Origin: an uncultured Pelagibacteraceae bacterium
Lineage (GTDB): Bacteria > Pseudomonadota > Alphaproteobacteria > Pelagibacterales > Pelagibacteraceae
Assembly (NCBI GenBank): GCA_902625125.1
Contig: CACOAB010000001.1
Span: 57,423-121,422 of the forward strand
Length of the DNA stretch: 64,000 nucleotides
Direction of reading: 5' to 3'
Below the pieces are notes generated by a model. The model made no database searches. It saw only the letters and a list, made by a program, of their open reading frames with translations, and was not told the origin of the DNA. Below, one piece after another: positions 1 to 64,000 of this stretch. The first letter of the stretch is position 1; every line of letters begins with the position of its first letter. Made by a program: the position numbers and the translations under genes.

Positions 1-36
1 AACCCCAGATGTATTTAAACATCTAGGGTTTTTTAA
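1..36 (+). terminator. hairpin followed by T-run, intrinsic terminator-like, at the window edge
   Basis: AACCC-CAGATGT-ATTTAA-ACATCTA-GGGTT followed by TTTT; lies just past the groEL stop. The T-run is on the + strand, so it suits an upstream + strand gene, or is bidirectional. Confidence 0.6.
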
Positions 37-55
37 ATTTGTTATGGAGTTATTA

Positions 56-1717
<1,662 letters not shown>

Positions 1718-1733
1718 TTATCTCCTCTAAATT

Positions 1734-2030
1734 TTATTTTTTGCTTTTTGAAATTCCCATTATGTCTGCTTCTTTCATAATGCTATACTCTTTACCATCA
1801 ATTTTAACTTCAGTTCCAGACCATTTTCCAAAAAGCACTACATCTCCGACTTTAACATCCATCGGAGCTACTTTTCCTTCTTCATTTTTAGCTCCAGGGC
1901 CGACCGCTACAACTTCGCCTTCTTGGGGTTTTTCTTTAGCTGTATCTGGGATTATAATTCCTCCTGCAGTCTTTTCCTCACTGTCAAGCACTTTGATAAG
2001 CACACGATCGTGCAAAGGTCTAAATTTCAT
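1734..2030 (-). CDS. groES: 10 kDa co-chaperonin GroES
   Basis: 98 aa, [35 protein letters not shown]. Confidence 0.99.
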
Positions 2031-2065
2031 ATATATTTTCTCCTATAAATTTTTATTTAGTGTTG

Positions 2066-2093
2066 ATATGGTATGTTTTAATAAGATTTCAAG
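2066..2093 (-). promoter_or_regulatory. putative sigma-32 (RpoH) heat-shock promoter of groES-groEL
   Basis: On the minus strand CTTGAAA-N13-TACCATAT, compared with the RpoH consensus CTTGAAA-N13/14-CCCCATNT; about 36 bp upstream of the groES start; no CIRCE inverted repeat seen. Confidence 0.6.
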
Positions 2094-2162
2094 GGGCAAA
2101 TATCATTAAAAAAACCTTTAAATACTGTATTTTATGATCAAATCAAATAAAGAATTAGTAAA

Positions 2163-2969
2163 TTGAAAGAACTTAATCATATATCAGATATATATAAAAA
2201 CTATGAGACCTTTGTTATTGATTTGTGGGGAGTAATACACAATGGCATGAAGCTAAACGCAGAGGCAATTAATGTCATAGAGCAATTAAAAAAGAATTCA
2301 AAAAAAATTGTATTTTTATCTAACGCCCCTAGGCCCAGCTCAAAAGTTATTAATTTTTTAATAAAAATGAATATGAATATAAAATACCTTACAAATGTAG
2401 TGACTTCTGGCGAAGCGGCAATGCACGCAATAAATAAAAATCAATTTGGGAAATCTTTTTTTCATTTGGGACCACCTAGAGATACTGCAGTTTTTGAAAA
2501 AGTCAAAGGTAACCGAACTGAAATTCAAAAATGTGATTTTATCTTATGTACCGGTTTGTTTGATGAACATGATAATGATCTAGAATATTACAAAAAGTTT
2601 TTAGAGAAGCATGTTTCAAAAAAATTAGTCTGTACCAATCCAGATTTAACTGTTCACAGAGGAGATGTTGAAGAGTTGTGTGCTGGCTCAGTGGCAAAAG
2701 TATTTGAGAAACTCGGGGGAGAAGTAGTATATTTTGGAAAACCATATGAAGAAGTTTACAAAATGTGTTTTAAATCTGGAGAAAAAGTTTTAGCTATTGG
2801 AGATAACTTGAGAACAGATATTAAAGGAGCTAACAATCTAAACATCGATAGTATTTTTATTTCAGACGGTGTTCACCGAGATGAATATAATGATACTACA
2901 GAACTCGGCGCCCTTTTAAAAAAATATAAAGTCAAAGCAAATTTCTTTCAAAAAGAACTTAAATGGTGA
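2163..2969 (+). CDS. HAD superfamily hydrolase, class IIA (TIGR01459-like)
   Basis: FVIDLWGVIHNG motif I, LSNAPRPS, AIGDNLRTDIKGA; TTG start. Confidence 0.85.
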   Translation: MKELNHISDIYKNYETFVIDLWGVIHNGMKLNAEAINVIEQLKKNSKKIVFLSNAPRPSSKVINFLIKMNMNIKYLTNVVTSGEAAMHAINKNQFGKSFFHLGPPRDTAVFEKVKGNRTEIQKCDFILCTGLFDEHDNDLEYYKKFLEKHVSKKLVCTNPDLTVHRGDVEELCAGSVAKVFEKLGGEVVYFGKPYEEVYKMCFKSGEKVLAIGDNLRTDIKGANNLNIDSIFISDGVHRDEYNDTTELGALLKKYKVKANFFQKELKW

Positions 2970-3877
2970 TGAAAATTTATAATAATGCGAATATTAGTAA
3001 AAAACATCATAAAGGCGTAATTGCGATCGGTAATTTTGACGGATTACACTTAGGTCACCAGAAAGTTATAAAAGAGGCAAAACAAAAAGCAAAAAAAAAT
3101 AAATTGCCTTTTGGCGTTCTGACTTTTGAACCAGTGCCTGTAATGTTTTTTAGTAAAAATAGGAATAATCACAGAATAAATTCATTACGACAAAAAAAAA
3201 TACAATTTAAAAAATTAAAATTAGATTTCTTAATTGTAATTAAATTTGACAAAAGATTCTCATCTTTAACCGCTAAAGAGTTTATTAAAAAAATCATTTT
3301 TGAAAAAACAAGATGTAGATTTTTATATGTTAGCAGAAATTTTAAATTCGGTTATAAACGTAAGGGCAATATACGAACTTTAAAAAAATTTGAAAAACGA
3401 TTTAATTATTTAAGCATTATAACCAGCCCTTATAAAAAGAAAGGTATAACCATATCATCGACATTAATAAGAAAAAAATTAAGAAAGGGTAAGATTGAAG
3501 AAGTAAATAAATTATTAAATCGCCATTGGTCAATTGAAGGAAAAGTTATTAAAGGTGTAAAAAGAGGTCGTGAAATAGGTTTTCCTACTTGTAATTTGAT
3601 TCTTGGAAGTTACGTGATTCCGAAATTAGGTGTGTATTCAGTAAATGTAAACACAGACAATTTTAACAGGAATGGTATAGCAAATATAGGCAACAGGCCA
3701 ACATTTAATGGTGAAAGAATATTACTAGAAACAAATATCTTTGGAATTAATAAAAATTTATATAATAAAGTAATTAATGTAAATTTTAAAAAGTTTATAA
3801 GGAAAGAAAAAAAATTTAAAAATATTGAACATTTAAAAAAACAAATAAAAATTGATATAAAAAAAGCGAAAATATAA
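2963..3877 (+). CDS. ribF: bifunctional riboflavin kinase / FAD synthetase
   Basis: GVIAIGNFDGLHLGHQKVI, GKVIKGVKRGREIGFPTCNL. Confidence 0.95.
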   Translation: MVMKIYNNANISKKHHKGVIAIGNFDGLHLGHQKVIKEAKQKAKKNKLPFGVLTFEPVPVMFFSKNRNNHRINSLRQKKIQFKKLKLDFLIVIKFDKRFSSLTAKEFIKKIIFEKTRCRFLYVSRNFKFGYKRKGNIRTLKKFEKRFNYLSIITSPYKKKGITISSTLIRKKLRKGKIEEVNKLLNRHWSIEGKVIKGVKRGREIGFPTCNLILGSYVIPKLGVYSVNVNTDNFNRNGIANIGNRPTFNGERILLETNIFGINKNLYNKVINVNFKKFIRKEKKFKNIEHLKKQIKIDIKKAKI

Positions 3878-3881
3878 AAAG

Positions 3882-6605
3882 ATGTCCAAAGATACATTGC
3901 AACTTCCTAAAACTGCTTTTTCTATGAAAGCAAGCTTACCTATTAAAGAGCCTGAAATTTTGAAAAGATGGGAAAAAAACAACATATTTAAAAAACTCAG
4001 AAAGAGTTCCAAAGGCAAAGAAAAATTTATTCTTCATGATGGACCACCTTATGCAAATGGACACATACATATGGGAACGGCTTTAAATAAAATTTTAAAA
4101 GATATTATCACTCGTTTCCATCAAATGAATGGCAAGGATTCAGTTTATGTACCTGGATGGGATTGTCATGGATTACCTATAGAATGGAAAATTGAAGAAC
4201 AGTATAAGAAAAAGAAAAAAAATAAAGATGAGATTCCTATAAAAAATTTCAGACAAGAATGTAGAGAGTTTGCAAAAAGTTGGATTGATGTACATATAAA
4301 AGAATTTAAACGACTGGGTGTTATTGGAGACTTTGAAAACTACTACTCTACAATGAGCTTTGAAGCGGAAGCACAAATAGTTAGAGAATTAGGTAAATTT
4401 CTTATGGACGGAAGTTTATATCAAGGATTCAAGCCAGTTCTATGGTCAACAGTAGAAAAAACAGCACTAGCTGATGCAGAAGTTGAATATATGGAACATA
4501 CTTCTAATACAATCTATGCTGCTTTTAAAATAAAAGAGACAAACAAAGAATTTTTGAAAGATTCAAGCGTTATCATCTGGACGACAACGCCATGGACCAT
4601 ACCAGCAAATAAAGCTTTAGCATTCAATAGCAATATTGAATATTCAGTTTTAGAAATTGAAGATCTTGAGTATTTCAAAGATAAAAAAATTGTAGTTGCA
4701 AAAAATTTAATAAATTCAATTACCGAAGAGTGTGGCATAAAAAATTATAAAGAATTAAAAACTTTTAAAGGCATCGAATTCAAAGGAACTATTTGCAGCC
4801 ACCCATTTTTAAAAATGAACTTTGACTATGATGTTCCTATGCTTGAAGCCCAATTCGTTAATTTAGAACAAGGAACTGGAATAGTACATTGCGCTCCAAG
4901 TCATGGCCCTGATGATTTTAATTTATGTTTAAAAAATAATATACCATCATTGTATACTGTGGATAATGCAGGTCTTTATACAAAAGAGATACCCTTTTTT
5001 ACTAATACTCACATTTTTAAGGCAGACCCTATTGTTATAGAAAAATTGAAGGAGCAAAATAAATTACTAAAGAATGATAAACTTAATCATAGTTACCCTC
5101 ATTCGTGGAGATCAAAAGCACCTTTAATTTATAGAGCTACCCCTCAATGGTTCATATCAATGAAAAAAAATAATTTAAGAGACAAAGCAATTAAAGCAAT
5201 TAAAGATACTATTTTTTATCCCAGTAAAGGAAAAGATAGACTATTATCTATGGTTGAAGGTAGACCTGACTGGTGTGTTTCGAGGCAAAGAGTTTGGGGC
5301 GTTCCTTTGCCAATATTTATAAATAAAAAAAACAAAGAGCCTCTAAGAGATAAAAAGGTATTAGCTAGAATAGCTGATATTTATGAAAAACAAGGTTCAG
5401 ACTGTTGGTTCACAGATGATCCAAAAATCTTTTTAGGAGCTGAATATAATTCAAAGGATTATGAAAAACTTAATGACATTGTTGAAGTCTGGTTTGATAG
5501 CGGATCAACGCATAGTTTTGTTTTAGAAAAAAGAAAGGACCTGAAATGGCCGGCCGACATGTATTTGGAGGGATCTGATCAACACAGAGGTTGGTTTCAT
5601 TCTTCATTATTAGAGTCTTGCGGAACAAGAGGGAAAGCACCATTTAAAAGTATTCTTTCTCATGGGTTTGTCGTAGATGGGAAAGGGATGAAAATGTCAA
5701 AGTCAATGGGAAATGTAATATCTCCAGAGGAAATTTTAAAAAATTATGGAGCAGATATTTTAAGAATTTGGGTTGCTTCATCTGATTACGCTGAAGATTT
5801 AAGAATTGATAAGAACATTTTAAGTCAACATGCTGAGTCTTATAGAAAAATAAGAAATACTTTTAGATTTATGCTTGGAAATTTAAAAGATAAATTCGAA
5901 CCACAGAATTTAGAAAAATTAAATTTAGAAGAATTTGACGAATTAGAACAATATATTTTGCATAAAATTCATCACATTAGTAAATCAGTAGAAAATAATT
6001 TGAAAAGCTACAATTTTCATAAACTTTATAAAGAATTACTTAATTTCTGCACATTAGACCTTTCATCTTTCTATTTTGATATACGCAAAGACACACTTTA
6101 TTGCGATGAATTAAAATCAAAAAAAAGAGGTGACTGCGTAAAAGTATTAAATATTATACTTGAAAGTTTGCTTAAATGGTTTGCACCCATATTAGTTTTT
6201 ACTACTGACGAAATAAATAGCCTAATCAACAAAGAGGAAAAAAATATTCATGAATATCTATTTGTAAAAATCCCTAACAAATGGGAGAACAAGGAGCTAA
6301 ATGATAAATGGGATAAATTGTTTAAAATAAAGCAAGAAGCCAATATAGCAATAGAGACAAAAAGATCTTCTAAAGAAATCGGATCAAGTTTAGAGGCAGA
6401 TGTTAAATTATTTGTAAATAAAAAAAATTATGAATTGCTAGATAATATAAATTTAGCAGAGTACTTAATTACGTCTAGAGCAGAAAAAATTTTATCAGAA
6501 AATGCTGAAACTACAATTGAGGTAATCAAAGCTAAAGGAAATAAATGCCCAAGATGTTGGAAAATTTTAGAACATGATTGCGACAGATGTTCTAAGTTAA
6601 GATAA
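3882..6605 (+). CDS. ileS: isoleucyl-tRNA synthetase
   Basis: 907 aa; HDGPPYANGHIHMGTALNKILKD, GMKMSKSMGN, C-terminal zinc cysteines CPRCWK..CDRC. Confidence 0.98.
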   Translation: MSKDTLQLPKTAFSMKASLPIKEPEILKRWEKNNIFKKLRKSSKGKEKFILHDGPPYANGHIHMGTALNKILKDIITRFHQMNGKDSVYVPGWDCHGLPIEWKIEEQYKKKKKNKDEIPIKNFRQECREFAKSWIDVHIKEFKRLGVIGDFENYYSTMSFEAEAQIVRELGKFLMDGSLYQGFKPVLWSTVEKTALADAEVEYMEHTSNTIYAAFKIKETNKEFLKDSSVIIWTTTPWTIPANKALAFNSNIEYSVLEIEDLEYFKDKKIVVAKNLINSITEECGIKNYKELKTFKGIEFKGTICSHPFLKMNFDYDVPMLEAQFVNLEQGTGIVHCAPSHGPDDFNLCLKNNIPSLYTVDNAGLYTKEIPFFTNTHIFKADPIVIEKLKEQNKLLKNDKLNHSYPHSWRSKAPLIYRATPQWFISMKKNNLRDKAIKAIKDTIFYPSKGKDRLLSMVEGRPDWCVSRQRVWGVPLPIFINKKNKEPLRDKKVLARIADIYEKQGSDCWFTDDPKIFLGAEYNSKDYEKLNDIVEVWFDSGSTHSFVLEKRKDLKWPADMYLEGSDQHRGWFHSSLLESCGTRGKAPFKSILSHGFVVDGKGMKMSKSMGNVISPEEILKNYGADILRIWVASSDYAEDLRIDKNILSQHAESYRKIRNTFRFMLGNLKDKFEPQNLEKLNLEEFDELEQYILHKIHHISKSVENNLKSYNFHKLYKELLNFCTLDLSSFYFDIRKDTLYCDELKSKKRGDCVKVLNIILESLLKWFAPILVFTTDEINSLINKEEKNIHEYLFVKIPNKWENKELNDKWDKLFKIKQEANIAIETKRSSKEIGSSLEADVKLFVNKKNYELLDNINLAEYLITSRAEKILSENAETTIEVIKAKGNKCPRCWKILEHDCDRCSKLR

Positions 6606-6606
6606 G

Positions 6607-7107
6607 ATGAACTTTCTAAATAAAATAAAGAATTTCTCATATAATATTTTAAAAAGAGAAAATATTTATCTATTTGTTTTTATTGCAATTATTTTCATTT
6701 TTGACAGAGTTTCCAAATTAAAAATTATTAGTGAATTTAGTGAAAGCTCTTATTTTATTAATGATTTTATAAATCTTGATCTTGTTTGGAATATCGGAGT
6801 TGGATTCGGTTTTTTTAGCACAAACTCAAATATTATATACAATTTTATTACTGCAATAATTTCCTTTGTCATCATAATTCTGCTTTATATTTTTGTAACA
6901 TCTAAAACATTAGATAAAGTTATCTATGCTACAATCATAGGAGGAGCTGTAGGTAATTTTTACGATAGACTAGCTTATAAAGCTGTACCAGATTTTATAG
7001 ATATGCATTACAACAACTTTCACTGGTTTACCTTCAATGTAGCAGATATATTTATTACTGTAGGAATAATATTTTTTATTGTAAAAAGTTTCTTTGTAAA
7101 AAATTAG
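6607..7107 (+). CDS. lspA: lipoprotein signal peptidase II
   Basis: multi-TM; NIGVGFGFF, GGAVGNFYDRL..VPDFIDMH, FNVADIFITVG. Confidence 0.93.
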   Translation: MNFLNKIKNFSYNILKRENIYLFVFIAIIFIFDRVSKLKIISEFSESSYFINDFINLDLVWNIGVGFGFFSTNSNIIYNFITAIISFVIIILLYIFVTSKTLDKVIYATIIGGAVGNFYDRLAYKAVPDFIDMHYNNFHWFTFNVADIFITVGIIFFIVKSFFVKN

Positions 7108-7109
7108 TT

Positions 7110-7421
7110 ATGAAAACAATAATATCGATTTTTATATTTTTAATCTTACACTCTTGCTCCTCACTAAAAGATGCCGGTAAAGTAATTAGAAATGAAAAAA
7201 TAAGCACAACTGATGAATTTTTAGTGAAGAAAAAAGATCCTCTTATATTACCGCCAAATTATGAACAATTACCAGAGCCAGACTCTTTAAAAGAAAATAA
7301 ATCAAAAGAAAAAGACGTTAAATCAATACTTAAAATAAATACAAAAAATCAATCTTTAAAAAAGAACTCTTCTACTGAAAAATCAATAATTGATAAAATT
7401 AAAATGAGTGGGAAAGAATAA
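7110..7421 (+). CDS. small lipoprotein, DUF3035-like
   Basis: signal peptide with lipobox LILHSC; NEKISTTDEFLVKKKDPLILPPNYEQLPEP. Confidence 0.65.
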   Translation: MKTIISIFIFLILHSCSSLKDAGKVIRNEKISTTDEFLVKKKDPLILPPNYEQLPEPDSLKENKSKEKDVKSILKINTKNQSLKKNSSTEKSIIDKIKMSGKE

Positions 7422-7422
7422 T

Positions 7423-8622
7423 TTGAATTTTAAAAACCTAATCTCGAAAAAATATTTAAGTAAGAACCTCAATTCAAAATACACAAAAGGATTTAAATCT
7501 GCACAATTGCAAATAGAAAAGGATATTTTATCAAAAAATAAAACCTTAAGCGTACTAAATAAAGATTATCAATTTAATTTTAAGTTTAAAAATCTTAAAC
7601 AGTTCTCCAAGTTTAAAACTATAGCAATAATTGGTATGGGGGGATCGATATTAGGCGCAGAAGCAATTGAATGTTTTTTGAAAAAAAAGATAAGAAAAAA
7701 TTTATATTTTTTCAATGACTTAAATGAGGAAAAAATATTAAATTTTAAAAAAAAATACAAAAATCAAAAAGCTCTTTTTATTGTTGTCTCAAAATCAGGT
7801 AATACAATCGAAACAATTACAAATTTATTTTTACTTAATCCAATTAAGAATAAAAAAAATATAATTATAATTACTGAAAAAAAAAATAATTTTTTATATT
7901 TGTTATCAAAGAAACTAAATTATTTTTACATAGAACATAAAGAATTTATAGGAGGCAGGTATTCTGTTCTCTCTGAACCTGGAATTATACCTGCATATTT
8001 AATGGGAATTAATATTTTAAAAATAAGATCAAAAATCAGAGAAAGTTTGAAAGGCAAATTACAAACTTTTCTCAAAGATAGCGCTATAAAACTTGCAGAT
8101 TTAATGAATTCAAAAAAATTTAATAATTTAATTTTTTTAAATTATTCTCCTGAATTAGAGAAATTTTTATTTTGGTGCCAGCAACTAATTGCAGAGAGCT
8201 TAGGAAAAAAAAATAAAGGCTTCCTACCTGTTATATCTAACGTTCCTAAGGATCACCACAGCCTGATGCAACTCTATCTCGATGGCCCAAAAGACAAAAT
8301 ATTTTACGTTTTCAGTCACGAAAATAAGTCAAAGAAAATTATTAATATTGATAAAAAATTAAAATTAAATAATTTTTTAAATGGAAGAGATTTGAATTCA
8401 ATAAAAAATGCTCAAAAAAACGCTCTTATAAAATCCTTTAAAAAAAATAACATACCTTTTAGAGAGTTTAAAATTAAGAAAATTAACGAGGAAACACTTG
8501 GAAAATTGTTTTCCTATTTCATCTTAGAGATTGTCATCACTGGGAAATTATTGAAAATTAATCCTTTTGATCAACCTGCTGTAGAACAAGTAAAAACTTA
8601 TACAAAAAATTTGCTTAGTTAA
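7423..8622 (+). CDS. pgi: glucose-6-phosphate isomerase
   Basis: IGMGGSILGAEAI, VVSKSGNTIETI, GGRYSVLSEPG; TTG at 7423 gives an alternative start to the ORF-track start at 7408. Confidence 0.9.
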   Translation: MNFKNLISKKYLSKNLNSKYTKGFKSAQLQIEKDILSKNKTLSVLNKDYQFNFKFKNLKQFSKFKTIAIIGMGGSILGAEAIECFLKKKIRKNLYFFNDLNEEKILNFKKKYKNQKALFIVVSKSGNTIETITNLFLLNPIKNKKNIIIITEKKNNFLYLLSKKLNYFYIEHKEFIGGRYSVLSEPGIIPAYLMGINILKIRSKIRESLKGKLQTFLKDSAIKLADLMNSKKFNNLIFLNYSPELEKFLFWCQQLIAESLGKKNKGFLPVISNVPKDHHSLMQLYLDGPKDKIFYVFSHENKSKKIINIDKKLKLNNFLNGRDLNSIKNAQKNALIKSFKKNNIPFREFKIKKINEETLGKLFSYFILEIVITGKLLKINPFDQPAVEQVKTYTKNLLS

Positions 8623-9175
8623 GTACCCCATAAATAATTTTTGAGCGACCATATTGCTTCATTAGGATTATATCCATTAGACCTTTTAAATTATCCTCAG
8701 TTTTTCTCTCTCTATGAATGATTACAATATGTTTTTTGCTTAAAATATTTTTATTTTTCATAGTTTTCAGGCTATTAATAAATTTAAAGTCAGCAAAAGG
8801 CGGATCTAAAAAAACAATATCAAATTGTTGTTTAAATCTATGTGATAAAAAATTTTCTATTTCACAATTATAAATCTCAGATTTTTTTATAATTGATAGA
8901 TTGTCTAAATTTTTACCTAATACATTCGATGCATATCTATCTTTTTCAACAAATGTTACTCTATGAGCTCCTCTTGAAATACATTCTATACCAAATGATC
9001 CTACTCCTGAATATAAATCAAGCACGTTAGAATTTTCAATTTTAATTTTTATGAGGTTTGAATGATCTAAAATATTAAATATATTCTCTTTTACTGAGTC
9101 TTTAAGAGGGCGCGTCTTTAAATTTTTTAGAAAATTTATTGATTTCCCTTTTAAGGCGCCACTAATAACTCTCAT
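8615..9175 (-). CDS. rsmD: 16S rRNA (guanine966-N2)-methyltransferase
   Basis: MRVISGALKGKSINF, LDLYSGVGSFGIECISRGA, VFLDPPF. Confidence 0.92.
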   Translation of the reverse strand: MRVISGALKGKSINFLKNLKTRPLKDSVKENIFNILDHSNLIKIKIENSNVLDLYSGVGSFGIECISRGAHRVTFVEKDRYASNVLGKNLDNLSIIKKSEIYNCEIENFLSHRFKQQFDIVFLDPPFADFKFINSLKTMKNKNILSKKHIVIIHRERKTEDNLKGLMDIILMKQYGRSKIIYGVLN

Positions 9176-10437
9176 TTTTTAATTACTTTCCACCCAATGT
9201 CTTGTCTATAAAAACCGTACTTCCAATTTATTTTTTTGATATAAAATAAAATTTTACTTCTAATATTTTTAAAATTGTTTCCAATTGAAGTAATATTTAA
9301 AACTCTGCCACCATTATTCAACAAGACATTATTTAGATATTTTGTACCTGCATGGTAAATAAAATCATTTTTTGATAAATTAATTTTTTGTAAATTTTTA
9401 ATTTTAAGATTTTTTTTATATTTGCCAGGGTAGCCCTTTGTGCATAATACAATTGTCATACATTTTTCTTTTTTCCATTGAATGTTAGTATTTATAAGTT
9501 TGTTAGCAACGGCGTTTTGAAAAATTTTTACAATATCTGTTTTAAGTCTAGGTATTATTACTTGGCACTCAGGGTCACCCATTCTTATATTGTATTCAAT
9601 AAGATATGGTTCGTTTTTTTTTATCATTAAACCAACATACAGAAAACCAGTATAAGGATTATTTCTTCTTTTCAGAGCTTTTAATGTTGGTTTGACTATT
9701 TTTGAAATAATTTTTTGTTCTAAGGATTTTATTATTAATGGAGCTGGAGAATATGCACCCATTCCTCCAGTATTAGGTCCTTTGTCATCTTCAAAAACAC
9801 GTTTATGGTCTTGAGCAGTTCCAAAAAATTTAAAGTTATTTTTATCTACAATTACAAAATAACTTGCTTCCTCTCCATCTAAAAATTCTTCAAGAACAAC
9901 TGTTTTTGAGGATTTGAACTTTCCTTTAAATATTTCAGAGGAAATTTTTATTACGTCTTTTTTGGTTTTACAAATAGTAACACCTTTTCCAGCAGCTAAA
10001 CCATCAGCTTTTACTACTATGGGAAGATTACAATAATTTAAAAATTTGTTAACTTGCTCCTTTTTATGGCAAATTTTAAACATAGCTGTCGGAATTTTAT
10101 TTTTAGCACAAATCATTTTCATAAAAGCTTTTGATCCCTCAAGTCTTGAAGCATACTTATTGGGACCAAAAACCTTAATTTTGTTTTTTCTTAAAAAATC
10201 TACTATACCCTTCACCAAAGGTTCTTCGGGGCCAACTATAACCAGGTTTACCTTATGAATTTTTATGTGTTTTAGAATTTTTTTAAAATTTAATATATCT
10301 ACATCAATATTTGTTGCTATTTTTGAAGTACCAGCGTTTCCGGGAATACAAATAATTTTCTCTACTAACTTAGACTCATAGATTTTCTTACATAATGCAT
10401 GCTCCCTACCACCACTTCCAATTAATGCAATATTCAT
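9172..10437 (-). CDS. purD: phosphoribosylamine-glycine ligase
   Basis: MNIALIGSGGREHAL, IVKADGLAAGKGV, RMGDPECQ. Confidence 0.98.
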   Translation of the reverse strand: MNIALIGSGGREHALCKKIYESKLVEKIICIPGNAGTSKIATNIDVDILNFKKILKHIKIHKVNLVIVGPEEPLVKGIVDFLRKNKIKVFGPNKYASRLEGSKAFMKMICAKNKIPTAMFKICHKKEQVNKFLNYCNLPIVVKADGLAAGKGVTICKTKKDVIKISSEIFKGKFKSSKTVVLEEFLDGEEASYFVIVDKNNFKFFGTAQDHKRVFEDDKGPNTGGMGAYSPAPLIIKSLEQKIISKIVKPTLKALKRRNNPYTGFLYVGLMIKKNEPYLIEYNIRMGDPECQVIIPRLKTDIVKIFQNAVANKLINTNIQWKKEKCMTIVLCTKGYPGKYKKNLKIKNLQKINLSKNDFIYHAGTKYLNNVLLNNGGRVLNITSIGNNFKNIRSKILFYIKKINWKYGFYRQDIGWKVIKK

Positions 10438-10463
10438 GATAAAATATATTGTATAATTTATAG

Positions 10464-10658
10464 ATGAGTAAAAAAAAAGCTAAACTTGTTTTTAAACACA
10501 ACTATTTTGAAATTGTTGAAGAAGGTGATCATGTTTTATGCGCAGTATCTGGAAAAGAAATAAAATTACAAAATTTAAATTATTGGAATGTAGAATTACA
10601 AGAGGCTTATTTCTCACCTATTGAAGTAGATAAAAGGTTTAGAAGTCAAAAAAAATAA
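10464..10658 (+). CDS. DUF2093 family small protein
   Basis: 64 aa; HNYFEIVEEGDHVLCAVSGKEIKLQNLNYWNVELQEAYFSPIE. Confidence 0.7.
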   Translation: MSKKKAKLVFKHNYFEIVEEGDHVLCAVSGKEIKLQNLNYWNVELQEAYFSPIEVDKRFRSQKK

Positions 10659-10660
10659 AT

Positions 10661-11518
10661 TTATTTCCACCTATTATGTGTCCAAATCCATTGATTGGGA
10701 TTTCGCTTTATCATTTCTTCAAGAACGATATTCAATTCCTCTGTTAGTTGAATTTTACTAGTAAAATTTTTAGGGTTAATTCTTCTCATAAATTCAATTT
10801 GAAAATTGTTATCCTCTTGCCTTTCAATATAGACTGGTATTATGTCGATATCATATTTAGTTGAAATTTGAGCTGGCAATGTTGTAGTGAGCGCGGGAAC
10901 ATTAAAAAAATTAATCCTCTCTCCTTCACTGACCCTTTGGTCAATCATAAGAGCTATAGAGTGTTTTTTCTTAATATATTTAATTGCATCTCGAACACCA
11001 TTAATCCCTTTTTTAATTTGATTTTTGCATACGTATTTTTTTCTCAAATATTCCATTAATGGATTCAAAAATAAATTATTAAGAGGCCTATAAATAGTTG
11101 CAAGCGGAATTTTCCTTTTTGTTATTTCCATTGACATTAATTCAAAGTTAGCAAAATGACCCGATATAAAGATAACAGGTTTTCCTTGATTATAAATTAA
11201 GCTTAGGTTTTCTTCACCCTTGACAATAACGTGAGAATTACTTTTTCGAAAATAACTCAAAAAAATATACTCAATAAACGTCATACCATAATTTTTCCAC
11301 ATATTTTTAACAATCTTATTTTCATCGAAATTAGAGATTTTTGAAGAACAGATTTTAAAGTTATTTTTAATGATTTTTTTTGATTTTATCATTGGCCCGA
11401 TAAATAAAAATATATAACCAAATAATTTCCTACTAATCTTTAATTGAAAAACAAAACCAACAAGAAAAAAAAAATAAATAAAAATTGATTGTATTAAATA
11501 ATTAAATATCTTTGCCAT
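10661..11518 (-). CDS. LpxL/HtrB-like lysophospholipid or lipid A acyltransferase
   Basis: ISGHFANFELM (HX4D/E-like motif), N-terminal TM, adjacent to lpxK. Confidence 0.85.
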   Translation of the reverse strand: MAKIFNYLIQSIFIYFFFLVGFVFQLKISRKLFGYIFLFIGPMIKSKKIIKNNFKICSSKISNFDENKIVKNMWKNYGMTFIEYIFLSYFRKSNSHVIVKGEENLSLIYNQGKPVIFISGHFANFELMSMEITKRKIPLATIYRPLNNLFLNPLMEYLRKKYVCKNQIKKGINGVRDAIKYIKKKHSIALMIDQRVSEGERINFFNVPALTTTLPAQISTKYDIDIIPVYIERQEDNNFQIEFMRRINPKNFTSKIQLTEELNIVLEEMIKRNPNQWIWTHNRWK

Positions 11519-12449
11519 ATAGTTTATTTATTCTACTAATTAATTTATTTTTTTCTATTATTTCAGTAGACATCTTAAGATATCTAATGTCGTTAAGGTT
11601 ATATTTTTTAATTTTAAAGTAATCTTTTTCAGTAGTTATAATATTGTAGCCTTTTGTTTTCGCCCTAAAACAAATTTTTTCAATTTCTTTTTTTGAAAAT
11701 TCATAATGATCTGGATATGCAATATGTTCGTCAACTTGTAAGTTATTTTCATCTAACAGTTTAAAGAAATTTTCAGGATTTCCAATAGCAGCTAAGGCCA
11801 GCAATCTTTGATCTCTAAAATCATTGATATTAATAGGATCATAATGAAAATAGTATATTTCAAGATTTTTATTATAACTTAAAATTTTTTTCTCAAATGC
11901 GATATTTTTTTTGCCATTTATTAAAACTATATCAATGTTCTTTAAAGCACTTAATGTTTCTCTCAAGGGACCAGAGGGAATAACAAGTCCATTACCAATT
12001 AATTGATTATTGTGAAAACACACAATTTTTAAATCCTTTTTTATTTGGTAATCTTGTAATCCATCATCAAGTATTACAGTGTCATATCCCTGCTTTTCTG
12101 CTTCTATTATGCCATTAGATCTCTCTTTATTTATAATTAAATTTTTAAAACTATGTTTAATTTGTTCAAACTCATCATTGTGGCTTCTATAATATTTTCT
12201 TAATAAAACAGGTTGAAATCCTAATTTATTAAGCTCTTTAGCAATAAGTATAGAGACCGGCGTTTTACCAGTTCCTCCAATATAGATGTTACCAACACAA
12301 ATTATTGGAATTTTGAATGATGTTATTTTAGATAATCTTTTTTTTAAAAAAATTATCACTAATGTTAATAAAGAAATAGGAATTAGTATAATTGAAATAA
12401 AACTAATTTGTTTTTTATCCCAAAATTTTGGTTTGATGAATTTAATCAT
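11502..12449 (-). CDS. lpxK: tetraacyldisaccharide 4'-kinase
   Basis: VGNIYIGGTGKTPVSI Walker A, VILDDGLQDYQ. Confidence 0.95.
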   Translation of the reverse strand: MIKFIKPKFWDKKQISFISIILIPISLLTLVIIFLKKRLSKITSFKIPIICVGNIYIGGTGKTPVSILIAKELNKLGFQPVLLRKYYRSHNDEFEQIKHSFKNLIINKERSNGIIEAEKQGYDTVILDDGLQDYQIKKDLKIVCFHNNQLIGNGLVIPSGPLRETLSALKNIDIVLINGKKNIAFEKKILSYNKNLEIYYFHYDPININDFRDQRLLALAAIGNPENFFKLLDENNLQVDEHIAYPDHYEFSKKEIEKICFRAKTKGYNIITTEKDYFKIKKYNLNDIRYLKMSTEIIEKNKLISRINKLYGKDI

Positions 12450-13716
12450 TTAAAAAATTATTTATATGACTCATTGTTTTTTCTATTATATCTTGTTCTA
12501 AAATTTTAATAGAGTTAAGATTACTCCTTTCCTCCTTTTTGAACTCTTTAAGATCAACTTTTAAATTTTCACTCAACTCATCAAAATTATTTACCTCTTT
12601 TGAAATACCATTTAAGTTTAAAATTTCATATATTTCCTCAAAATTAGATACATACGGTCCATGGTAAATTTTACAATTTAATTTTGCAGCATCTATAGGA
12701 TTTTGACCACTGTCTTCTTGCAATCTTTTAATAATGGATTTTCCAATAAAAACACTTTTTGTAAATTTATAATAGTTTTGTAGAACGCCAAAAGAATTAA
12801 TTATTATTACTTCTGAGTTATTTAAAATTCTTTCATCTGAATTCAAAATCTGGGTTTTAATTCCATAGCTTTCAAATAAAGATTTGATTTTTTCTACTCT
12901 ATCTAAATGTCGTGGTGCTAAAATTGTTTTAATATCATTAAATTTTTTTTTTAGCTCTAAATGTGTTTTTAAGCAAAATAAATCCTCTTCCCTATGAATA
13001 CTTGCAGCAACCCAAAACCTTGATTTTAACAATAAATCACTATTTTCGTTTTTAATATCTTCGATTTTTATTTGATTAATTAATTTTATATTTCCCTCAT
13101 AATTTATATTTTTAGCTTTTAATTTTTCAAGATTCTTCTTAGTTTTTTTATTTGAACATAAGCATAAATCAAATAGCCCAAAAATTTTGTGAGCAACACT
13201 CGGAAACAAATACCATCTGTCAAAAGTTTTATTACTTATCCTCGCATTAATAATAGCAATTTGTATATTGTGTTTTTTTGCATTCGTAATTAAATTTGGC
13301 CAAATTTCTGAATCTACTAGAAAGATTTTATAAGGTTTCCATAAAAATAAAAACTTATTAATTAAAAAAGCGACATCCAAAGGAAAAAAGCGATGCTGTA
13401 TGTTATCAAATTTTTTTAGTTCTTGTTCAGCAAGATTTCCAGAACTTAATGTGGTTGTAGTAATGAGAAATTCATAATTTTTATTGTTTAAATTAATTCT
13501 CTCAATTATAGGAGTTATACTTTTATACTCTCCAACACTAGCAGCATGAAACCAAATTAATTTTTTTTTGGGTTTTTTATTTATGTTAAAATGTGAAACA
13601 AATAATTTTTCTTTGAATCTTAAAGGATGTTCTTTGTTTAAAAATAATCTTAAATAAATGAAAAAAATTAAAAAAGGGTATAAAATATTAGATACCACCC
13701 TGTAAGCTAGAATCAT
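12442..13716 (-). CDS. waaA: 3-deoxy-D-manno-octulosonic acid transferase
   Basis: WFHAASVGEYKSITPII, LVDSEIWPNLI, GKSIIKRLQEDSGQNPIDAA. Confidence 0.93.
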   Translation of the reverse strand: MILAYRVVSNILYPFLIFFIYLRLFLNKEHPLRFKEKLFVSHFNINKKPKKKLIWFHAASVGEYKSITPIIERINLNNKNYEFLITTTTLSSGNLAEQELKKFDNIQHRFFPLDVAFLINKFLFLWKPYKIFLVDSEIWPNLITNAKKHNIQIAIINARISNKTFDRWYLFPSVAHKIFGLFDLCLCSNKKTKKNLEKLKAKNINYEGNIKLINQIKIEDIKNENSDLLLKSRFWVAASIHREEDLFCLKTHLELKKKFNDIKTILAPRHLDRVEKIKSLFESYGIKTQILNSDERILNNSEVIIINSFGVLQNYYKFTKSVFIGKSIIKRLQEDSGQNPIDAAKLNCKIYHGPYVSNFEEIYEILNLNGISKEVNNFDELSENLKVDLKEFKKEERSNLNSIKILEQDIIEKTMSHINNFLND

Positions 13717-13717
13717 C

Positions 13718-15460
13718 TTATTTCAGTTGTTTTTTGTATAACGATTTATATTCTTCACATTTATTAATTAGAAAGTCGTGGTTACCCTCGTTAATTATTC
13801 TACCTTCTTTGAGTATAAATATTTTATCAGCATTATGAATTGTTGAAAGTCTATGAGCGATTACTAATGTTGTTTTGTTTTTAACTAAATTGTTTACAGC
13901 ATTTTGTACGATTTCCTCAGACTCTGCATCAAGGGAGGAAGTCGCCTCATCGAGTAATATTATAGGAGATTGTTTCAAAATTGCTCTTGCTATTGATATT
14001 CTTTGTTTTTGACCACCAGAGAGCCTTATACCATTTTCCCCAATCATAGTGTTATATCCACTAGGAAGTTTTTCAATAAATTCTTCTGCTGCAGCAAATT
14101 TGCATGCATTAATTATTTCTTGATCAGAAGCATTATGCTTTGCATAAGCAATATTATTTTTGATAGTATCATCAAACAAAACTACATCTTGACTAACTAG
14201 CGATAGACTTTCCCTTAAAGATTTAAGTGATACGTTTTTAATTTTCTGATTATCAATTTCTATATAACCCTCTTGAGGATCGTAAAATCTTGGAAGAAGA
14301 TTTATAATTGTACTTTTTCCTGCCCCACTATGCCCTACAAAAGCTGTCATCGTTTGTCCTTTGATGTCAAAGCTTAAATCTTTAACAGCTTTTTCATTAG
14401 TAGAACTATATTTAAATCCAACCTTATTAAATCTTATATTTGAATTTTTTAAGATTAATTTTGGAGTATTGGGCAGCTCTTTTACTTTTATCTCTTTGTC
14501 AATTATTTCACTTATTCTTTTAAATGCAGAAGCGCCTTGGTAAGCAGCCATATTTATCGTAGCTAAAGATCTAATTGGTTGATATGCAAGCATCATGGCT
14601 GCAAGAAAAGAAAAAAAATTATTTACACCTAGCTCACCCGTTGAAATTAATTTTCCAGATATAATTATAAATCCTGCAATCATAAATCCCGTCAAGCATT
14701 CCATTATAGGTGTTGCTCTAATTACGATGCTTCCTATTTTTATATTTTTTTCTACAAGGTCGTCTATAAATTCTTTAGCTTTTTGATTTTCTTCATCTTC
14801 CTTTTGGTAAATTCTGATCATTTTCGACCCTTTAAAAATTTCTGTTAAAAACGATGCTAAAATTCCCGACGATGACCCTGCTTTAGAAGTGGCTTTTCCA
14901 ATTCTTTTACCTAAAGATTTTGCTAAACCACCCGCTAGCGGCATCATTATAATAGCGAACAAAGTTAGCTTCCAATTTTGGTAAAACATAACTGCGGTTA
15001 ACGCGATTAGCGTAAAAGTATCTTTCATTAAATTTAAAACTCCAGTACTTACCAATGTCCGGACATGGTGAGTATCAAACATAACATTTGATATATATTT
15101 TCCAGAATGCCTATTATCCAAGGTCTCTATATCTGATTTTAAAATATTTACGGCAATCTTTTTTTGAAGTTGCCCAGCCACCTCTTCACCAACTCTAATT
15201 ATATTTATTCTAGCAAAGTAAAGAGAAATACCTTTACTTGAAAATGCAATAATAATTAATAGAGGAATTGTCCAGGCAAGAACTTTATCTTGTTCTATAA
15301 ATATTTTTTTAACTGCCGGATCTAACAACCAAGCTATACTAGAGGTACTAGCAGCAACAATAAGAGATAATACAAGAGCAGTAAAAATTTTGCCTAAGTG
15401 TTTTTTAACATGTTCATTATACAATCTTCGTAATATAATTTTCAGTTCATCAAATTTCAT
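13718..15460 (-). CDS. msbA: MsbA-like ABC transporter (permease-ATPase fusion)
   Basis: 580 aa; GHSGAGKSTIINLL, LSGGQKQRISIARAIL, ILLDEATSSLD; next to waaA/lpxK. Confidence 0.85.
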   Translation of the reverse strand: MKFDELKIILRRLYNEHVKKHLGKIFTALVLSLIVAASTSSIAWLLDPAVKKIFIEQDKVLAWTIPLLIIIAFSSKGISLYFARINIIRVGEEVAGQLQKKIAVNILKSDIETLDNRHSGKYISNVMFDTHHVRTLVSTGVLNLMKDTFTLIALTAVMFYQNWKLTLFAIIMMPLAGGLAKSLGKRIGKATSKAGSSSGILASFLTEIFKGSKMIRIYQKEDEENQKAKEFIDDLVEKNIKIGSIVIRATPIMECLTGFMIAGFIIISGKLISTGELGVNNFFSFLAAMMLAYQPIRSLATINMAAYQGASAFKRISEIIDKEIKVKELPNTPKLILKNSNIRFNKVGFKYSSTNEKAVKDLSFDIKGQTMTAFVGHSGAGKSTIINLLPRFYDPQEGYIEIDNQKIKNVSLKSLRESLSLVSQDVVLFDDTIKNNIAYAKHNASDQEIINACKFAAAEEFIEKLPSGYNTMIGENGIRLSGGQKQRISIARAILKQSPIILLDEATSSLDAESEEIVQNAVNNLVKNKTTLVIAHRLSTIHNADKIFILKEGRIINEGNHDFLINKCEEYKSLYKKQLK

Positions 15461-15461
15461 A

Positions 15462-16322
15462 TTAAAATTGAATAGAAAAAATACTAAAGAATAATAAAAA
15501 GCCAGAATAATTATTAAACTTAAACAATTTAAGATAGTTGGTTGTTTTATTCTTTTTAAATTTTACTAATTGATAAATAAGCGTAAAAATAAAAAACATT
15601 AAAAAAACAGTAGTTATATTTTTACCCAAAAAACCATTAAATAGATACAATAATAAAACAATAGATATCAAATACGAAGTAGATAAAAATAATTTAATAT
15701 TTTTTTTAAACTTTATCGCAGTAGATTTAAGACCAATTATTTCATCATCTGACATATCTTGAGCTCCATAAATGGTGTCATAACCCAATGTCCAAAATAT
15801 GGCTGACAAGTATAGAATAATTATTTCTATAGATAAGCTATTATTCATCGCGGTCCAGGCCATAATAATTCCCCAATTAAAAGTGATCCCTAAAAATAAT
15901 TGAGGCCAATAAGTTATTCTTTTCATAAAAGGGTAGGCAAATGCTAAAAACATCGAGCTCATTCCTAGCAGTATTGTTAACATGTTAAACTGTAATAAAA
16001 TAATAAAAGCGATTAAACAAAGAGCAAGTACGTAAATTAAAGACTGAGTTATCGTTATTTTTCCTGAAGCTATTGGACGTTTTTTTGTTCTTTTGACTTT
16101 TCTATCAAAATCTTTATCAACTATATCATTTACAATGCATCCAGCACTTCTCATTAAAACTGAGCCAAAAAAAAATAATATCAAATAATAAGAGAATATA
16201 TGTATATTTGGATTTATAGTATTCGCGTAAGCCAAGCCCCATGAGCAAGGCCAAAATAAAAGCATGAAACCTATTGGTTTGTTGAAACGAGTGAGTTCTA
16301 TAAATATCTTTATATGTGACAT
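15462..16322 (-). CDS. ubiA: 4-hydroxybenzoate polyprenyltransferase
   Basis: RFNKPIGFMLLFWPCSWGL, RSAGCIVNDIVDKDFDRKVKRTKKRPIASG. Confidence 0.94.
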   Translation of the reverse strand: MSHIKIFIELTRFNKPIGFMLLFWPCSWGLAYANTINPNIHIFSYYLILFFFGSVLMRSAGCIVNDIVDKDFDRKVKRTKKRPIASGKITITQSLIYVLALCLIAFIILLQFNMLTILLGMSSMFLAFAYPFMKRITYWPQLFLGITFNWGIIMAWTAMNNSLSIEIIILYLSAIFWTLGYDTIYGAQDMSDDEIIGLKSTAIKFKKNIKLFLSTSYLISIVLLLYLFNGFLGKNITTVFLMFFIFTLIYQLVKFKKNKTTNYLKLFKFNNYSGFLLFFSIFSIQF

Positions 16323-16375
16323 GAAATATTACTTGTAAATATCAAACAGTAACTTCATAATCAATTTGATTCGAT

Positions 16376-16786
16376 ATGGATATAGATTACACAGTAGCAG
16401 CATTAATGTTCCCAGCTATACCTTTAATGATGACAATGTATAGTAATAGATTTCATACATTGAGCGGGCTAATTAGGCGTTTACACGATCAATTGACCAT
16501 TGATAAAAAAGCTCCTCCTCAACTAGAAAATCAGTTGCATGTTCTTAACAATAGAACGAATCTTTTAAAGTTTACTATGGGTTTTGCTGCATTTGGTTTT
16601 TTATTTAATATGACTACCGTTTTAATGCTTTATCTAGGAAGCTTACAGTTTGCTAGATTAATTTTTGCAGCATGTTGTATTTGTATGATTATCTCAATTT
16701 TTTTATTTTTACAGGAGATAAGACTTTCTAACCAGGCTTTAAAGTATCATTTGAGTGATATGGACTCAATGAAAAACGATTTATAA
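16376..16786 (+). CDS. DUF2721-like membrane protein
   Basis: 136 aa, FPAIPLMMTMYSNRFHTLSGLIRRLHD, two TM segments. Confidence 0.6.
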   Translation: MDIDYTVAALMFPAIPLMMTMYSNRFHTLSGLIRRLHDQLTIDKKAPPQLENQLHVLNNRTNLLKFTMGFAAFGFLFNMTTVLMLYLGSLQFARLIFAACCICMIISIFLFLQEIRLSNQALKYHLSDMDSMKNDL

Positions 16787-16788
16787 CT

Positions 16789-17052
16789 TTACTTACTCTC
16801 TATTAAATTTTTCTTAAATAAGGAAATACCTTTATTTTTTTTATGATTATAAGATTCTTTAAATGTTTCTAATTGCCAGCCTTGCATTCTATTGATAATC
16901 ATTTTTAAATTTTCCTCTTTCCAGTTATTGTGAGTATTCTCATCTTTCCAAATTTTTTTTTCTTCATTTGTTCTTGCGCAACCGTAACAATAGCCTGTAA
17001 TGGGATCGGTTCTGCAAATACTAATGCAAGGAGATATGATTTTTTTTTCCAT
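16789..17052 (-). CDS. DUF1289 family protein
   Basis: ISPCISICRTDPITGYCYGCARTNEEKKIW cysteine pattern. Confidence 0.8.
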   Translation of the reverse strand: MEKKIISPCISICRTDPITGYCYGCARTNEEKKIWKDENTHNNWKEENLKMIINRMQGWQLETFKESYNHKKNKGISLFKKNLIESK

Positions 17053-18026
17053 TAAGGAATTAAAATAGCCGGGCCAGTAAGTTTTCTTGATTCTAAATCT
17101 TCATGAGCATTTTTTGCGTCTATCAAACTATACTCTTTTGAAATTTTAATTTTTATTTTTCCAAATTTTACCTTCTCAAAAACAGCATCTGCTCCAGCTT
17201 GAAGTTCTTTTCTATTCGTAAAATACTGACCAATCGATGGTCTGGTTAAGTAAAGACCTTTTGGTTGGATATCTTTTGGGACATTGACTGGATCAAGAGG
17301 GCCAGAAGCATTTCCAAAACTTACCATCATACCTCTAGTTTTTAGACATGCTAATGAACCATAAAAAGTATTTTTTCCAACCCCATCAAAAACTGCTGTA
17401 ACTCCCTCATTATTTGTAATTTCCATAACTTTTTTTGCAAAATCATCTTTCGTGTAATTAATGACGTGCATATATCCATTTTCTTCTGCAATTTTTATTT
17501 TTTCATCTGTACCAACTGTACCTATAACTTTTGCTCCAATACTATTAGCCCATTGAGCAAATATTTGACCAACACCGCCTGCAGCAGCATGAAATAAAAC
17601 AGTTTCACCAGCTTTAAGATTGTAAGTTTTACAAAGTAAATAATTAGTAGTTAAACCTTTAGTCATTAAGGTTGCAGCTAGTTTATGAGATATACCTTCT
17701 GGAACTTTTACAGCTATTTTAGATGGAATAATTCTTTGTTGAGAATATGCACCTAATGGTACAGAAGCGTAAGCTATATTGTCGCCTATATTAAATTCTT
17801 TAACATTAGTTCCAACCTCTTCTACTTTACCCGCTGCTTCTAAGCCAATTCCACTAGGTAATTTAAGGGGATACAAACCTGATCTATGATAGGTGTCAAT
17901 ATAATTTAAACCAATCGCATGATTTGTAACTTTAATTTCATCTGGACCAGGCGAACCAACTCTAACATCTTGAAGCTCTAAAACTTCAGGCCCACCATTT
18001 TTTTTTATAATTATTGATTTTGGCAT
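17052..18026 (-). CDS. NADPH:quinone oxidoreductase (zinc-independent MDR family)
   Basis: GGPEVLELQDV, AAAGGVGQIFAQWAN, GIGLEAAGKVEEVG. Confidence 0.9.
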   Translation of the reverse strand: MPKSIIIKKNGGPEVLELQDVRVGSPGPDEIKVTNHAIGLNYIDTYHRSGLYPLKLPSGIGLEAAGKVEEVGTNVKEFNIGDNIAYASVPLGAYSQQRIIPSKIAVKVPEGISHKLAATLMTKGLTTNYLLCKTYNLKAGETVLFHAAAGGVGQIFAQWANSIGAKVIGTVGTDEKIKIAEENGYMHVINYTKDDFAKKVMEITNNEGVTAVFDGVGKNTFYGSLACLKTRGMMVSFGNASGPLDPVNVPKDIQPKGLYLTRPSIGQYFTNRKELQAGADAVFEKVKFGKIKIKISKEYSLIDAKNAHEDLESRKLTGPAILIP

Positions 18027-18047
18027 CTGGGAAACCTACTTGAACTT

Positions 18048-18890
18048 TTAATATTTAGCAAATGTTCCGTTATTATAATCTTGTATCGCTTCAAGTATTT
18101 CTGCCTTTGTATTCATCACAAAAGGACCACCTCTCGCAATAGGTTCACCTATAGGTTTGCCAGCAATAAATAAAAATTCAGATTTTTTGTTTGCTTTGAC
18201 AGTAAGTTTATTACCTCTCTCAAGTAAAATTAAATTTGAGTTAGAAGTTTTTTCGTGATCCTGTTCACCTATTTTTAGCTGACCCTTAAGTAAATATATA
18301 AAACTGTTGTGTCCATCTGGAGATTCGCAACTAAATTCTTTACCTTCATTTAAAACTACATGGAAATATATTGGTTCCACATTATGATTTTTTTCAGGTC
18401 CCTCAGCATTTTCATATTTTCCAGCAATTACTTTTACAATCTTGTCTTTGTCTTTGTGAGTTCCAAGCTCATCTCCTTTAATATAAAGATATTCTGGTTT
18501 ATTTTTTTTATGTTTTGCAGGCATATTGATCCATAATTGGAATCCTAATAACTTGCCTTCTTTCATAGCAGGCATTTCTGAATGTATAATTCCTCTACCA
18601 GTTTTCATCCATTGTACATCACCAGATGCCATAATTCCTTTAGCACCAGTGCTGTCTTGATGTTCAAATTCTCCATTTAACATATAAGTAACCGTCTCTA
18701 TTCCTCTATGAGGATGAGGAGGGAAACCTGCAATATAATCGTCTTTATTTTCTGAACCAAACTCGTCGAGCATTAAGAAAGGATCAATGTAATCTGCTTC
18801 AGGCGTGCCAATACTTCTTTTTAATTTTACACCAGCACCATCTGATGCATTTAAAGCTTTTATAATTTTTTTAACTTCAATATTTTTCAT
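18048..18890 (-). CDS. pirin family protein
   Basis: DGAGVKLKRSIGTPEADYIDPFLMLDEFGSE, FPPHPHRGIETVTYML; internal M at 18890 preferred over 18920. Confidence 0.9.
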   Translation of the reverse strand: MKNIEVKKIIKALNASDGAGVKLKRSIGTPEADYIDPFLMLDEFGSENKDDYIAGFPPHPHRGIETVTYMLNGEFEHQDSTGAKGIMASGDVQWMKTGRGIIHSEMPAMKEGKLLGFQLWINMPAKHKKNKPEYLYIKGDELGTHKDKDKIVKVIAGKYENAEGPEKNHNVEPIYFHVVLNEGKEFSCESPDGHNSFIYLLKGQLKIGEQDHEKTSNSNLILLERGNKLTVKANKKSEFLFIAGKPIGEPIARGGPFVMNTKAEILEAIQDYNNGTFAKY

Positions 18891-18894
18891 AAAA

Positions 18895-19134
18895 CTATTT
18901 AGCGTTATGTGATCCATCACATATTGGAGGATCGTTTGTTAGTTTGCATGTACAGAAAAAAACTTTTTTAGATTGATCAGCCTTATATGGCAAAGGTTTA
19001 AAAGTTGTATCTTTGTGTGAACCATCACAAAAAGGCTGTTTCGCACTTAATCCGCAAGTGCACCAGTAATAAGATTTACCTTCTAAGACATTTATTCCAA
19101 TCGGAGTGTCTCCAGCTCTTTTTCCTTTTATCAT
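18895..19134 (-). CDS. dual CDGSH iron-sulfur domain protein
   Basis: two motifs: CTCGLSAKQPFCDGSH and CTCKLTNDPPICDGSH. Confidence 0.9.
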   Translation of the reverse strand: MIKGKRAGDTPIGINVLEGKSYYWCTCGLSAKQPFCDGSHKDTTFKPLPYKADQSKKVFFCTCKLTNDPPICDGSHNAK

Positions 19135-19160
19135 TTAATTTCTCCTAATTTTTAACTTGT

Positions 19161-19823
19161 TTATACAATATCTAAAAGTTGTTTCAAATTTTTAATTTCG
19201 TCGCTGGGTTTATAATCAAGATTATCAAAAATATTATTATTTCTATTTACCCAAATAGAATTGTAACCGTAGTTTCCACCACCTGATACATCCCAGGTGT
19301 TTGAACTTAGAAATACAACTTCATTTTTTTGTATATTATATTTTTTAATTGGCATGTCATAAACTTTTGAGCTGGGTTTATAAATTCCTACTTCTTCAAT
19401 TGAAAATACATCATCAAAAATATTTTTTAAATTATTGCTTTCAATTAATTCATTGAGAAGGGCAGGTGTACCGTTTGACAGAATACCAAGTTTATAATTC
19501 TTTTCTTTTAAAATTTTTACAACTTCAGGAACCTCTTTAAAAGGTGAAAGTACTTTGTAAAGGTTTAATAATTCATTTCTCATTGAAATATCTATATCAA
19601 AAGCTTTCATTGATTTATCTAAACTGTCTTCTGTCACTTGCCAAAAATCTTTGTGTCTATTCATTAAACTTCTTAGCCAAGTATATTCAAGTTGTGTGGT
19701 TCTCCAATAATTGGCAAAACTTTCCCACTTGCTACCGATTTTATCTTTACATTTTTCTGCAGCTGAATTGACATCAAAAAGAGTGCCATATGCATCAAAA
19801 ATTATTGCTTTAATATTTTTCAT
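19161..19823 (-). CDS. haloacid dehalogenase, type II-like
   Basis: IFDAYGTLFDVNSAA, LGILSNGTPALL, FLSSNTWDVSGG. Confidence 0.87.
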   Translation of the reverse strand: MKNIKAIIFDAYGTLFDVNSAAEKCKDKIGSKWESFANYWRTTQLEYTWLRSLMNRHKDFWQVTEDSLDKSMKAFDIDISMRNELLNLYKVLSPFKEVPEVVKILKEKNYKLGILSNGTPALLNELIESNNLKNIFDDVFSIEEVGIYKPSSKVYDMPIKKYNIQKNEVVFLSSNTWDVSGGGNYGYNSIWVNRNNNIFDNLDYKPSDEIKNLKQLLDIV

Positions 19824-19831
19824 AATTTAAA

Positions 19832-20554
19832 TTGATCTTAATGAGTAATATTAGATTATTTCACCCAGAAAATATAATAGAAAATACTACAAGCCTATTA
19901 TCTAAAGAGCACACTCATTATGTTGCAAATGTAATGAGAATGAAAAGGGGTTCTAACATTAATTTTTTTAATAAAGATGGAGAATGGCTTAGCGAAATAA
20001 TTTTTCTAGATAGAGATCGGGTCGAAGTAAAATTTTTAAATAAATTAAAAGAACCAACCAAGAATTTTAATATCGAATTAGCAATTTGCTTAGTAAAGAA
20101 AGGCCCAATGGATACCATTTTACAAAAAGCCACAGAGCTTGGTGTTACTAAAATAACACCGATTGTATCTGAAAGAACAGAGGTTAAAGAATTAAATTTT
20201 GAAAGAGCAAAAAAAATTGTTATTGAAGCTACAGAACAATCTAATCAATTAATTCCTCCAGAAATTTCCCAGGTAAAAAAGCTTAAAGATTTTATAAATA
20301 ATTTAGATGGATCTACAAAATTATTATTTGCAGATGTGAATTCTAAAGATAATTTAAAAAAAGAAGTTTTAAGTGAAGCTAAATCTTTATCTATACTTAT
20401 AGGTCCAGAGGGAGATTTTTCGCCCTCAGAAATAGAACTTATTCACGGAAATCCTAACGTTGTGCCATTTACAATATCTAGAAACATTCTAAGGTCAGAT
20501 ACTGCTGTAATAAGCGCTATTTCATTAGTGAATTTTATCAATAACTTTCATTAA
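19832..20554 (+). CDS. rsmE: 16S rRNA (uracil1498-N3)-methyltransferase
   Basis: KKGPMDTILQKATELGVTKITPI, LIGPEGDFSPSEI, ILRSDTAVISAI. Confidence 0.94.
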   Translation: MILMSNIRLFHPENIIENTTSLLSKEHTHYVANVMRMKRGSNINFFNKDGEWLSEIIFLDRDRVEVKFLNKLKEPTKNFNIELAICLVKKGPMDTILQKATELGVTKITPIVSERTEVKELNFERAKKIVIEATEQSNQLIPPEISQVKKLKDFINNLDGSTKLLFADVNSKDNLKKEVLSEAKSLSILIGPEGDFSPSEIELIHGNPNVVPFTISRNILRSDTAVISAISLVNFINNFH

Positions 20555-20605
20555 TTGTCGCATTAATTGAAATTGTGAAATTGTCTAAAAGCTGTATAAA
20601 AACTC

Positions 20606-23034
<2,429 letters not shown>

Positions 23035-23035
23035 A

Positions 23036-23956
23036 TTGAGCCAGATACTTTTAAAAACGAGAAACTCTAAACTTGGTTTAGTATTAGATCTTAACTCATT
23101 TTTTAATCTAATGAAGCCAAGAGTAATGTCTCTTGTTTTATTTACTTGCATGGTTGGTTTATTGATTGCACCTTATAGCGTTGATCTTAAAACTTCTTTA
23201 ATATCATTACTAGCAGTAGCAATTGGCTCTGGTGCGGCTGGAGCTTTAAATATGTGGTATGAGTCCGATGTTGATGCCCTAATGAGCAGAACCTGTTTAA
23301 GACCGATACCAACAGGCAAAGTAAAAAGAAATCAGGCTTTATATTTTGGAATTATTTTATCAATTATTTCTGTTGCTATGCTTTACTATTCAGCAAATAC
23401 TATTTCAGCAATATTATTAGCATCAACTATTGGTTTTTATTTTTTTATTTATACGATCTGGCTTAAAAGAAAAACTCCACAGAATATTGTCATTGGAGGT
23501 GCCGCTGGAGCTTTACCCCCAGTTATTGGATGGACGATAGCTACAGGAACAATAACAATCGAACCAATAATACTTTTCTTAATTATTTTTGTTTGGACGC
23601 CGTCTCATTTCTGGGCATTGAGTTTATATAAATCAGGGGATTATAAGAAAGCTAAGATACCAATGTTACCAGTTATTGCTGGAACAAAAACAACAAAAAC
23701 AAATATATTGGTTTACTCATTTGCTATGCTTCCAGTTGTAATAGCTCCATATTATTTTGAGTTTGCGAGTTTATTATACTTAGTTACAGCTTTAGTTATG
23801 ACACTATATTATAATTATTTATGCTTAGAGTTGTTTAAAGCAAAGGTTATAAAATTCTCAAATAAAATTGCAAGAAAAGTATTTATCTACTCAATATTTT
23901 ATCTATTTTTTGTTTATCTAATTTTACTTATTGATAATGCTAGGAGCCTTTTTTAA
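23036..23956 (+). CDS. ctaB: protoheme IX farnesyltransferase
   Basis: LMKPRVMSLVLFTCMVGLL, NMWYESDVDALMSRTCLRPIPTGK, WTPSHFWALSLY; TTG start. Confidence 0.95.
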   Translation: MSQILLKTRNSKLGLVLDLNSFFNLMKPRVMSLVLFTCMVGLLIAPYSVDLKTSLISLLAVAIGSGAAGALNMWYESDVDALMSRTCLRPIPTGKVKRNQALYFGIILSIISVAMLYYSANTISAILLASTIGFYFFIYTIWLKRKTPQNIVIGGAAGALPPVIGWTIATGTITIEPIILFLIIFVWTPSHFWALSLYKSGDYKKAKIPMLPVIAGTKTTKTNILVYSFAMLPVVIAPYYFEFASLLYLVTALVMTLYYNYLCLELFKAKVIKFSNKIARKVFIYSIFYLFFVYLILLIDNARSLF

Positions 23957-24066
23957 TGAGTAAAAAAAAGAAAAACATAATAACTGCAGTGCTATTAGTA
24001 TTATTTATGATCTTTTTATTTGCACTTACCTTTTATAATATTGGAATTTATAATAGAGAAATTTAA
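23956..24066 (+). CDS. 36 aa single-TM small protein in the cytochrome oxidase operon (CoxF/CtaF-position ORF)
   Basis: Not in the ORF track. ATG at 23956 gives MSKKKKNIITAVLLVLFMIFLFALTFYNIGIYNREI; its start overlaps the ctaB stop and its stop overlaps the ctaG ATG (TAATG at both junctions). Confidence 0.75.
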   Translation: MSKKKKNIITAVLLVLFMIFLFALTFYNIGIYNREI

Positions 24067-24617
24067 TGACCGTTAACAAAAAAAATTTAACACCAATAGC
24101 CTTAGTTTCAATATTTCTATTAATGTTGGCTTTATCTTTTGCAGCTGTACCTTTGTATGATTTATTCTGTAGAGTTACTGGCTTTGGAGGGACAACACAA
24201 AATGCTTCGGAAAAAGAAATTCCAAAAATAATCGTTAATCAAGATTATAGAATGAGATTCGATACTAATGTTCACAGCACTTCAGATTGGAAATTTTATC
24301 CTGAAAAAAATACTTTAGATTTAAAACCAGGCCAAGTTCACACAGTCAAATTTAATGTAGAAAACCCAGGTAATCAAAGTTCATCAGGTTCAGCTTCATT
24401 TAATGTTTCTCCCTCTTCATTCGGTAAGTACTTGAATAAGATTGGCTGCTTTTGTTTCGAAAAACAAACGTTAAAACCAAATGAGAAACAAGAATTTGTT
24501 TTAACATTTTTCTTGGATCCCAAAGTGGTTGATGATAATAAAACTAAGAATATTTCTGATGTAACACTATCTTTTACATTCTTTGCATCAGAATTTTATG
24601 AAAAGGAAAAAACTTAA
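24066..24617 (+). CDS. ctaG: cytochrome c oxidase assembly protein CtaG/Cox11
   Basis: AAVPLYDLFCRVTGFGGTTQ, KIGCFCFEKQTLKPNE. Confidence 0.96.
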   Translation: MTVNKKNLTPIALVSIFLLMLALSFAAVPLYDLFCRVTGFGGTTQNASEKEIPKIIVNQDYRMRFDTNVHSTSDWKFYPEKNTLDLKPGQVHTVKFNVENPGNQSSSGSASFNVSPSSFGKYLNKIGCFCFEKQTLKPNEKQEFVLTFFLDPKVVDDNKTKNISDVTLSFTFFASEFYEKEKT

Positions 24618-25408
24618 TGTCGGCAGATAAAAAAAAACATGATTTTCATTTAGTGGACCCAAGTCCTTGGCCAATATATGTTTCATTTGCAACTTTAGTA
24701 TTAGCAATTGGAGCTGTTTACTATTTTCATTCAAAGGCTCTTTGGCTTTTACTAGTAGGTTTTGCATTAGTAATTTATGGGGCCTTTATGTGGTGGAGAG
24801 ACGTGATTGAAGAGGCAGAACACCAAGGTCATCATACTCCTGTAGTACAAATTGGTCACCGTTATGGAATGACACTTTTTATTGCTTCAGAAGTTATGTT
24901 TTTTGTTGCATGGTTTTGGGCTTATTTTAATGCAAGTTTATTTCCAACGGATTCCATTGGAGGAACTTGGCCTCCTCCCGATATAAAAACTTTTGATCCT
25001 TGGGATATACCACTAATAAATACTCTTATCTTGTTATTATCTGGAACAACAGTTACATGGGCTCACCATGCGATGTTAGAGAATGATAGAAAAGGACTTG
25101 TAAATGGATTAATTGCAACTGTATTTTTAGGATTTATATTTTCATGCTTTCAAGCTTATGAGTATCACCATGCTTCATTTACTATAGATGGAAATATTTA
25201 TGGATCTACATTTTATATGGCTACAGGTTTTCACGGCTTTCACGTGATTGTTGGAACAATTTTTCTAGCGGTATGTTTATTTAGATCGATGAAAGGTCAT
25301 TCAACACCAACACATCACTTTGGTTTTGAGGCCGCCGCATGGTATTGGCACTTTGTTGATGTGGTTTGGTTATTCCTTTTTGCTGCAATCTACATTTGGG
25401 GAAGCTAA
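24617..25408 (+). CDS. ctaE: cytochrome c oxidase subunit III
   Basis: HDFHLVDPSPWPIY, FIASEVMFFVAWFWAYF, FHVIVGTIFL, HFVDVVWLFLF. Confidence 0.98.
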   Translation: MSADKKKHDFHLVDPSPWPIYVSFATLVLAIGAVYYFHSKALWLLLVGFALVIYGAFMWWRDVIEEAEHQGHHTPVVQIGHRYGMTLFIASEVMFFVAWFWAYFNASLFPTDSIGGTWPPPDIKTFDPWDIPLINTLILLLSGTTVTWAHHAMLENDRKGLVNGLIATVFLGFIFSCFQAYEYHHASFTIDGNIYGSTFYMATGFHGFHVIVGTIFLAVCLFRSMKGHSTPTHHFGFEAAAWYWHFVDVVWLFLFAAIYIWGS

Positions 25409-25415
25409 ACTCAAA

Positions 25416-26078
25416 TTGAAAAAAGCATTCTTATTTCAACTATTCGTTATTTTCTTTATAACATTATTTTGTGTACTAGGCACTTGGCAGCTTTATAGGC
25501 TTCAATGGAAATTAGAATTAATTAGTGAAATAACTTTTGGGCTAGACTCTCAACCAATTGAATACTCAAGCTCTATAAAAAAAAATTATCAGAGAGTTAA
25601 CGCTAAAGGAAAATTTGATTTTGATAAACAAATCTACCTCTATAGTTTGAATGAAAAAGGAAAACCTGGGTATGATGTGGTAACTCCATTTAGAACAAAC
25701 AAAAATGAGAACGTACTGGTTAATAGAGGATGGATAAATAAAGAACTTAAAGGTAACGCTAAGATAGATCTTAATACATCAGCCGAGCAAAAAATTGTCG
25801 GTCTTCTGAGAGAAATATATAAACCAAATATGTTTAAACCAGATAATGACTTAAAAAATAATATTTGGTTTTCAATAAATTTAGAAGATCTGAAAGAGGC
25901 TACTGGAGAGCAATTTAACGAGTTTATAATTTTTCTAGAAGATAACCAAGTTAAGTCGCCAATTCCTAAAAAGATCAGCATTGATGTGCCAAACAATCAC
26001 CTCAAATATGCTATAACATGGTATGCAATATCAATTTCTATAATTTTTTATTATTTATATTTTAGAAGAAAAAAATGA
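25416..26078 (+). CDS. SURF1 family cytochrome oxidase assembly protein
   Basis: LGTWQLYRLQWKLELI, VNRGWI, YAITWYAISISIIFYYLYFRRKK; likely TTG start at 25416, since the ORF-track start at 25320 lies inside ctaE. Confidence 0.88.
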   Translation: MKKAFLFQLFVIFFITLFCVLGTWQLYRLQWKLELISEITFGLDSQPIEYSSSIKKNYQRVNAKGKFDFDKQIYLYSLNEKGKPGYDVVTPFRTNKNENVLVNRGWINKELKGNAKIDLNTSAEQKIVGLLREIYKPNMFKPDNDLKNNIWFSINLEDLKEATGEQFNEFIIFLEDNQVKSPIPKKISIDVPNNHLKYAITWYAISISIIFYYLYFRRKK

Positions 26079-27451
26079 ATTATTTTAGCACCAGGGATAA
26101 ATCTTTAAAATTTAGTTTTAAAGATATTTTCTTAAGAGGACTTGCACCAGGTGGAGGGTTATTTTTACCTGCTGAAATTAAGAAGTATAATCAAGAAGAA
26201 CTTAATAATTTAAGCCAACTAAATTATAATGAGCTTGCTACAGAAATTATCTTTAATTTCTGTTCAGGTGAAATTAAAAAGGAAGAACTTAACTCACTGA
26301 TACAAAAATCTTATAGTAGGTTTAAAGGTAAAGAAGTAGTAAATTTAAAAAAGATTGGAGAGATTGATCTTCTTGAGCTTTATCATGGGCCCACTTTAGC
26401 TTTTAAAGATATTGCAATGCAGGTAATTGGCAATTTGTATGATTACTTAGAAGTTGCTAAAGATAAAACTGTAAATGTCGTAGTAGCTACATCAGGAGAC
26501 ACTGGTTCAGCAGCTATTGCAGCATTAAGTAATAGAAAAAATATAAATCTTTTTGTTCTGCATCCGCATAATAAAATTTCTAATATTCAAAGAAAAATAA
26601 TGACAACTATTGGTGGCGCAAATATTTATAATATTGCTATCGAGGGTTCATTTGATGATTGTCAAAAAATTGTAAAAGAGCTTTTTAACGATGATAGTTT
26701 TAGATCAAAAATAAACATGTCTGGCGTAAATTCTATCAATTGGGCAAGAATTGTTTGTCAAATCGTTTATTATTTTTATTCTTTTTTTAAATTAAAAAAA
26801 AACAATATTAGCTTTTCTGTACCAACTGGTAATTTTGGAGATATATATGCAGGATATGTAGCAAAAAAAATGGGTTTACCAATTAATAAACTTATAGTTG
26901 CTACAAATAAAAACGATATTTTACAAAGAGTTATAAATACAGGTGAATATAAACCTGATACAGTGAAAGCAACCATCACACCAAGCATGGATATCCAGGT
27001 TGCTAGTAATTTTGAGAGGCTTCTTTATTATATATTAGATGAAAGCGATAGTAAGGTAGGGTCATTAATGAATGATTTGTCATCAAAAAGTTTATTTAAT
27101 TTAGAAAAAAAGGAAATCGATAGAATTAAAAAAGATTTTGAAGCAGTAAAAGTTTCAGATGAAGAGACAATATCTATCATCGATGAGATATATAAAGAGC
27201 ATAAATTTATAATTGATCCCCATACTGCTACTGGCGTAGGCGCAGCAAAAAGTTTTAAAAATTTAGAAGATATAGTTGTTCTTGGTACAGCTCATCCTTA
27301 CAAATTCAACGATACAATTCAAAAAGCTATAGGAAAAAATTTAGACTCACCTAAGCATTTAAAGTTGAATATAGATAAAAAGGAAACTTTTGATATTATT
27401 GGAAATTCAAATTCAGAGGTTAAAAATTATATTTTGGACAAAATACAATGA
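26075..27451 (+). CDS. thrC: threonine synthase
   Basis: YFSTRDKSLKFSFKDIFLRGLAPGGGLFLP, GPTLAFKDIAMQ, SGDTGSAAIAA. Confidence 0.97.
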   Translation: MNYFSTRDKSLKFSFKDIFLRGLAPGGGLFLPAEIKKYNQEELNNLSQLNYNELATEIIFNFCSGEIKKEELNSLIQKSYSRFKGKEVVNLKKIGEIDLLELYHGPTLAFKDIAMQVIGNLYDYLEVAKDKTVNVVVATSGDTGSAAIAALSNRKNINLFVLHPHNKISNIQRKIMTTIGGANIYNIAIEGSFDDCQKIVKELFNDDSFRSKINMSGVNSINWARIVCQIVYYFYSFFKLKKNNISFSVPTGNFGDIYAGYVAKKMGLPINKLIVATNKNDILQRVINTGEYKPDTVKATITPSMDIQVASNFERLLYYILDESDSKVGSLMNDLSSKSLFNLEKKEIDRIKKDFEAVKVSDEETISIIDEIYKEHKFIIDPHTATGVGAAKSFKNLEDIVVLGTAHPYKFNDTIQKAIGKNLDSPKHLKLNIDKKETFDIIGNSNSEVKNYILDKIQ

Positions 27452-27933
27452 GAATAAAAGTTGGAGATAAACTACCTAACTCGGAATTATTCTATCTTGA
27501 TCAAAAAAATGATGTAAAAAAAATAAATATATTGGACCTTTGTAAAGGCAAGACTATTATTTTAGGTATGCCTGGCGCTTTTACAAAAACTTGCTCAGCT
27601 CTTCATCTACCTGGGTATATAAAAAATTTCGAGCTAGCTAATAAAAAAGGAATTTCTAAAATTGTTTGTATTGCTGTGAATGATCCCAATGTAATGAAAG
27701 CTTGGGGTGAAAACCAAAATGCTGGAAGTAAAATTTTCATGGCTGGCGATCCCTTTCTTAAATTCACAAAAGCTATCGGAGCAGAAGTAGATAAATCTGA
27801 AAAAGGATTAGGAATTAGATCTAATCGCTACACTATGTTGGTGGAGAATGGTGAAGTAAAAAAAGTAGAGGAAGAAAAAGAAACAGCTGCATGTGAATTA
27901 TCTTCAGCTGAAAGCTTTTTAAAATTTATTTAG
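27448..27933 (+). CDS. peroxiredoxin (Prx5-like)
   Basis: PGAFTKTCSALHLPGYI; KNISxx-like C-terminal region with ELSSAESFL. Confidence 0.92.
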   Translation: MRIKVGDKLPNSELFYLDQKNDVKKINILDLCKGKTIILGMPGAFTKTCSALHLPGYIKNFELANKKGISKIVCIAVNDPNVMKAWGENQNAGSKIFMAGDPFLKFTKAIGAEVDKSEKGLGIRSNRYTMLVENGEVKKVEEEKETAACELSSAESFLKFI

Positions 27934-28351
27934 TTTTCGAAACTGCCAGCTCATCAACAAGATTATTATATTTATTACCAGCGTGTGCCTTAACCCATTT
28001 CCAAGTAACTTTATGTTTTAGACAAGCATTATCCAATTTAATCCAAAGATCTTTATTTTTAACTGGTTTCTTGTTTGAACTTTTCCAATTATTAACTTTC
28101 CACTTTTTAATCCAATCAGTAATTCCATCTTTCACATACTTTGAGTCAGTAAAAATTGTAATCTCTGATTTCTTTTTTATTTTTTTTAATGCCATAATTG
28201 GAGCCATTAATTCCATCCTATTGTTAGTTGTATTATTTTCATTTCCAGAGATGCTTGATTGTTTTAAATCATGATCTAATATGATTGCTGCCCAACCTCC
28301 TTTCCCAGGATTTCCAGAGCAAGCACCATCAGTATAAATTTTTAATTTCAT
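27926..28351 (-). CDS. rnhA: ribonuclease HI
   Basis: IYTDGACSGNPGKGGWAAI, NNRMELMA, VKAHAGNKYNNLVDELA. Confidence 0.97.
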   Translation of the reverse strand: MKLKIYTDGACSGNPGKGGWAAIILDHDLKQSSISGNENNTTNNRMELMAPIMALKKIKKKSEITIFTDSKYVKDGITDWIKKWKVNNWKSSNKKPVKNKDLWIKLDNACLKHKVTWKWVKAHAGNKYNNLVDELAVSKTK

Positions 28352-29319
28352 TAAAAAAAATAATCCTCATGATTTTTTGCATTTTTATGAAATTCTAACC
28401 TTTTTAGGTATTCTATAGGATCTTTTACTTTTACTATAGCACCCTCAACAGTGTTCAAAGCATCAAAAACTCGAGTTAGTAAAAACCTTAGAGCAGCTCC
28501 TTGAGAAAGTACTTTTAAACTTTGTTTTTCAGACTCCGATAATTTTCTTATCGAAGAATAGCCATCAATAAAATTTTTAGCTTTTGTAACATTAAAACTC
28601 AAATTGTCCTTAACTCCATCAAAACATAATGCATTAAAACATATAGCTATTTCGAAAGCAAAAAAATCTTCACACGAAAAATAAAAATCTATAATCCCAC
28701 TAAACTTATCTTTATTAAAAAAAATATTATCATGAAATAAATCTGCATGAATAATTCCCTTAGGCAAATCTCTAGGCCATTTTTTTTCAACATTATCAAG
28801 ACTTTCTGCTATCAGTTTTGGCAGATCCTTATGTAGCTTGGAGCATTCATCTTTCACAGACTCAAATAAACCTCTCCATGAATTAACAGATAAATCATTT
28901 TGTCTTTTAATTTTAAAACTTTTTGTTAATTCGTGCATTTTCGCTGCTTCAATTCCTATAGCTTTACAATTGTCAGGGGATAAATTGGATTTAGCTTTTC
29001 CTTCAAGAAAAGAAACAATCATTAATTTTTTATCATCGAAATTTGTAATTGTAGAATTATTATTATTTAAAATCGGAGCAGGACATTTAAAATTTGCCTT
29101 ATTCAAATAAGACATTAAATTAGAAAAAAAAGGAAGATCTTCAGATTTAACTCTTTTTTCATAGACAGTAAGTATCAACTTTTTTTTATTTACTGATAGA
29201 AAGTAATTTGTATTTTCTATCCCTTCTTCAATTCCTCTAAATGAGTCTAATTTACCTAAATTATAATTAGATAAAATCTCTTCGATTTTATTTTGCTTTA
29301 ATTGTGTGTAAACGGCCAT
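28351..29319 (-). CDS. thrB: homoserine kinase (ThrB type II)
   Basis: MAVYTQL, GIENTNYFL, GIIHADLFHDNIFF, GIIDFYFSCEDFFAFEIAI. Confidence 0.93.
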   Translation of the reverse strand: MAVYTQLKQNKIEEILSNYNLGKLDSFRGIEEGIENTNYFLSVNKKKLILTVYEKRVKSEDLPFFSNLMSYLNKANFKCPAPILNNNNSTITNFDDKKLMIVSFLEGKAKSNLSPDNCKAIGIEAAKMHELTKSFKIKRQNDLSVNSWRGLFESVKDECSKLHKDLPKLIAESLDNVEKKWPRDLPKGIIHADLFHDNIFFNKDKFSGIIDFYFSCEDFFAFEIAICFNALCFDGVKDNLSFNVTKAKNFIDGYSSIRKLSESEKQSLKVLSQGAALRFLLTRVFDALNTVEGAIVKVKDPIEYLKRLEFHKNAKNHEDYFF

Positions 29320-30263
29320 TAGTTTAGTTCTTTAGGTAATTTGAATACGACTTTTTCCTCCGCAACTACAACCTCTTCTATAGAAACTTTTCGATCCTTT
29401 TTAATATTATTTAACAACACTTGTACTAACTTTTCTGGCGCTGACGCTCCAGACGAAATACCAATAGTTTTAGAAATTTCAATTTCGTGAAAAGGTATCT
29501 CTTTTTCTGAATGCATTAATTGAGAGTTCTTACATCCTGCTTTTCTTGCTACCTCCACGAGTCTTACTGAATTTGATGAATTTCGACTTCCAACTACAAA
29601 AAATAAATCACACTTAGATGCTATTTCTTTTACAGCAGCCTGACGATTAGTTGTAGCATAGCAAATATCCTCTTTAATTGGACCTTTAATTTCAGGAAAT
29701 TTTTTTTTAAGAGCATTTATAATTTCTGCAGTATCATCGACCGATAAGGTTGTTTGGGTTATATATGCTAAAGGCTTTTTAAAATTATCTACTTTAAGAC
29801 TTTCAACATCGCTTTTAGTTTCTACTAATTTAATGGAACCTTTAGGAAGCTGTCCCATTGTACCAATAACCTCTGGATGATTTTCATGTCCAATCAAAAA
29901 TATTTCATATCCCTTTTTATGTAATTGTTCAGATTCTCTGTGCACTTTAGAAACTAAAGGACAAGTCGCATCTACATAGGATAAATTTTTTAACCTCGCT
30001 TCGTCAGGAACAGATTTTGGAACTCCGTGAGCAGAAAAAATTACTGGTCTGCTATTATCTTTTACATCAGATAGTTCGTCTACAAATATTGCACCTTTTT
30101 CTCTTAATTCATCAACAACTTGTTTATTATGAACAATTTCATGTCTAACATATACAGGAGCTCCATATTTATTTATTGCCTTTTCGACAATTTCAATAGC
30201 TCTTTTAACACCAGCACAAAATCCTCTGGGAGAAGCTAAATAAATTTTAAGTTCTTTTTTCAT
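29319..30263 (-). CDS. ispH: 4-hydroxy-3-methylbut-2-enyl diphosphate reductase
   Basis: LASPRGFCAGVKRAIEIVE, VDATCPLVSKVHRE, ICYATTNRQAAV. Confidence 0.98.
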   Translation of the reverse strand: MKKELKIYLASPRGFCAGVKRAIEIVEKAINKYGAPVYVRHEIVHNKQVVDELREKGAIFVDELSDVKDNSRPVIFSAHGVPKSVPDEARLKNLSYVDATCPLVSKVHRESEQLHKKGYEIFLIGHENHPEVIGTMGQLPKGSIKLVETKSDVESLKVDNFKKPLAYITQTTLSVDDTAEIINALKKKFPEIKGPIKEDICYATTNRQAAVKEIASKCDLFFVVGSRNSSNSVRLVEVARKAGCKNSQLMHSEKEIPFHEIEISKTIGISSGASAPEKLVQVLLNNIKKDRKVSIEEVVVAEEKVVFKLPKELN

Positions 30264-31152
30264 TCTTTTCTAACAAGTATTCGAGCAATATATGCGGAAA
30301 AGTAAGAGACGCCAAACCAATAAATATCACCTTATAAATAGCCTCGTCGAGCTTATAGGAGCTATTAAGAAAATACACCGCTATTAAAAATATCACACCG
30401 GTTACAAAAGTTAAGGGAATAGCTTTATTAATAAATTTCATTAGTCCTGATTTAAAAGACTTATCTAGTTCGAAAATTAATGTAATTGAATGTCTTACAG
30501 AATGAAGAAAGCAAAAATAAATTGTGAAAGCCAAAACAGGAGTTAAAAAAAGATTTAATATAATTAACGAAAAAAAATCCATTATCATCAATACTTTTAA
30601 GTCAGCCTTTTTCTTATTAGAGATAATGAGAGATGATAAAAAGCTTAAACACAAAAAAGTTATTATAAATTGATTATTAAATAATTGAGATTCAAAAACA
30701 TTAAAGTTTAAAATTTCAAATATTTCGTTTGTTTTCTTTCTCTGAAATAATAATGGAGCTAAAATTACAGCCGATCCTTTTAAAAAGTACAAAAACTCAG
30801 CTATTAGAAATTTTTTTTTAAAAGAAAATACCGTATCTTCCTTACCAAAGTGGTAAGCTGCTACAACAAGAAACAATAATAAAACAGTATTTGGAAATAA
30901 TACCCACAAAAAAACTATTAAAAGAGAGATCAAAATATACACAAAATAAAAAGAAAAAAGAGATCTATAACCAAATAAATTTAAAAGTTTTTTTCCTTTT
31001 AAATTATCTAAAGCTCCGTGTGAAATCCCCAAAATTAATATTAGGATTAAACAAAATATTATCGGTTCATAATTTACCATAAAGTAGAATGGGCTAATCA
31101 AAATGCAAAAATTAAAAAATATAAGTGAGTGTTTAAAATTTATCTTTTCCAT
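30247..31152 (-). CDS. blh: beta-carotene 15,15'-dioxygenase (Brp/Blh family), retinal-forming
   Basis: multi-TM, GISHGALDNLKGKKL, AAYHFGKED, FLHSVRHS; directly downstream of crtY. Confidence 0.87.
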   Translation of the reverse strand: MEKINFKHSLIFFNFCILISPFYFMVNYEPIIFCLILILILGISHGALDNLKGKKLLNLFGYRSLFSFYFVYILISLLIVFLWVLFPNTVLLLFLVVAAYHFGKEDTVFSFKKKFLIAEFLYFLKGSAVILAPLLFQRKKTNEIFEILNFNVFESQLFNNQFIITFLCLSFLSSLIISNKKKADLKVLMIMDFFSLIILNLFLTPVLAFTIYFCFLHSVRHSITLIFELDKSFKSGLMKFINKAIPLTFVTGVIFLIAVYFLNSSYKLDEAIYKVIFIGLASLTFPHILLEYLLEKNEKRT

Positions 31153-32219
31153 TAGTGAAATAGAGCTCTAATAAAAATTAATTTTGGCATTCTTCCTATA
31201 ATATTAATATCTTCAAATATATTACTTTTATTAGATAAAAATTTTATTACACAGCTTGATGAAGCTTTAAACATTGCAAAAAATATTTTTGACATTTTAT
31301 CTGGATTTTTTTTTAAAACTCTTAAAAATATTTTATCTAAAAACTGATATTTCTTTCCTATATTGTACATTTTTATTTTTTCAATTTTACCGATATTTTT
31401 GACAATATATTTACTATGCTCTTGGATATTTAAAAAAGTATACCCTGTACTTAGCCTTGTCATTCCGCCAGCAGATCCAATATAAACAGTTTTCCTATTA
31501 TTCTTAATTGATGGATGGAATAATGGTATAGAGCCTCTTTCTGTAAAATTTATTTTATAGTTTTTAATACCTAGATTATTTTTAATATAATTTTCTAATT
31601 GAAGATCGTAATCCATTAAGCTTTGATCTTCTAAATTTGAAAGCCAAGTTGTTTCAATTAAAGCTCTATTTTTACTAAACGGTAAAGTATAAAAGAAGTG
31701 AACATCGTTTCTTTGATCACAATTAAAATCCATTAGATTTATTATTTCTTCATCAAAAATATTTTTAGGTGTTTCTATCTCGATACCTTGAAAGTGTTGC
31801 CACAATTTGGATTTATCTAATTCTTTTTCATAAAGACTGTTAAAAATTAGGGAACTTTCTGAGTTGATTTCACTTAGATTTTTAAAAAAACTTATATTGG
31901 AATTTGTAGAGAGCTTAGAATTTATTTTTTTGTAAAATTTCCCACTATCGATACTTTGGTAAGGAAAATTTTTATTTGATAATTCATGTGAATTTTCCGA
32001 AGTATTGATTGTAAAATTGTTCCAACTTTTAATAACACAATCATCAAAATTATGATCAAAAACTTTCCAAAAAGACCATGTTTTATCTCTTTTATATTCT
32101 TCACGAGTTTCAATAATTGCTAAAGTTTTCTCTTTTAACTTATCATTAATTTCAAGTTCATAAGCTAAGGATAGACCCGCGCATCCCCCACCAATAATTA
32201 TGTAGTCAAATTCTCTCAT
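31152..32219 (-). CDS. crtY: lycopene beta-cyclase (CrtY type)
   Basis: YIIIGGGCAGLSLAYEL, TWSFW, GSAGGMTRLSTGYTFLNIQ; crt context. Confidence 0.93.
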   Translation of the reverse strand: MREFDYIIIGGGCAGLSLAYELEINDKLKEKTLAIIETREEYKRDKTWSFWKVFDHNFDDCVIKSWNNFTINTSENSHELSNKNFPYQSIDSGKFYKKINSKLSTNSNISFFKNLSEINSESSLIFNSLYEKELDKSKLWQHFQGIEIETPKNIFDEEIINLMDFNCDQRNDVHFFYTLPFSKNRALIETTWLSNLEDQSLMDYDLQLENYIKNNLGIKNYKINFTERGSIPLFHPSIKNNRKTVYIGSAGGMTRLSTGYTFLNIQEHSKYIVKNIGKIEKIKMYNIGKKYQFLDKIFLRVLKKNPDKMSKIFFAMFKASSSCVIKFLSNKSNIFEDINIIGRMPKLIFIRALFH

Positions 32220-33054
32220 TTAAATTAATTTCTTGCTCTAAAATATTATGATTCGCTTGATTATCGTAATTAAAATTTTTAATGAACAATAATTTAACAA
32301 AGTCAAAAATAGATAAAAAGGTCTGAATTACCTTTTCAAATGCAGGAACATAGATTTTGCCGGCTTTATTGTAATTATCTATATTTTTTTGTTTAAGGAT
32401 GTGGTCACCTATTTTTCTGTAAATACGCCTTGCAACGATAACAGAAAATCTTGATCTAATTGGTATATTACTAATAGAGTTAAATGAATTTTCATAAAAT
32501 ATTTGAGAATCATTTATAATTCCTCGAATTTCCGAAAAATTGTGACTAACATATTGTCTGTTACGCGCTTTATCTTCACAAACATCTCGAGCAATATTAG
32601 TAAGCTGCATAGCTATACCAAGATCAATCGCACCTTTTAGAGCCTCTTTATTTTTTACTTTTAGAATTTTTGACATCATTAATCCAACTGTACCGGCAAC
32701 TCTATAAGAATAAACAAGCAAATCTTTTTTTGAATTAATCACTACTTTTTCCTCCAAGTCTGTTTCAATTCCATCAAATAAATCTATTACTATTTGATAA
32801 GAAATACCTTCACTATCAATGACTGACCACATATCTTTTATAATTTGATTGTTAAGATTTTTATTCTCAAAATCTTTTTTAAATTTTAAGAAGATTTCTC
32901 TCTTAACACTAAGATTATTATTATCATCAACTATATCGTCTAAGGTTCTACAGAAATTATATAAAGATGAGCATTTACTTAAAGTATTGCTTGATAAAAA
33001 AAAACTTGCCCAATAAAAAGATTTAGCGTGTTTTTTTAATAAATTATTTTTCAT
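32206..33054 (-). CDS. crtB: phytoene synthase
   Basis: RTLDDIVDD and LTNIARDVCEDKARNRQY aspartate-rich motifs. Confidence 0.95.
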   Translation of the reverse strand: MKNNLLKKHAKSFYWASFFLSSNTLSKCSSLYNFCRTLDDIVDDNNNLSVKREIFLKFKKDFENKNLNNQIIKDMWSVIDSEGISYQIVIDLFDGIETDLEEKVVINSKKDLLVYSYRVAGTVGLMMSKILKVKNKEALKGAIDLGIAMQLTNIARDVCEDKARNRQYVSHNFSEIRGIINDSQIFYENSFNSISNIPIRSRFSVIVARRIYRKIGDHILKQKNIDNYNKAGKIYVPAFEKVIQTFLSIFDFVKLLFIKNFNYDNQANHNILEQEINLNERI

Positions 33055-34520
33055 TAAAATAATTTATCTAAAACTTTTGCTGATGAAAGAACCCCGGGCA
33101 TTCCAGCACCTGGATGTGTACCTGCACCAACAAAGTATAAGTTTTTATATATTTCAGATTGATTATGAAATCTAAAATAAGCTGACTGAGAAAATTTTGG
33201 CTGAATTGAAAACCCAGATCCATAAAGAGTTGCTAGATCTATTTCGAAGTAATCTGGTGTTAAATAAAAATCGCTTACTACATTTTCTTTAATACCAGGT
33301 AAAACAGTTTTATCCATTTTATCTAAAACTAAGTCTTTAAATTTATCACCTTCCTCGATCCAATTAATTTTTGACAAATTATTTGGGACTGGAACTAATA
33401 CATAAAAAGCATCTTGGCCATCTGGAGCCATATTAGGATCTGTTGCAGACGGTCGATGTAAATAGTAGCTTATATCATCTGAAAGCATTTTCTTTTCAAA
33501 GATTTTATCAAGGTGTTTTTCATAAGTTTCACCAAAATAAATTGTGTGATGTGCAACATCACTATATTTTTTTTTAGAGCCAAAATAATAAACAAATAAT
33601 CCCATTGAATAATCCATTCTTTTCATTTTTTGTTTAAATAAAAAATCATAATCCGCCTTTGATTTTATCAAGTTGTTGTAAACATGTGGTGGATCGGAGT
33701 TACAAATTATATAGTCACTATTAATTATTTTTGAATTATTAATTTTAACACCTTTAACCTTTTTGTTTTCTGTAAGTATTTCTGTAACTTCAGCATTTTT
33801 GATAATTTTGATATTTTCCTCAATCATCAGTTTTTCCAAAGCTTTAACAACACTTCCTGTTCCTCCCATTGAGTAGTGAATACCCCATTTTTTTTCTAAA
33901 AATAAAATCAATGTATATATCGAAGTAGTACTGAAAGGATTTCCGCCAACTAAAAGGGGGTGCATACTAAATACTCTTCTTAATTTTTCATTGGTTATGT
34001 AGTTCGAAACTAAACCGTAGACAGACTTATAACTTTTTAACTTTAATAAAGATGGAATTTGTTTCATCATAAAGACCAAATTATTAAAAGGTTTATCAGA
34101 TAAATCCGTAAAACCTTTGTTAAAGATTTTTTCAGTAAAATTTACTAAATCTTTATATCCATCATAATCAGAAGGGTTAAATTTTTTAACTTGATCTTCC
34201 ATAGATTTGTCATCACCATTGTAATCAAATGTATCTCCATTACTGAATACGAAACGGTACCACAAATCCAAGGGGACTATTTCTACGTAATCAGATATAT
34301 TTTTATTGAATAACGAAAATAATTCCTCAAATAGATATGGGGCGGTTATCACTGTAGGACCACCGTCATAAATGAACTTATCTTTTTTAAAAACTCTAGC
34401 ACGACCACCAAGATCAGGATGTTTTTCAACTAAAGTAACTTTATGACCTTTAGCTTTTAATCTTAGCGCAGCAGCAAGACCTCCAAAACCTGAACCAATA
34501 ACAGTTATTTTTTTTGCCAT
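33054..34520 (-). CDS. crtI: phytoene desaturase
   Basis: VIGSGFGGLAAALRLKAKGHKVTLVEK, C-terminal YFVGAGTHPGAGMPGVLSSAKV. Confidence 0.97.
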   Translation of the reverse strand: MAKKITVIGSGFGGLAAALRLKAKGHKVTLVEKHPDLGGRARVFKKDKFIYDGGPTVITAPYLFEELFSLFNKNISDYVEIVPLDLWYRFVFSNGDTFDYNGDDKSMEDQVKKFNPSDYDGYKDLVNFTEKIFNKGFTDLSDKPFNNLVFMMKQIPSLLKLKSYKSVYGLVSNYITNEKLRRVFSMHPLLVGGNPFSTTSIYTLILFLEKKWGIHYSMGGTGSVVKALEKLMIEENIKIIKNAEVTEILTENKKVKGVKINNSKIINSDYIICNSDPPHVYNNLIKSKADYDFLFKQKMKRMDYSMGLFVYYFGSKKKYSDVAHHTIYFGETYEKHLDKIFEKKMLSDDISYYLHRPSATDPNMAPDGQDAFYVLVPVPNNLSKINWIEEGDKFKDLVLDKMDKTVLPGIKENVVSDFYLTPDYFEIDLATLYGSGFSIQPKFSQSAYFRFHNQSEIYKNLYFVGAGTHPGAGMPGVLSSAKVLDKLF

Positions 34521-34535
34521 ATTTTATGGCCTATT

Positions 34536-35033
34536 CTAACTAGATTTTTTCTTAAGTGCTAATTTTGTTTCCTCAATACTAGAGCTATAAATTTTATCTA
34601 ATTTGCTTTTATCAAGCGAGTTTTTAAAGAGTTTTTCAACTGCCTCTATCGCAATTTTTACAGATGTGTTTTTAATGTCTTTTAAAGCTTGGTTTTTAAG
34701 TTGTTTAATTCTCTCCTCTGCATTTCTCTTTCTAGACTCCATTAAACTATGAAAATCTCGATTTGTCTTAATCACATTTTTCTCAGCTTCATCACTTGCT
34801 TTATCTATCATTTCTTTTACTTCAGACTTGGAATTGCTAATCTTCTTCTCATGTTCAGTAAGAATATTTTTTGCGTCTTCCTTTAGTTTGTTAGCTTCTT
34901 CAATTTGTTTTTTAATATTATTTATATTTTGTTCTAAAGTTGACTTAATTTTTTGAGGAATCTTGAAATATATAAGTAAACCCAAAAAAGCAAAAAAAGA
35001 TATCATCACCCAAAAAGTTGCATCTATTGTCAT
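34536..35033 (-). CDS. atpF: ATP synthase Fo subunit b
   Basis: N-terminal TM FWVMISFFAFLGLLIYF then long helix; ATP synthase context. Confidence 0.9.
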   Translation of the reverse strand: MTIDATFWVMISFFAFLGLLIYFKIPQKIKSTLEQNINNIKKQIEEANKLKEDAKNILTEHEKKISNSKSEVKEMIDKASDEAEKNVIKTNRDFHSLMESRKRNAEERIKQLKNQALKDIKNTSVKIAIEAVEKLFKNSLDKSKLDKIYSSSIEETKLALKKKSS

Positions 35034-35605
35034 AAATATTTACCTATATTTTTTTTAGATATATCTTCAACCACTGCTTTAATGCTACTTTCATTTAGTT
35101 TGTCACCAGAAATATTCTCAATTACATTTGAAGCTATGTCCTCTGATATCTTTTGAATATCTGAAATAGATCCTTTTTTAAGTTCACTTATTTCTTTCTG
35201 AGCTTGTATAATTTCTTTTTCAATTTCTTTTTCAATTGCTTCCTTCTTTGATTTAATTTCTTTATCTAATGTGTTTTTAGATTCTATATGAATCTTAATA
35301 ACTTCTTTTTTTGCATCATCTAAAATCTTTTCATACTCTTTAAGTTTTAATTCAGATAACTCTTTAAACTTATTTGCATCATCTAAATCAACCTTAATTC
35401 TATTCTCTCGGTTATCTAAATTATTTTTAATTTTTGGAAGATAAAATTTTGCTATTGAAATGTACAAAATTGTAAAAACTAGAATTAACCAAAACGCCTG
35501 AGATGCCCAATATTTTGGATCCAGCTGAGGCATGCCAGCCTCAGCTGCAAACAAATTATTTTGTACAGCCGATATAGCTATAATAATACAATAGTATCCT
35601 CTCAT
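35030..35605 (-). CDS. atpG: ATP synthase Fo subunit b'
   Basis: AAEAGMPQLDPKYWASQAFWLILVFTILYISIAKFYLPKI; second b-type subunit. Confidence 0.9.
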   Translation of the reverse strand: MRGYYCIIIAISAVQNNLFAAEAGMPQLDPKYWASQAFWLILVFTILYISIAKFYLPKIKNNLDNRENRIKVDLDDANKFKELSELKLKEYEKILDDAKKEVIKIHIESKNTLDKEIKSKKEAIEKEIEKEIIQAQKEISELKKGSISDIQKISEDIASNVIENISGDKLNESSIKAVVEDISKKNIGKYL

Positions 35606-35616
35606 AATTATTATAT

Positions 35617-35844
35617 TTAAAATGCAAATAAAATAATTAAAGCTACTACTAGACCAAATAGTCCAGTGGCCTCTGCCAAAGCAAATCCCAAAAGTAAGTT
35701 AGGGAATTGTTTTTGAGCTGCAGACGGATTTCTCATTGCTCCAGAAAGGTAGTTACCGAAAATAATTCCGATACCTACACCAGCTCCAGCTAATGCGATT
35801 GCAGCAAGACCTGCCCCAATCATTTTTGCCGCTTCTAACTCCAT
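35617..35844 (-). CDS. atpE: ATP synthase Fo subunit c
   Basis: 75 aa, AAKMIGAGLAAIALAGAGVGIGIIFGNYL, FALAEATGLFGLVVALIILF. Confidence 0.98.
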   Translation of the reverse strand: MELEAAKMIGAGLAAIALAGAGVGIGIIFGNYLSGAMRNPSAAQKQFPNLLLGFALAEATGLFGLVVALIILFAF

Positions 35845-35861
35845 TTTTCCTCCTTTTTTAA

Positions 35862-36596
35862 TTAATGATGTAAATTTAATGCATCGTTTAAGTAGATACA
35901 GGTTAATATTGCAAAAACATAGGCTTGAAGAAACGCTACTAATATTTCTAAACCTGTTAATGCTACCGAAAAACTAAGTGGTAACCAACCACCTAGTAAT
36001 CCCAAACTTATGACAAATCCTCCAAAAACTTTTAACATCGTATGACCTGCCATCATGTTTGCAAATAGTCTAACCGATAAACTTACTGGTCTACTTAAAT
36101 AAGAAATAATTTCGATAATTGTGATTAGGGGCAACAATACTGCTGGAACACCACTCGGAACAAATATACTTAAATATTTTAATCCATGTTTTACAAAACC
36201 TATAATCGTGACGGCAATAAATATAAACAATGCCATTATTAAAGTTACAATTATATGACTGGTTACTGTAAATGAGTAGGGTAACATTCCAACCATATTA
36301 CAGAATAGAACGAACATAAATAAACTGAATATAAATGGAAAATAGGGTTTAGCTTTTGAGCCCGCTGTGTCACTGATCATTTTAGCTACAAAAGTATAAA
36401 ATAATTCAGCCACAAGCTGAAGTTTACCGGGTACAATTTTTTTTTCTTTGGTACCAAAAAATAAAAATAATAAAATTATTGAGGCACTTATTACCATAAA
36501 TAAACTAGCATTTGTGAATGATAGATCTATTCCAGCAATTTTTATCTCTGGTCCAATTTTATGAACACTAAACTGCTGCATTGGATTGCTTGCCAT
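35862..36596 (-). CDS. atpB: ATP synthase Fo subunit a
   Basis: SVRLFANMMAGHTMLKV, LEILVAFLQAYVFAILTCIYLNDAL. Confidence 0.98.
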   Translation of the reverse strand: MASNPMQQFSVHKIGPEIKIAGIDLSFTNASLFMVISASIILLFLFFGTKEKKIVPGKLQLVAELFYTFVAKMISDTAGSKAKPYFPFIFSLFMFVLFCNMVGMLPYSFTVTSHIIVTLIMALFIFIAVTIIGFVKHGLKYLSIFVPSGVPAVLLPLITIIEIISYLSRPVSLSVRLFANMMAGHTMLKVFGGFVISLGLLGGWLPLSFSVALTGLEILVAFLQAYVFAILTCIYLNDALNLHH

Positions 36597-36609
36597 ATAC
36601 CCCTTTTAA

Positions 36610-36894
36610 TTAATCTTTCTTCTGCATTTGGTTGGCAGTCCGTATTACGTTCAATATTCCGGCAGCCGCTCCCAAAAAAAAGAAAATTATTATTAACCAT
36701 GGTTTAGTATCAAACCAACTGTCTAAAATAAACCCAATAATTGTCCCAACTGCAACTGCTGCCACAAGTTCCGTACCTAATTTGAAAGCACTTCCCATAA
36801 ATGAGCCATTTTTTTCATTCTGGTAAAAAGTTTGTTTTTTTATTTTTGATTTTGCAATTTTTAGGCGAGTTTTAAAATCTTCTGGTATTGTCAT
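36610..36894 (-). CDS. atpI: ATP synthase protein I
   Basis: two-TM protein upstream of atpB, GSAFKLGTELVAAVAVGTIIGFILDSWFDTKPW. Confidence 0.85.
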   Translation of the reverse strand: MTIPEDFKTRLKIAKSKIKKQTFYQNEKNGSFMGSAFKLGTELVAAVAVGTIIGFILDSWFDTKPWLIIIFFFLGAAAGILNVIRTANQMQKKD

Positions 36895-36902
36895 TATTTG
36901 TT

Positions 36903-39347
36903 TTAAGCAACCAATTCTTCTGCTTTTTGTAGGTCTACAGAAACAAGTTGACTTATTCCTTGCTCCGCCATCGTAACTCCATATAACCTATGCATTCTAG
37001 ACATTGATAAAGCATGATGCGTAATAATAATAAACTTTGTTTTTGTTATTTTTGTAAGTTCATCTAACAACCCACAGAACCGTGTAACATTTGCATCATC
37101 TAACGGGGCATCTACTTCATCCAATATACAAATAGGTGCTGGGTTTACTAAAAATACTGCAAACACCAATGATAATGCTGTTAAAGCCTGCTCTCCTCCA
37201 GATAATAATGTGATAGATTGCAATCTTTTCCCGGGCGGCGAAACGTACATTTCTAAACCTGCCTCTAAAGGATCATCCGAGTCTACTAATTCTATTTTTG
37301 CAGTCCCTCCATTAAATAATTTTGTATAGACTTCATTAAATTTTCTATTAACCTTAGTAAAAGCATCAAGCAGTCTTTCTCTTCCTTTTTGATTCAATTC
37401 GTCGATGCTAGATTTTAATTTTACTATTGCTGAGTAAAGATCTTCTCTATCATCTTCCATCTTTTTTATTTCTGTCTCATACTTCTTAGTTTCCTCATCT
37501 GCTCTAAGATTTACCGAGCCTAAAGACTCTCTTTGTTTTTTAATTTTTTCTGATTTTTTAGATTGATCCTCTAATGAAGGAAGATCGTTTGGAGAAACTT
37601 GGTTTAAATCCGATTGGGGTAAAATTTCATTTTCATTTTCAATATTTAACTCACTTTTTACGGAGTATAGTAAGTCTTTTTTTCTATTTTCTATACCTTC
37701 GATAGTAGCTTCATTTCTTGCTTTGTTTTCTTTTAACCCAAAAAGTTTATTTTGAATTTCTTTAATGTTTTGATTAATAGCACTATATTTTTTTTCTGCT
37801 TCTAACAATTCACTCTCTATCTCTTCATTTCTTTTTTTCGTATTCTCTAAATTTTGAAGATTTTGTCCTTTTGAGGTAGCAATACGCTCTGGATTTTTCC
37901 TATTTTCTAACAATTCTGATTTAATTTTATCTTTACGATCATTTAATTCTGATATCATTTTTTCAGAGTTAGATTTCAAATTTCTCCAATTTTCTAACTC
38001 TACATCAATATTTTTTATTCTTTCTTTTCTTTTAATCGAGTCACTTTGAATTGATTTATCTTTACCGTATTTTTCAGCATATTCTTCTTGAGAGGAAGTA
38101 ATTTGTTTTACTAAAATTCTTAATTCATTGAAAATTTTTTTAGTAAGTTTCTTATTATCATCAATATCTTTTTCGATTTTATCTAATATTACATCTAATT
38201 GATTCTGGAGGTTTTCTAATCTAGACTTGGAGTCTTTTAATTCTTTAGATGAAATTGTTTCCACTTTAAGTAGTTCATTTTCAGTTTTCAATAATTCACT
38301 TTTTTCTTTGGAAATCCTTTTTTCGTTAAGATCTGCGTCTAATGAAATACTTTTTTCTCTTTCTAGATCAGACTCAACGGTTTTAATTGATTTTTCAAGC
38401 TTATCTTGTAATGATTTTACTCTTGCTTCTTCCTCAATAAGACTAGTCATATCAAGATTGAGTTTTTGTAAATTAGCAGCGCTTTCCATTTTTTTATCCC
38501 TTAAAGGTTCTAACTTTTTGTTTTCTTCCTCCAAGAGAGCATTATTATGATTAAAATCAATACTAATCGCACTGATTTCATCCTCTAACTCGCTAAGTTT
38601 TTCAGCTACCTGTTTTTTGTCTTTCTCTATTTCTTTTATTTTTAAATAATATAAACCCGCTTCAATTCTTTTTATTTCTCTTGAAATTTCTTTATATCTT
38701 GTGGCTTCTTCTGCTTGTTTTTTTAAATTGTCTAATTGCTTTTGTTGTTGTTTTTTAAGTTCATCAGCTCTTTTTAAATTATTTTCAGCTGCGTTTAATC
38801 TTGTTTCAGCCTCTTGTCTTCTTGCGTGAATTCCAGAGATACCAGCAGCTTCTTCAAGTATCGATTTTCTCTCGATAGGTTTTGAAGTTACAAGCTGTCC
38901 AATACGTCCCTGGCTAATTATCGAGGGAGAATGAGCTCCAGTAGACAGATCTGCAAACAAAGTTTGTACATCTCTAGCCCTGACTTCTTTATCATTAATA
39001 TAATATTTTGAACCTTTTTCTTTTTCAATTTTTCTTTTAACGACTACTTCATCGAATTCTTTGTACTGAGCAGGTCCATCTTTATTTTTGTTATCTAGCA
39101 GCAATGAAACTTCTGAGATATTTTTTGAAGGCTTATTTGAAGTTCCTGAAAAAATGACATCTTCCATACCACTTCCACGCATACTTTTTGCAGAATTTTC
39201 TCCCATACACCATCGCAAAGCTTCTACAATATTAGATTTTCCACAACCATTTGGACCGACTATACCTGTCAAACCATCTTCAATTAAAAATGTGGATTTT
39301 TCAGAAAATGATTTAAAACCAGTTATGTTTAGTTGCTTGAATTTCAT
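36903..39347 (-). CDS. smc: chromosome segregation SMC protein, short (814 aa), apparently without hinge
   Basis: Walker A GPNGCGKSNIVEALRW, signature LLSGGEQALTAL, Walker B ICILDEVDAPLDD. Confidence 0.93.
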   Translation of the reverse strand: MKFKQLNITGFKSFSEKSTFLIEDGLTGIVGPNGCGKSNIVEALRWCMGENSAKSMRGSGMEDVIFSGTSNKPSKNISEVSLLLDNKNKDGPAQYKEFDEVVVKRKIEKEKGSKYYINDKEVRARDVQTLFADLSTGAHSPSIISQGRIGQLVTSKPIERKSILEEAAGISGIHARRQEAETRLNAAENNLKRADELKKQQQKQLDNLKKQAEEATRYKEISREIKRIEAGLYYLKIKEIEKDKKQVAEKLSELEDEISAISIDFNHNNALLEEENKKLEPLRDKKMESAANLQKLNLDMTSLIEEEARVKSLQDKLEKSIKTVESDLEREKSISLDADLNEKRISKEKSELLKTENELLKVETISSKELKDSKSRLENLQNQLDVILDKIEKDIDDNKKLTKKIFNELRILVKQITSSQEEYAEKYGKDKSIQSDSIKRKERIKNIDVELENWRNLKSNSEKMISELNDRKDKIKSELLENRKNPERIATSKGQNLQNLENTKKRNEEIESELLEAEKKYSAINQNIKEIQNKLFGLKENKARNEATIEGIENRKKDLLYSVKSELNIENENEILPQSDLNQVSPNDLPSLEDQSKKSEKIKKQRESLGSVNLRADEETKKYETEIKKMEDDREDLYSAIVKLKSSIDELNQKGRERLLDAFTKVNRKFNEVYTKLFNGGTAKIELVDSDDPLEAGLEMYVSPPGKRLQSITLLSGGEQALTALSLVFAVFLVNPAPICILDEVDAPLDDANVTRFCGLLDELTKITKTKFIIITHHALSMSRMHRLYGVTMAEQGISQLVSVDLQKAEELVA

Positions 39348-39938
39348 TTACAAATTCTTATCAATAATTTTTTTGAAAGATTTATAGTCAATTTTATTTG
39401 TATACTTTTTTTCGTTTATGATAATTGTTGGCGTTGACTCTATCTTATATTTTTTTTGAGCTTCTATTCTTTGATTAAGTATTTCATCTTGAGCATTATT
39501 ATTATTTAAACATTTTTCCATTTTATCATCGGATAAATTGAAACCCAATCCAACTTCCTTGATTAAAATATTGATCTTTTTTATATCAGACCCAACTGCC
39601 CAAAATTTTTGTTTTTTATAAATTTCCTCTAATAATAGAAATTTTTTTTCATTATCAGTCTGGCATCTAACTATTACCTCAGCATTGAGGGCAGCTAAAT
39701 CCAATGGAAAGGCATGATGTTCAAATCGCACTAGACCTTTATCAATGTAGTCTTTCTTTAGGTTATTAAAAACAGCTGTATGAAAATTAGCACAATGAGG
39801 ACAGGTTAATGAAGAAAAAACTTTAACCGTAATTTTTGCATCTGGACTCCCTATGCTTAATACTTTGCTTTCAACTTGAACAGTAAAAGCTAAGAAAAAG
39901 TAAAAAACTATTTGAAAAAATTTATTTGTTTTTTTCAT
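39348..39938 (-). CDS. DsbA-like periplasmic thiol oxidoreductase
   Basis: signal peptide, FSSLTCPHCANFHTAVF (CPHC), ESTPTIIINEKKY. Confidence 0.9.
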   Translation of the reverse strand: MKKTNKFFQIVFYFFLAFTVQVESKVLSIGSPDAKITVKVFSSLTCPHCANFHTAVFNNLKKDYIDKGLVRFEHHAFPLDLAALNAEVIVRCQTDNEKKFLLLEEIYKKQKFWAVGSDIKKINILIKEVGLGFNLSDDKMEKCLNNNNAQDEILNQRIEAQKKYKIESTPTIIINEKKYTNKIDYKSFKKIIDKNL

Positions 39939-40407
39939 TATAAGCCTTTAAAAAGTTATTCAAAGAATTTTTAAGATCACTATTTTTAATTTTACTCATT
40001 TTTTCATCAATTTTAGATAAGTTTTTAATTTTTGGAAAAACTTTTTTATCAAATGTAATTGTATTTTGTGCGATTTTCAATGTGACATGACCAATACAAT
40101 TATAACCAAAAAAACTATTGATTTTATCTATAATCTCTTTTTTTTCATACTCAACTTCCATTTCTTTTCCATGAATTACATTTAGAACTAAATTACCATT
40201 TTTCATGTCTTTACCCATTTTAACGGTTATAGGGTAGCACGCGTCTGAAATTTTTTTACTCATCATTTTTGTCCAGTTATCAACGATACTAGAATAATTA
40301 TAACCACTTTTTCTTAGATGCTTTTTAAGAGTTTTAGGAATCGAGCTTGAAAAAGGCCTAAGCCCTTGTATGAATGTTTGAGTTTTATTATTATTTTTAT
40401 TATGCAT
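39922..40407 (-). CDS. DUF721 (DciA-like) protein
   Basis: IVDNWTKMMSKKISDACYPITVKMGKDMKNGNLVLNV; mutY/dsbA/smc neighbourhood. Confidence 0.75.
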   Translation of the reverse strand: MHNKNNNKTQTFIQGLRPFSSSIPKTLKKHLRKSGYNYSSIVDNWTKMMSKKISDACYPITVKMGKDMKNGNLVLNVIHGKEMEVEYEKKEIIDKINSFFGYNCIGHVTLKIAQNTITFDKKVFPKIKNLSKIDEKMSKIKNSDLKNSLNNFLKAYNEKNK

Positions 40408-41403
40408 TTAAGTCCAACTTTATCAAAAAAAATTCTAGCTTGGTATGATAATAGCAAGCGTGATTTACCATGGCGTGTTAGCAAAAAATCACCAAAAAAG
40501 CTTTATTACCGTTTATTAAGTGAATTTATGTTGCAACAAACACAGGTAAAAACAGTCATTCCTTTTTTCAACAAATTTACAAAAAAATATAAGACACTTG
40601 AGTCTTTGTCAAAAATTAATGAAAATCAAATACTAAAGATGTGGGAAGGCTTAGGTTACTACAGAAGAGCTAGAAACTTGTTATTGTCAACTAAATTACT
40701 TGTAAATAAATATAATTCAAAGCTTCCACATACCTTAAAAGAAATTAAAAAACTACCGGGAGTTGGAGATTACACAGCAAACGCTCTTATAGGTTTTATT
40801 TATAATGAGCCAACAATTGCAATAGACGGAAACGTAAAAAGAGTATTTTCGAGGTATCTTAATCAAATAGAGTCCAAGATAAACTTTGAAAAATTAATCA
40901 CCATAAATAAGAAAAATCTTTTCATTACAAACAGAAACTCCGATTTTGTTGAAGCATTAATGGAATTTGGAGCTTTAATTTGTAAGCCAAAAGACCCAAA
41001 ATGTAGTCAATGTTGTTTGAATAAAAGTTGTAGGTATTTAAAATCGTCAAATAAAGTTGAAATTAATAAGAGAAAAAAAATAAAAGTTATGAACTACAAT
41101 ATTTTTTGTTACGTGAATAAGAAAAAACAAATAGGTTTGACAAAAGAAAATGAAATAAAATTTCTCAAAAATTTTAATTTACCTTTAATAAAAGAAATGA
41201 AAAAAAATTCAATAAATAAAGATTGGAAATTTTTAAAAAATTATAAAAACTCCATTTCAAACTTGAATCTTAATATTAATTTATATTATAAATTTTCAAA
41301 AAAGATTCCAAAAACATATAATTGGTATTCTTTAAATAACAATAAAGAATTTATTCCTAGTTTTACTAAAAGAATATTTAATCAAGTTTCAACTTTATTC
41401 TAA
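40402..41403 (+). CDS. mutY: A/G-specific adenine glycosylase
   Basis: SEFMLQQTQVKTVIPFF, LPGVGDYTANALIGF, FeS cysteines C-X6-C-X2-C-X5-C; internal M at 40402 (MHLSPTLSKK) preferred. Confidence 0.94.
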   Translation: MHLSPTLSKKILAWYDNSKRDLPWRVSKKSPKKLYYRLLSEFMLQQTQVKTVIPFFNKFTKKYKTLESLSKINENQILKMWEGLGYYRRARNLLLSTKLLVNKYNSKLPHTLKEIKKLPGVGDYTANALIGFIYNEPTIAIDGNVKRVFSRYLNQIESKINFEKLITINKKNLFITNRNSDFVEALMEFGALICKPKDPKCSQCCLNKSCRYLKSSNKVEINKRKKIKVMNYNIFCYVNKKKQIGLTKENEIKFLKNFNLPLIKEMKKNSINKDWKFLKNYKNSISNLNLNINLYYKFSKKIPKTYNWYSLNNNKEFIPSFTKRIFNQVSTLF

Positions 41404-42536
41404 TGAAAAAGAAAATTGCAATTATTGGCGCTGGTATAGCAGGATTAACTTTAGCAAATTTAATTAAAAAATATACAGATCACGAATTTATGGTTTATGA
41501 ACGAGAGGAAAGTTTATCGCTTGAAGAGGGATACGGTATTCAATTAGCAACAAACAGTCTTAAAATTTTAAATCAAATAAGTTTTGATAAAATAAACAAT
41601 GAGAAAATTTTTCACCCAAAAACAATTGATTTTTACAGCATACAAAACAAAAAAATATGTGATTTAAATTTATCTAAGTTTAATAGCCCTGACGCAAAAT
41701 ACACAACACTTCAAAGATCTACTTTAATCGAATTTTTGAAAGAAGATATCTACACACAACATTTAAGATTTGGAAAAAAAATAAAAGAAGTTTCTGAACT
41801 AAAAGACAAAGTTCTTATCAAATTTGATGATAATACAAATGATTTAGTAGATTTCGTTGTTGCCGCAGATGGAATATTTTCAAACACTAGGTCATTTTTT
41901 GAAATAAAAAAAAATGAGCCAAGATTTAAAAAAGCTATTGCAGTAAGAGTAATTTTAAATTCAAAATCTGAATTTGATATAAATGAAGAAAATATAAGTT
42001 TAATGCTTGGAAGCAATAGTCATATTGTTCTATATCCAATAAATAAAAAAAAAGAACTTAATATGGTTTGTATAATGAGATGTAAAAAATATGAGCCTGA
42101 TAATGTCAAACAGTTAGTTCAAGAAATAGTTTTAAAACAAAATCCAAAATTAAAAAACATATTTGAGAATGAAACAAAAACATGGCCTTTATATTTTACT
42201 CCAAAAATTATGCCCTCTTCTAATAAAAAGGTATTTTATATTGGAGACGCTTTTAATGGATTTTTGCCAACACTCGCACAAGGTGCTGGACAGTCTATAG
42301 AAAGTGCTTTTGAAATATTTAATTTACTGACAAAAGATAAGCTTGATAAAGAAAATAACTATTTTGAAATTAGATCAAAAAGGGCAAAAATCATAAGAAA
42401 TAGATCAAATTTTAATTTCTTCGCATTTCACTTCTCAAGCAAAATTATGCAAAATATAAGAAATTTATTTTTGAAGTTTTTGGTAAAACGTAGATTTTTT
42501 GTAAAAAGTTATTTAGGTAAAGTTTATAAGAATTAG
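41403..42536 (+). CDS. FAD-dependent monooxygenase (UbiH/PHBH-like)
   Basis: IAIIGAGIAGLTLANLIKK, FVVAADGIFSNTR, YIGDAFNGFLPTLAQGAGQSIESAF. Confidence 0.85.
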   Translation: MKKKIAIIGAGIAGLTLANLIKKYTDHEFMVYEREESLSLEEGYGIQLATNSLKILNQISFDKINNEKIFHPKTIDFYSIQNKKICDLNLSKFNSPDAKYTTLQRSTLIEFLKEDIYTQHLRFGKKIKEVSELKDKVLIKFDDNTNDLVDFVVAADGIFSNTRSFFEIKKNEPRFKKAIAVRVILNSKSEFDINEENISLMLGSNSHIVLYPINKKKELNMVCIMRCKKYEPDNVKQLVQEIVLKQNPKLKNIFENETKTWPLYFTPKIMPSSNKKVFYIGDAFNGFLPTLAQGAGQSIESAFEIFNLLTKDKLDKENNYFEIRSKRAKIIRNRSNFNFFAFHFSSKIMQNIRNLFLKFLVKRRFFVKSYLGKVYKN

Positions 42537-43606
42537 ACTTTAGTTTCATTGATAAATTTTTGTCTTAAGCTATCAATTACAACAGCGGATCCATTAATTT
42601 TACAATGCCAATAAGTCCAACCATTACAGCTTTCAGCTCCCATAATTGTTGCTGCCACTTTATGAATAGAACCCTCTGACTCTTTATATTTAATACTTCC
42701 ATCAGCCATAATTTTAGCATTAATCTTCTTCTTTGGATCAAATAGGGTAGTGCCTGGCTTTAATATTCCCAATTCCACAAGAGAACCAAAAGGTATTCTT
42801 GGTTTTGATTTATTGTTTTCAACAGTATCTAAGTATTCATCCTCAATTACCTTAGTTTTTTTTATTCGTTCACTAGCAGCTTTAAAATACTTTTTGTCTT
42901 TTTCTATACCAAAGTATCTTCTTCCTAATTTTTTAGCTACCACTGCTGTTGTTCCAGTACCTATAAATGGATCAAAGATGGCATCACCTTTGTTTGTAGT
43001 AGCTAAAATAATTCTATGTAAAAGAGACTCAGGTTTTTGCGTAGAATGAATTTTTTTTCCGTTTTTCTTCAGTCTTTCTTTCCCACTACAAATGGGAAAT
43101 GTCCAGTCAGATCTCATCTGTAAGTCATCATTTAAGCACTTTAAAGATTGATAATTAAATGTATATTTTGATTTTTTATTTTTGGAAGCCCAGATAAGAG
43201 TTTCGTGCGCATTAGTAAAACGTGTTCCTCTAAAATTTGGCATGGGATTATTTTTTCTCCAGATGACATCGTTAAGCAGCCAGTAATCTAAATTTTGTAA
43301 GTGAAAACCTAGACGAAAAATATTATGATAAGATCCTATTACCCAAATACTTCCATTATCTTTTAGAATTCTTTTACACTCATTCAGCCAAGCAATACAG
43401 AATTCATCGTAATGTTTGAAACTATTAAATTGATCCCACTTATCATTTACTCCATTCACTTTACTTGCATCGGGTCGAGTTAATTTTTCTCCTATTTGCA
43501 TGTTGTAAGGAGGGTCAGCAAAAACTAAATCAAAAGACTTATCAGGAATTTTTTTTATTTCCTTTAAACAATCTCCATTAACGATTTGATCGGAAAGTTT
43601 TGACAT
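42533..43606 (-). CDS. ccrM: CcrM-type adenine-N6 DNA methyltransferase (GANTC)
   Basis: NGDCLKEIKKIPDKSFDLVFADPPYNMQIGEKLTRPDASKVNGVNDKWDQF, FDPFIGTGTTAVVAKKLGRRYFGIE, C-terminal extension; ATG at 43606 preferred over TTG at 43618. Confidence 0.94.
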   Translation of the reverse strand: MSKLSDQIVNGDCLKEIKKIPDKSFDLVFADPPYNMQIGEKLTRPDASKVNGVNDKWDQFNSFKHYDEFCIAWLNECKRILKDNGSIWVIGSYHNIFRLGFHLQNLDYWLLNDVIWRKNNPMPNFRGTRFTNAHETLIWASKNKKSKYTFNYQSLKCLNDDLQMRSDWTFPICSGKERLKKNGKKIHSTQKPESLLHRIILATTNKGDAIFDPFIGTGTTAVVAKKLGRRYFGIEKDKKYFKAASERIKKTKVIEDEYLDTVENNKSKPRIPFGSLVELGILKPGTTLFDPKKKINAKIMADGSIKYKESEGSIHKVAATIMGAESCNGWTYWHCKINGSAVVIDSLRQKFINETKV

Positions 43607-43611
43607 TTTTA

Positions 43612-43683
43612 GATTCAACCCGAAATTGAATCCAGGGTCAAACGTTTTTGATGAAAAAATGAGTCCTCTTGTGTTTGAGATTC
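43612..43683. promoter_or_regulatory. GANTC cluster in the ccrM leader
   Basis: GATTC 43612-43616, GAATC 43628-43632, GAGTC 43661-43665, GATTC 43679-43683; GATTCAA-N7-TTGAATC perfect inverted repeat at 43612-43632. Confidence 0.6.
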
Positions 43684-44244
43684 TTAGTTAGACAATATCT
43701 TGTGTACGGGTTTAAAACCTTTTCTATGATGTGAGGTAATACCAAATTTTTTTAAACCTTCTAAATGAGCCTTAGTTCCATAACCAAAGTTGCTTTCCCA
43801 AGCATAGTTGTTAAATTTTTCTGACAATTTAATCATTAGCTGGTCTCTAAATACTTTAGCAACAATAGAAGCTGCGCTAATAGATTTTATTTTTTCATCA
43901 CCATTAATAATTGTCTTAAAATTTGTTAAGCCCTTTGGAGCAAAATTACCGTCAATTAAAACTAATTCAGGATTAATTGTTAATTTTTTTACTGCTCTTT
44001 TCATTGAGAGTAGAGCTGCTTGCAGAATGTTCAATTTAAGTATTTCTTCAACTGAAGCTATACCGATTGCATAAGTCGAATGAAGCTTAATATGCCTAGC
44101 AATTTCGCCTCTTTTTTTGAATGATAATTTTTTTGAATCTTTTAGTAATTTTAAATTTACTGTTGTTTTAAGTATAACGGCTGCCGAAACCACAGGTCCC
44201 GCTAAACATCCTCTTCCAACTTCATCTACTCCAGCAGTGATCAT
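43684..44244 (-). CDS. rnhB: ribonuclease HII
   Basis: ITAGVDEVGRGCLAGPVVSAAVIL, KSISAASIVAKVFRD. Confidence 0.97.
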   Translation of the reverse strand: MITAGVDEVGRGCLAGPVVSAAVILKTTVNLKLLKDSKKLSFKKRGEIARHIKLHSTYAIGIASVEEILKLNILQAALLSMKRAVKKLTINPELVLIDGNFAPKGLTNFKTIINGDEKIKSISAASIVAKVFRDQLMIKLSEKFNNYAWESNFGYGTKAHLEGLKKFGITSHHRKGFKPVHKILSN

Positions 44245-44256
44245 TTAATTATTAAC

Positions 44257-44958
44257 TTATATTTTAAGCTTTTCTTTTTTATCCCTAATCATTTTTAAAT
44301 CAATCCAAGCCAATTTTTTTTGAGCTGGCTGTCTCATGAGGAAAGCTGGGTGAAAAGTAACAATTACTGAAGTCTTGCAGTTACCATATTCTTTTTCAAT
44401 CCAATTACCTCTTACTTTTGATATGACCTTCTCATTGCCTATTAAAGCATTCATAGCTGTACTGCCCAATAACACCAAGATCTTAGGGTTTATTATTTCA
44501 ATATGTTTTTTTACAAAAGGCAAATAACGCTCAATTTCTTCATCGGTAGGCCTTCTATTTTCTGGAGGACGAAAATTAATTATGTTTGATATATAAACGT
44601 TTTTTCTATCTAAATTAATTGAAGTTAGCATTTTATCAAGCAAAACCCCTGCACGACCAACAAAAGGTAACCCCTCCTGATCTTCACTTGAACCAGGAGC
44701 TTCACCTAAAAACATTATTTTAGATTTAGGGTTTCCGTCACTAAATACCATATTCATTGCATTTTTTTTGATGTCACAACCATTAATGCTAAGAATTGAT
44801 TTTTTAAGTTTTTCTAAATTATCAGTTTTATCGGCGGAAATTTCAAAATTGTCTTTTTTATATCTATTGATTGCCTTGTTATTGTAAATTAAATTATAAT
44901 TAATTAGCTTATAATATTTGATTAATTTTATTGGGTTAAGATTGTTTTTTTTAATCAT
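44257..44958 (-). CDS. uracil-DNA glycosylase family 4/5-like
   Basis: IMFLGEAPGSSEDQEGLPFVGRAGVLLDKML, FRPPENRRPTDEEI, VTFHPAFLMRQP. Confidence 0.92.
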   Translation of the reverse strand: MIKKNNLNPIKLIKYYKLINYNLIYNNKAINRYKKDNFEISADKTDNLEKLKKSILSINGCDIKKNAMNMVFSDGNPKSKIMFLGEAPGSSEDQEGLPFVGRAGVLLDKMLTSINLDRKNVYISNIINFRPPENRRPTDEEIERYLPFVKKHIEIINPKILVLLGSTAMNALIGNEKVISKVRGNWIEKEYGNCKTSVIVTFHPAFLMRQPAQKKLAWIDLKMIRDKKEKLKI

Positions 44959-44963
44959 TATTT

Positions 44964-46652
44964 ATGAAAGTATTTAATATTATATACAAGATTATAGGAC
45001 AAATTTTTATTGTCATTATATTTTTGTCCACATCTCCGGTCAAATCTTTGGATAAGTTTGATAAGGCAGAAAATCTATCAAATTATTTTTCAGGAATATT
45101 ACTGCTAAATAATGAACAATATGAAGACTCTTTAACATATCTAAAAAAATTGAATGGACTTGAAAGTAATCATCTAAATTACTCAGTAATATATTTATAT
45201 TCTTTGGTAAATTCTGGTAAATTGAGAGAAGCATTTAGCTATTCTAAAAAGTTAGAAAAACAAAAATTAGATAATTTTGAAAGTGATTTAATTTCAGGAA
45301 TTTTTTATCTTAAAAATTCAAATATCGATTTAGCTCGAAAATATTTTTTAAAAGCAAAAAATAGAAATAAAAATCTTATCATAAACAATTATGTTTCTAA
45401 TTCTCTCTACAATTGGTCTAATCTATCTAATTTAGATCAAGCAACACTTGATCTAAAAAAACTTGATAAACGATTTGAAAATTTGAAGAAGATACAAAAT
45501 ATTTTTTTACACTGTTATTTCGGTAGTCAAAATACTAATCAACTCTTCTACGAAATTACATCAGACCAAAGAACGGATTTTTCAAGATATTATTATTTTC
45601 ACTCTCTTTATCTTGTTTCTCAGAGAAATATTAATAATGCCAAAGGAATTGTGAATAAAGCACTTAAGCTTTTCCCAAGAAATTTATTACTAAATCAACT
45701 CAAAAATGATTTCAATTCCAATAAAAATATTTCAGTATTTAATTGTAAAAAAGAAAAGCATGTTATTGCTGAAATATTGTATATTACATCAAACGCTTTA
45801 TCTTCCCAGTCAATTTATTCTCAATCAAATTTTTTTCTAAATTTAGCAAAATACCTTAATGAGGATTTTAATTCTTACGATACGCTTTTAGCAGAAAATT
45901 TTTATAAACTTAACGACTTTAAAAAAGCAAAAAAAATTTATAATAAACTCAGTAAATACGGAGAAGCTTTTAATTGGTACTCATCAAAACAACTAACAAG
46001 AATTTTTATACAACAACAAAACAGAACCGAAGCATTAAATCTTCTAGAAAAATCTTATAACGGATTACTTGAAAAAGGCATTTATGAGACTTTTGATTAT
46101 GCAGAATTTTTAAAAAATAATGAAAAATTTAAAGAGTCAATTCCATTTTATACAAAAATAATTATGCAAGTTACCAAAGATCACCCATTATATGCTGAAG
46201 CCACAGATGGAAGGGGTATAGCGTATGAAAGAATTGGTGAATGGGATAACGCAGAAAGAGATTTATTGGCATCATTAGAAGTTAATCCAGATCAAGCTTA
46301 CGTAATAAATTATCTAGCTTATTCTTGGATTGAACAAGGTATAAAAATAAATAAATCTTTAGGTATGTTGGAGAAGGCTAACAAACTAAGATCAAATGAT
46401 CCTTATATAACTGACTCTTTAGGATGGGCATTGTTTAAACTCAAAAGATATAAAGAGGCGAAAGATTATCTTCAATTAGCTGTTAAATTGCTTCCAGCAG
46501 ATCCAATAGTTAATGATCACTACGGAGATGCGTTGTGGAAAAATGGAAATGAAATTCAGGCAAGATACCATTGGAATTATGTTTTAAATCTTGAGAAAAC
46601 TGAAAAAGAGTTAAAAAAAATTATTGAAGTAAAACTAATTAAAGGCTTATAA
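44964..46652 (+). CDS. exported tetratricopeptide repeat protein
   Basis: N-terminal hydrophobic segment, multiple TPR-like repeats (AEATDGRGIAYERIGEWDNAERDLLASLEVNPDQAYVINYLAYSWIEQG). Confidence 0.8.
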   Translation: MKVFNIIYKIIGQIFIVIIFLSTSPVKSLDKFDKAENLSNYFSGILLLNNEQYEDSLTYLKKLNGLESNHLNYSVIYLYSLVNSGKLREAFSYSKKLEKQKLDNFESDLISGIFYLKNSNIDLARKYFLKAKNRNKNLIINNYVSNSLYNWSNLSNLDQATLDLKKLDKRFENLKKIQNIFLHCYFGSQNTNQLFYEITSDQRTDFSRYYYFHSLYLVSQRNINNAKGIVNKALKLFPRNLLLNQLKNDFNSNKNISVFNCKKEKHVIAEILYITSNALSSQSIYSQSNFFLNLAKYLNEDFNSYDTLLAENFYKLNDFKKAKKIYNKLSKYGEAFNWYSSKQLTRIFIQQQNRTEALNLLEKSYNGLLEKGIYETFDYAEFLKNNEKFKESIPFYTKIIMQVTKDHPLYAEATDGRGIAYERIGEWDNAERDLLASLEVNPDQAYVINYLAYSWIEQGIKINKSLGMLEKANKLRSNDPYITDSLGWALFKLKRYKEAKDYLQLAVKLLPADPIVNDHYGDALWKNGNEIQARYHWNYVLNLEKTEKELKKIIEVKLIKGL

Positions 46653-46655
46653 AGT

Positions 46656-47492
46656 ATGATTTTAAAGTCTTATTCAAAAATCAACTTGCTGCTCACAGTA
46701 AATTCTAAATCTAGAAACGGTTTACATGAAATCCAATCATTATATTGTTGGACAAATCTATTCGATAAAATTGAAATAAAAAAAACACTAGAGAGCAGAG
46801 ATAAAATTATTTTTAAAGGTCCTTTTGCAAAATCAATAAAAATTAAAAATAACTCAATATGTAATCTTCTTTCAAAACTTAGAGATCTTAATTTAATTTC
46901 AAACTACTATTCTATCGTAGTAACGAAAAATATACCTGTTTTTGCTGGATTAGGCGGAGGAACAAGTAATGCAGCTTTCATATTTAAATACCTGCTAAAA
47001 GATAAAATCGACAAGCTGTTATTGAGAAAATTTGTAAAGGTAATAGGATCTGATTTAGTACTCTTTTTTAAAAAACAAGGTTTTTTAAAAAATTTAAAAA
47101 CAATAATTGAACTCAAACAAAAACAAAAATTTTACTTTCTACTAATTCAACCAAGAATAAGATGTTCCACAAAGGAAATATATTCAAAAGTAAAAAAAAA
47201 ACAGAAAAAAAAACGATTTAATGAAAATTTGCTTAAATCAAGAAATAAATTTTTAACATATTTATCCAAAAGCAGAAACGATTTACAATTTATTGTTGAA
47301 AAAAAATATCCTCTTATTAAAAAATTATTACAAGATATAAAAAATGAAAAAGGATGTTATTTTTCAAGAATGACAGGATCTGGGTCAGTTTGTTACGGTT
47401 TATTTAAAGAGCAAATTGCGGCAAAAAAAGCCCTAAATAAATTAAAAGTTAAATATCCTAAATTTTGGTTTTCGTTAGCTAAAACTGTTTAA
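46656..47492 (+). CDS. ispE: 4-diphosphocytidyl-2-C-methyl-D-erythritol kinase
   Basis: SYSKINLLLTVNSKSRNGLHEIQSLY, VFAGLGGGTSNAAFI, MTGSGSVCYGLF. Confidence 0.93.
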   Translation: MILKSYSKINLLLTVNSKSRNGLHEIQSLYCWTNLFDKIEIKKTLESRDKIIFKGPFAKSIKIKNNSICNLLSKLRDLNLISNYYSIVVTKNIPVFAGLGGGTSNAAFIFKYLLKDKIDKLLLRKFVKVIGSDLVLFFKKQGFLKNLKTIIELKQKQKFYFLLIQPRIRCSTKEIYSKVKKKQKKKRFNENLLKSRNKFLTYLSKSRNDLQFIVEKKYPLIKKLLQDIKNEKGCYFSRMTGSGSVCYGLFKEQIAAKKALNKLKVKYPKFWFSLAKTV

Positions 47493-47528
47493 TTTTTGTG
47501 ATATATGATATATCAGGTTTCTTAACAA

Positions 47529-47602
47529 TGGGGCATAGCCAAGCGGTAAGGCAGCGGTTTTTGATACCGCCATCCTAGGTTCGAATCCTAGTGCCCCAGC
47601 CA
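47529..47602 (+). tRNA. tRNA-Gln (anticodon TTG), CCA encoded
   Basis: cloverleaf: acceptor TGGGGCA/TGCCCCA, anticodon loop TTTTGAT, T-arm TTCGAAT, discriminator G then CCA. Confidence 0.97.
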
Positions 47603-47609
47603 TGGACAT

Positions 47610-48872
47610 ATGCTTGATACAAGTTTTAATTTCATTAAAAAAATTAAGAGAAGCTTTTTTCCATTTTATAAAAATAAAGAAATACAATTTGTTTTTAATA
47701 AACTCCAAGAAGGTTTTTCAAAAGACATTATAGTTGCAAGATTTGTAGGAGGCTGTGTCAGGAAATATTTAACAAATGAAGAAGTTGATGATATTGATAT
47801 AGCAACAATATTAAGCTCTAATGATATTAAGGAAAAATTTAAAAATACAAAATTTAAAGTTGTTGAGACCGGAGTTAGACACGGAACAGTTACTTTAGTA
47901 TCCAAAAAATTAAAACTTGAACTTACCACATTAAGAAAAGATTTGGAAACAGACGGAAGGCACGCAGAAGTCGAATATATTGATGATTGGCAACTTGACT
48001 CAGAAAGAAGAGATTTTACAATCAATTCTATTTATCTTGATATCAATGGAAAAATTTTAGATCCTCAAGGTGGCGTAACAGATTTAAAAAATAAAAATGT
48101 GAAATTTATTGGTGACCCACAAAAAAGAATAGAAGAGGATTATTTAAGAATAATAAGATTTATTCGATTTAAAATTATTTACGATTTTAAAGTTGAACCA
48201 ACTACTAGTAATGCCATTAAATTAAATTTAAATGGAATTAAAAAGATTTCAAAAGAGAGAATTCTAGTAGAGTTATACAAAATTTTAGATTTGAATAATT
48301 TTAAGAATTTAAATGAGAGTACTGACTTAAAAGAAATTTTTATTATTATTTTTCCAGAATTTAAAAATCTTGAGCGACTTAATAGATTAAATCAAATTTG
48401 TGATTATTCTCAAATTAACAGAAGTTTATTACTAGCCACTCTTCTAATAGACGAGAAAGATACACATGAGTATTTTGGCCATAAATATAATATTTCAAAA
48501 AACATCAAAGATAACCTTAATCTTTTTGCTAAAAGTCTTAAATTGATTAAAGAAAATAAAAATTTTTTCGCTAAAGATTTAGAAAAAAATATTTATTTAC
48601 ATGATAAAGGTTACTTAATTAATCTTAATATTCTTAATTTTACAACAAATTCAAAACTAAAATTCAAAGATTTTTCTGAGATATTAAAAAAAATACTTAA
48701 ATCTAAAACCCACAAGTTCACTATTGATGGAAAATATTTAATAGATAATGGTATGCAACAAGGCTCATTAATGGGTAAGGTCTTGAAAGAGATAGAAGTG
48801 GAATGGTTGAAAAATAACTTTCAAATATCTAAAGACAGAATCAAAGAAATAATCCGATCACACTCGAATTAA
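47610..48872 (+). CDS. CCA-adding enzyme / tRNA nucleotidyltransferase family
   Basis: RFVGGCVRKYLTNEEVDDIDIATIL, RRDFTINSIYLDINGKILDPQGGVTDLK, RIEEDYLRIIRFIRF. Confidence 0.92.
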   Translation: MLDTSFNFIKKIKRSFFPFYKNKEIQFVFNKLQEGFSKDIIVARFVGGCVRKYLTNEEVDDIDIATILSSNDIKEKFKNTKFKVVETGVRHGTVTLVSKKLKLELTTLRKDLETDGRHAEVEYIDDWQLDSERRDFTINSIYLDINGKILDPQGGVTDLKNKNVKFIGDPQKRIEEDYLRIIRFIRFKIIYDFKVEPTTSNAIKLNLNGIKKISKERILVELYKILDLNNFKNLNESTDLKEIFIIIFPEFKNLERLNRLNQICDYSQINRSLLLATLLIDEKDTHEYFGHKYNISKNIKDNLNLFAKSLKLIKENKNFFAKDLEKNIYLHDKGYLINLNILNFTTNSKLKFKDFSEILKKILKSKTHKFTIDGKYLIDNGMQQGSLMGKVLKEIEVEWLKNNFQISKDRIKEIIRSHSN

Positions 48873-49357
48873 ATATATTCAACGTTAAGTATCTCAAAAC
48901 TTTTCTCACCTGAAGGTGTACTTACAGTAACCATCTCACTTTTATTTTTTCCTATTAAAGCTTTTCCTATTGGGCTTTTAAAAAAAATAAATTTTTTTTT
49001 TATATCTGCCTCATCTTGTCCGACTAATTTATAAGTGATTTCTTCATTGGTTTCGAGATCTTTTAGTTTTACAGTAGATCCAAAGATCACTTTTCCATTG
49101 TTTTCGATTTTGGTTACATCAATTACGTTCGCACGTGCGATTAAATCGTTAATTGCAATTACTCTACTCTCAATTAAAGCTTGTTGTTCTTTTGCTGCAT
49201 GATACTCAGCATTTTCTTTCAAATCTCCATGAGATCTTGCTTCAGCTATTGCTTCAACAACTTTTGGTCTTTCAACATTTTTTAAATTTTCTAACTCTGT
49301 TTTTAAATTTTGCAGACCAATAACTGTTATAGGTTCTTTATCCATAATTATTTCCAC
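48869..49357 (-). CDS. greA: transcription elongation factor GreA
   Basis: VVEAIAEARSHGDLKENAEYHAAKEQQ, SPIGKALIGK. Confidence 0.97.
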   Translation of the reverse strand: MEIIMDKEPITVIGLQNLKTELENLKNVERPKVVEAIAEARSHGDLKENAEYHAAKEQQALIESRVIAINDLIARANVIDVTKIENNGKVIFGSTVKLKDLETNEEITYKLVGQDEADIKKKFIFFKSPIGKALIGKNKSEMVTVSTPSGEKSFEILNVEYI

Positions 49358-50172
49358 TTAGCTTCAGGAGGCAAGGACATTAAAATTGAGTCTGTGTTTC
49401 CCCCAGAATTCATCCCAAATTTTGTGCCTCTATCGTATAATAGATTAAACTCTACATATCTTCCACGCTTAAGCAATTGTTTTTCTTTATCTTTTTTTGT
49501 GTATTTTAAATTTTTTTTTCTATTGATCACTTCATTTGAAATATCAATAAAAGCTAATCCAAGATCTCTTACAAATTTAAAATTTTTGATCCAATCTTTA
49601 GTTTCGTAATCAAAAAAAATTCCACCAATACCTCTTGTTTCTTTTCTATGAGGTAAGTAAAAATATTCATCACACCACTTTTTATATTTTTTATAATTTT
49701 TTTTATTTCCTAAGCAAATTTTTTTTAGGGCATGATGAATTATCTGTTTTTCTTTTTTGTCTTCATGGCTTGGTGTTGCATCCATCCCACCACCAAACCA
49801 TTCTTTAGATGTTACAATAAATCTTGTATTAAAATGGATTGCAGGAATCTTTGGATTTTTCATGTGAGCTACAACAGAAATTCCTGAGGCCCAATATCTA
49901 CCCTTTTTTTCAGCACCTAAAATTTTGGATTTAAATTTCTTTGGAAAAATACCAGATACTGTTGATTTATTTACTCCAACTTTATCAAAAATTTTTCCAC
50001 CAGTTAACAGATATGAAGTTCCACCGCCTTCTTTCATATTTTTTTTATACCAATTCCTCTTAGAAAATTTTAATTTATTATTTTCTAATATTTCAAACGA
50101 TTTACATATTTGTATTTGCAGATATGAAAACCAACTGTCAGCCATTTTTTTTTTGTAATCAGAAGAAATCAT
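49348..50172 (-). CDS. hemF: oxygen-dependent coproporphyrinogen III oxidase
   Basis: WFGGGMDATPSH, PHRKETRGIGGIFFD, RGRYVEFNLLYDRGTKFGM. Confidence 0.96.
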   Translation of the reverse strand: MISSDYKKKMADSWFSYLQIQICKSFEILENNKLKFSKRNWYKKNMKEGGGTSYLLTGGKIFDKVGVNKSTVSGIFPKKFKSKILGAEKKGRYWASGISVVAHMKNPKIPAIHFNTRFIVTSKEWFGGGMDATPSHEDKKEKQIIHHALKKICLGNKKNYKKYKKWCDEYFYLPHRKETRGIGGIFFDYETKDWIKNFKFVRDLGLAFIDISNEVINRKKNLKYTKKDKEKQLLKRGRYVEFNLLYDRGTKFGMNSGGNTDSILMSLPPEAKWK

Positions 50173-50621
50173 TATTTTAATAAATTATTTTGCCTTAAAG
50201 CTTCAGTCGAAATAATAGCAACGCTCATGGCAACATTAAGTGATCTTGTTTTTTTATTCATTGGGATTTTTACTTTATCTTTTATGGTCTCGTGTAGATT
50301 TTTTGGTACTCCAGCACTTTCCCTTCCAAATAAAAGTATATCATTTTTTTTAAAATTAAATTTATGATATTTTTTTTTTGCCTTAGTTGTCATTAGAACT
50401 ATTCTTTTATTTTTATTTTTACTTAAAAATTTATCATAATCATCATATCTAAACACTTTGCTGAATCCTAGATAGTCCATTACGACTCGTTTAAATCTAG
50501 CATCGTGTAAATTAAAACCACATGGTTCAATAATATGAATCTTAAGGTTCAAGCAGGCTCCTAGTCTTATTATCGCTGCAGTATTTTGTGGTATATCCGG
50601 TTTATAGAGTGCTATGTGCAT
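50172..50621 (-). CDS. trmL: tRNA (cytidine/uridine34-2'-O)-methyltransferase
   Basis: ALYKPDIPQNTAAIIRLGACL, LLFGRESAGVP, SLNVAMSVAII. Confidence 0.94.
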   Translation of the reverse strand: MHIALYKPDIPQNTAAIIRLGACLNLKIHIIEPCGFNLHDARFKRVVMDYLGFSKVFRYDDYDKFLSKNKNKRIVLMTTKAKKKYHKFNFKKNDILLFGRESAGVPKNLHETIKDKVKIPMNKKTRSLNVAMSVAIISTEALRQNNLLK

Positions 50622-50709
50622 TATTATTGCTTAATTTATGTGTCATTCTGACCCTAGAACATTTAAAAATATAGTTTTAATAAATATATACATTATAAAC
50701 ACAAAATTA

Positions 50710-51233
50710 ATGAGCAAAGAAGAAAAGAAAGTAAATCGTAGAGATTTTTTATTTACAGCAAGTTATACTATTGGGGGCAGTTGGCCTAGGAGCAGTTGTT
50801 TGGCCTTTAGTTCACCAAATGAATCCAGATAAAGCTCAACAGGCTTTAGCCACAACTGAGGTTGACATTAGCCAGGTTGAACCAGGAAATTCAATAACTG
50901 TATTATGGAGAGGAAAACCAGTGTTTCTAAAAAGAAGAACACCCGATGAAATCGCAGAGGCAAGATCGGTCAATTTGTCAGATTTACCAGATCCACAAAA
51001 AGATGAAGATAGAGTCCAAAAAAGGAAAAGAAGAGTGGTTAGTGATGTTAGGTGTTTGTACACACTTAGGCTGCGTTCCTTTAAAAGATAAAGGTGATTT
51101 TAACGGTTGGTTTTGTCCATGTCATGGTTCACATTACGATGTATCCGGAAGAATTAGAAAAGGACCTGCTCCAACTAATATGGAAATTCCAAAATTTGAG
51201 TTTGTTGACAGCAACACAATTAAAATAGGATAA
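50710..51233 (+). pseudogene. petA: ubiquinol-cytochrome c reductase Rieske iron-sulfur subunit, split across three frames by two +1 homopolymer changes (possible sequencing error)
   Basis: frame 1: MSKEEKKVNRRDFLFTASYTIG (Tat-like); frame 2: GAVGLGAVVWPLVHQMNPDKAQQAL..DEDRVQK; frame 3: [42 protein letters not shown]. Confidence 0.93.
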
Positions 51234-51240
51234 AATTTTT

Positions 51241-52500
51241 ATGAGCGATCACGAATACACACCAAAATCTAAAGCAGGAAAATGGTTTAATGACCGTCTT
51301 CCACTTTTAACTTTAGGTGCACATCTTACAGATTATCCAACACCAAAAAACTTGAACTATTGGTGGACATTTGGTGGTATTTTAACTTTTTGTTTGCTAA
51401 CGCAAATAATTACAGGAATAGTTTTAGCTATGCACTACGTGGCTCATGCTGATTTAGCTTTTGCCAGTGTTGAACATATAATGAGAGATGTAAACTACGG
51501 TTGGTTAATTCGTTACATTCATAGTAATGGAGCTTCAATGTTCTTTCTTGCAGTTTACATTCATATATTTAGATCTTTATTTTATGGATCATATAAGTCT
51601 CCTAGAGAAGTTATATGGATAATAGGTCTTTTAATTTACCTTCTAATGATGGCTGCTGCATTTATGGGCTACGTTTTACCATGGGGACAAATGAGTTTTT
51701 GGGGAGCAACGGTAATCACTAACTTGTTTAGTGCAATACCTCTTGTAGGTGAAAGTATAACAACATGGTTATGGGGAGCTTATTCAGTTGATAATCCTAC
51801 TTTGAACAGATTTTTTAGTCTTCATTATTTAATACCATTTTTAATTTTAGGCTTAGTTGTTTTACACATATGGGCGTTACATGTGCCTGGAAATAATAAT
51901 CCAGTGGGAATTGATATTAAGAAACCATCGAAAGATACAGTTCCGTTTCACCCGTATATTACCATTAAGGATGCTTTTGCATTATTGATGTTTATGATTA
52001 TCTTTGCGGGCTTTGTTTTCTTTTCGCCAAACGTTTTAGGTCACTCTGATAATTATATTCCAGCTAATCCTTTAGTTACGCCAGCACATATTGTACCTGA
52101 ATGGTATTTATTACCATTCTATGCAATTTTAAGATCTGTACCAGATAAATTAGGTGGTGTGATCTTAATGTTTGGAGCAATCTTTATTTTGTTTGTCTTA
52201 CCGTGGTTAGATACTTCTAAAGTAAGGTCTGCAGTATTTAGGCCAATCTACAGACAATTTTATTGGATATTTGTTTTAGATGTTTTAATGCTAGGTTATA
52301 TGGGCGCAATGCCCGCCGAGGGTATTTATTTAGTTTTAGCTAGAGTTGGCACTATTTATTATTTTGCTCACTTTATTATAGTAATGCCTGTAGTCGGATT
52401 ATTAGAAAAAACAGATCCAATTCCTATGAGTATTTCAGAACCAGTGCTCACTGGCGGCGCAGATCCAGCACTCGCTAGGAAGGATAATGAGAAGATTTAA
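51241..52500 (+). CDS. petB: cytochrome b
   Basis: [64 protein letters not shown]. Confidence 0.99.
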
Positions 52501-53269
52501 AAGTCTTTTATTTGTTACCTCTTTATTTTTAGCTTTATCAGCTAACTTATACAGCGCCGGTGGAGAAGCTGAACCAATTAAGGTTGATTGGAGCTTCAAG
52601 GGTTTGACGGGTAAATTTGATAGAGCTTCACTTCAAAGAGGATTTCAGGTTTATAAAGAAGTTTGTTCATCTTGTCATTCTATGCAGTATTTAAGCTATA
52701 GAAATCTTGGTGAACCCGGTGGTCCAGAATTTTCAGAACAAGAAGTAAAAGCAATTGCAGCAAGTGTAGAGATTACGGATGGTCCAGACGATCAAGGTGA
52801 AATGTTTACTAGACCGGGTAGACCCGCAGACAAATTTAAAAACCCATATCCAAATGTTAAAGCTTCTATAGCCGCAAACGGTGGAGCATACCCACCTGAT
52901 ATGTCCGTGTTAGTTAAAGCAAGACCGGGGGGGTCAAACTATATTTATTCAGTTTTAGTGGGATATGAAGAACCTCCGGAGGGTGTGACTTTAGATGATG
53001 GTGTTTATTATAATAAATACATGATCGGTAATAAGATCAAAATGTCATCTCCATTGAGCGATGATATCGTAGAATACTCTGATGGAACACAGGCTTCAGT
53101 AGATCAAATGGCTAAGGACGTTACAACATTTTTATCCTGGGCTGCAGAACCTGAATTAGAGGAGCGACATAGAACTGGTGTTAAAGTGATTATTTACTTA
53201 ATTCTTTTAACAACTTTGGTTTATTTAAGTATGAAGAAAATCTGGTCACGGGTTGACACGGAAGTATAA
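52487..53269 (+). CDS. petC: cytochrome c1
   Basis: [24 protein letters not shown] haem motif, C-terminal TM anchor. Confidence 0.97.
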
Positions 53270-54316
53270 TACATCTCCATCTTTTACAATATAATCTTTA
53301 CCTTCAATTCTTAGTTTTCCATTTTCCTTGCATTTTTCTGCGCTGCCAAATTTAATAAAATCTTCACATGTTACGGTCTCTGCTCGAATAAAATTTTTTT
53401 CAAAATCAGTATGAATTACACTCGCTGCTTGCGGTGCTAGGGTATTTTTTTCAACTGTCCACGCTCTGCTTTCTTCTGGCCCAGATGTAAAAAATGTGTC
53501 GAGGTTTAAAAGATCATAACCCTCTTTAATTAATTGATTTAAACCAGTTTTATTTAGACCTATTTCTTTCATAAAAGTTTCCCTTTCATTATTGTCTAAT
53601 CCCATTATCTGATCTTCGATATCAGCACAAATTGTTACTACTTTATCATCAGGGTATTTACTTTTCACATCTTCTGTAAAAGCATTGCCTGTAGCTAAAC
53701 TTTCTTCATCAACATTACAAACTATAATTTTAGGTTTGATACTTAATAAACCTAATGTGGTTAAAAACTTTTTCTCAAATTCATCATTAAATATTACTTC
53801 CTTACCCTCATTTAATTGTTTTAATTTTTCCTCAAGAATTTTTATCTCTTTTTCTTGAAGTAATTTTTTTTTACCTTTTTCAAGTTTTTTTTGAACAATA
53901 TCTAGATCAGAAAGTATTATTTCAGTTTTGATAATTTCAAGGTCTTCAACTGGATTAATTTTTGAATTAACGTGGGTGATTTTTTCAGACTCAAAGCATC
54001 TTACTAAGTGTACAATTGCATCAACTTCTCTGATGTGAGAAAGAAATTTATTTCCTAATCCTTCTCCTTTTGAAGCTCCTTTTACAAGTCCAGCAATGTC
54101 TACAAATGTAATATTGGTATATATTTTCTTTTTTGATTTAGATAATTTTGTTAATTTATCTAATCTTTCATCAACAACATCCACAATTCCAATGTTTGGG
54201 TCGATTGTACAAAAAGGAAAATTCGCGGCCTCTGCATTTTTTGATGCTGTCAGTGCATTGAATAAAGTCGACTTTCCGACGTTAGGAAGTCCAACTATAC
54301 CGCATTTAAATCCCAT
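53246..54316 (-). CDS. ychF: redox-regulated ATPase YchF
   Basis: CGIVGLPNVGKSTLFNALT, FVDIAGLVKGASKGEGLGNKFLSHIREVDAIVHLVRCF. Confidence 0.98.
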   Translation of the reverse strand: MGFKCGIVGLPNVGKSTLFNALTASKNAEAANFPFCTIDPNIGIVDVVDERLDKLTKLSKSKKKIYTNITFVDIAGLVKGASKGEGLGNKFLSHIREVDAIVHLVRCFESEKITHVNSKINPVEDLEIIKTEIILSDLDIVQKKLEKGKKKLLQEKEIKILEEKLKQLNEGKEVIFNDEFEKKFLTTLGLLSIKPKIIVCNVDEESLATGNAFTEDVKSKYPDDKVVTICADIEDQIMGLDNNERETFMKEIGLNKTGLNQLIKEGYDLLNLDTFFTSGPEESRAWTVEKNTLAPQAASVIHTDFEKNFIRAETVTCEDFIKFGSAEKCKENGKLRIEGKDYIVKDGDVLYFRVNP

Positions 54317-54878
54317 TGAGGTCTTGATTAACTTTACTTGAAAAAAGGTCTATTTTTTTTTCTATTAATGTAGGTAATTGTTTAACAATATTTTCTGTTA
54401 TCTCATTAATCTTATCCTCTTCATCTTCTTTAAAATCTTCTAAAACATGATTGTTTACTTTCTTCTTTTGTTTTGGATGTCCAATACCGATACGAACTCT
54501 AGAGTAATCCTTGCCTATGAATTTATCAATAGACTCAATTCCGTTATGTCCTGCGCTACTTCCTCCAAATTTTGCTTTTATTTTTCCAAAGTCTATATCC
54601 ATATCATCGTGAAAAACAAAAACATCTTTTGCGTCAATCTTAAAATAATCAATCAATTCCTTAATTGCTGTTCCAGAGTTGTTCATAAAAGTTAATGGCT
54701 TAATGGCATAGATTTTTTTTTCATCAATATTTCCTGTTGTAAGTAAACCTTTGAATTTTGGTTTTTGTTTTGAAAGTTTGAAGTGAGCATTGATAGCATC
54801 GATTATCTTAAAACCAATGTTGTGTCTTGTATTAGTATAGTTGGATCCAGGATTTCCTAATCCGACAAGTAAAAGCAT
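54306..54878 (-). CDS. pth: peptidyl-tRNA hydrolase
   Basis: LLVGLGNPGSNYTNTRHNIGF, HDDMDIDFGKIKAKFGGSSAGHNGI. Confidence 0.97.
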   Translation of the reverse strand: MLLLVGLGNPGSNYTNTRHNIGFKIIDAINAHFKLSKQKPKFKGLLTTGNIDEKKIYAIKPLTFMNNSGTAIKELIDYFKIDAKDVFVFHDDMDIDFGKIKAKFGGSSAGHNGIESIDKFIGKDYSRVRIGIGHPKQKKKVNNHVLEDFKEDEEDKINEITENIVKQLPTLIEKKIDLFSSKVNQDLNGI

Positions 54879-54883
54879 ATTAA

Positions 54884-55639
54884 TTATTTTTTTTCAGCAG
54901 GTTTCTTTTCAGCAGGTTTTTTCTCTTCGGGTTTTTTATCAGCACCATCTTTAGACTTATCATCTTTCTTAGTTGCGTCCCCATCTTTAGCAGTAGCTGC
55001 CTCCGCACCCTCGGCAGTAGCTTCACCTTCTACTCCCTCAGCCGCAGCTTCCCCTTCTGCAGGTTTTTCTGGTTCTTTAATAACTGTTGGAGAAGCAACT
55101 GTTGCAATAACAAAATCACGATCCGTAATAGTTGGGATAACATTTTCTTTTAATTTTACTGACGAAATTTTAATGCTTGTACCAATATCGGTTCCTGTCA
55201 AATCAACAACTATTTCATCTGGAATGTTTTCTGCAGGACATTTTAATTCAACTTTTCTTCTGACAATATTTAATACCCCACCTCTTTTTAATCCTGGGGA
55301 GTCCGGGTGGTTTATGAATTTAACTGGTATCTCTAAAGTAATTTTTTTCCCTGAAACTATTCTCATGAAGTCTATATGGATAGGTTCTTCAGAAACAACA
55401 TTAAACGCAACATCTCTTGGAATAACCTTTTCTTTTTTACCATCTATGTCCAATTCCAAGACTTTTGATAGAAAAGTATCTGAATTAATTAAATTCTTTA
55501 TTTCTTTTTTCTGAACGGAAATATTTTGATTTGCGTCTTTACCGCCATACAAAATTGCGGGAATTAGCCCTTCTGATCGTAATTTATTATTAGATCCTGA
55601 AGAGGTGTTCTCTCTTTTTATTGCCTTTAAATTACTCAT
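54884..55639 (-). CDS. rplY: 50S ribosomal protein L25/Ctc with low-complexity charged C-terminal tail
   Basis: GLIPAILYGGKDANQNISVQKKEIKNL, HIDFMRI; tail EGEAAAEGVEGEATAEGAEAAT..KPEEKKPAEKKPAEKK. Confidence 0.94.
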   Translation of the reverse strand: MSNLKAIKRENTSSGSNNKLRSEGLIPAILYGGKDANQNISVQKKEIKNLINSDTFLSKVLELDIDGKKEKVIPRDVAFNVVSEEPIHIDFMRIVSGKKITLEIPVKFINHPDSPGLKRGGVLNIVRRKVELKCPAENIPDEIVVDLTGTDIGTSIKISSVKLKENVIPTITDRDFVIATVASPTVIKEPEKPAEGEAAAEGVEGEATAEGAEAATAKDGDATKKDDKSKDGADKKPEEKKPAEKKPAEKK

Positions 55640-55688
55640 AAATTAATTGAAGAGGGTATATAACCCAAGATTAATATCAAAACAAGCG

Positions 55689-56621
55689 TTAATTAAATAA
55701 ATCAGATACGGAGTTTGAGTTTGCTATTCTTTTTATAGCCTCTGACATCAAAGATGAGATAGATAAGACCTCAATTTTATTGTTATTTTTAATTTTGGTT
55801 GAGTTATCAATTGAGTCGGTAATTATTAATTTCTTGATTCTTGATTTTTTGATTTTATTCGCAGCCTCACCACTTAAAACTGCATGAGTAATAAATACGT
55901 AAACCTCTTTTGCACCATTTTTTTTCAATTCATCAACAGCATTTATTATTGTTCCGCCGCTATCGATTATATCATCTACAATGATACAAGTTTTATTTTT
56001 CACACTACCAATTATATTCATTACTTCTGACTTTCCTGGAGCTGGTCTTCTTTTATCAATAATCGCAAGATCAGCTTTAAGTCTAGTTGCTAAAGCCCTT
56101 GTTCTAGCAACACCACCCATATCTGGAGATACGCAAATAAGATTTTTTGAACTAATTTTCTTTTTTATAAATTTTGAAAATAATGGAGTCGTAAACAAAT
56201 TATCAACAGGCATATCAAAAAACCCTTGAATCTGACCAGCATGCAAATCAACTGTAACAATTCTGTTAGCTCCAGCATTAGTTAAAAGGTTGGCCACAAC
56301 TTTTGCAGATATTGATGTTCTTGGCGCAACTTTTCTATCCTGTCTTGCATATCCAAAATATGGAATAACCGCAGTTATAGTTTTTGCCGATGATCTTTTA
56401 AGAGCGTCAATTACCAAAAGTAACTCCATTAAATTATCGTTAGCTGGATTAGAAGTAGACTGAATTACAAATACGCTATTTCCCCTGATGTTTTCATTTA
56501 TTTCTATATAAATTTCTCCATCAGCGAACCTTCTTATATTTGTATTTATTAGTTTTAATTTTAAATTTTTAGCAATATTTCTACTTAGTTTTAAATTGCT
56601 TGTTCCAGATAAAATTTTCAT
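55689..56621 (-). CDS. prs: ribose-phosphate pyrophosphokinase
   Basis: PYFGYARQDRKVAPRTSISAKVVANLL, CIIVDDIIDSGGTI. Confidence 0.97.
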   Translation of the reverse strand: MKILSGTSNLKLSRNIAKNLKLKLINTNIRRFADGEIYIEINENIRGNSVFVIQSTSNPANDNLMELLLVIDALKRSSAKTITAVIPYFGYARQDRKVAPRTSISAKVVANLLTNAGANRIVTVDLHAGQIQGFFDMPVDNLFTTPLFSKFIKKKISSKNLICVSPDMGGVARTRALATRLKADLAIIDKRRPAPGKSEVMNIIGSVKNKTCIIVDDIIDSGGTIINAVDELKKNGAKEVYVFITHAVLSGEAANKIKKSRIKKLIITDSIDNSTKIKNNNKIEVLSISSLMSEAIKRIANSNSVSDLFN

Positions 56622-56671
56622 GAAATGTACATACTTATACCTTATTTAGGTAACTTTTCAAATTAATAAAG

Positions 56672-57424
56672 TTAAAGTAAGTGAATTGAAGATATACATC
56701 TACCATAATCTTTTTGCTTCAATTTATGTGATCTTCTGTAACTATAAAAATTACCTTTTTCAACAAAAGTATCCCTATCAACCTGATCGACTAAAACGTT
56801 TAATTTCAATAGTTTATCAGTCACAAATTTTCTTAAATTAAACAATCTCTTAGTTTTATTTTTACGATAAAAGTAAATTTTATTCTTCCTAGATTTTGAC
56901 ACAAACTTTTTATAAAATTTGTTGTCAACTTCATAATTTTTTTTACCAATACATGGGCCGACACTTGCATAGATTTTATTATTTGATTTTATTTTCTTAA
57001 TCTTTTTTACAGTAATTTTTATAATATCTGAAAACGCGCCTCTCCATCCTGCATGGATGCAACCTATAATTTTATTTCTTACATCATAAATGATAATAGG
57101 TACGCAATCAGCTGTAACTACGCTAATAGCTAAACCTCTCATTTTTGTGATCATAGCATCAGCAATAATTTTTTTTCTAAAATTATAATTTTTAATTTCA
57201 ATTACTTTATTACTATGGGTTTGATGCATAAGTATTAATTTAGCCCTATTAACACCCATTGATTTTGCAACAAAATTCAAGTTTTTATTAATATTTTTTT
57301 TATTATCCCTTGAACCTCTTCCGCAATTTAAACCTTTATAGATACCTTTTGAAAAACCATATTTTCTAGAAAAAAAACAATGTTTGATTCCTTTTAGTTT
57401 TTTTAATTTTTTTGAATAAAACAT
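56672..57424 (-). CDS. laccase-domain (YfiH/PgeF) protein
   Basis: LILMHQTHSNKV, SVVTADCVPIIIYD, GCIHAGWRGAFS. Confidence 0.93.
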   Translation of the reverse strand: MFYSKKLKKLKGIKHCFFSRKYGFSKGIYKGLNCGRGSRDNKKNINKNLNFVAKSMGVNRAKLILMHQTHSNKVIEIKNYNFRKKIIADAMITKMRGLAISVVTADCVPIIIYDVRNKIIGCIHAGWRGAFSDIIKITVKKIKKIKSNNKIYASVGPCIGKKNYEVDNKFYKKFVSKSRKNKIYFYRKNKTKRLFNLRKFVTDKLLKLNVLVDQVDRDTFVEKGNFYSYRRSHKLKQKDYGRCISSIHLL

Positions 57425-58485
57425 TATTTAAACCCGGCAAAGTTATCGTTATTAAACTTATAGGCCAAAATCACTTTGAATAATTCTCCCATATATCTGG
57501 GACTTAAAAGCCTTTGTATTCTTAAATATAGGTCTGATTGTTCAGTAAATTTCATTTTTTTTGCTACTATCTTAGCTCGTTCTAAAATACCCATATTTTC
57601 TAGAAACTCTTTTTGGGAAATTAAATCTTTGGTTTTAAGATTATTTTTTAAAAAAAATTCTTGAAGAAGCTTAAAGTTTACGTGCGCAGTAATATCTGCC
57701 GCTCCAAGGTTACTAAAAAGATTATTTTTCTTATGTTTCATTACCGACTGTAAAGTATTTTGATTATTAGGTTTAAAATAACCATAATCAATTAATAAGA
57801 TACACCCATTTAGCTTAGAAATTTTATTAGTTATTTTCTTAAGTTCTTTTAGGCCTAATTTTGGAAATTCAATGAATTTTAATTTTTTTAATACTTGGTA
57901 TGATTTAATGATCTTACTATCAGAGACAGAGGCTTTTTTAAATATTTGTTTAACTTTATAATTTTTGTCTAGAATGTAATTTTTTTCAAATAAAGAATTT
58001 TTTATCTTTTTAAATTGCTTGATTGGTATTGCATCAAAAAACTCGTTCCCAAAGAATATCACAGGTCCTTTTTTAATTTCATTAAAATTATTTATCCATT
58101 TTATATTATTCTTGATTTTTTTTTTCTGTATTTTTCTTAAGTACTTGCTCTCCTCATATAAATAGAGTTTTTTTATTATATTAAATTCCGGAAATTTTTT
58201 AAAAGATTGGAGTAAAGTATCTGACAAACTTCCATCACCAGGCCCAAGCTCTACAATATTGAAATTTTTTGGTTTCCCAAATGACTCCCAACAAGCAACA
58301 ATCCAAATAGCTATTATTTCAGAAAATAAATTTGAAATTCTTGGCGAAGTAATGAAATCACCTTTTTCCCCAAAAGGGAATCGTGAAGCGTAATAGCCAA
58401 ACTTTTTGTCATACAGAACATTTTTAAAAAATTTATCAATTGGAAGAACTTTTGAATTCTTAAAAAATATTTTATTTATTTTCAT
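57424..58485 (-). CDS. MidA/NDUFAF7-like SAM-dependent methyltransferase
   Basis: GDFITSPRISNLFSEIIAIWIV, IVELGPGDGSL, FGNEFFDAIPI. Confidence 0.9.
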   Translation of the reverse strand: MKINKIFFKNSKVLPIDKFFKNVLYDKKFGYYASRFPFGEKGDFITSPRISNLFSEIIAIWIVACWESFGKPKNFNIVELGPGDGSLSDTLLQSFKKFPEFNIIKKLYLYEESKYLRKIQKKKIKNNIKWINNFNEIKKGPVIFFGNEFFDAIPIKQFKKIKNSLFEKNYILDKNYKVKQIFKKASVSDSKIIKSYQVLKKLKFIEFPKLGLKELKKITNKISKLNGCILLIDYGYFKPNNQNTLQSVMKHKKNNLFSNLGAADITAHVNFKLLQEFFLKNNLKTKDLISQKEFLENMGILERAKIVAKKMKFTEQSDLYLRIQRLLSPRYMGELFKVILAYKFNNDNFAGFK

Positions 58486-59266
58486 TTTTCTGTAAAATAA
58501 CTAACAATAAAAATCCACATAAAATCATAATAGAACTTAAAAAAGTTCCCATACTAAATAAATTAAGCAAGTAACCTATTTGAGCGTCAGGTTCTCTAAA
58601 AAATTCTGAAATAATTCTAAAAACCCCATAACAAATTAAAAATAAACATGAGCAAGTTCCAATTTTATATTTTGTCTTAAAAACTATTATGTTTAATATC
58701 AAAAATAAAATTAAACCTTCAAGTGCGGCTTCATATAATTGAGAAGGGTGTCTTGGAAGCATATCTACAGCTGGGAAAATTACACTCCAAGTTACATTAG
58801 TAGCTTTTCCAATCAATTCTCCATTAATGAAGTTGGCTATTCGGCCTAAAAATATACCGATTGGAGAAACGCAAGCTATTATGTCTAATATAAAGAAAGT
58901 AGAGACACCTTTAGTTTTAGAAAATAAATATGTTCCAAAAATTATTCCAATTAGAGCACCATGAAAAGACATTCCACCCTCCCAAATTTTTAAAATATCT
59001 ATTGGATTAGAAATATAATAGCCTAAGTTATAAAAAATTATATAGCCAACTCTTCCGCCGATTATTAAAGAGATGATTATATAGGTAATTAAGTCATCGA
59101 AATCTCTAACATTAAATTTTAAACTGTTATCTCTTAAAATATGGATGATAATTTTTTTTCCAAACCACCATCCAATAATAATTCCAAAAACGTAGGCTAA
59201 CGAATACCATCTTATTGCTATGAACCCAAAATCAATTAAAACAGGGTCTAAATTGTGGGAGTACAT
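58472..59266 (-). CDS. lgt: prolipoprotein diacylglyceryl transferase
   Basis: GGRVGYIIFYN, GGMSFHGALIG, GRIANFINGELIGK, RHPSQLYEA. Confidence 0.96.
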   Translation of the reverse strand: MYSHNLDPVLIDFGFIAIRWYSLAYVFGIIIGWWFGKKIIIHILRDNSLKFNVRDFDDLITYIIISLIIGGRVGYIIFYNLGYYISNPIDILKIWEGGMSFHGALIGIIFGTYLFSKTKGVSTFFILDIIACVSPIGIFLGRIANFINGELIGKATNVTWSVIFPAVDMLPRHPSQLYEAALEGLILFLILNIIVFKTKYKIGTCSCLFLICYGVFRIISEFFREPDAQIGYLLNLFSMGTFLSSIMILCGFLLLVILQKNENK

Positions 59267-59317
59267 AATTTATTATATCATATTTGAAATTAAGATGTTC
59301 ATCAAATAAGATAAGAT

Positions 59318-59563
59318 ATGAGTAATTCAGAAAAAATTTTAAAATCGTTATCAAGTTTAATTGAAAATGGTATTTTGACTTCTAAGGATTTAAAGAAAGA
59401 AATATCTACTGATATTAAATTTGGAAAAGACAAATTAATTAGCAAATTAGAGCTAGTTTCAAGAGAAGAGTTTGAGGTGCTTAAAAAAATTGTTCAAAAG
59501 CAAGATGCAACTATAAAAAAATTATTAAAAAACAAAAGAACTAAAAAGGTAAAAAAATCTTAA
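59318..59563 (+). CDS. BMFP-domain / UbiK-like accessory protein
   Basis: 81 aa, KLELVSREEFEVLKKIVQKQDATIKKL. Confidence 0.7.
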   Translation: MSNSEKILKSLSSLIENGILTSKDLKKEISTDIKFGKDKLISKLELVSREEFEVLKKIVQKQDATIKKLLKNKRTKKVKKS

Positions 59564-60857
59564 CTTTTAGCCCATTATATTTGCTTTTACTTAATTGAAT
59601 ATTCCCGCCATGAGAATTGACAATGTCTTCTACAATTGCCAAACCTAGTCCTACACCTGATTGGTTTAAGCTTCTACTTTTATCCAATCTAAAAAAAGGT
59701 TTGAAAACATTTTTATATTGTTCTTCAGGAATGCCAGGTCCATCATCTTCAATTATTATGATGGCTCTATTATTGCCTTTTTGAGTATTAATTTCTACTT
59801 TGTTTCCATAAATCAGTCCATTCTGTATTATATTTTCAAAAGATCTTTTCAAAGCAGTTGGTCTACCAGTTAATAAAATTTCTAAATTATTGTCATTAAA
59901 TATTATATTACCTGAGTTCTCTTTTTTAATTGTAGTAAATAAATTGTTTAAATTTACTGTAGTAGTATTTTCTTGTGATTGTGTTTTAGCAAATTGCAAA
60001 TAGTCATTTAACATTTTCTCCATCTCATCAATATCTTTAGACATTTTTGAAGATATTTCTTTCTGCTCCAATAGTGCAAGTTGTAATTTTAAGCGCGTTA
60101 AAGGGGTCCTTAAATCGTGACTAATCCCTGACAGCATTTCAGCCCTTTGATTAAGATGGCGATTAATCCTTTTTGCCATTCGATCGAATTCAAAAGCGGC
60201 TTTCCTGATTTCTTGTGAACCTGATGCCCTAAAATCATTAACATAATCTCCTTTACCAAATCTTTCAGCAGCTTTTGCTAATTTGACAAGTGGTTTAGTT
60301 TGATTTTTTAAAAATATTAAAGCTATTATAATTAAGACTAAAGAGGGAAGGGTTGTCCATAATAAAAAGAGTCTAACAGACGAGGCTGACACCATCTCTT
60401 TTGGCACTAAAAATTCTATTACATCACTTCCTGATCTAATTTTTATTTCTACCGCATTCTTAAACTTAGAAGTGTTAAACCAATAATTTTTGTTCCCAAA
60501 AACTGATTTAAGTTCTCTTCGCAAAGATCTATCCATAGGGCTAAATCTTCTTTCACCGCTATTATCAGGAAATATTTCCTGATTAATTCCAATTTCAAAA
60601 TTAAAATTATTCTTATAACTATCGGTGAAAAAATCTAAATTTTTTTTATCATTTTGATAGACCTCTTCAATTGTTTTTAATTGTGCTACAAGTGATCGAG
60701 TTATATTCTTATTTACCTTTATCCATACGCTATCATAAAATACGATTGTAATAATTATTTGTAAAATAATTGTTGGCGCAGCTACTATAATTAATGCTCG
60801 ATAAAACAATCTTTTTGGGAGAATGTACTTTATAAATTTATTCAATCCAGAGAACAT
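59541..60857 (-). CDS. EnvZ-like sensor histidine kinase
   Basis: HAMP region, SGISHDLRTPLTRLKLQLAL (H-box), FENIIQNGLIYG, IEDDGPGIPEEQ. Confidence 0.92.
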   Translation of the reverse strand: MFSGLNKFIKYILPKRLFYRALIIVAAPTIILQIIITIVFYDSVWIKVNKNITRSLVAQLKTIEEVYQNDKKNLDFFTDSYKNNFNFEIGINQEIFPDNSGERRFSPMDRSLRRELKSVFGNKNYWFNTSKFKNAVEIKIRSGSDVIEFLVPKEMVSASSVRLFLLWTTLPSLVLIIIALIFLKNQTKPLVKLAKAAERFGKGDYVNDFRASGSQEIRKAAFEFDRMAKRINRHLNQRAEMLSGISHDLRTPLTRLKLQLALLEQKEISSKMSKDIDEMEKMLNDYLQFAKTQSQENTTTVNLNNLFTTIKKENSGNIIFNDNNLEILLTGRPTALKRSFENIIQNGLIYGNKVEINTQKGNNRAIIIIEDDGPGIPEEQYKNVFKPFFRLDKSRSLNQSGVGLGLAIVEDIVNSHGGNIQLSKSKYNGLKVKIFLPF

Positions 60858-61515
60858 AGCCAGAGCCCCTTATAGTTTGAAGGTATTTAGGATTTTTTGG
60901 ATCAACCTCTAATTTTTGTCTCAGTCTAGTAATCATCACATCAATTGACCTTTCTTGATTAATACCTGAAATTTTACCGATTTCTTCCCTAGAATATGTG
61001 GTTCCAGGATTTATGAGCATTTCTATTAAAACCTTTTTCTCAGAAACGTTAATTTTTTTAAACTTGTTGTTAAGGTTAATCGTCATTTTATTTAAATCAA
61101 TTTCTGCACCTCCAACAATATGTTTAGATTTTAAATCAATTTTACTTTTTTTATCAATTATATTTTTAATTCTTAACAAGAGCTCCTTTGGCTCAAAAGG
61201 TTTACCTAAGTAATCATCAGCACCAAGCTCTAATCCCTTAATTCTATTTTCAACTTCCCCTTTTGCGGTAAGAAGTATTATGGGTACTTTTATATTTTTT
61301 TTTATTTCTTTTGTTAATTCGTATCCATTTTGACCGGGCATCATTACATCTAAGATAATGATGTCAAATTTGAGAACATGCAATCTCTTTTTGGCCTGAT
61401 CTGCGTTCTCAGCTGTTGAAACTATATAATTATTTTCTGATAGATAATCTTTTAAGAGATTACGTATTCTATCGTCATCATCAACTATTAAAATATGATT
61501 TTTATTTTCCATCAA
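60838..61515 (-). CDS. OmpR-family response regulator
   Basis: ILIVDDDDRIRNLL, IIILDVMMPGQNG, LTAKGEVENRIKGLELGADDYLGKPFEPKELLLRI, C-terminal winged helix. Confidence 0.94.
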   Translation of the reverse strand: MMENKNHILIVDDDDRIRNLLKDYLSENNYIVSTAENADQAKKRLHVLKFDIIILDVMMPGQNGYELTKEIKKNIKVPIILLTAKGEVENRIKGLELGADDYLGKPFEPKELLLRIKNIIDKKSKIDLKSKHIVGGAEIDLNKMTINLNNKFKKINVSEKKVLIEMLINPGTTYSREEIGKISGINQERSIDVMITRLRQKLEVDPKNPKYLQTIRGSGYVLWIE

Positions 61516-61942
61516 TTATTTTTTTTAAAACATCTTTGAATTTAATTACTGAGTCAGAATTAGAATTTTTAAGAGCATTAAATATCCTTTTTTTTTGCGC
61601 ATTATAGACAGAATCAAAAAATATCTTACCATCTCTATCTAAAAATAAATTTTTTTTTCTTGTATCAGTCTCATCTTGAATTTGTTTGATCATCTTTGCC
61701 TTTATTAAATCTCTTAAAACTCGATTTAAGCTTTGCTTTGTGACTTTTAATTTAAAAATTAATTCTCCTAAATTGATACCAGGATTTCTCTCTATCAGAT
61801 TTAACGCCCTAAGGTGAGCAGGACCAAAATATTTTTTTGATAAAACTTCTTTTGGATCTGAAAATGTTTCTCTGTAAGCATAATAGAGTAGTTGAATAAA
61901 CTCTTTTATTTGTTCATCTTTTAGATATAGTAAATCTTTCAT
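61502..61942 (-). CDS. MarR-like winged-helix transcriptional regulator
   Basis: HLRALNLIERNPGINLGELIFKLKVTKQSLNRVLRDLIKAKMI, wing DTRKKNLFL. Confidence 0.85.
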   Translation of the reverse strand: MKDLLYLKDEQIKEFIQLLYYAYRETFSDPKEVLSKKYFGPAHLRALNLIERNPGINLGELIFKLKVTKQSLNRVLRDLIKAKMIKQIQDETDTRKKNLFLDRDGKIFFDSVYNAQKKRIFNALKNSNSDSVIKFKDVLKKIIDGK

Positions 61943-62018
61943 ATTGGTAAGTTATATTGACTTATAGTCCATATGAATATACTTTTTAATAATAAAAAAA
62001 TCTATATATTTACAATTA

Positions 62019-62906
62019 ATGGAAAGCATACCTTACGACAAACGGTCTGGCAAAATTTGGTTTAATGGGAAAACCGTTGATTGGGCAGACGCTAATATCC
62101 ACATACTGAACCACGGATTACACTATGCAAGTTGCGTATTTGAGGGAGAGAGAGTTTATGATGGTGAAATTTTTAAACTAGAGGAACATACTGAAAGACT
62201 TTTTTACTCCGCTAAAAGAATGGGAATTAATGTTCCTTACACACAATTAGAAATTAATGAGGCTTGTAAAAACATTATTAACATTCAAAAAGTTCAAAAT
62301 GGATATGTAAGACCTCTAATTTGGCGCGGAAGTGAGATGATGGCAATCTCTGCACAAAAAAACAAAATTCACGTAGCTGTTGCCACATGGGAATGGGGAT
62401 CATATTTCGATCCAAAATTAAAATTAAACGGTATTAAGCTGAATATTTCTAATTGGAGAAGACCTGCTCCAAATACTATTCCTTGGGATACCAAAGCAGC
62501 AGGTTTATACATGATATGCACTTTATCAAAGCATGAAGCTGAAGCTAAAGGTTTTACAGACTCTTTAATGCTAGATCATGAGGGAAATATAGCAGAGGCT
62601 ACAGGAGCTAATATTTTTTTTAAAAATAAATTAGGAGAATTACATACGCCTATTCCTGACTCATTTTTAGATGGAATTACCAGAAGAGAAGTAATTAAGA
62701 TTGCTAAATCTAAGGGAATTAAAGTAATTGAAAGAAAAATCAAGCCTGACGAAATGAAAAATTTTGAAGGATGTTTTTTAACTGGTACGGCAGCCGAGGT
62801 TACGCCAGTATCTCAAATAGCTGAGTATAATTTTAAAGTATGTAATGTGATTACTGATCTTAACGAATCCTACCAAAATTTAGTAAGAAAAAAAACAGCA
62901 GCTTAA
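62019..62906 (+). CDS. ilvE: branched-chain amino acid aminotransferase
   Basis: SGKIWFNGKTVDWADANIHILNHGLHYASCVFEG, NIAEATGANIFF, LTGTAAEVTPV. Confidence 0.95.
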   Translation: MESIPYDKRSGKIWFNGKTVDWADANIHILNHGLHYASCVFEGERVYDGEIFKLEEHTERLFYSAKRMGINVPYTQLEINEACKNIINIQKVQNGYVRPLIWRGSEMMAISAQKNKIHVAVATWEWGSYFDPKLKLNGIKLNISNWRRPAPNTIPWDTKAAGLYMICTLSKHEAEAKGFTDSLMLDHEGNIAEATGANIFFKNKLGELHTPIPDSFLDGITRREVIKIAKSKGIKVIERKIKPDEMKNFEGCFLTGTAAEVTPVSQIAEYNFKVCNVITDLNESYQNLVRKKTAA

Positions 62907-63487
62907 TCTTTATTATCCTCGTTAATGGCATGATCTATGCCCTTTCTCAAATAATCATAACCAGTGTACAGGGTTAAAAAAGCTGAGAGCCATAAAAGAA
63001 TAATACCTATAGTTTGAGCATTATAATCTTGAAAATTAATTATCTTATTACCACTTTCACCAGTCAAAAGTATTGCTATTGAAACCATTTGAATGAAGGT
63101 TTTAAGCTTCGATAAACTTGTGACCTCCATAGTAATTTGTCCTTTTGCCAAAAATTCTCTCAAACCTGAAATTAAAATTTCTCTCGTAAGGATAATGATT
63201 GCTGCAATAACTTCATAATTTTTTATTGTTCCATTCATAACAAGAAGAATTAATGCTGCCGCAACTAGTATTTTGTCAGCAATAGGATCCAACAACTCAC
63301 CTAGCTTGGACTCCTCTTTAAACATTCTTGCCAATAATCCATCTAAATAATCTGTAAAACTGGCAATTGCGAATAAAAAAAATGGAATTAAATCACCAAA
63401 AAAACCTGGGATAAAAAAGGTAAGTACGAAAATAGGCACAATAATAATACGACCTATTGTAAGAATATTTGGTATTTTTAATTTCAT
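62903..63487 (-). CDS. pgsA: CDP-diacylglycerol-glycerol-3-phosphate 3-phosphatidyltransferase
   Basis: IPNILTIGRIIIVPIFVL, TDYLDGLLARMFKEESKLGELLDPIADKIL. Confidence 0.95.
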   Translation of the reverse strand: MKLKIPNILTIGRIIIVPIFVLTFFIPGFFGDLIPFFLFAIASFTDYLDGLLARMFKEESKLGELLDPIADKILVAAALILLVMNGTIKNYEVIAAIIILTREILISGLREFLAKGQITMEVTSLSKLKTFIQMVSIAILLTGESGNKIINFQDYNAQTIGIILLWLSAFLTLYTGYDYLRKGIDHAINEDNKD

Positions 63488-64000
63488 TTATTCGTGAAAA
63501 TAATCATATATTTTCTTTGCGATATTGTCCTCTATTCCTTCTACAGATTTTAAGTCATCAAAACTTGCAGACTCTACGGCTCTGGCTGAACCAAAATGAT
63601 TTAGCAAAGCTCTTTTTCTTTGTTTTCCGATACCTTCAATTTGATCAAGCAGTGATTTACTAAGATTTTTCTTCCTTTTCGCCCTGTGAGTACTTATTGC
63701 AAATCTGTGAGCTTCATCCCTTAATCTTTGAATAAAAAATAACAAAGGGTTATTTTTTTCTAAGATATACTCTTTATCTTTGTGATAAATCTTTTCTTCT
63801 CCAGCATTTCTTCTCTTACCTTTAGCTACTGCTAAGATAGGCAAGTCATGTAAACCTAGTTCATTCAATACATCTCTCCCTACAGAGTATTGTCCTTTAC
63901 CACCATCTAGCATTATTAAATCTGGCAAAGATAATGAGCCAGATTTTTCTTTTATAGCTTTAGAAAACCTTCTAAATAAAACTTCTTTCATCATACCATA
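63488..64000 (-). CDS. uvrC: excinuclease ABC subunit C, C-terminal part (gene continues past the window end)
   Basis: [47 protein letters not shown]-terminal helix-hairpin-helix. Confidence 0.95.

Follow-up and report, generated by a model that had tools for sequence, protein, structure and literature searches.

A predicted sigma-70 promoter with two GANTC sites in its core upstream of the methyltransferase gene ccrM in SAR11 bacteria

GANTC-controlled promoters and the ccrM locus

In Caulobacter, the timing of ccrM depends on CtrA and the GANTC sites of the gene are located in its transcribed leader. Two GANTC sites at this promoter and a proposed feedback by methylation have been described (PMC3973325 citing Stephens 1995; PMC10073500). 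The GcrA protein of Caulobacter binds GANTC in its methylated form (PMC3667746). It also binds region 2 of the sigma factor and promotes open complexes at methylated promoters (PMC7403470), and Caulobacter transcription starts that have a GANTC in the interval from −35 to −10 make up a timing cluster of their own, activated at 40–60 minutes (PMC4287350). Across Alphaproteobacteria, ccrM has been predicted to be a core GcrA target that was lost in Caulobacterales (Adhikari 2021; PMC7987155). Pelagibacter was among the 13 species of that study, and Pelagibacter DNA is methylated at GANTC (PMC9516812).

The region upstream of ccrM in SAR11 resembles the Caulobacter GcrA/CcrM promoters (mipZ, podJ and ctrA P1, with ftsZ activated by CcrM; PMC3667746, PMC3708114, PMC4287350) in that a putative promoter of the sigma-70 type carries GANTC between −35 and −10 and both GcrA and a close homologue of CcrM are encoded. 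It differs from them in that the target is ccrM itself, the second site overlaps the −10 element, the YGAKTCK context is lacking, the mRNA is predicted to be leaderless and dependence on GcrA is proposed. Unlike the CtrA-driven ccrM promoter of Caulobacter, it is found in bacteria with no recognisable CtrA and has its inner pair of sites in the predicted core promoter. Adhikari 2021 treated the same gene, proposed the same regulator and scored extended motifs without promoter architecture; what is added here is the −35 and −10 elements, the site positions, the SAR11 variant and the predicted leaderless start. This architecture fits and sharpens the earlier prediction and, because control of ccrM by GcrA had already been predicted (PMC7987155), the SAR11 case is a variant and not a new system.

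The locus lies in a 64,000-nucleotide stretch of DNA (the window) from an uncultured member of the Pelagibacteraceae, and the nearest named relatives of this genome are SAR11 bacteria (Pelagibacteraceae, including HIMB058). The genes rnhB and ccrM are separated by 77 bp (Table 1). The ccrM product has CcrM as its top NCBIfam model, with 579 bits, which is under the 830-bit cutoff of that model, and its residues 6–349 align to the solved structure of a close homologue, Caulobacter CcrM (6pbd). An earlier note had preferred the ATG at 43606 as the start codon, and an ATG is present at that place in 127 of 127 relatives. The TTG at 43618 was rejected as a start; it is missing in about half of the relatives and coincides with the first three bases of the putative −10 hexamer.

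The four GANTC sites listed in that note (GATTC at 43612, GAATC at 43628, GAGTC at 43661 and GATTC at 43679) are all present, and its estimate of well under one expected site agrees with the 0.12 expected in the 77 bp gap at the density of the window. The comparison with the background that it called for gives a window depleted in GANTC (102 observed, 171 expected from shuffles) and an enriched ccrM gap, with a probability of about 7 × 10−6 of at least four sites at the window's own density. Within 100 bp upstream, ccrM has four sites and every other of the 68 open reading frames of the window has at most one. No other four-site cluster in the window is as tight (72 bp; the next spans 338 bp), and an equally tight cluster arose anywhere in the window in 1.7% of trials in which 102 sites were placed at random, a figure that includes the correction for the whole window. 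The closest pair of sites in the window, a GATTC separated by 10 bp from a GAATC, is at 35280–35294, in a region read as a long coding sequence.

Table 1. Features of the ccrM upstream region (positions in the window; conservation among distinct upstream sequences of the same genus)
Feature	Position	Strand	Remarks
ccrM, predicted adenine methyltransferase for GANTC, 357 aa, start codon ATG	42533–43606	−	N6_N4_Mtase and RAMA domains
Predicted transcription start, A of the ATG (leaderless)	43606	−	Fixed distance from −10 to start codon
GANTC site 2 (GAATC on gene strand), −10 to −6, overlaps −10	43612–43616	−	GANTC kept in 93/101
Putative −10 hexamer TTGAAT	43613–43618	−	Invariant in 101/101; weak for want of an A at −11
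Perfect inverted repeat (GATTCAA-N7-TTGAATC) with ATTCAA/TTGAAT as its inner core	43612–43632	.	Core nearly ccrM-specific
GANTC site 1 (GATTC on gene strand), spacer, −26 to −22	43628–43632	−	GANTC kept in 90/101
Putative −35 hexamer TTGACC	43636–43641	−	TTGAC in 101/101, exactly 17 bp from TTGAA
Outer GANTC site, about −59	43661–43665	−	Kept in 56/101
Outer GANTC site, about −77	43679–43683	−	Kept in 66/101
rnhB, ribonuclease HII, upstream neighbour, same direction as ccrM	43684–44244	−	Pfam RNase_HII

Putative promoter elements upstream of ccrM

The same-genus comparison set comprised 127 loci with 101 distinct upstream sequences of 120 bp, which are related and not independent; adjacent positions nonetheless vary freely at equal depth. 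The conserved columns begin with TTGAC (100%), three variable bases beyond the hexamer, GATTC (89–100%) and AATTT (100%), and end with three further variable bases, GTTGAAT (100%) and C (92%), beyond which the bases again vary. The distance from the −10 element to the ATG is 6 nt in 52 sequences, 7 nt in 48 and 8 nt in one. A sigma-70 promoter that drives a leaderless mRNA would require both the constant spacing of 17 bp and the constant distance from −10 to ATG. We therefore predict, from putative elements throughout, that the region is a sigma-70 promoter and that the ccrM mRNA is probably leaderless. The −10 element lacks an A at −11 and is weak, so the promoter should need help; the same lack explains why it went unlisted in a consensus promoter scan.

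The two inner sites, for which the earlier note had asked for conservation in relatives, are kept in 89–92% of the same-genus sequences and the two outer sites in about 55–65%, so that the four sites, which had been taken together, are all present and unequal. Both inner sites are kept in 84 of the 101 sequences and neither in two; the spacer site and the C at −6 are better conserved than the adjacent spacer and discriminator bases. The description of the sites as lying in the leader does not hold for the inner pair, which falls in the predicted core promoter (the −35/−10 region), a place where methylation could affect transcription.

The perfect inverted repeat reported in the note (GATTCAA-CCCGAAA-TTGAATC) was verified. 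Its halves ATTCAA and TTGAAT are invariant in 101 of 101 same-genus sequences, with the flanking G at 89% and C at 92%, and the exact core occurs once in the window, while 80 of its 81 occurrences in 1.17 Mb of relatives are at ccrM. Across the class, the repeat is formed at five of the 25 distinct loci that carry two sites; its standing as a key feature is thus confined to the inner palindrome within the genus, and it was rejected as a general element, being missing from most of the class. The palindrome is more invariant than the methylatable bases, a pattern compatible with the binding of a second protein to this DNA.

Distribution of the layout and its restriction to ccrM

All 23 loci of the other SAR11 family have TTGAC[CG], 17 bp and CATATT (CATTAT in one case), 6–7 nt from ATG or GTG, and their second GANTC adjoins the −10 element. 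TTGAC followed by two GANTC sites was found upstream of ccrM in 27 of 69 other genomes of the class, a selected set in which this count is not a class-wide rate, and in 20 of 50 families, against 0.02 in shuffles; TTGAC followed by one GANTC was found in 40 of the 69, against 0.35. The 69 genomes were taken from an even draw of 192, 29 by the top CcrM match and 40 by hand. The pattern was picked after inspection of the data, and the excess (27 against 0.02, and also against the reversed control described below) is far beyond the effect of that choice. The commonest layout of the class has its first site at −27 to −25 and its second at −16, whereas in the window genus the second site, at −10, overlaps the hexamer and the pitch is 16 bp as against the usual value of about 11 bp. 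These two features, together with the predicted lack of a leader, would define the SAR11 variant of a class-wide promoter layout that is probably old. Of two sister-genus genomes, G275 has the usual class layout at ccrM, and G183 (locus L231) has the ccrM promoter TTGACA-17-TCTATT with no GANTC, though it encodes GcrA; the latter is a natural loss of the arrangement.

The sites are particular to the ccrM locus. Among 80 named relatives, the mean number of GANTC sites per 100 bp upstream is 3.2 for ccrM and 0 to 0.46 for nine neighbouring genes; a tenth neighbour has 1.0, owing to a tRNA-Gln gene. The strict pattern TTGACN{2,4}GANTCN{5,12}GANTC has 52 matches in 61 SAR11 genomes, 39 of them at ccrM (assigned by comparing coordinates) and 13 elsewhere, and the reversed control has nine, so that in SAR11 the layout exceeds chance only at ccrM. 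A wide regulon with GANTC beside TTGAC was not supported: TTGACN{2,4}GANTC has 213 matches in 25 same-genus genomes, against 279 for the reversed control. Upstream of gcrA, in 16 loci from the window genome and its relatives (start misplaced in two), GANTC is absent from 120 bp, and methylation at the promoter of gcrA therefore does not seem to be part of the loop. The tRNA-Gln (TTG) gene of the window lies at 47529–47602 on the forward strand, flanked by an ispE-like and a pcnB-like gene. A GAATC in its T-arm is conserved as part of the tRNA and mimics a conserved promoter site; the conserved GANTC upstream of the open reading frame at 47610 is this T-arm and was rejected as a promoter site.

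Regulators, predicted control and alternatives

The genome encodes GcrA outside the window (PF07750, E value 8 × 10−40), with the DNA-binding and sigma-interacting domains known from the Caulobacter protein and alignment to the solved GcrA structures 7ye1, 5yiu and 5yix. GcrA was detected in 78 of 101 relatives, mostly incomplete genomes. Searches of two near-complete SAR11 genomes (G062 and G065) and of eight class genomes (G124, G234, G238, G278, G218, G216, G155 and G196) gave no convincing GcrA, which is either undetected or truly absent there; this is the main weakness of a GcrA-dependent reading. Several genomes with no convincing GcrA match keep the double-GANTC ccrM promoter, and a strict co-occurrence of GcrA and the motif was not found, owing to the unreliable detection of GcrA. 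By inspection, the extended Caulobacter motif YGAKTCK fits none of the four sites on either strand, which speaks against control by GcrA, as does the GANTC-free ccrM promoter of the GcrA-encoding G183, although B. subvibrioides has no YGAKTCK preference (PMC7987155).

On balance, from sequence comparison, ccrM of SAR11 probably has a self-regulating sigma-70 promoter under the control of GcrA and CcrM, with two CcrM sites in its core, a leaderless mRNA and no involvement of CtrA. That the promoter carries targets of CcrM itself suggests that CcrM helps to control its own production. CcrM would methylate both core GANTC sites, and GcrA bound to sigma-70 RNA polymerase would read the methylated or hemimethylated GANTC at −26 and aid opening; site 2 is unlikely to be a GcrA contact, as −10 to −6 is single-stranded in the open complex. 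Passage of the replication fork would hemimethylate the sites and alter promoter output, and ccrM would feed back on itself without CtrA. We infer the transcription start, the methylation of the sites, the binding of GcrA and the sign of the feedback, for which activation is favoured; GcrA-dependent activation with hemimethylation by the fork as the timing signal is the most likely form. The earlier proposal of methylation-based self-regulation thus gains from the conservation of the sites, their confinement to ccrM, the presence of GcrA and the lack of a recognisable CtrA in relatives, but it had not named the likely reader, GcrA. With so precise a layout, which many families of the class share, short DNA templates can be used to test both the dependence on GcrA and the sign of the feedback.

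An unlikely alternative is that another DNA-binding protein, a dimer, uses ATTCAA-N7-TTGAAT as its operator and covers the −10 element, with GANTC secondary (modulating binding, or shielded from methylation as in Dam-type switches). We know of no candidate binding protein. The complete invariance of ATTCAA/TTGAAT over 101 sequences, against 89% and 92% for the outer G and C, and the near uniqueness of the exact palindrome to ccrM speak for such an operator, but the other SAR11 family and most two-site members of the class lack the palindrome and yet keep GANTC, and the invariance of TTGAAT may reflect its −10 role alone. Distinctly unlikely is a direct action on RNA polymerase without GcrA, in which N6-methyladenine in and beside the −10 element would alter sigma binding or melting; the resulting feedback would be simple, with full methylation probably causing repression. 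Site 2 does overlap −10 in the window genus and the layout persists in genomes without detected GcrA; however, the first site, which has the most widely shared position, is a spacer site remote from melting, most relatives have GcrA (78 of 101 genomes, mostly incomplete), and the GcrA route is established in Caulobacter.

It is highly improbable that the inverted repeat acts as an RNA hairpin (an attenuator or a translational control) in a transcript begun upstream: the repeat could fold as RNA, but the region folds with no better energy than shuffles do (z = −0.44), there is no Rfam match, the conserved features match promoter geometry and conservation of the repeat stops at the genus. A chance cluster with no function is hardly credible. 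Intergenic DNA of Alphaproteobacteria is over-represented in GANTC (PMC3973325) and the whole-window probability given above is not vanishing, but the arrangement is conserved over 101 sequences, the order and 20 families and is lacking at neighbouring genes. Conservation refutes a chance origin for the inner pair; the outer two sites may have arisen by chance.

Control of SAR11 ccrM by CtrA was rejected, given the lack of a recognisable ctrA and of a CtrA box. No response regulator scored above the CtrA cutoff (NF045991) in 61 SAR11 genomes, compared with one of 14 control genomes, and no TTAA, as in the box TTAA-N7-TTAA, was seen on inspection of the 77 bp gap; Pelagibacter lacks ctrA also according to Brilli 2010 (PMC2877005). 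An overlap with LexA was likewise rejected, the alphaproteobacterial box GTTC-N7-GTTC being absent by inspection. SAR11 bacteria are among the most abundant in the sea, and a conserved promoter with CcrM sites is a possible answer to how methyltransferase timing is achieved in a reduced genome with no recognisable CtrA. As a tentative and rather doubtful extension, ccrM might be the main, perhaps the only, dedicated double-GANTC promoter of these bacteria, GcrA and CcrM making up an epigenetic loop that is almost closed and has the methyltransferase as its main output, with one site moved into the −10 element so that the mark would act at the opening of DNA at a leaderless gene. The OmpR-type regulators of SAR11 are PhoB-like and others, with their best scores on models other than CtrA. 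One OmpR-type regulator, whose receiver domain is degenerate and of which a single copy was scanned and scored below all NCBIfam cutoffs, recurs in other genomes of the genus (L168, L169, L170 and L174).
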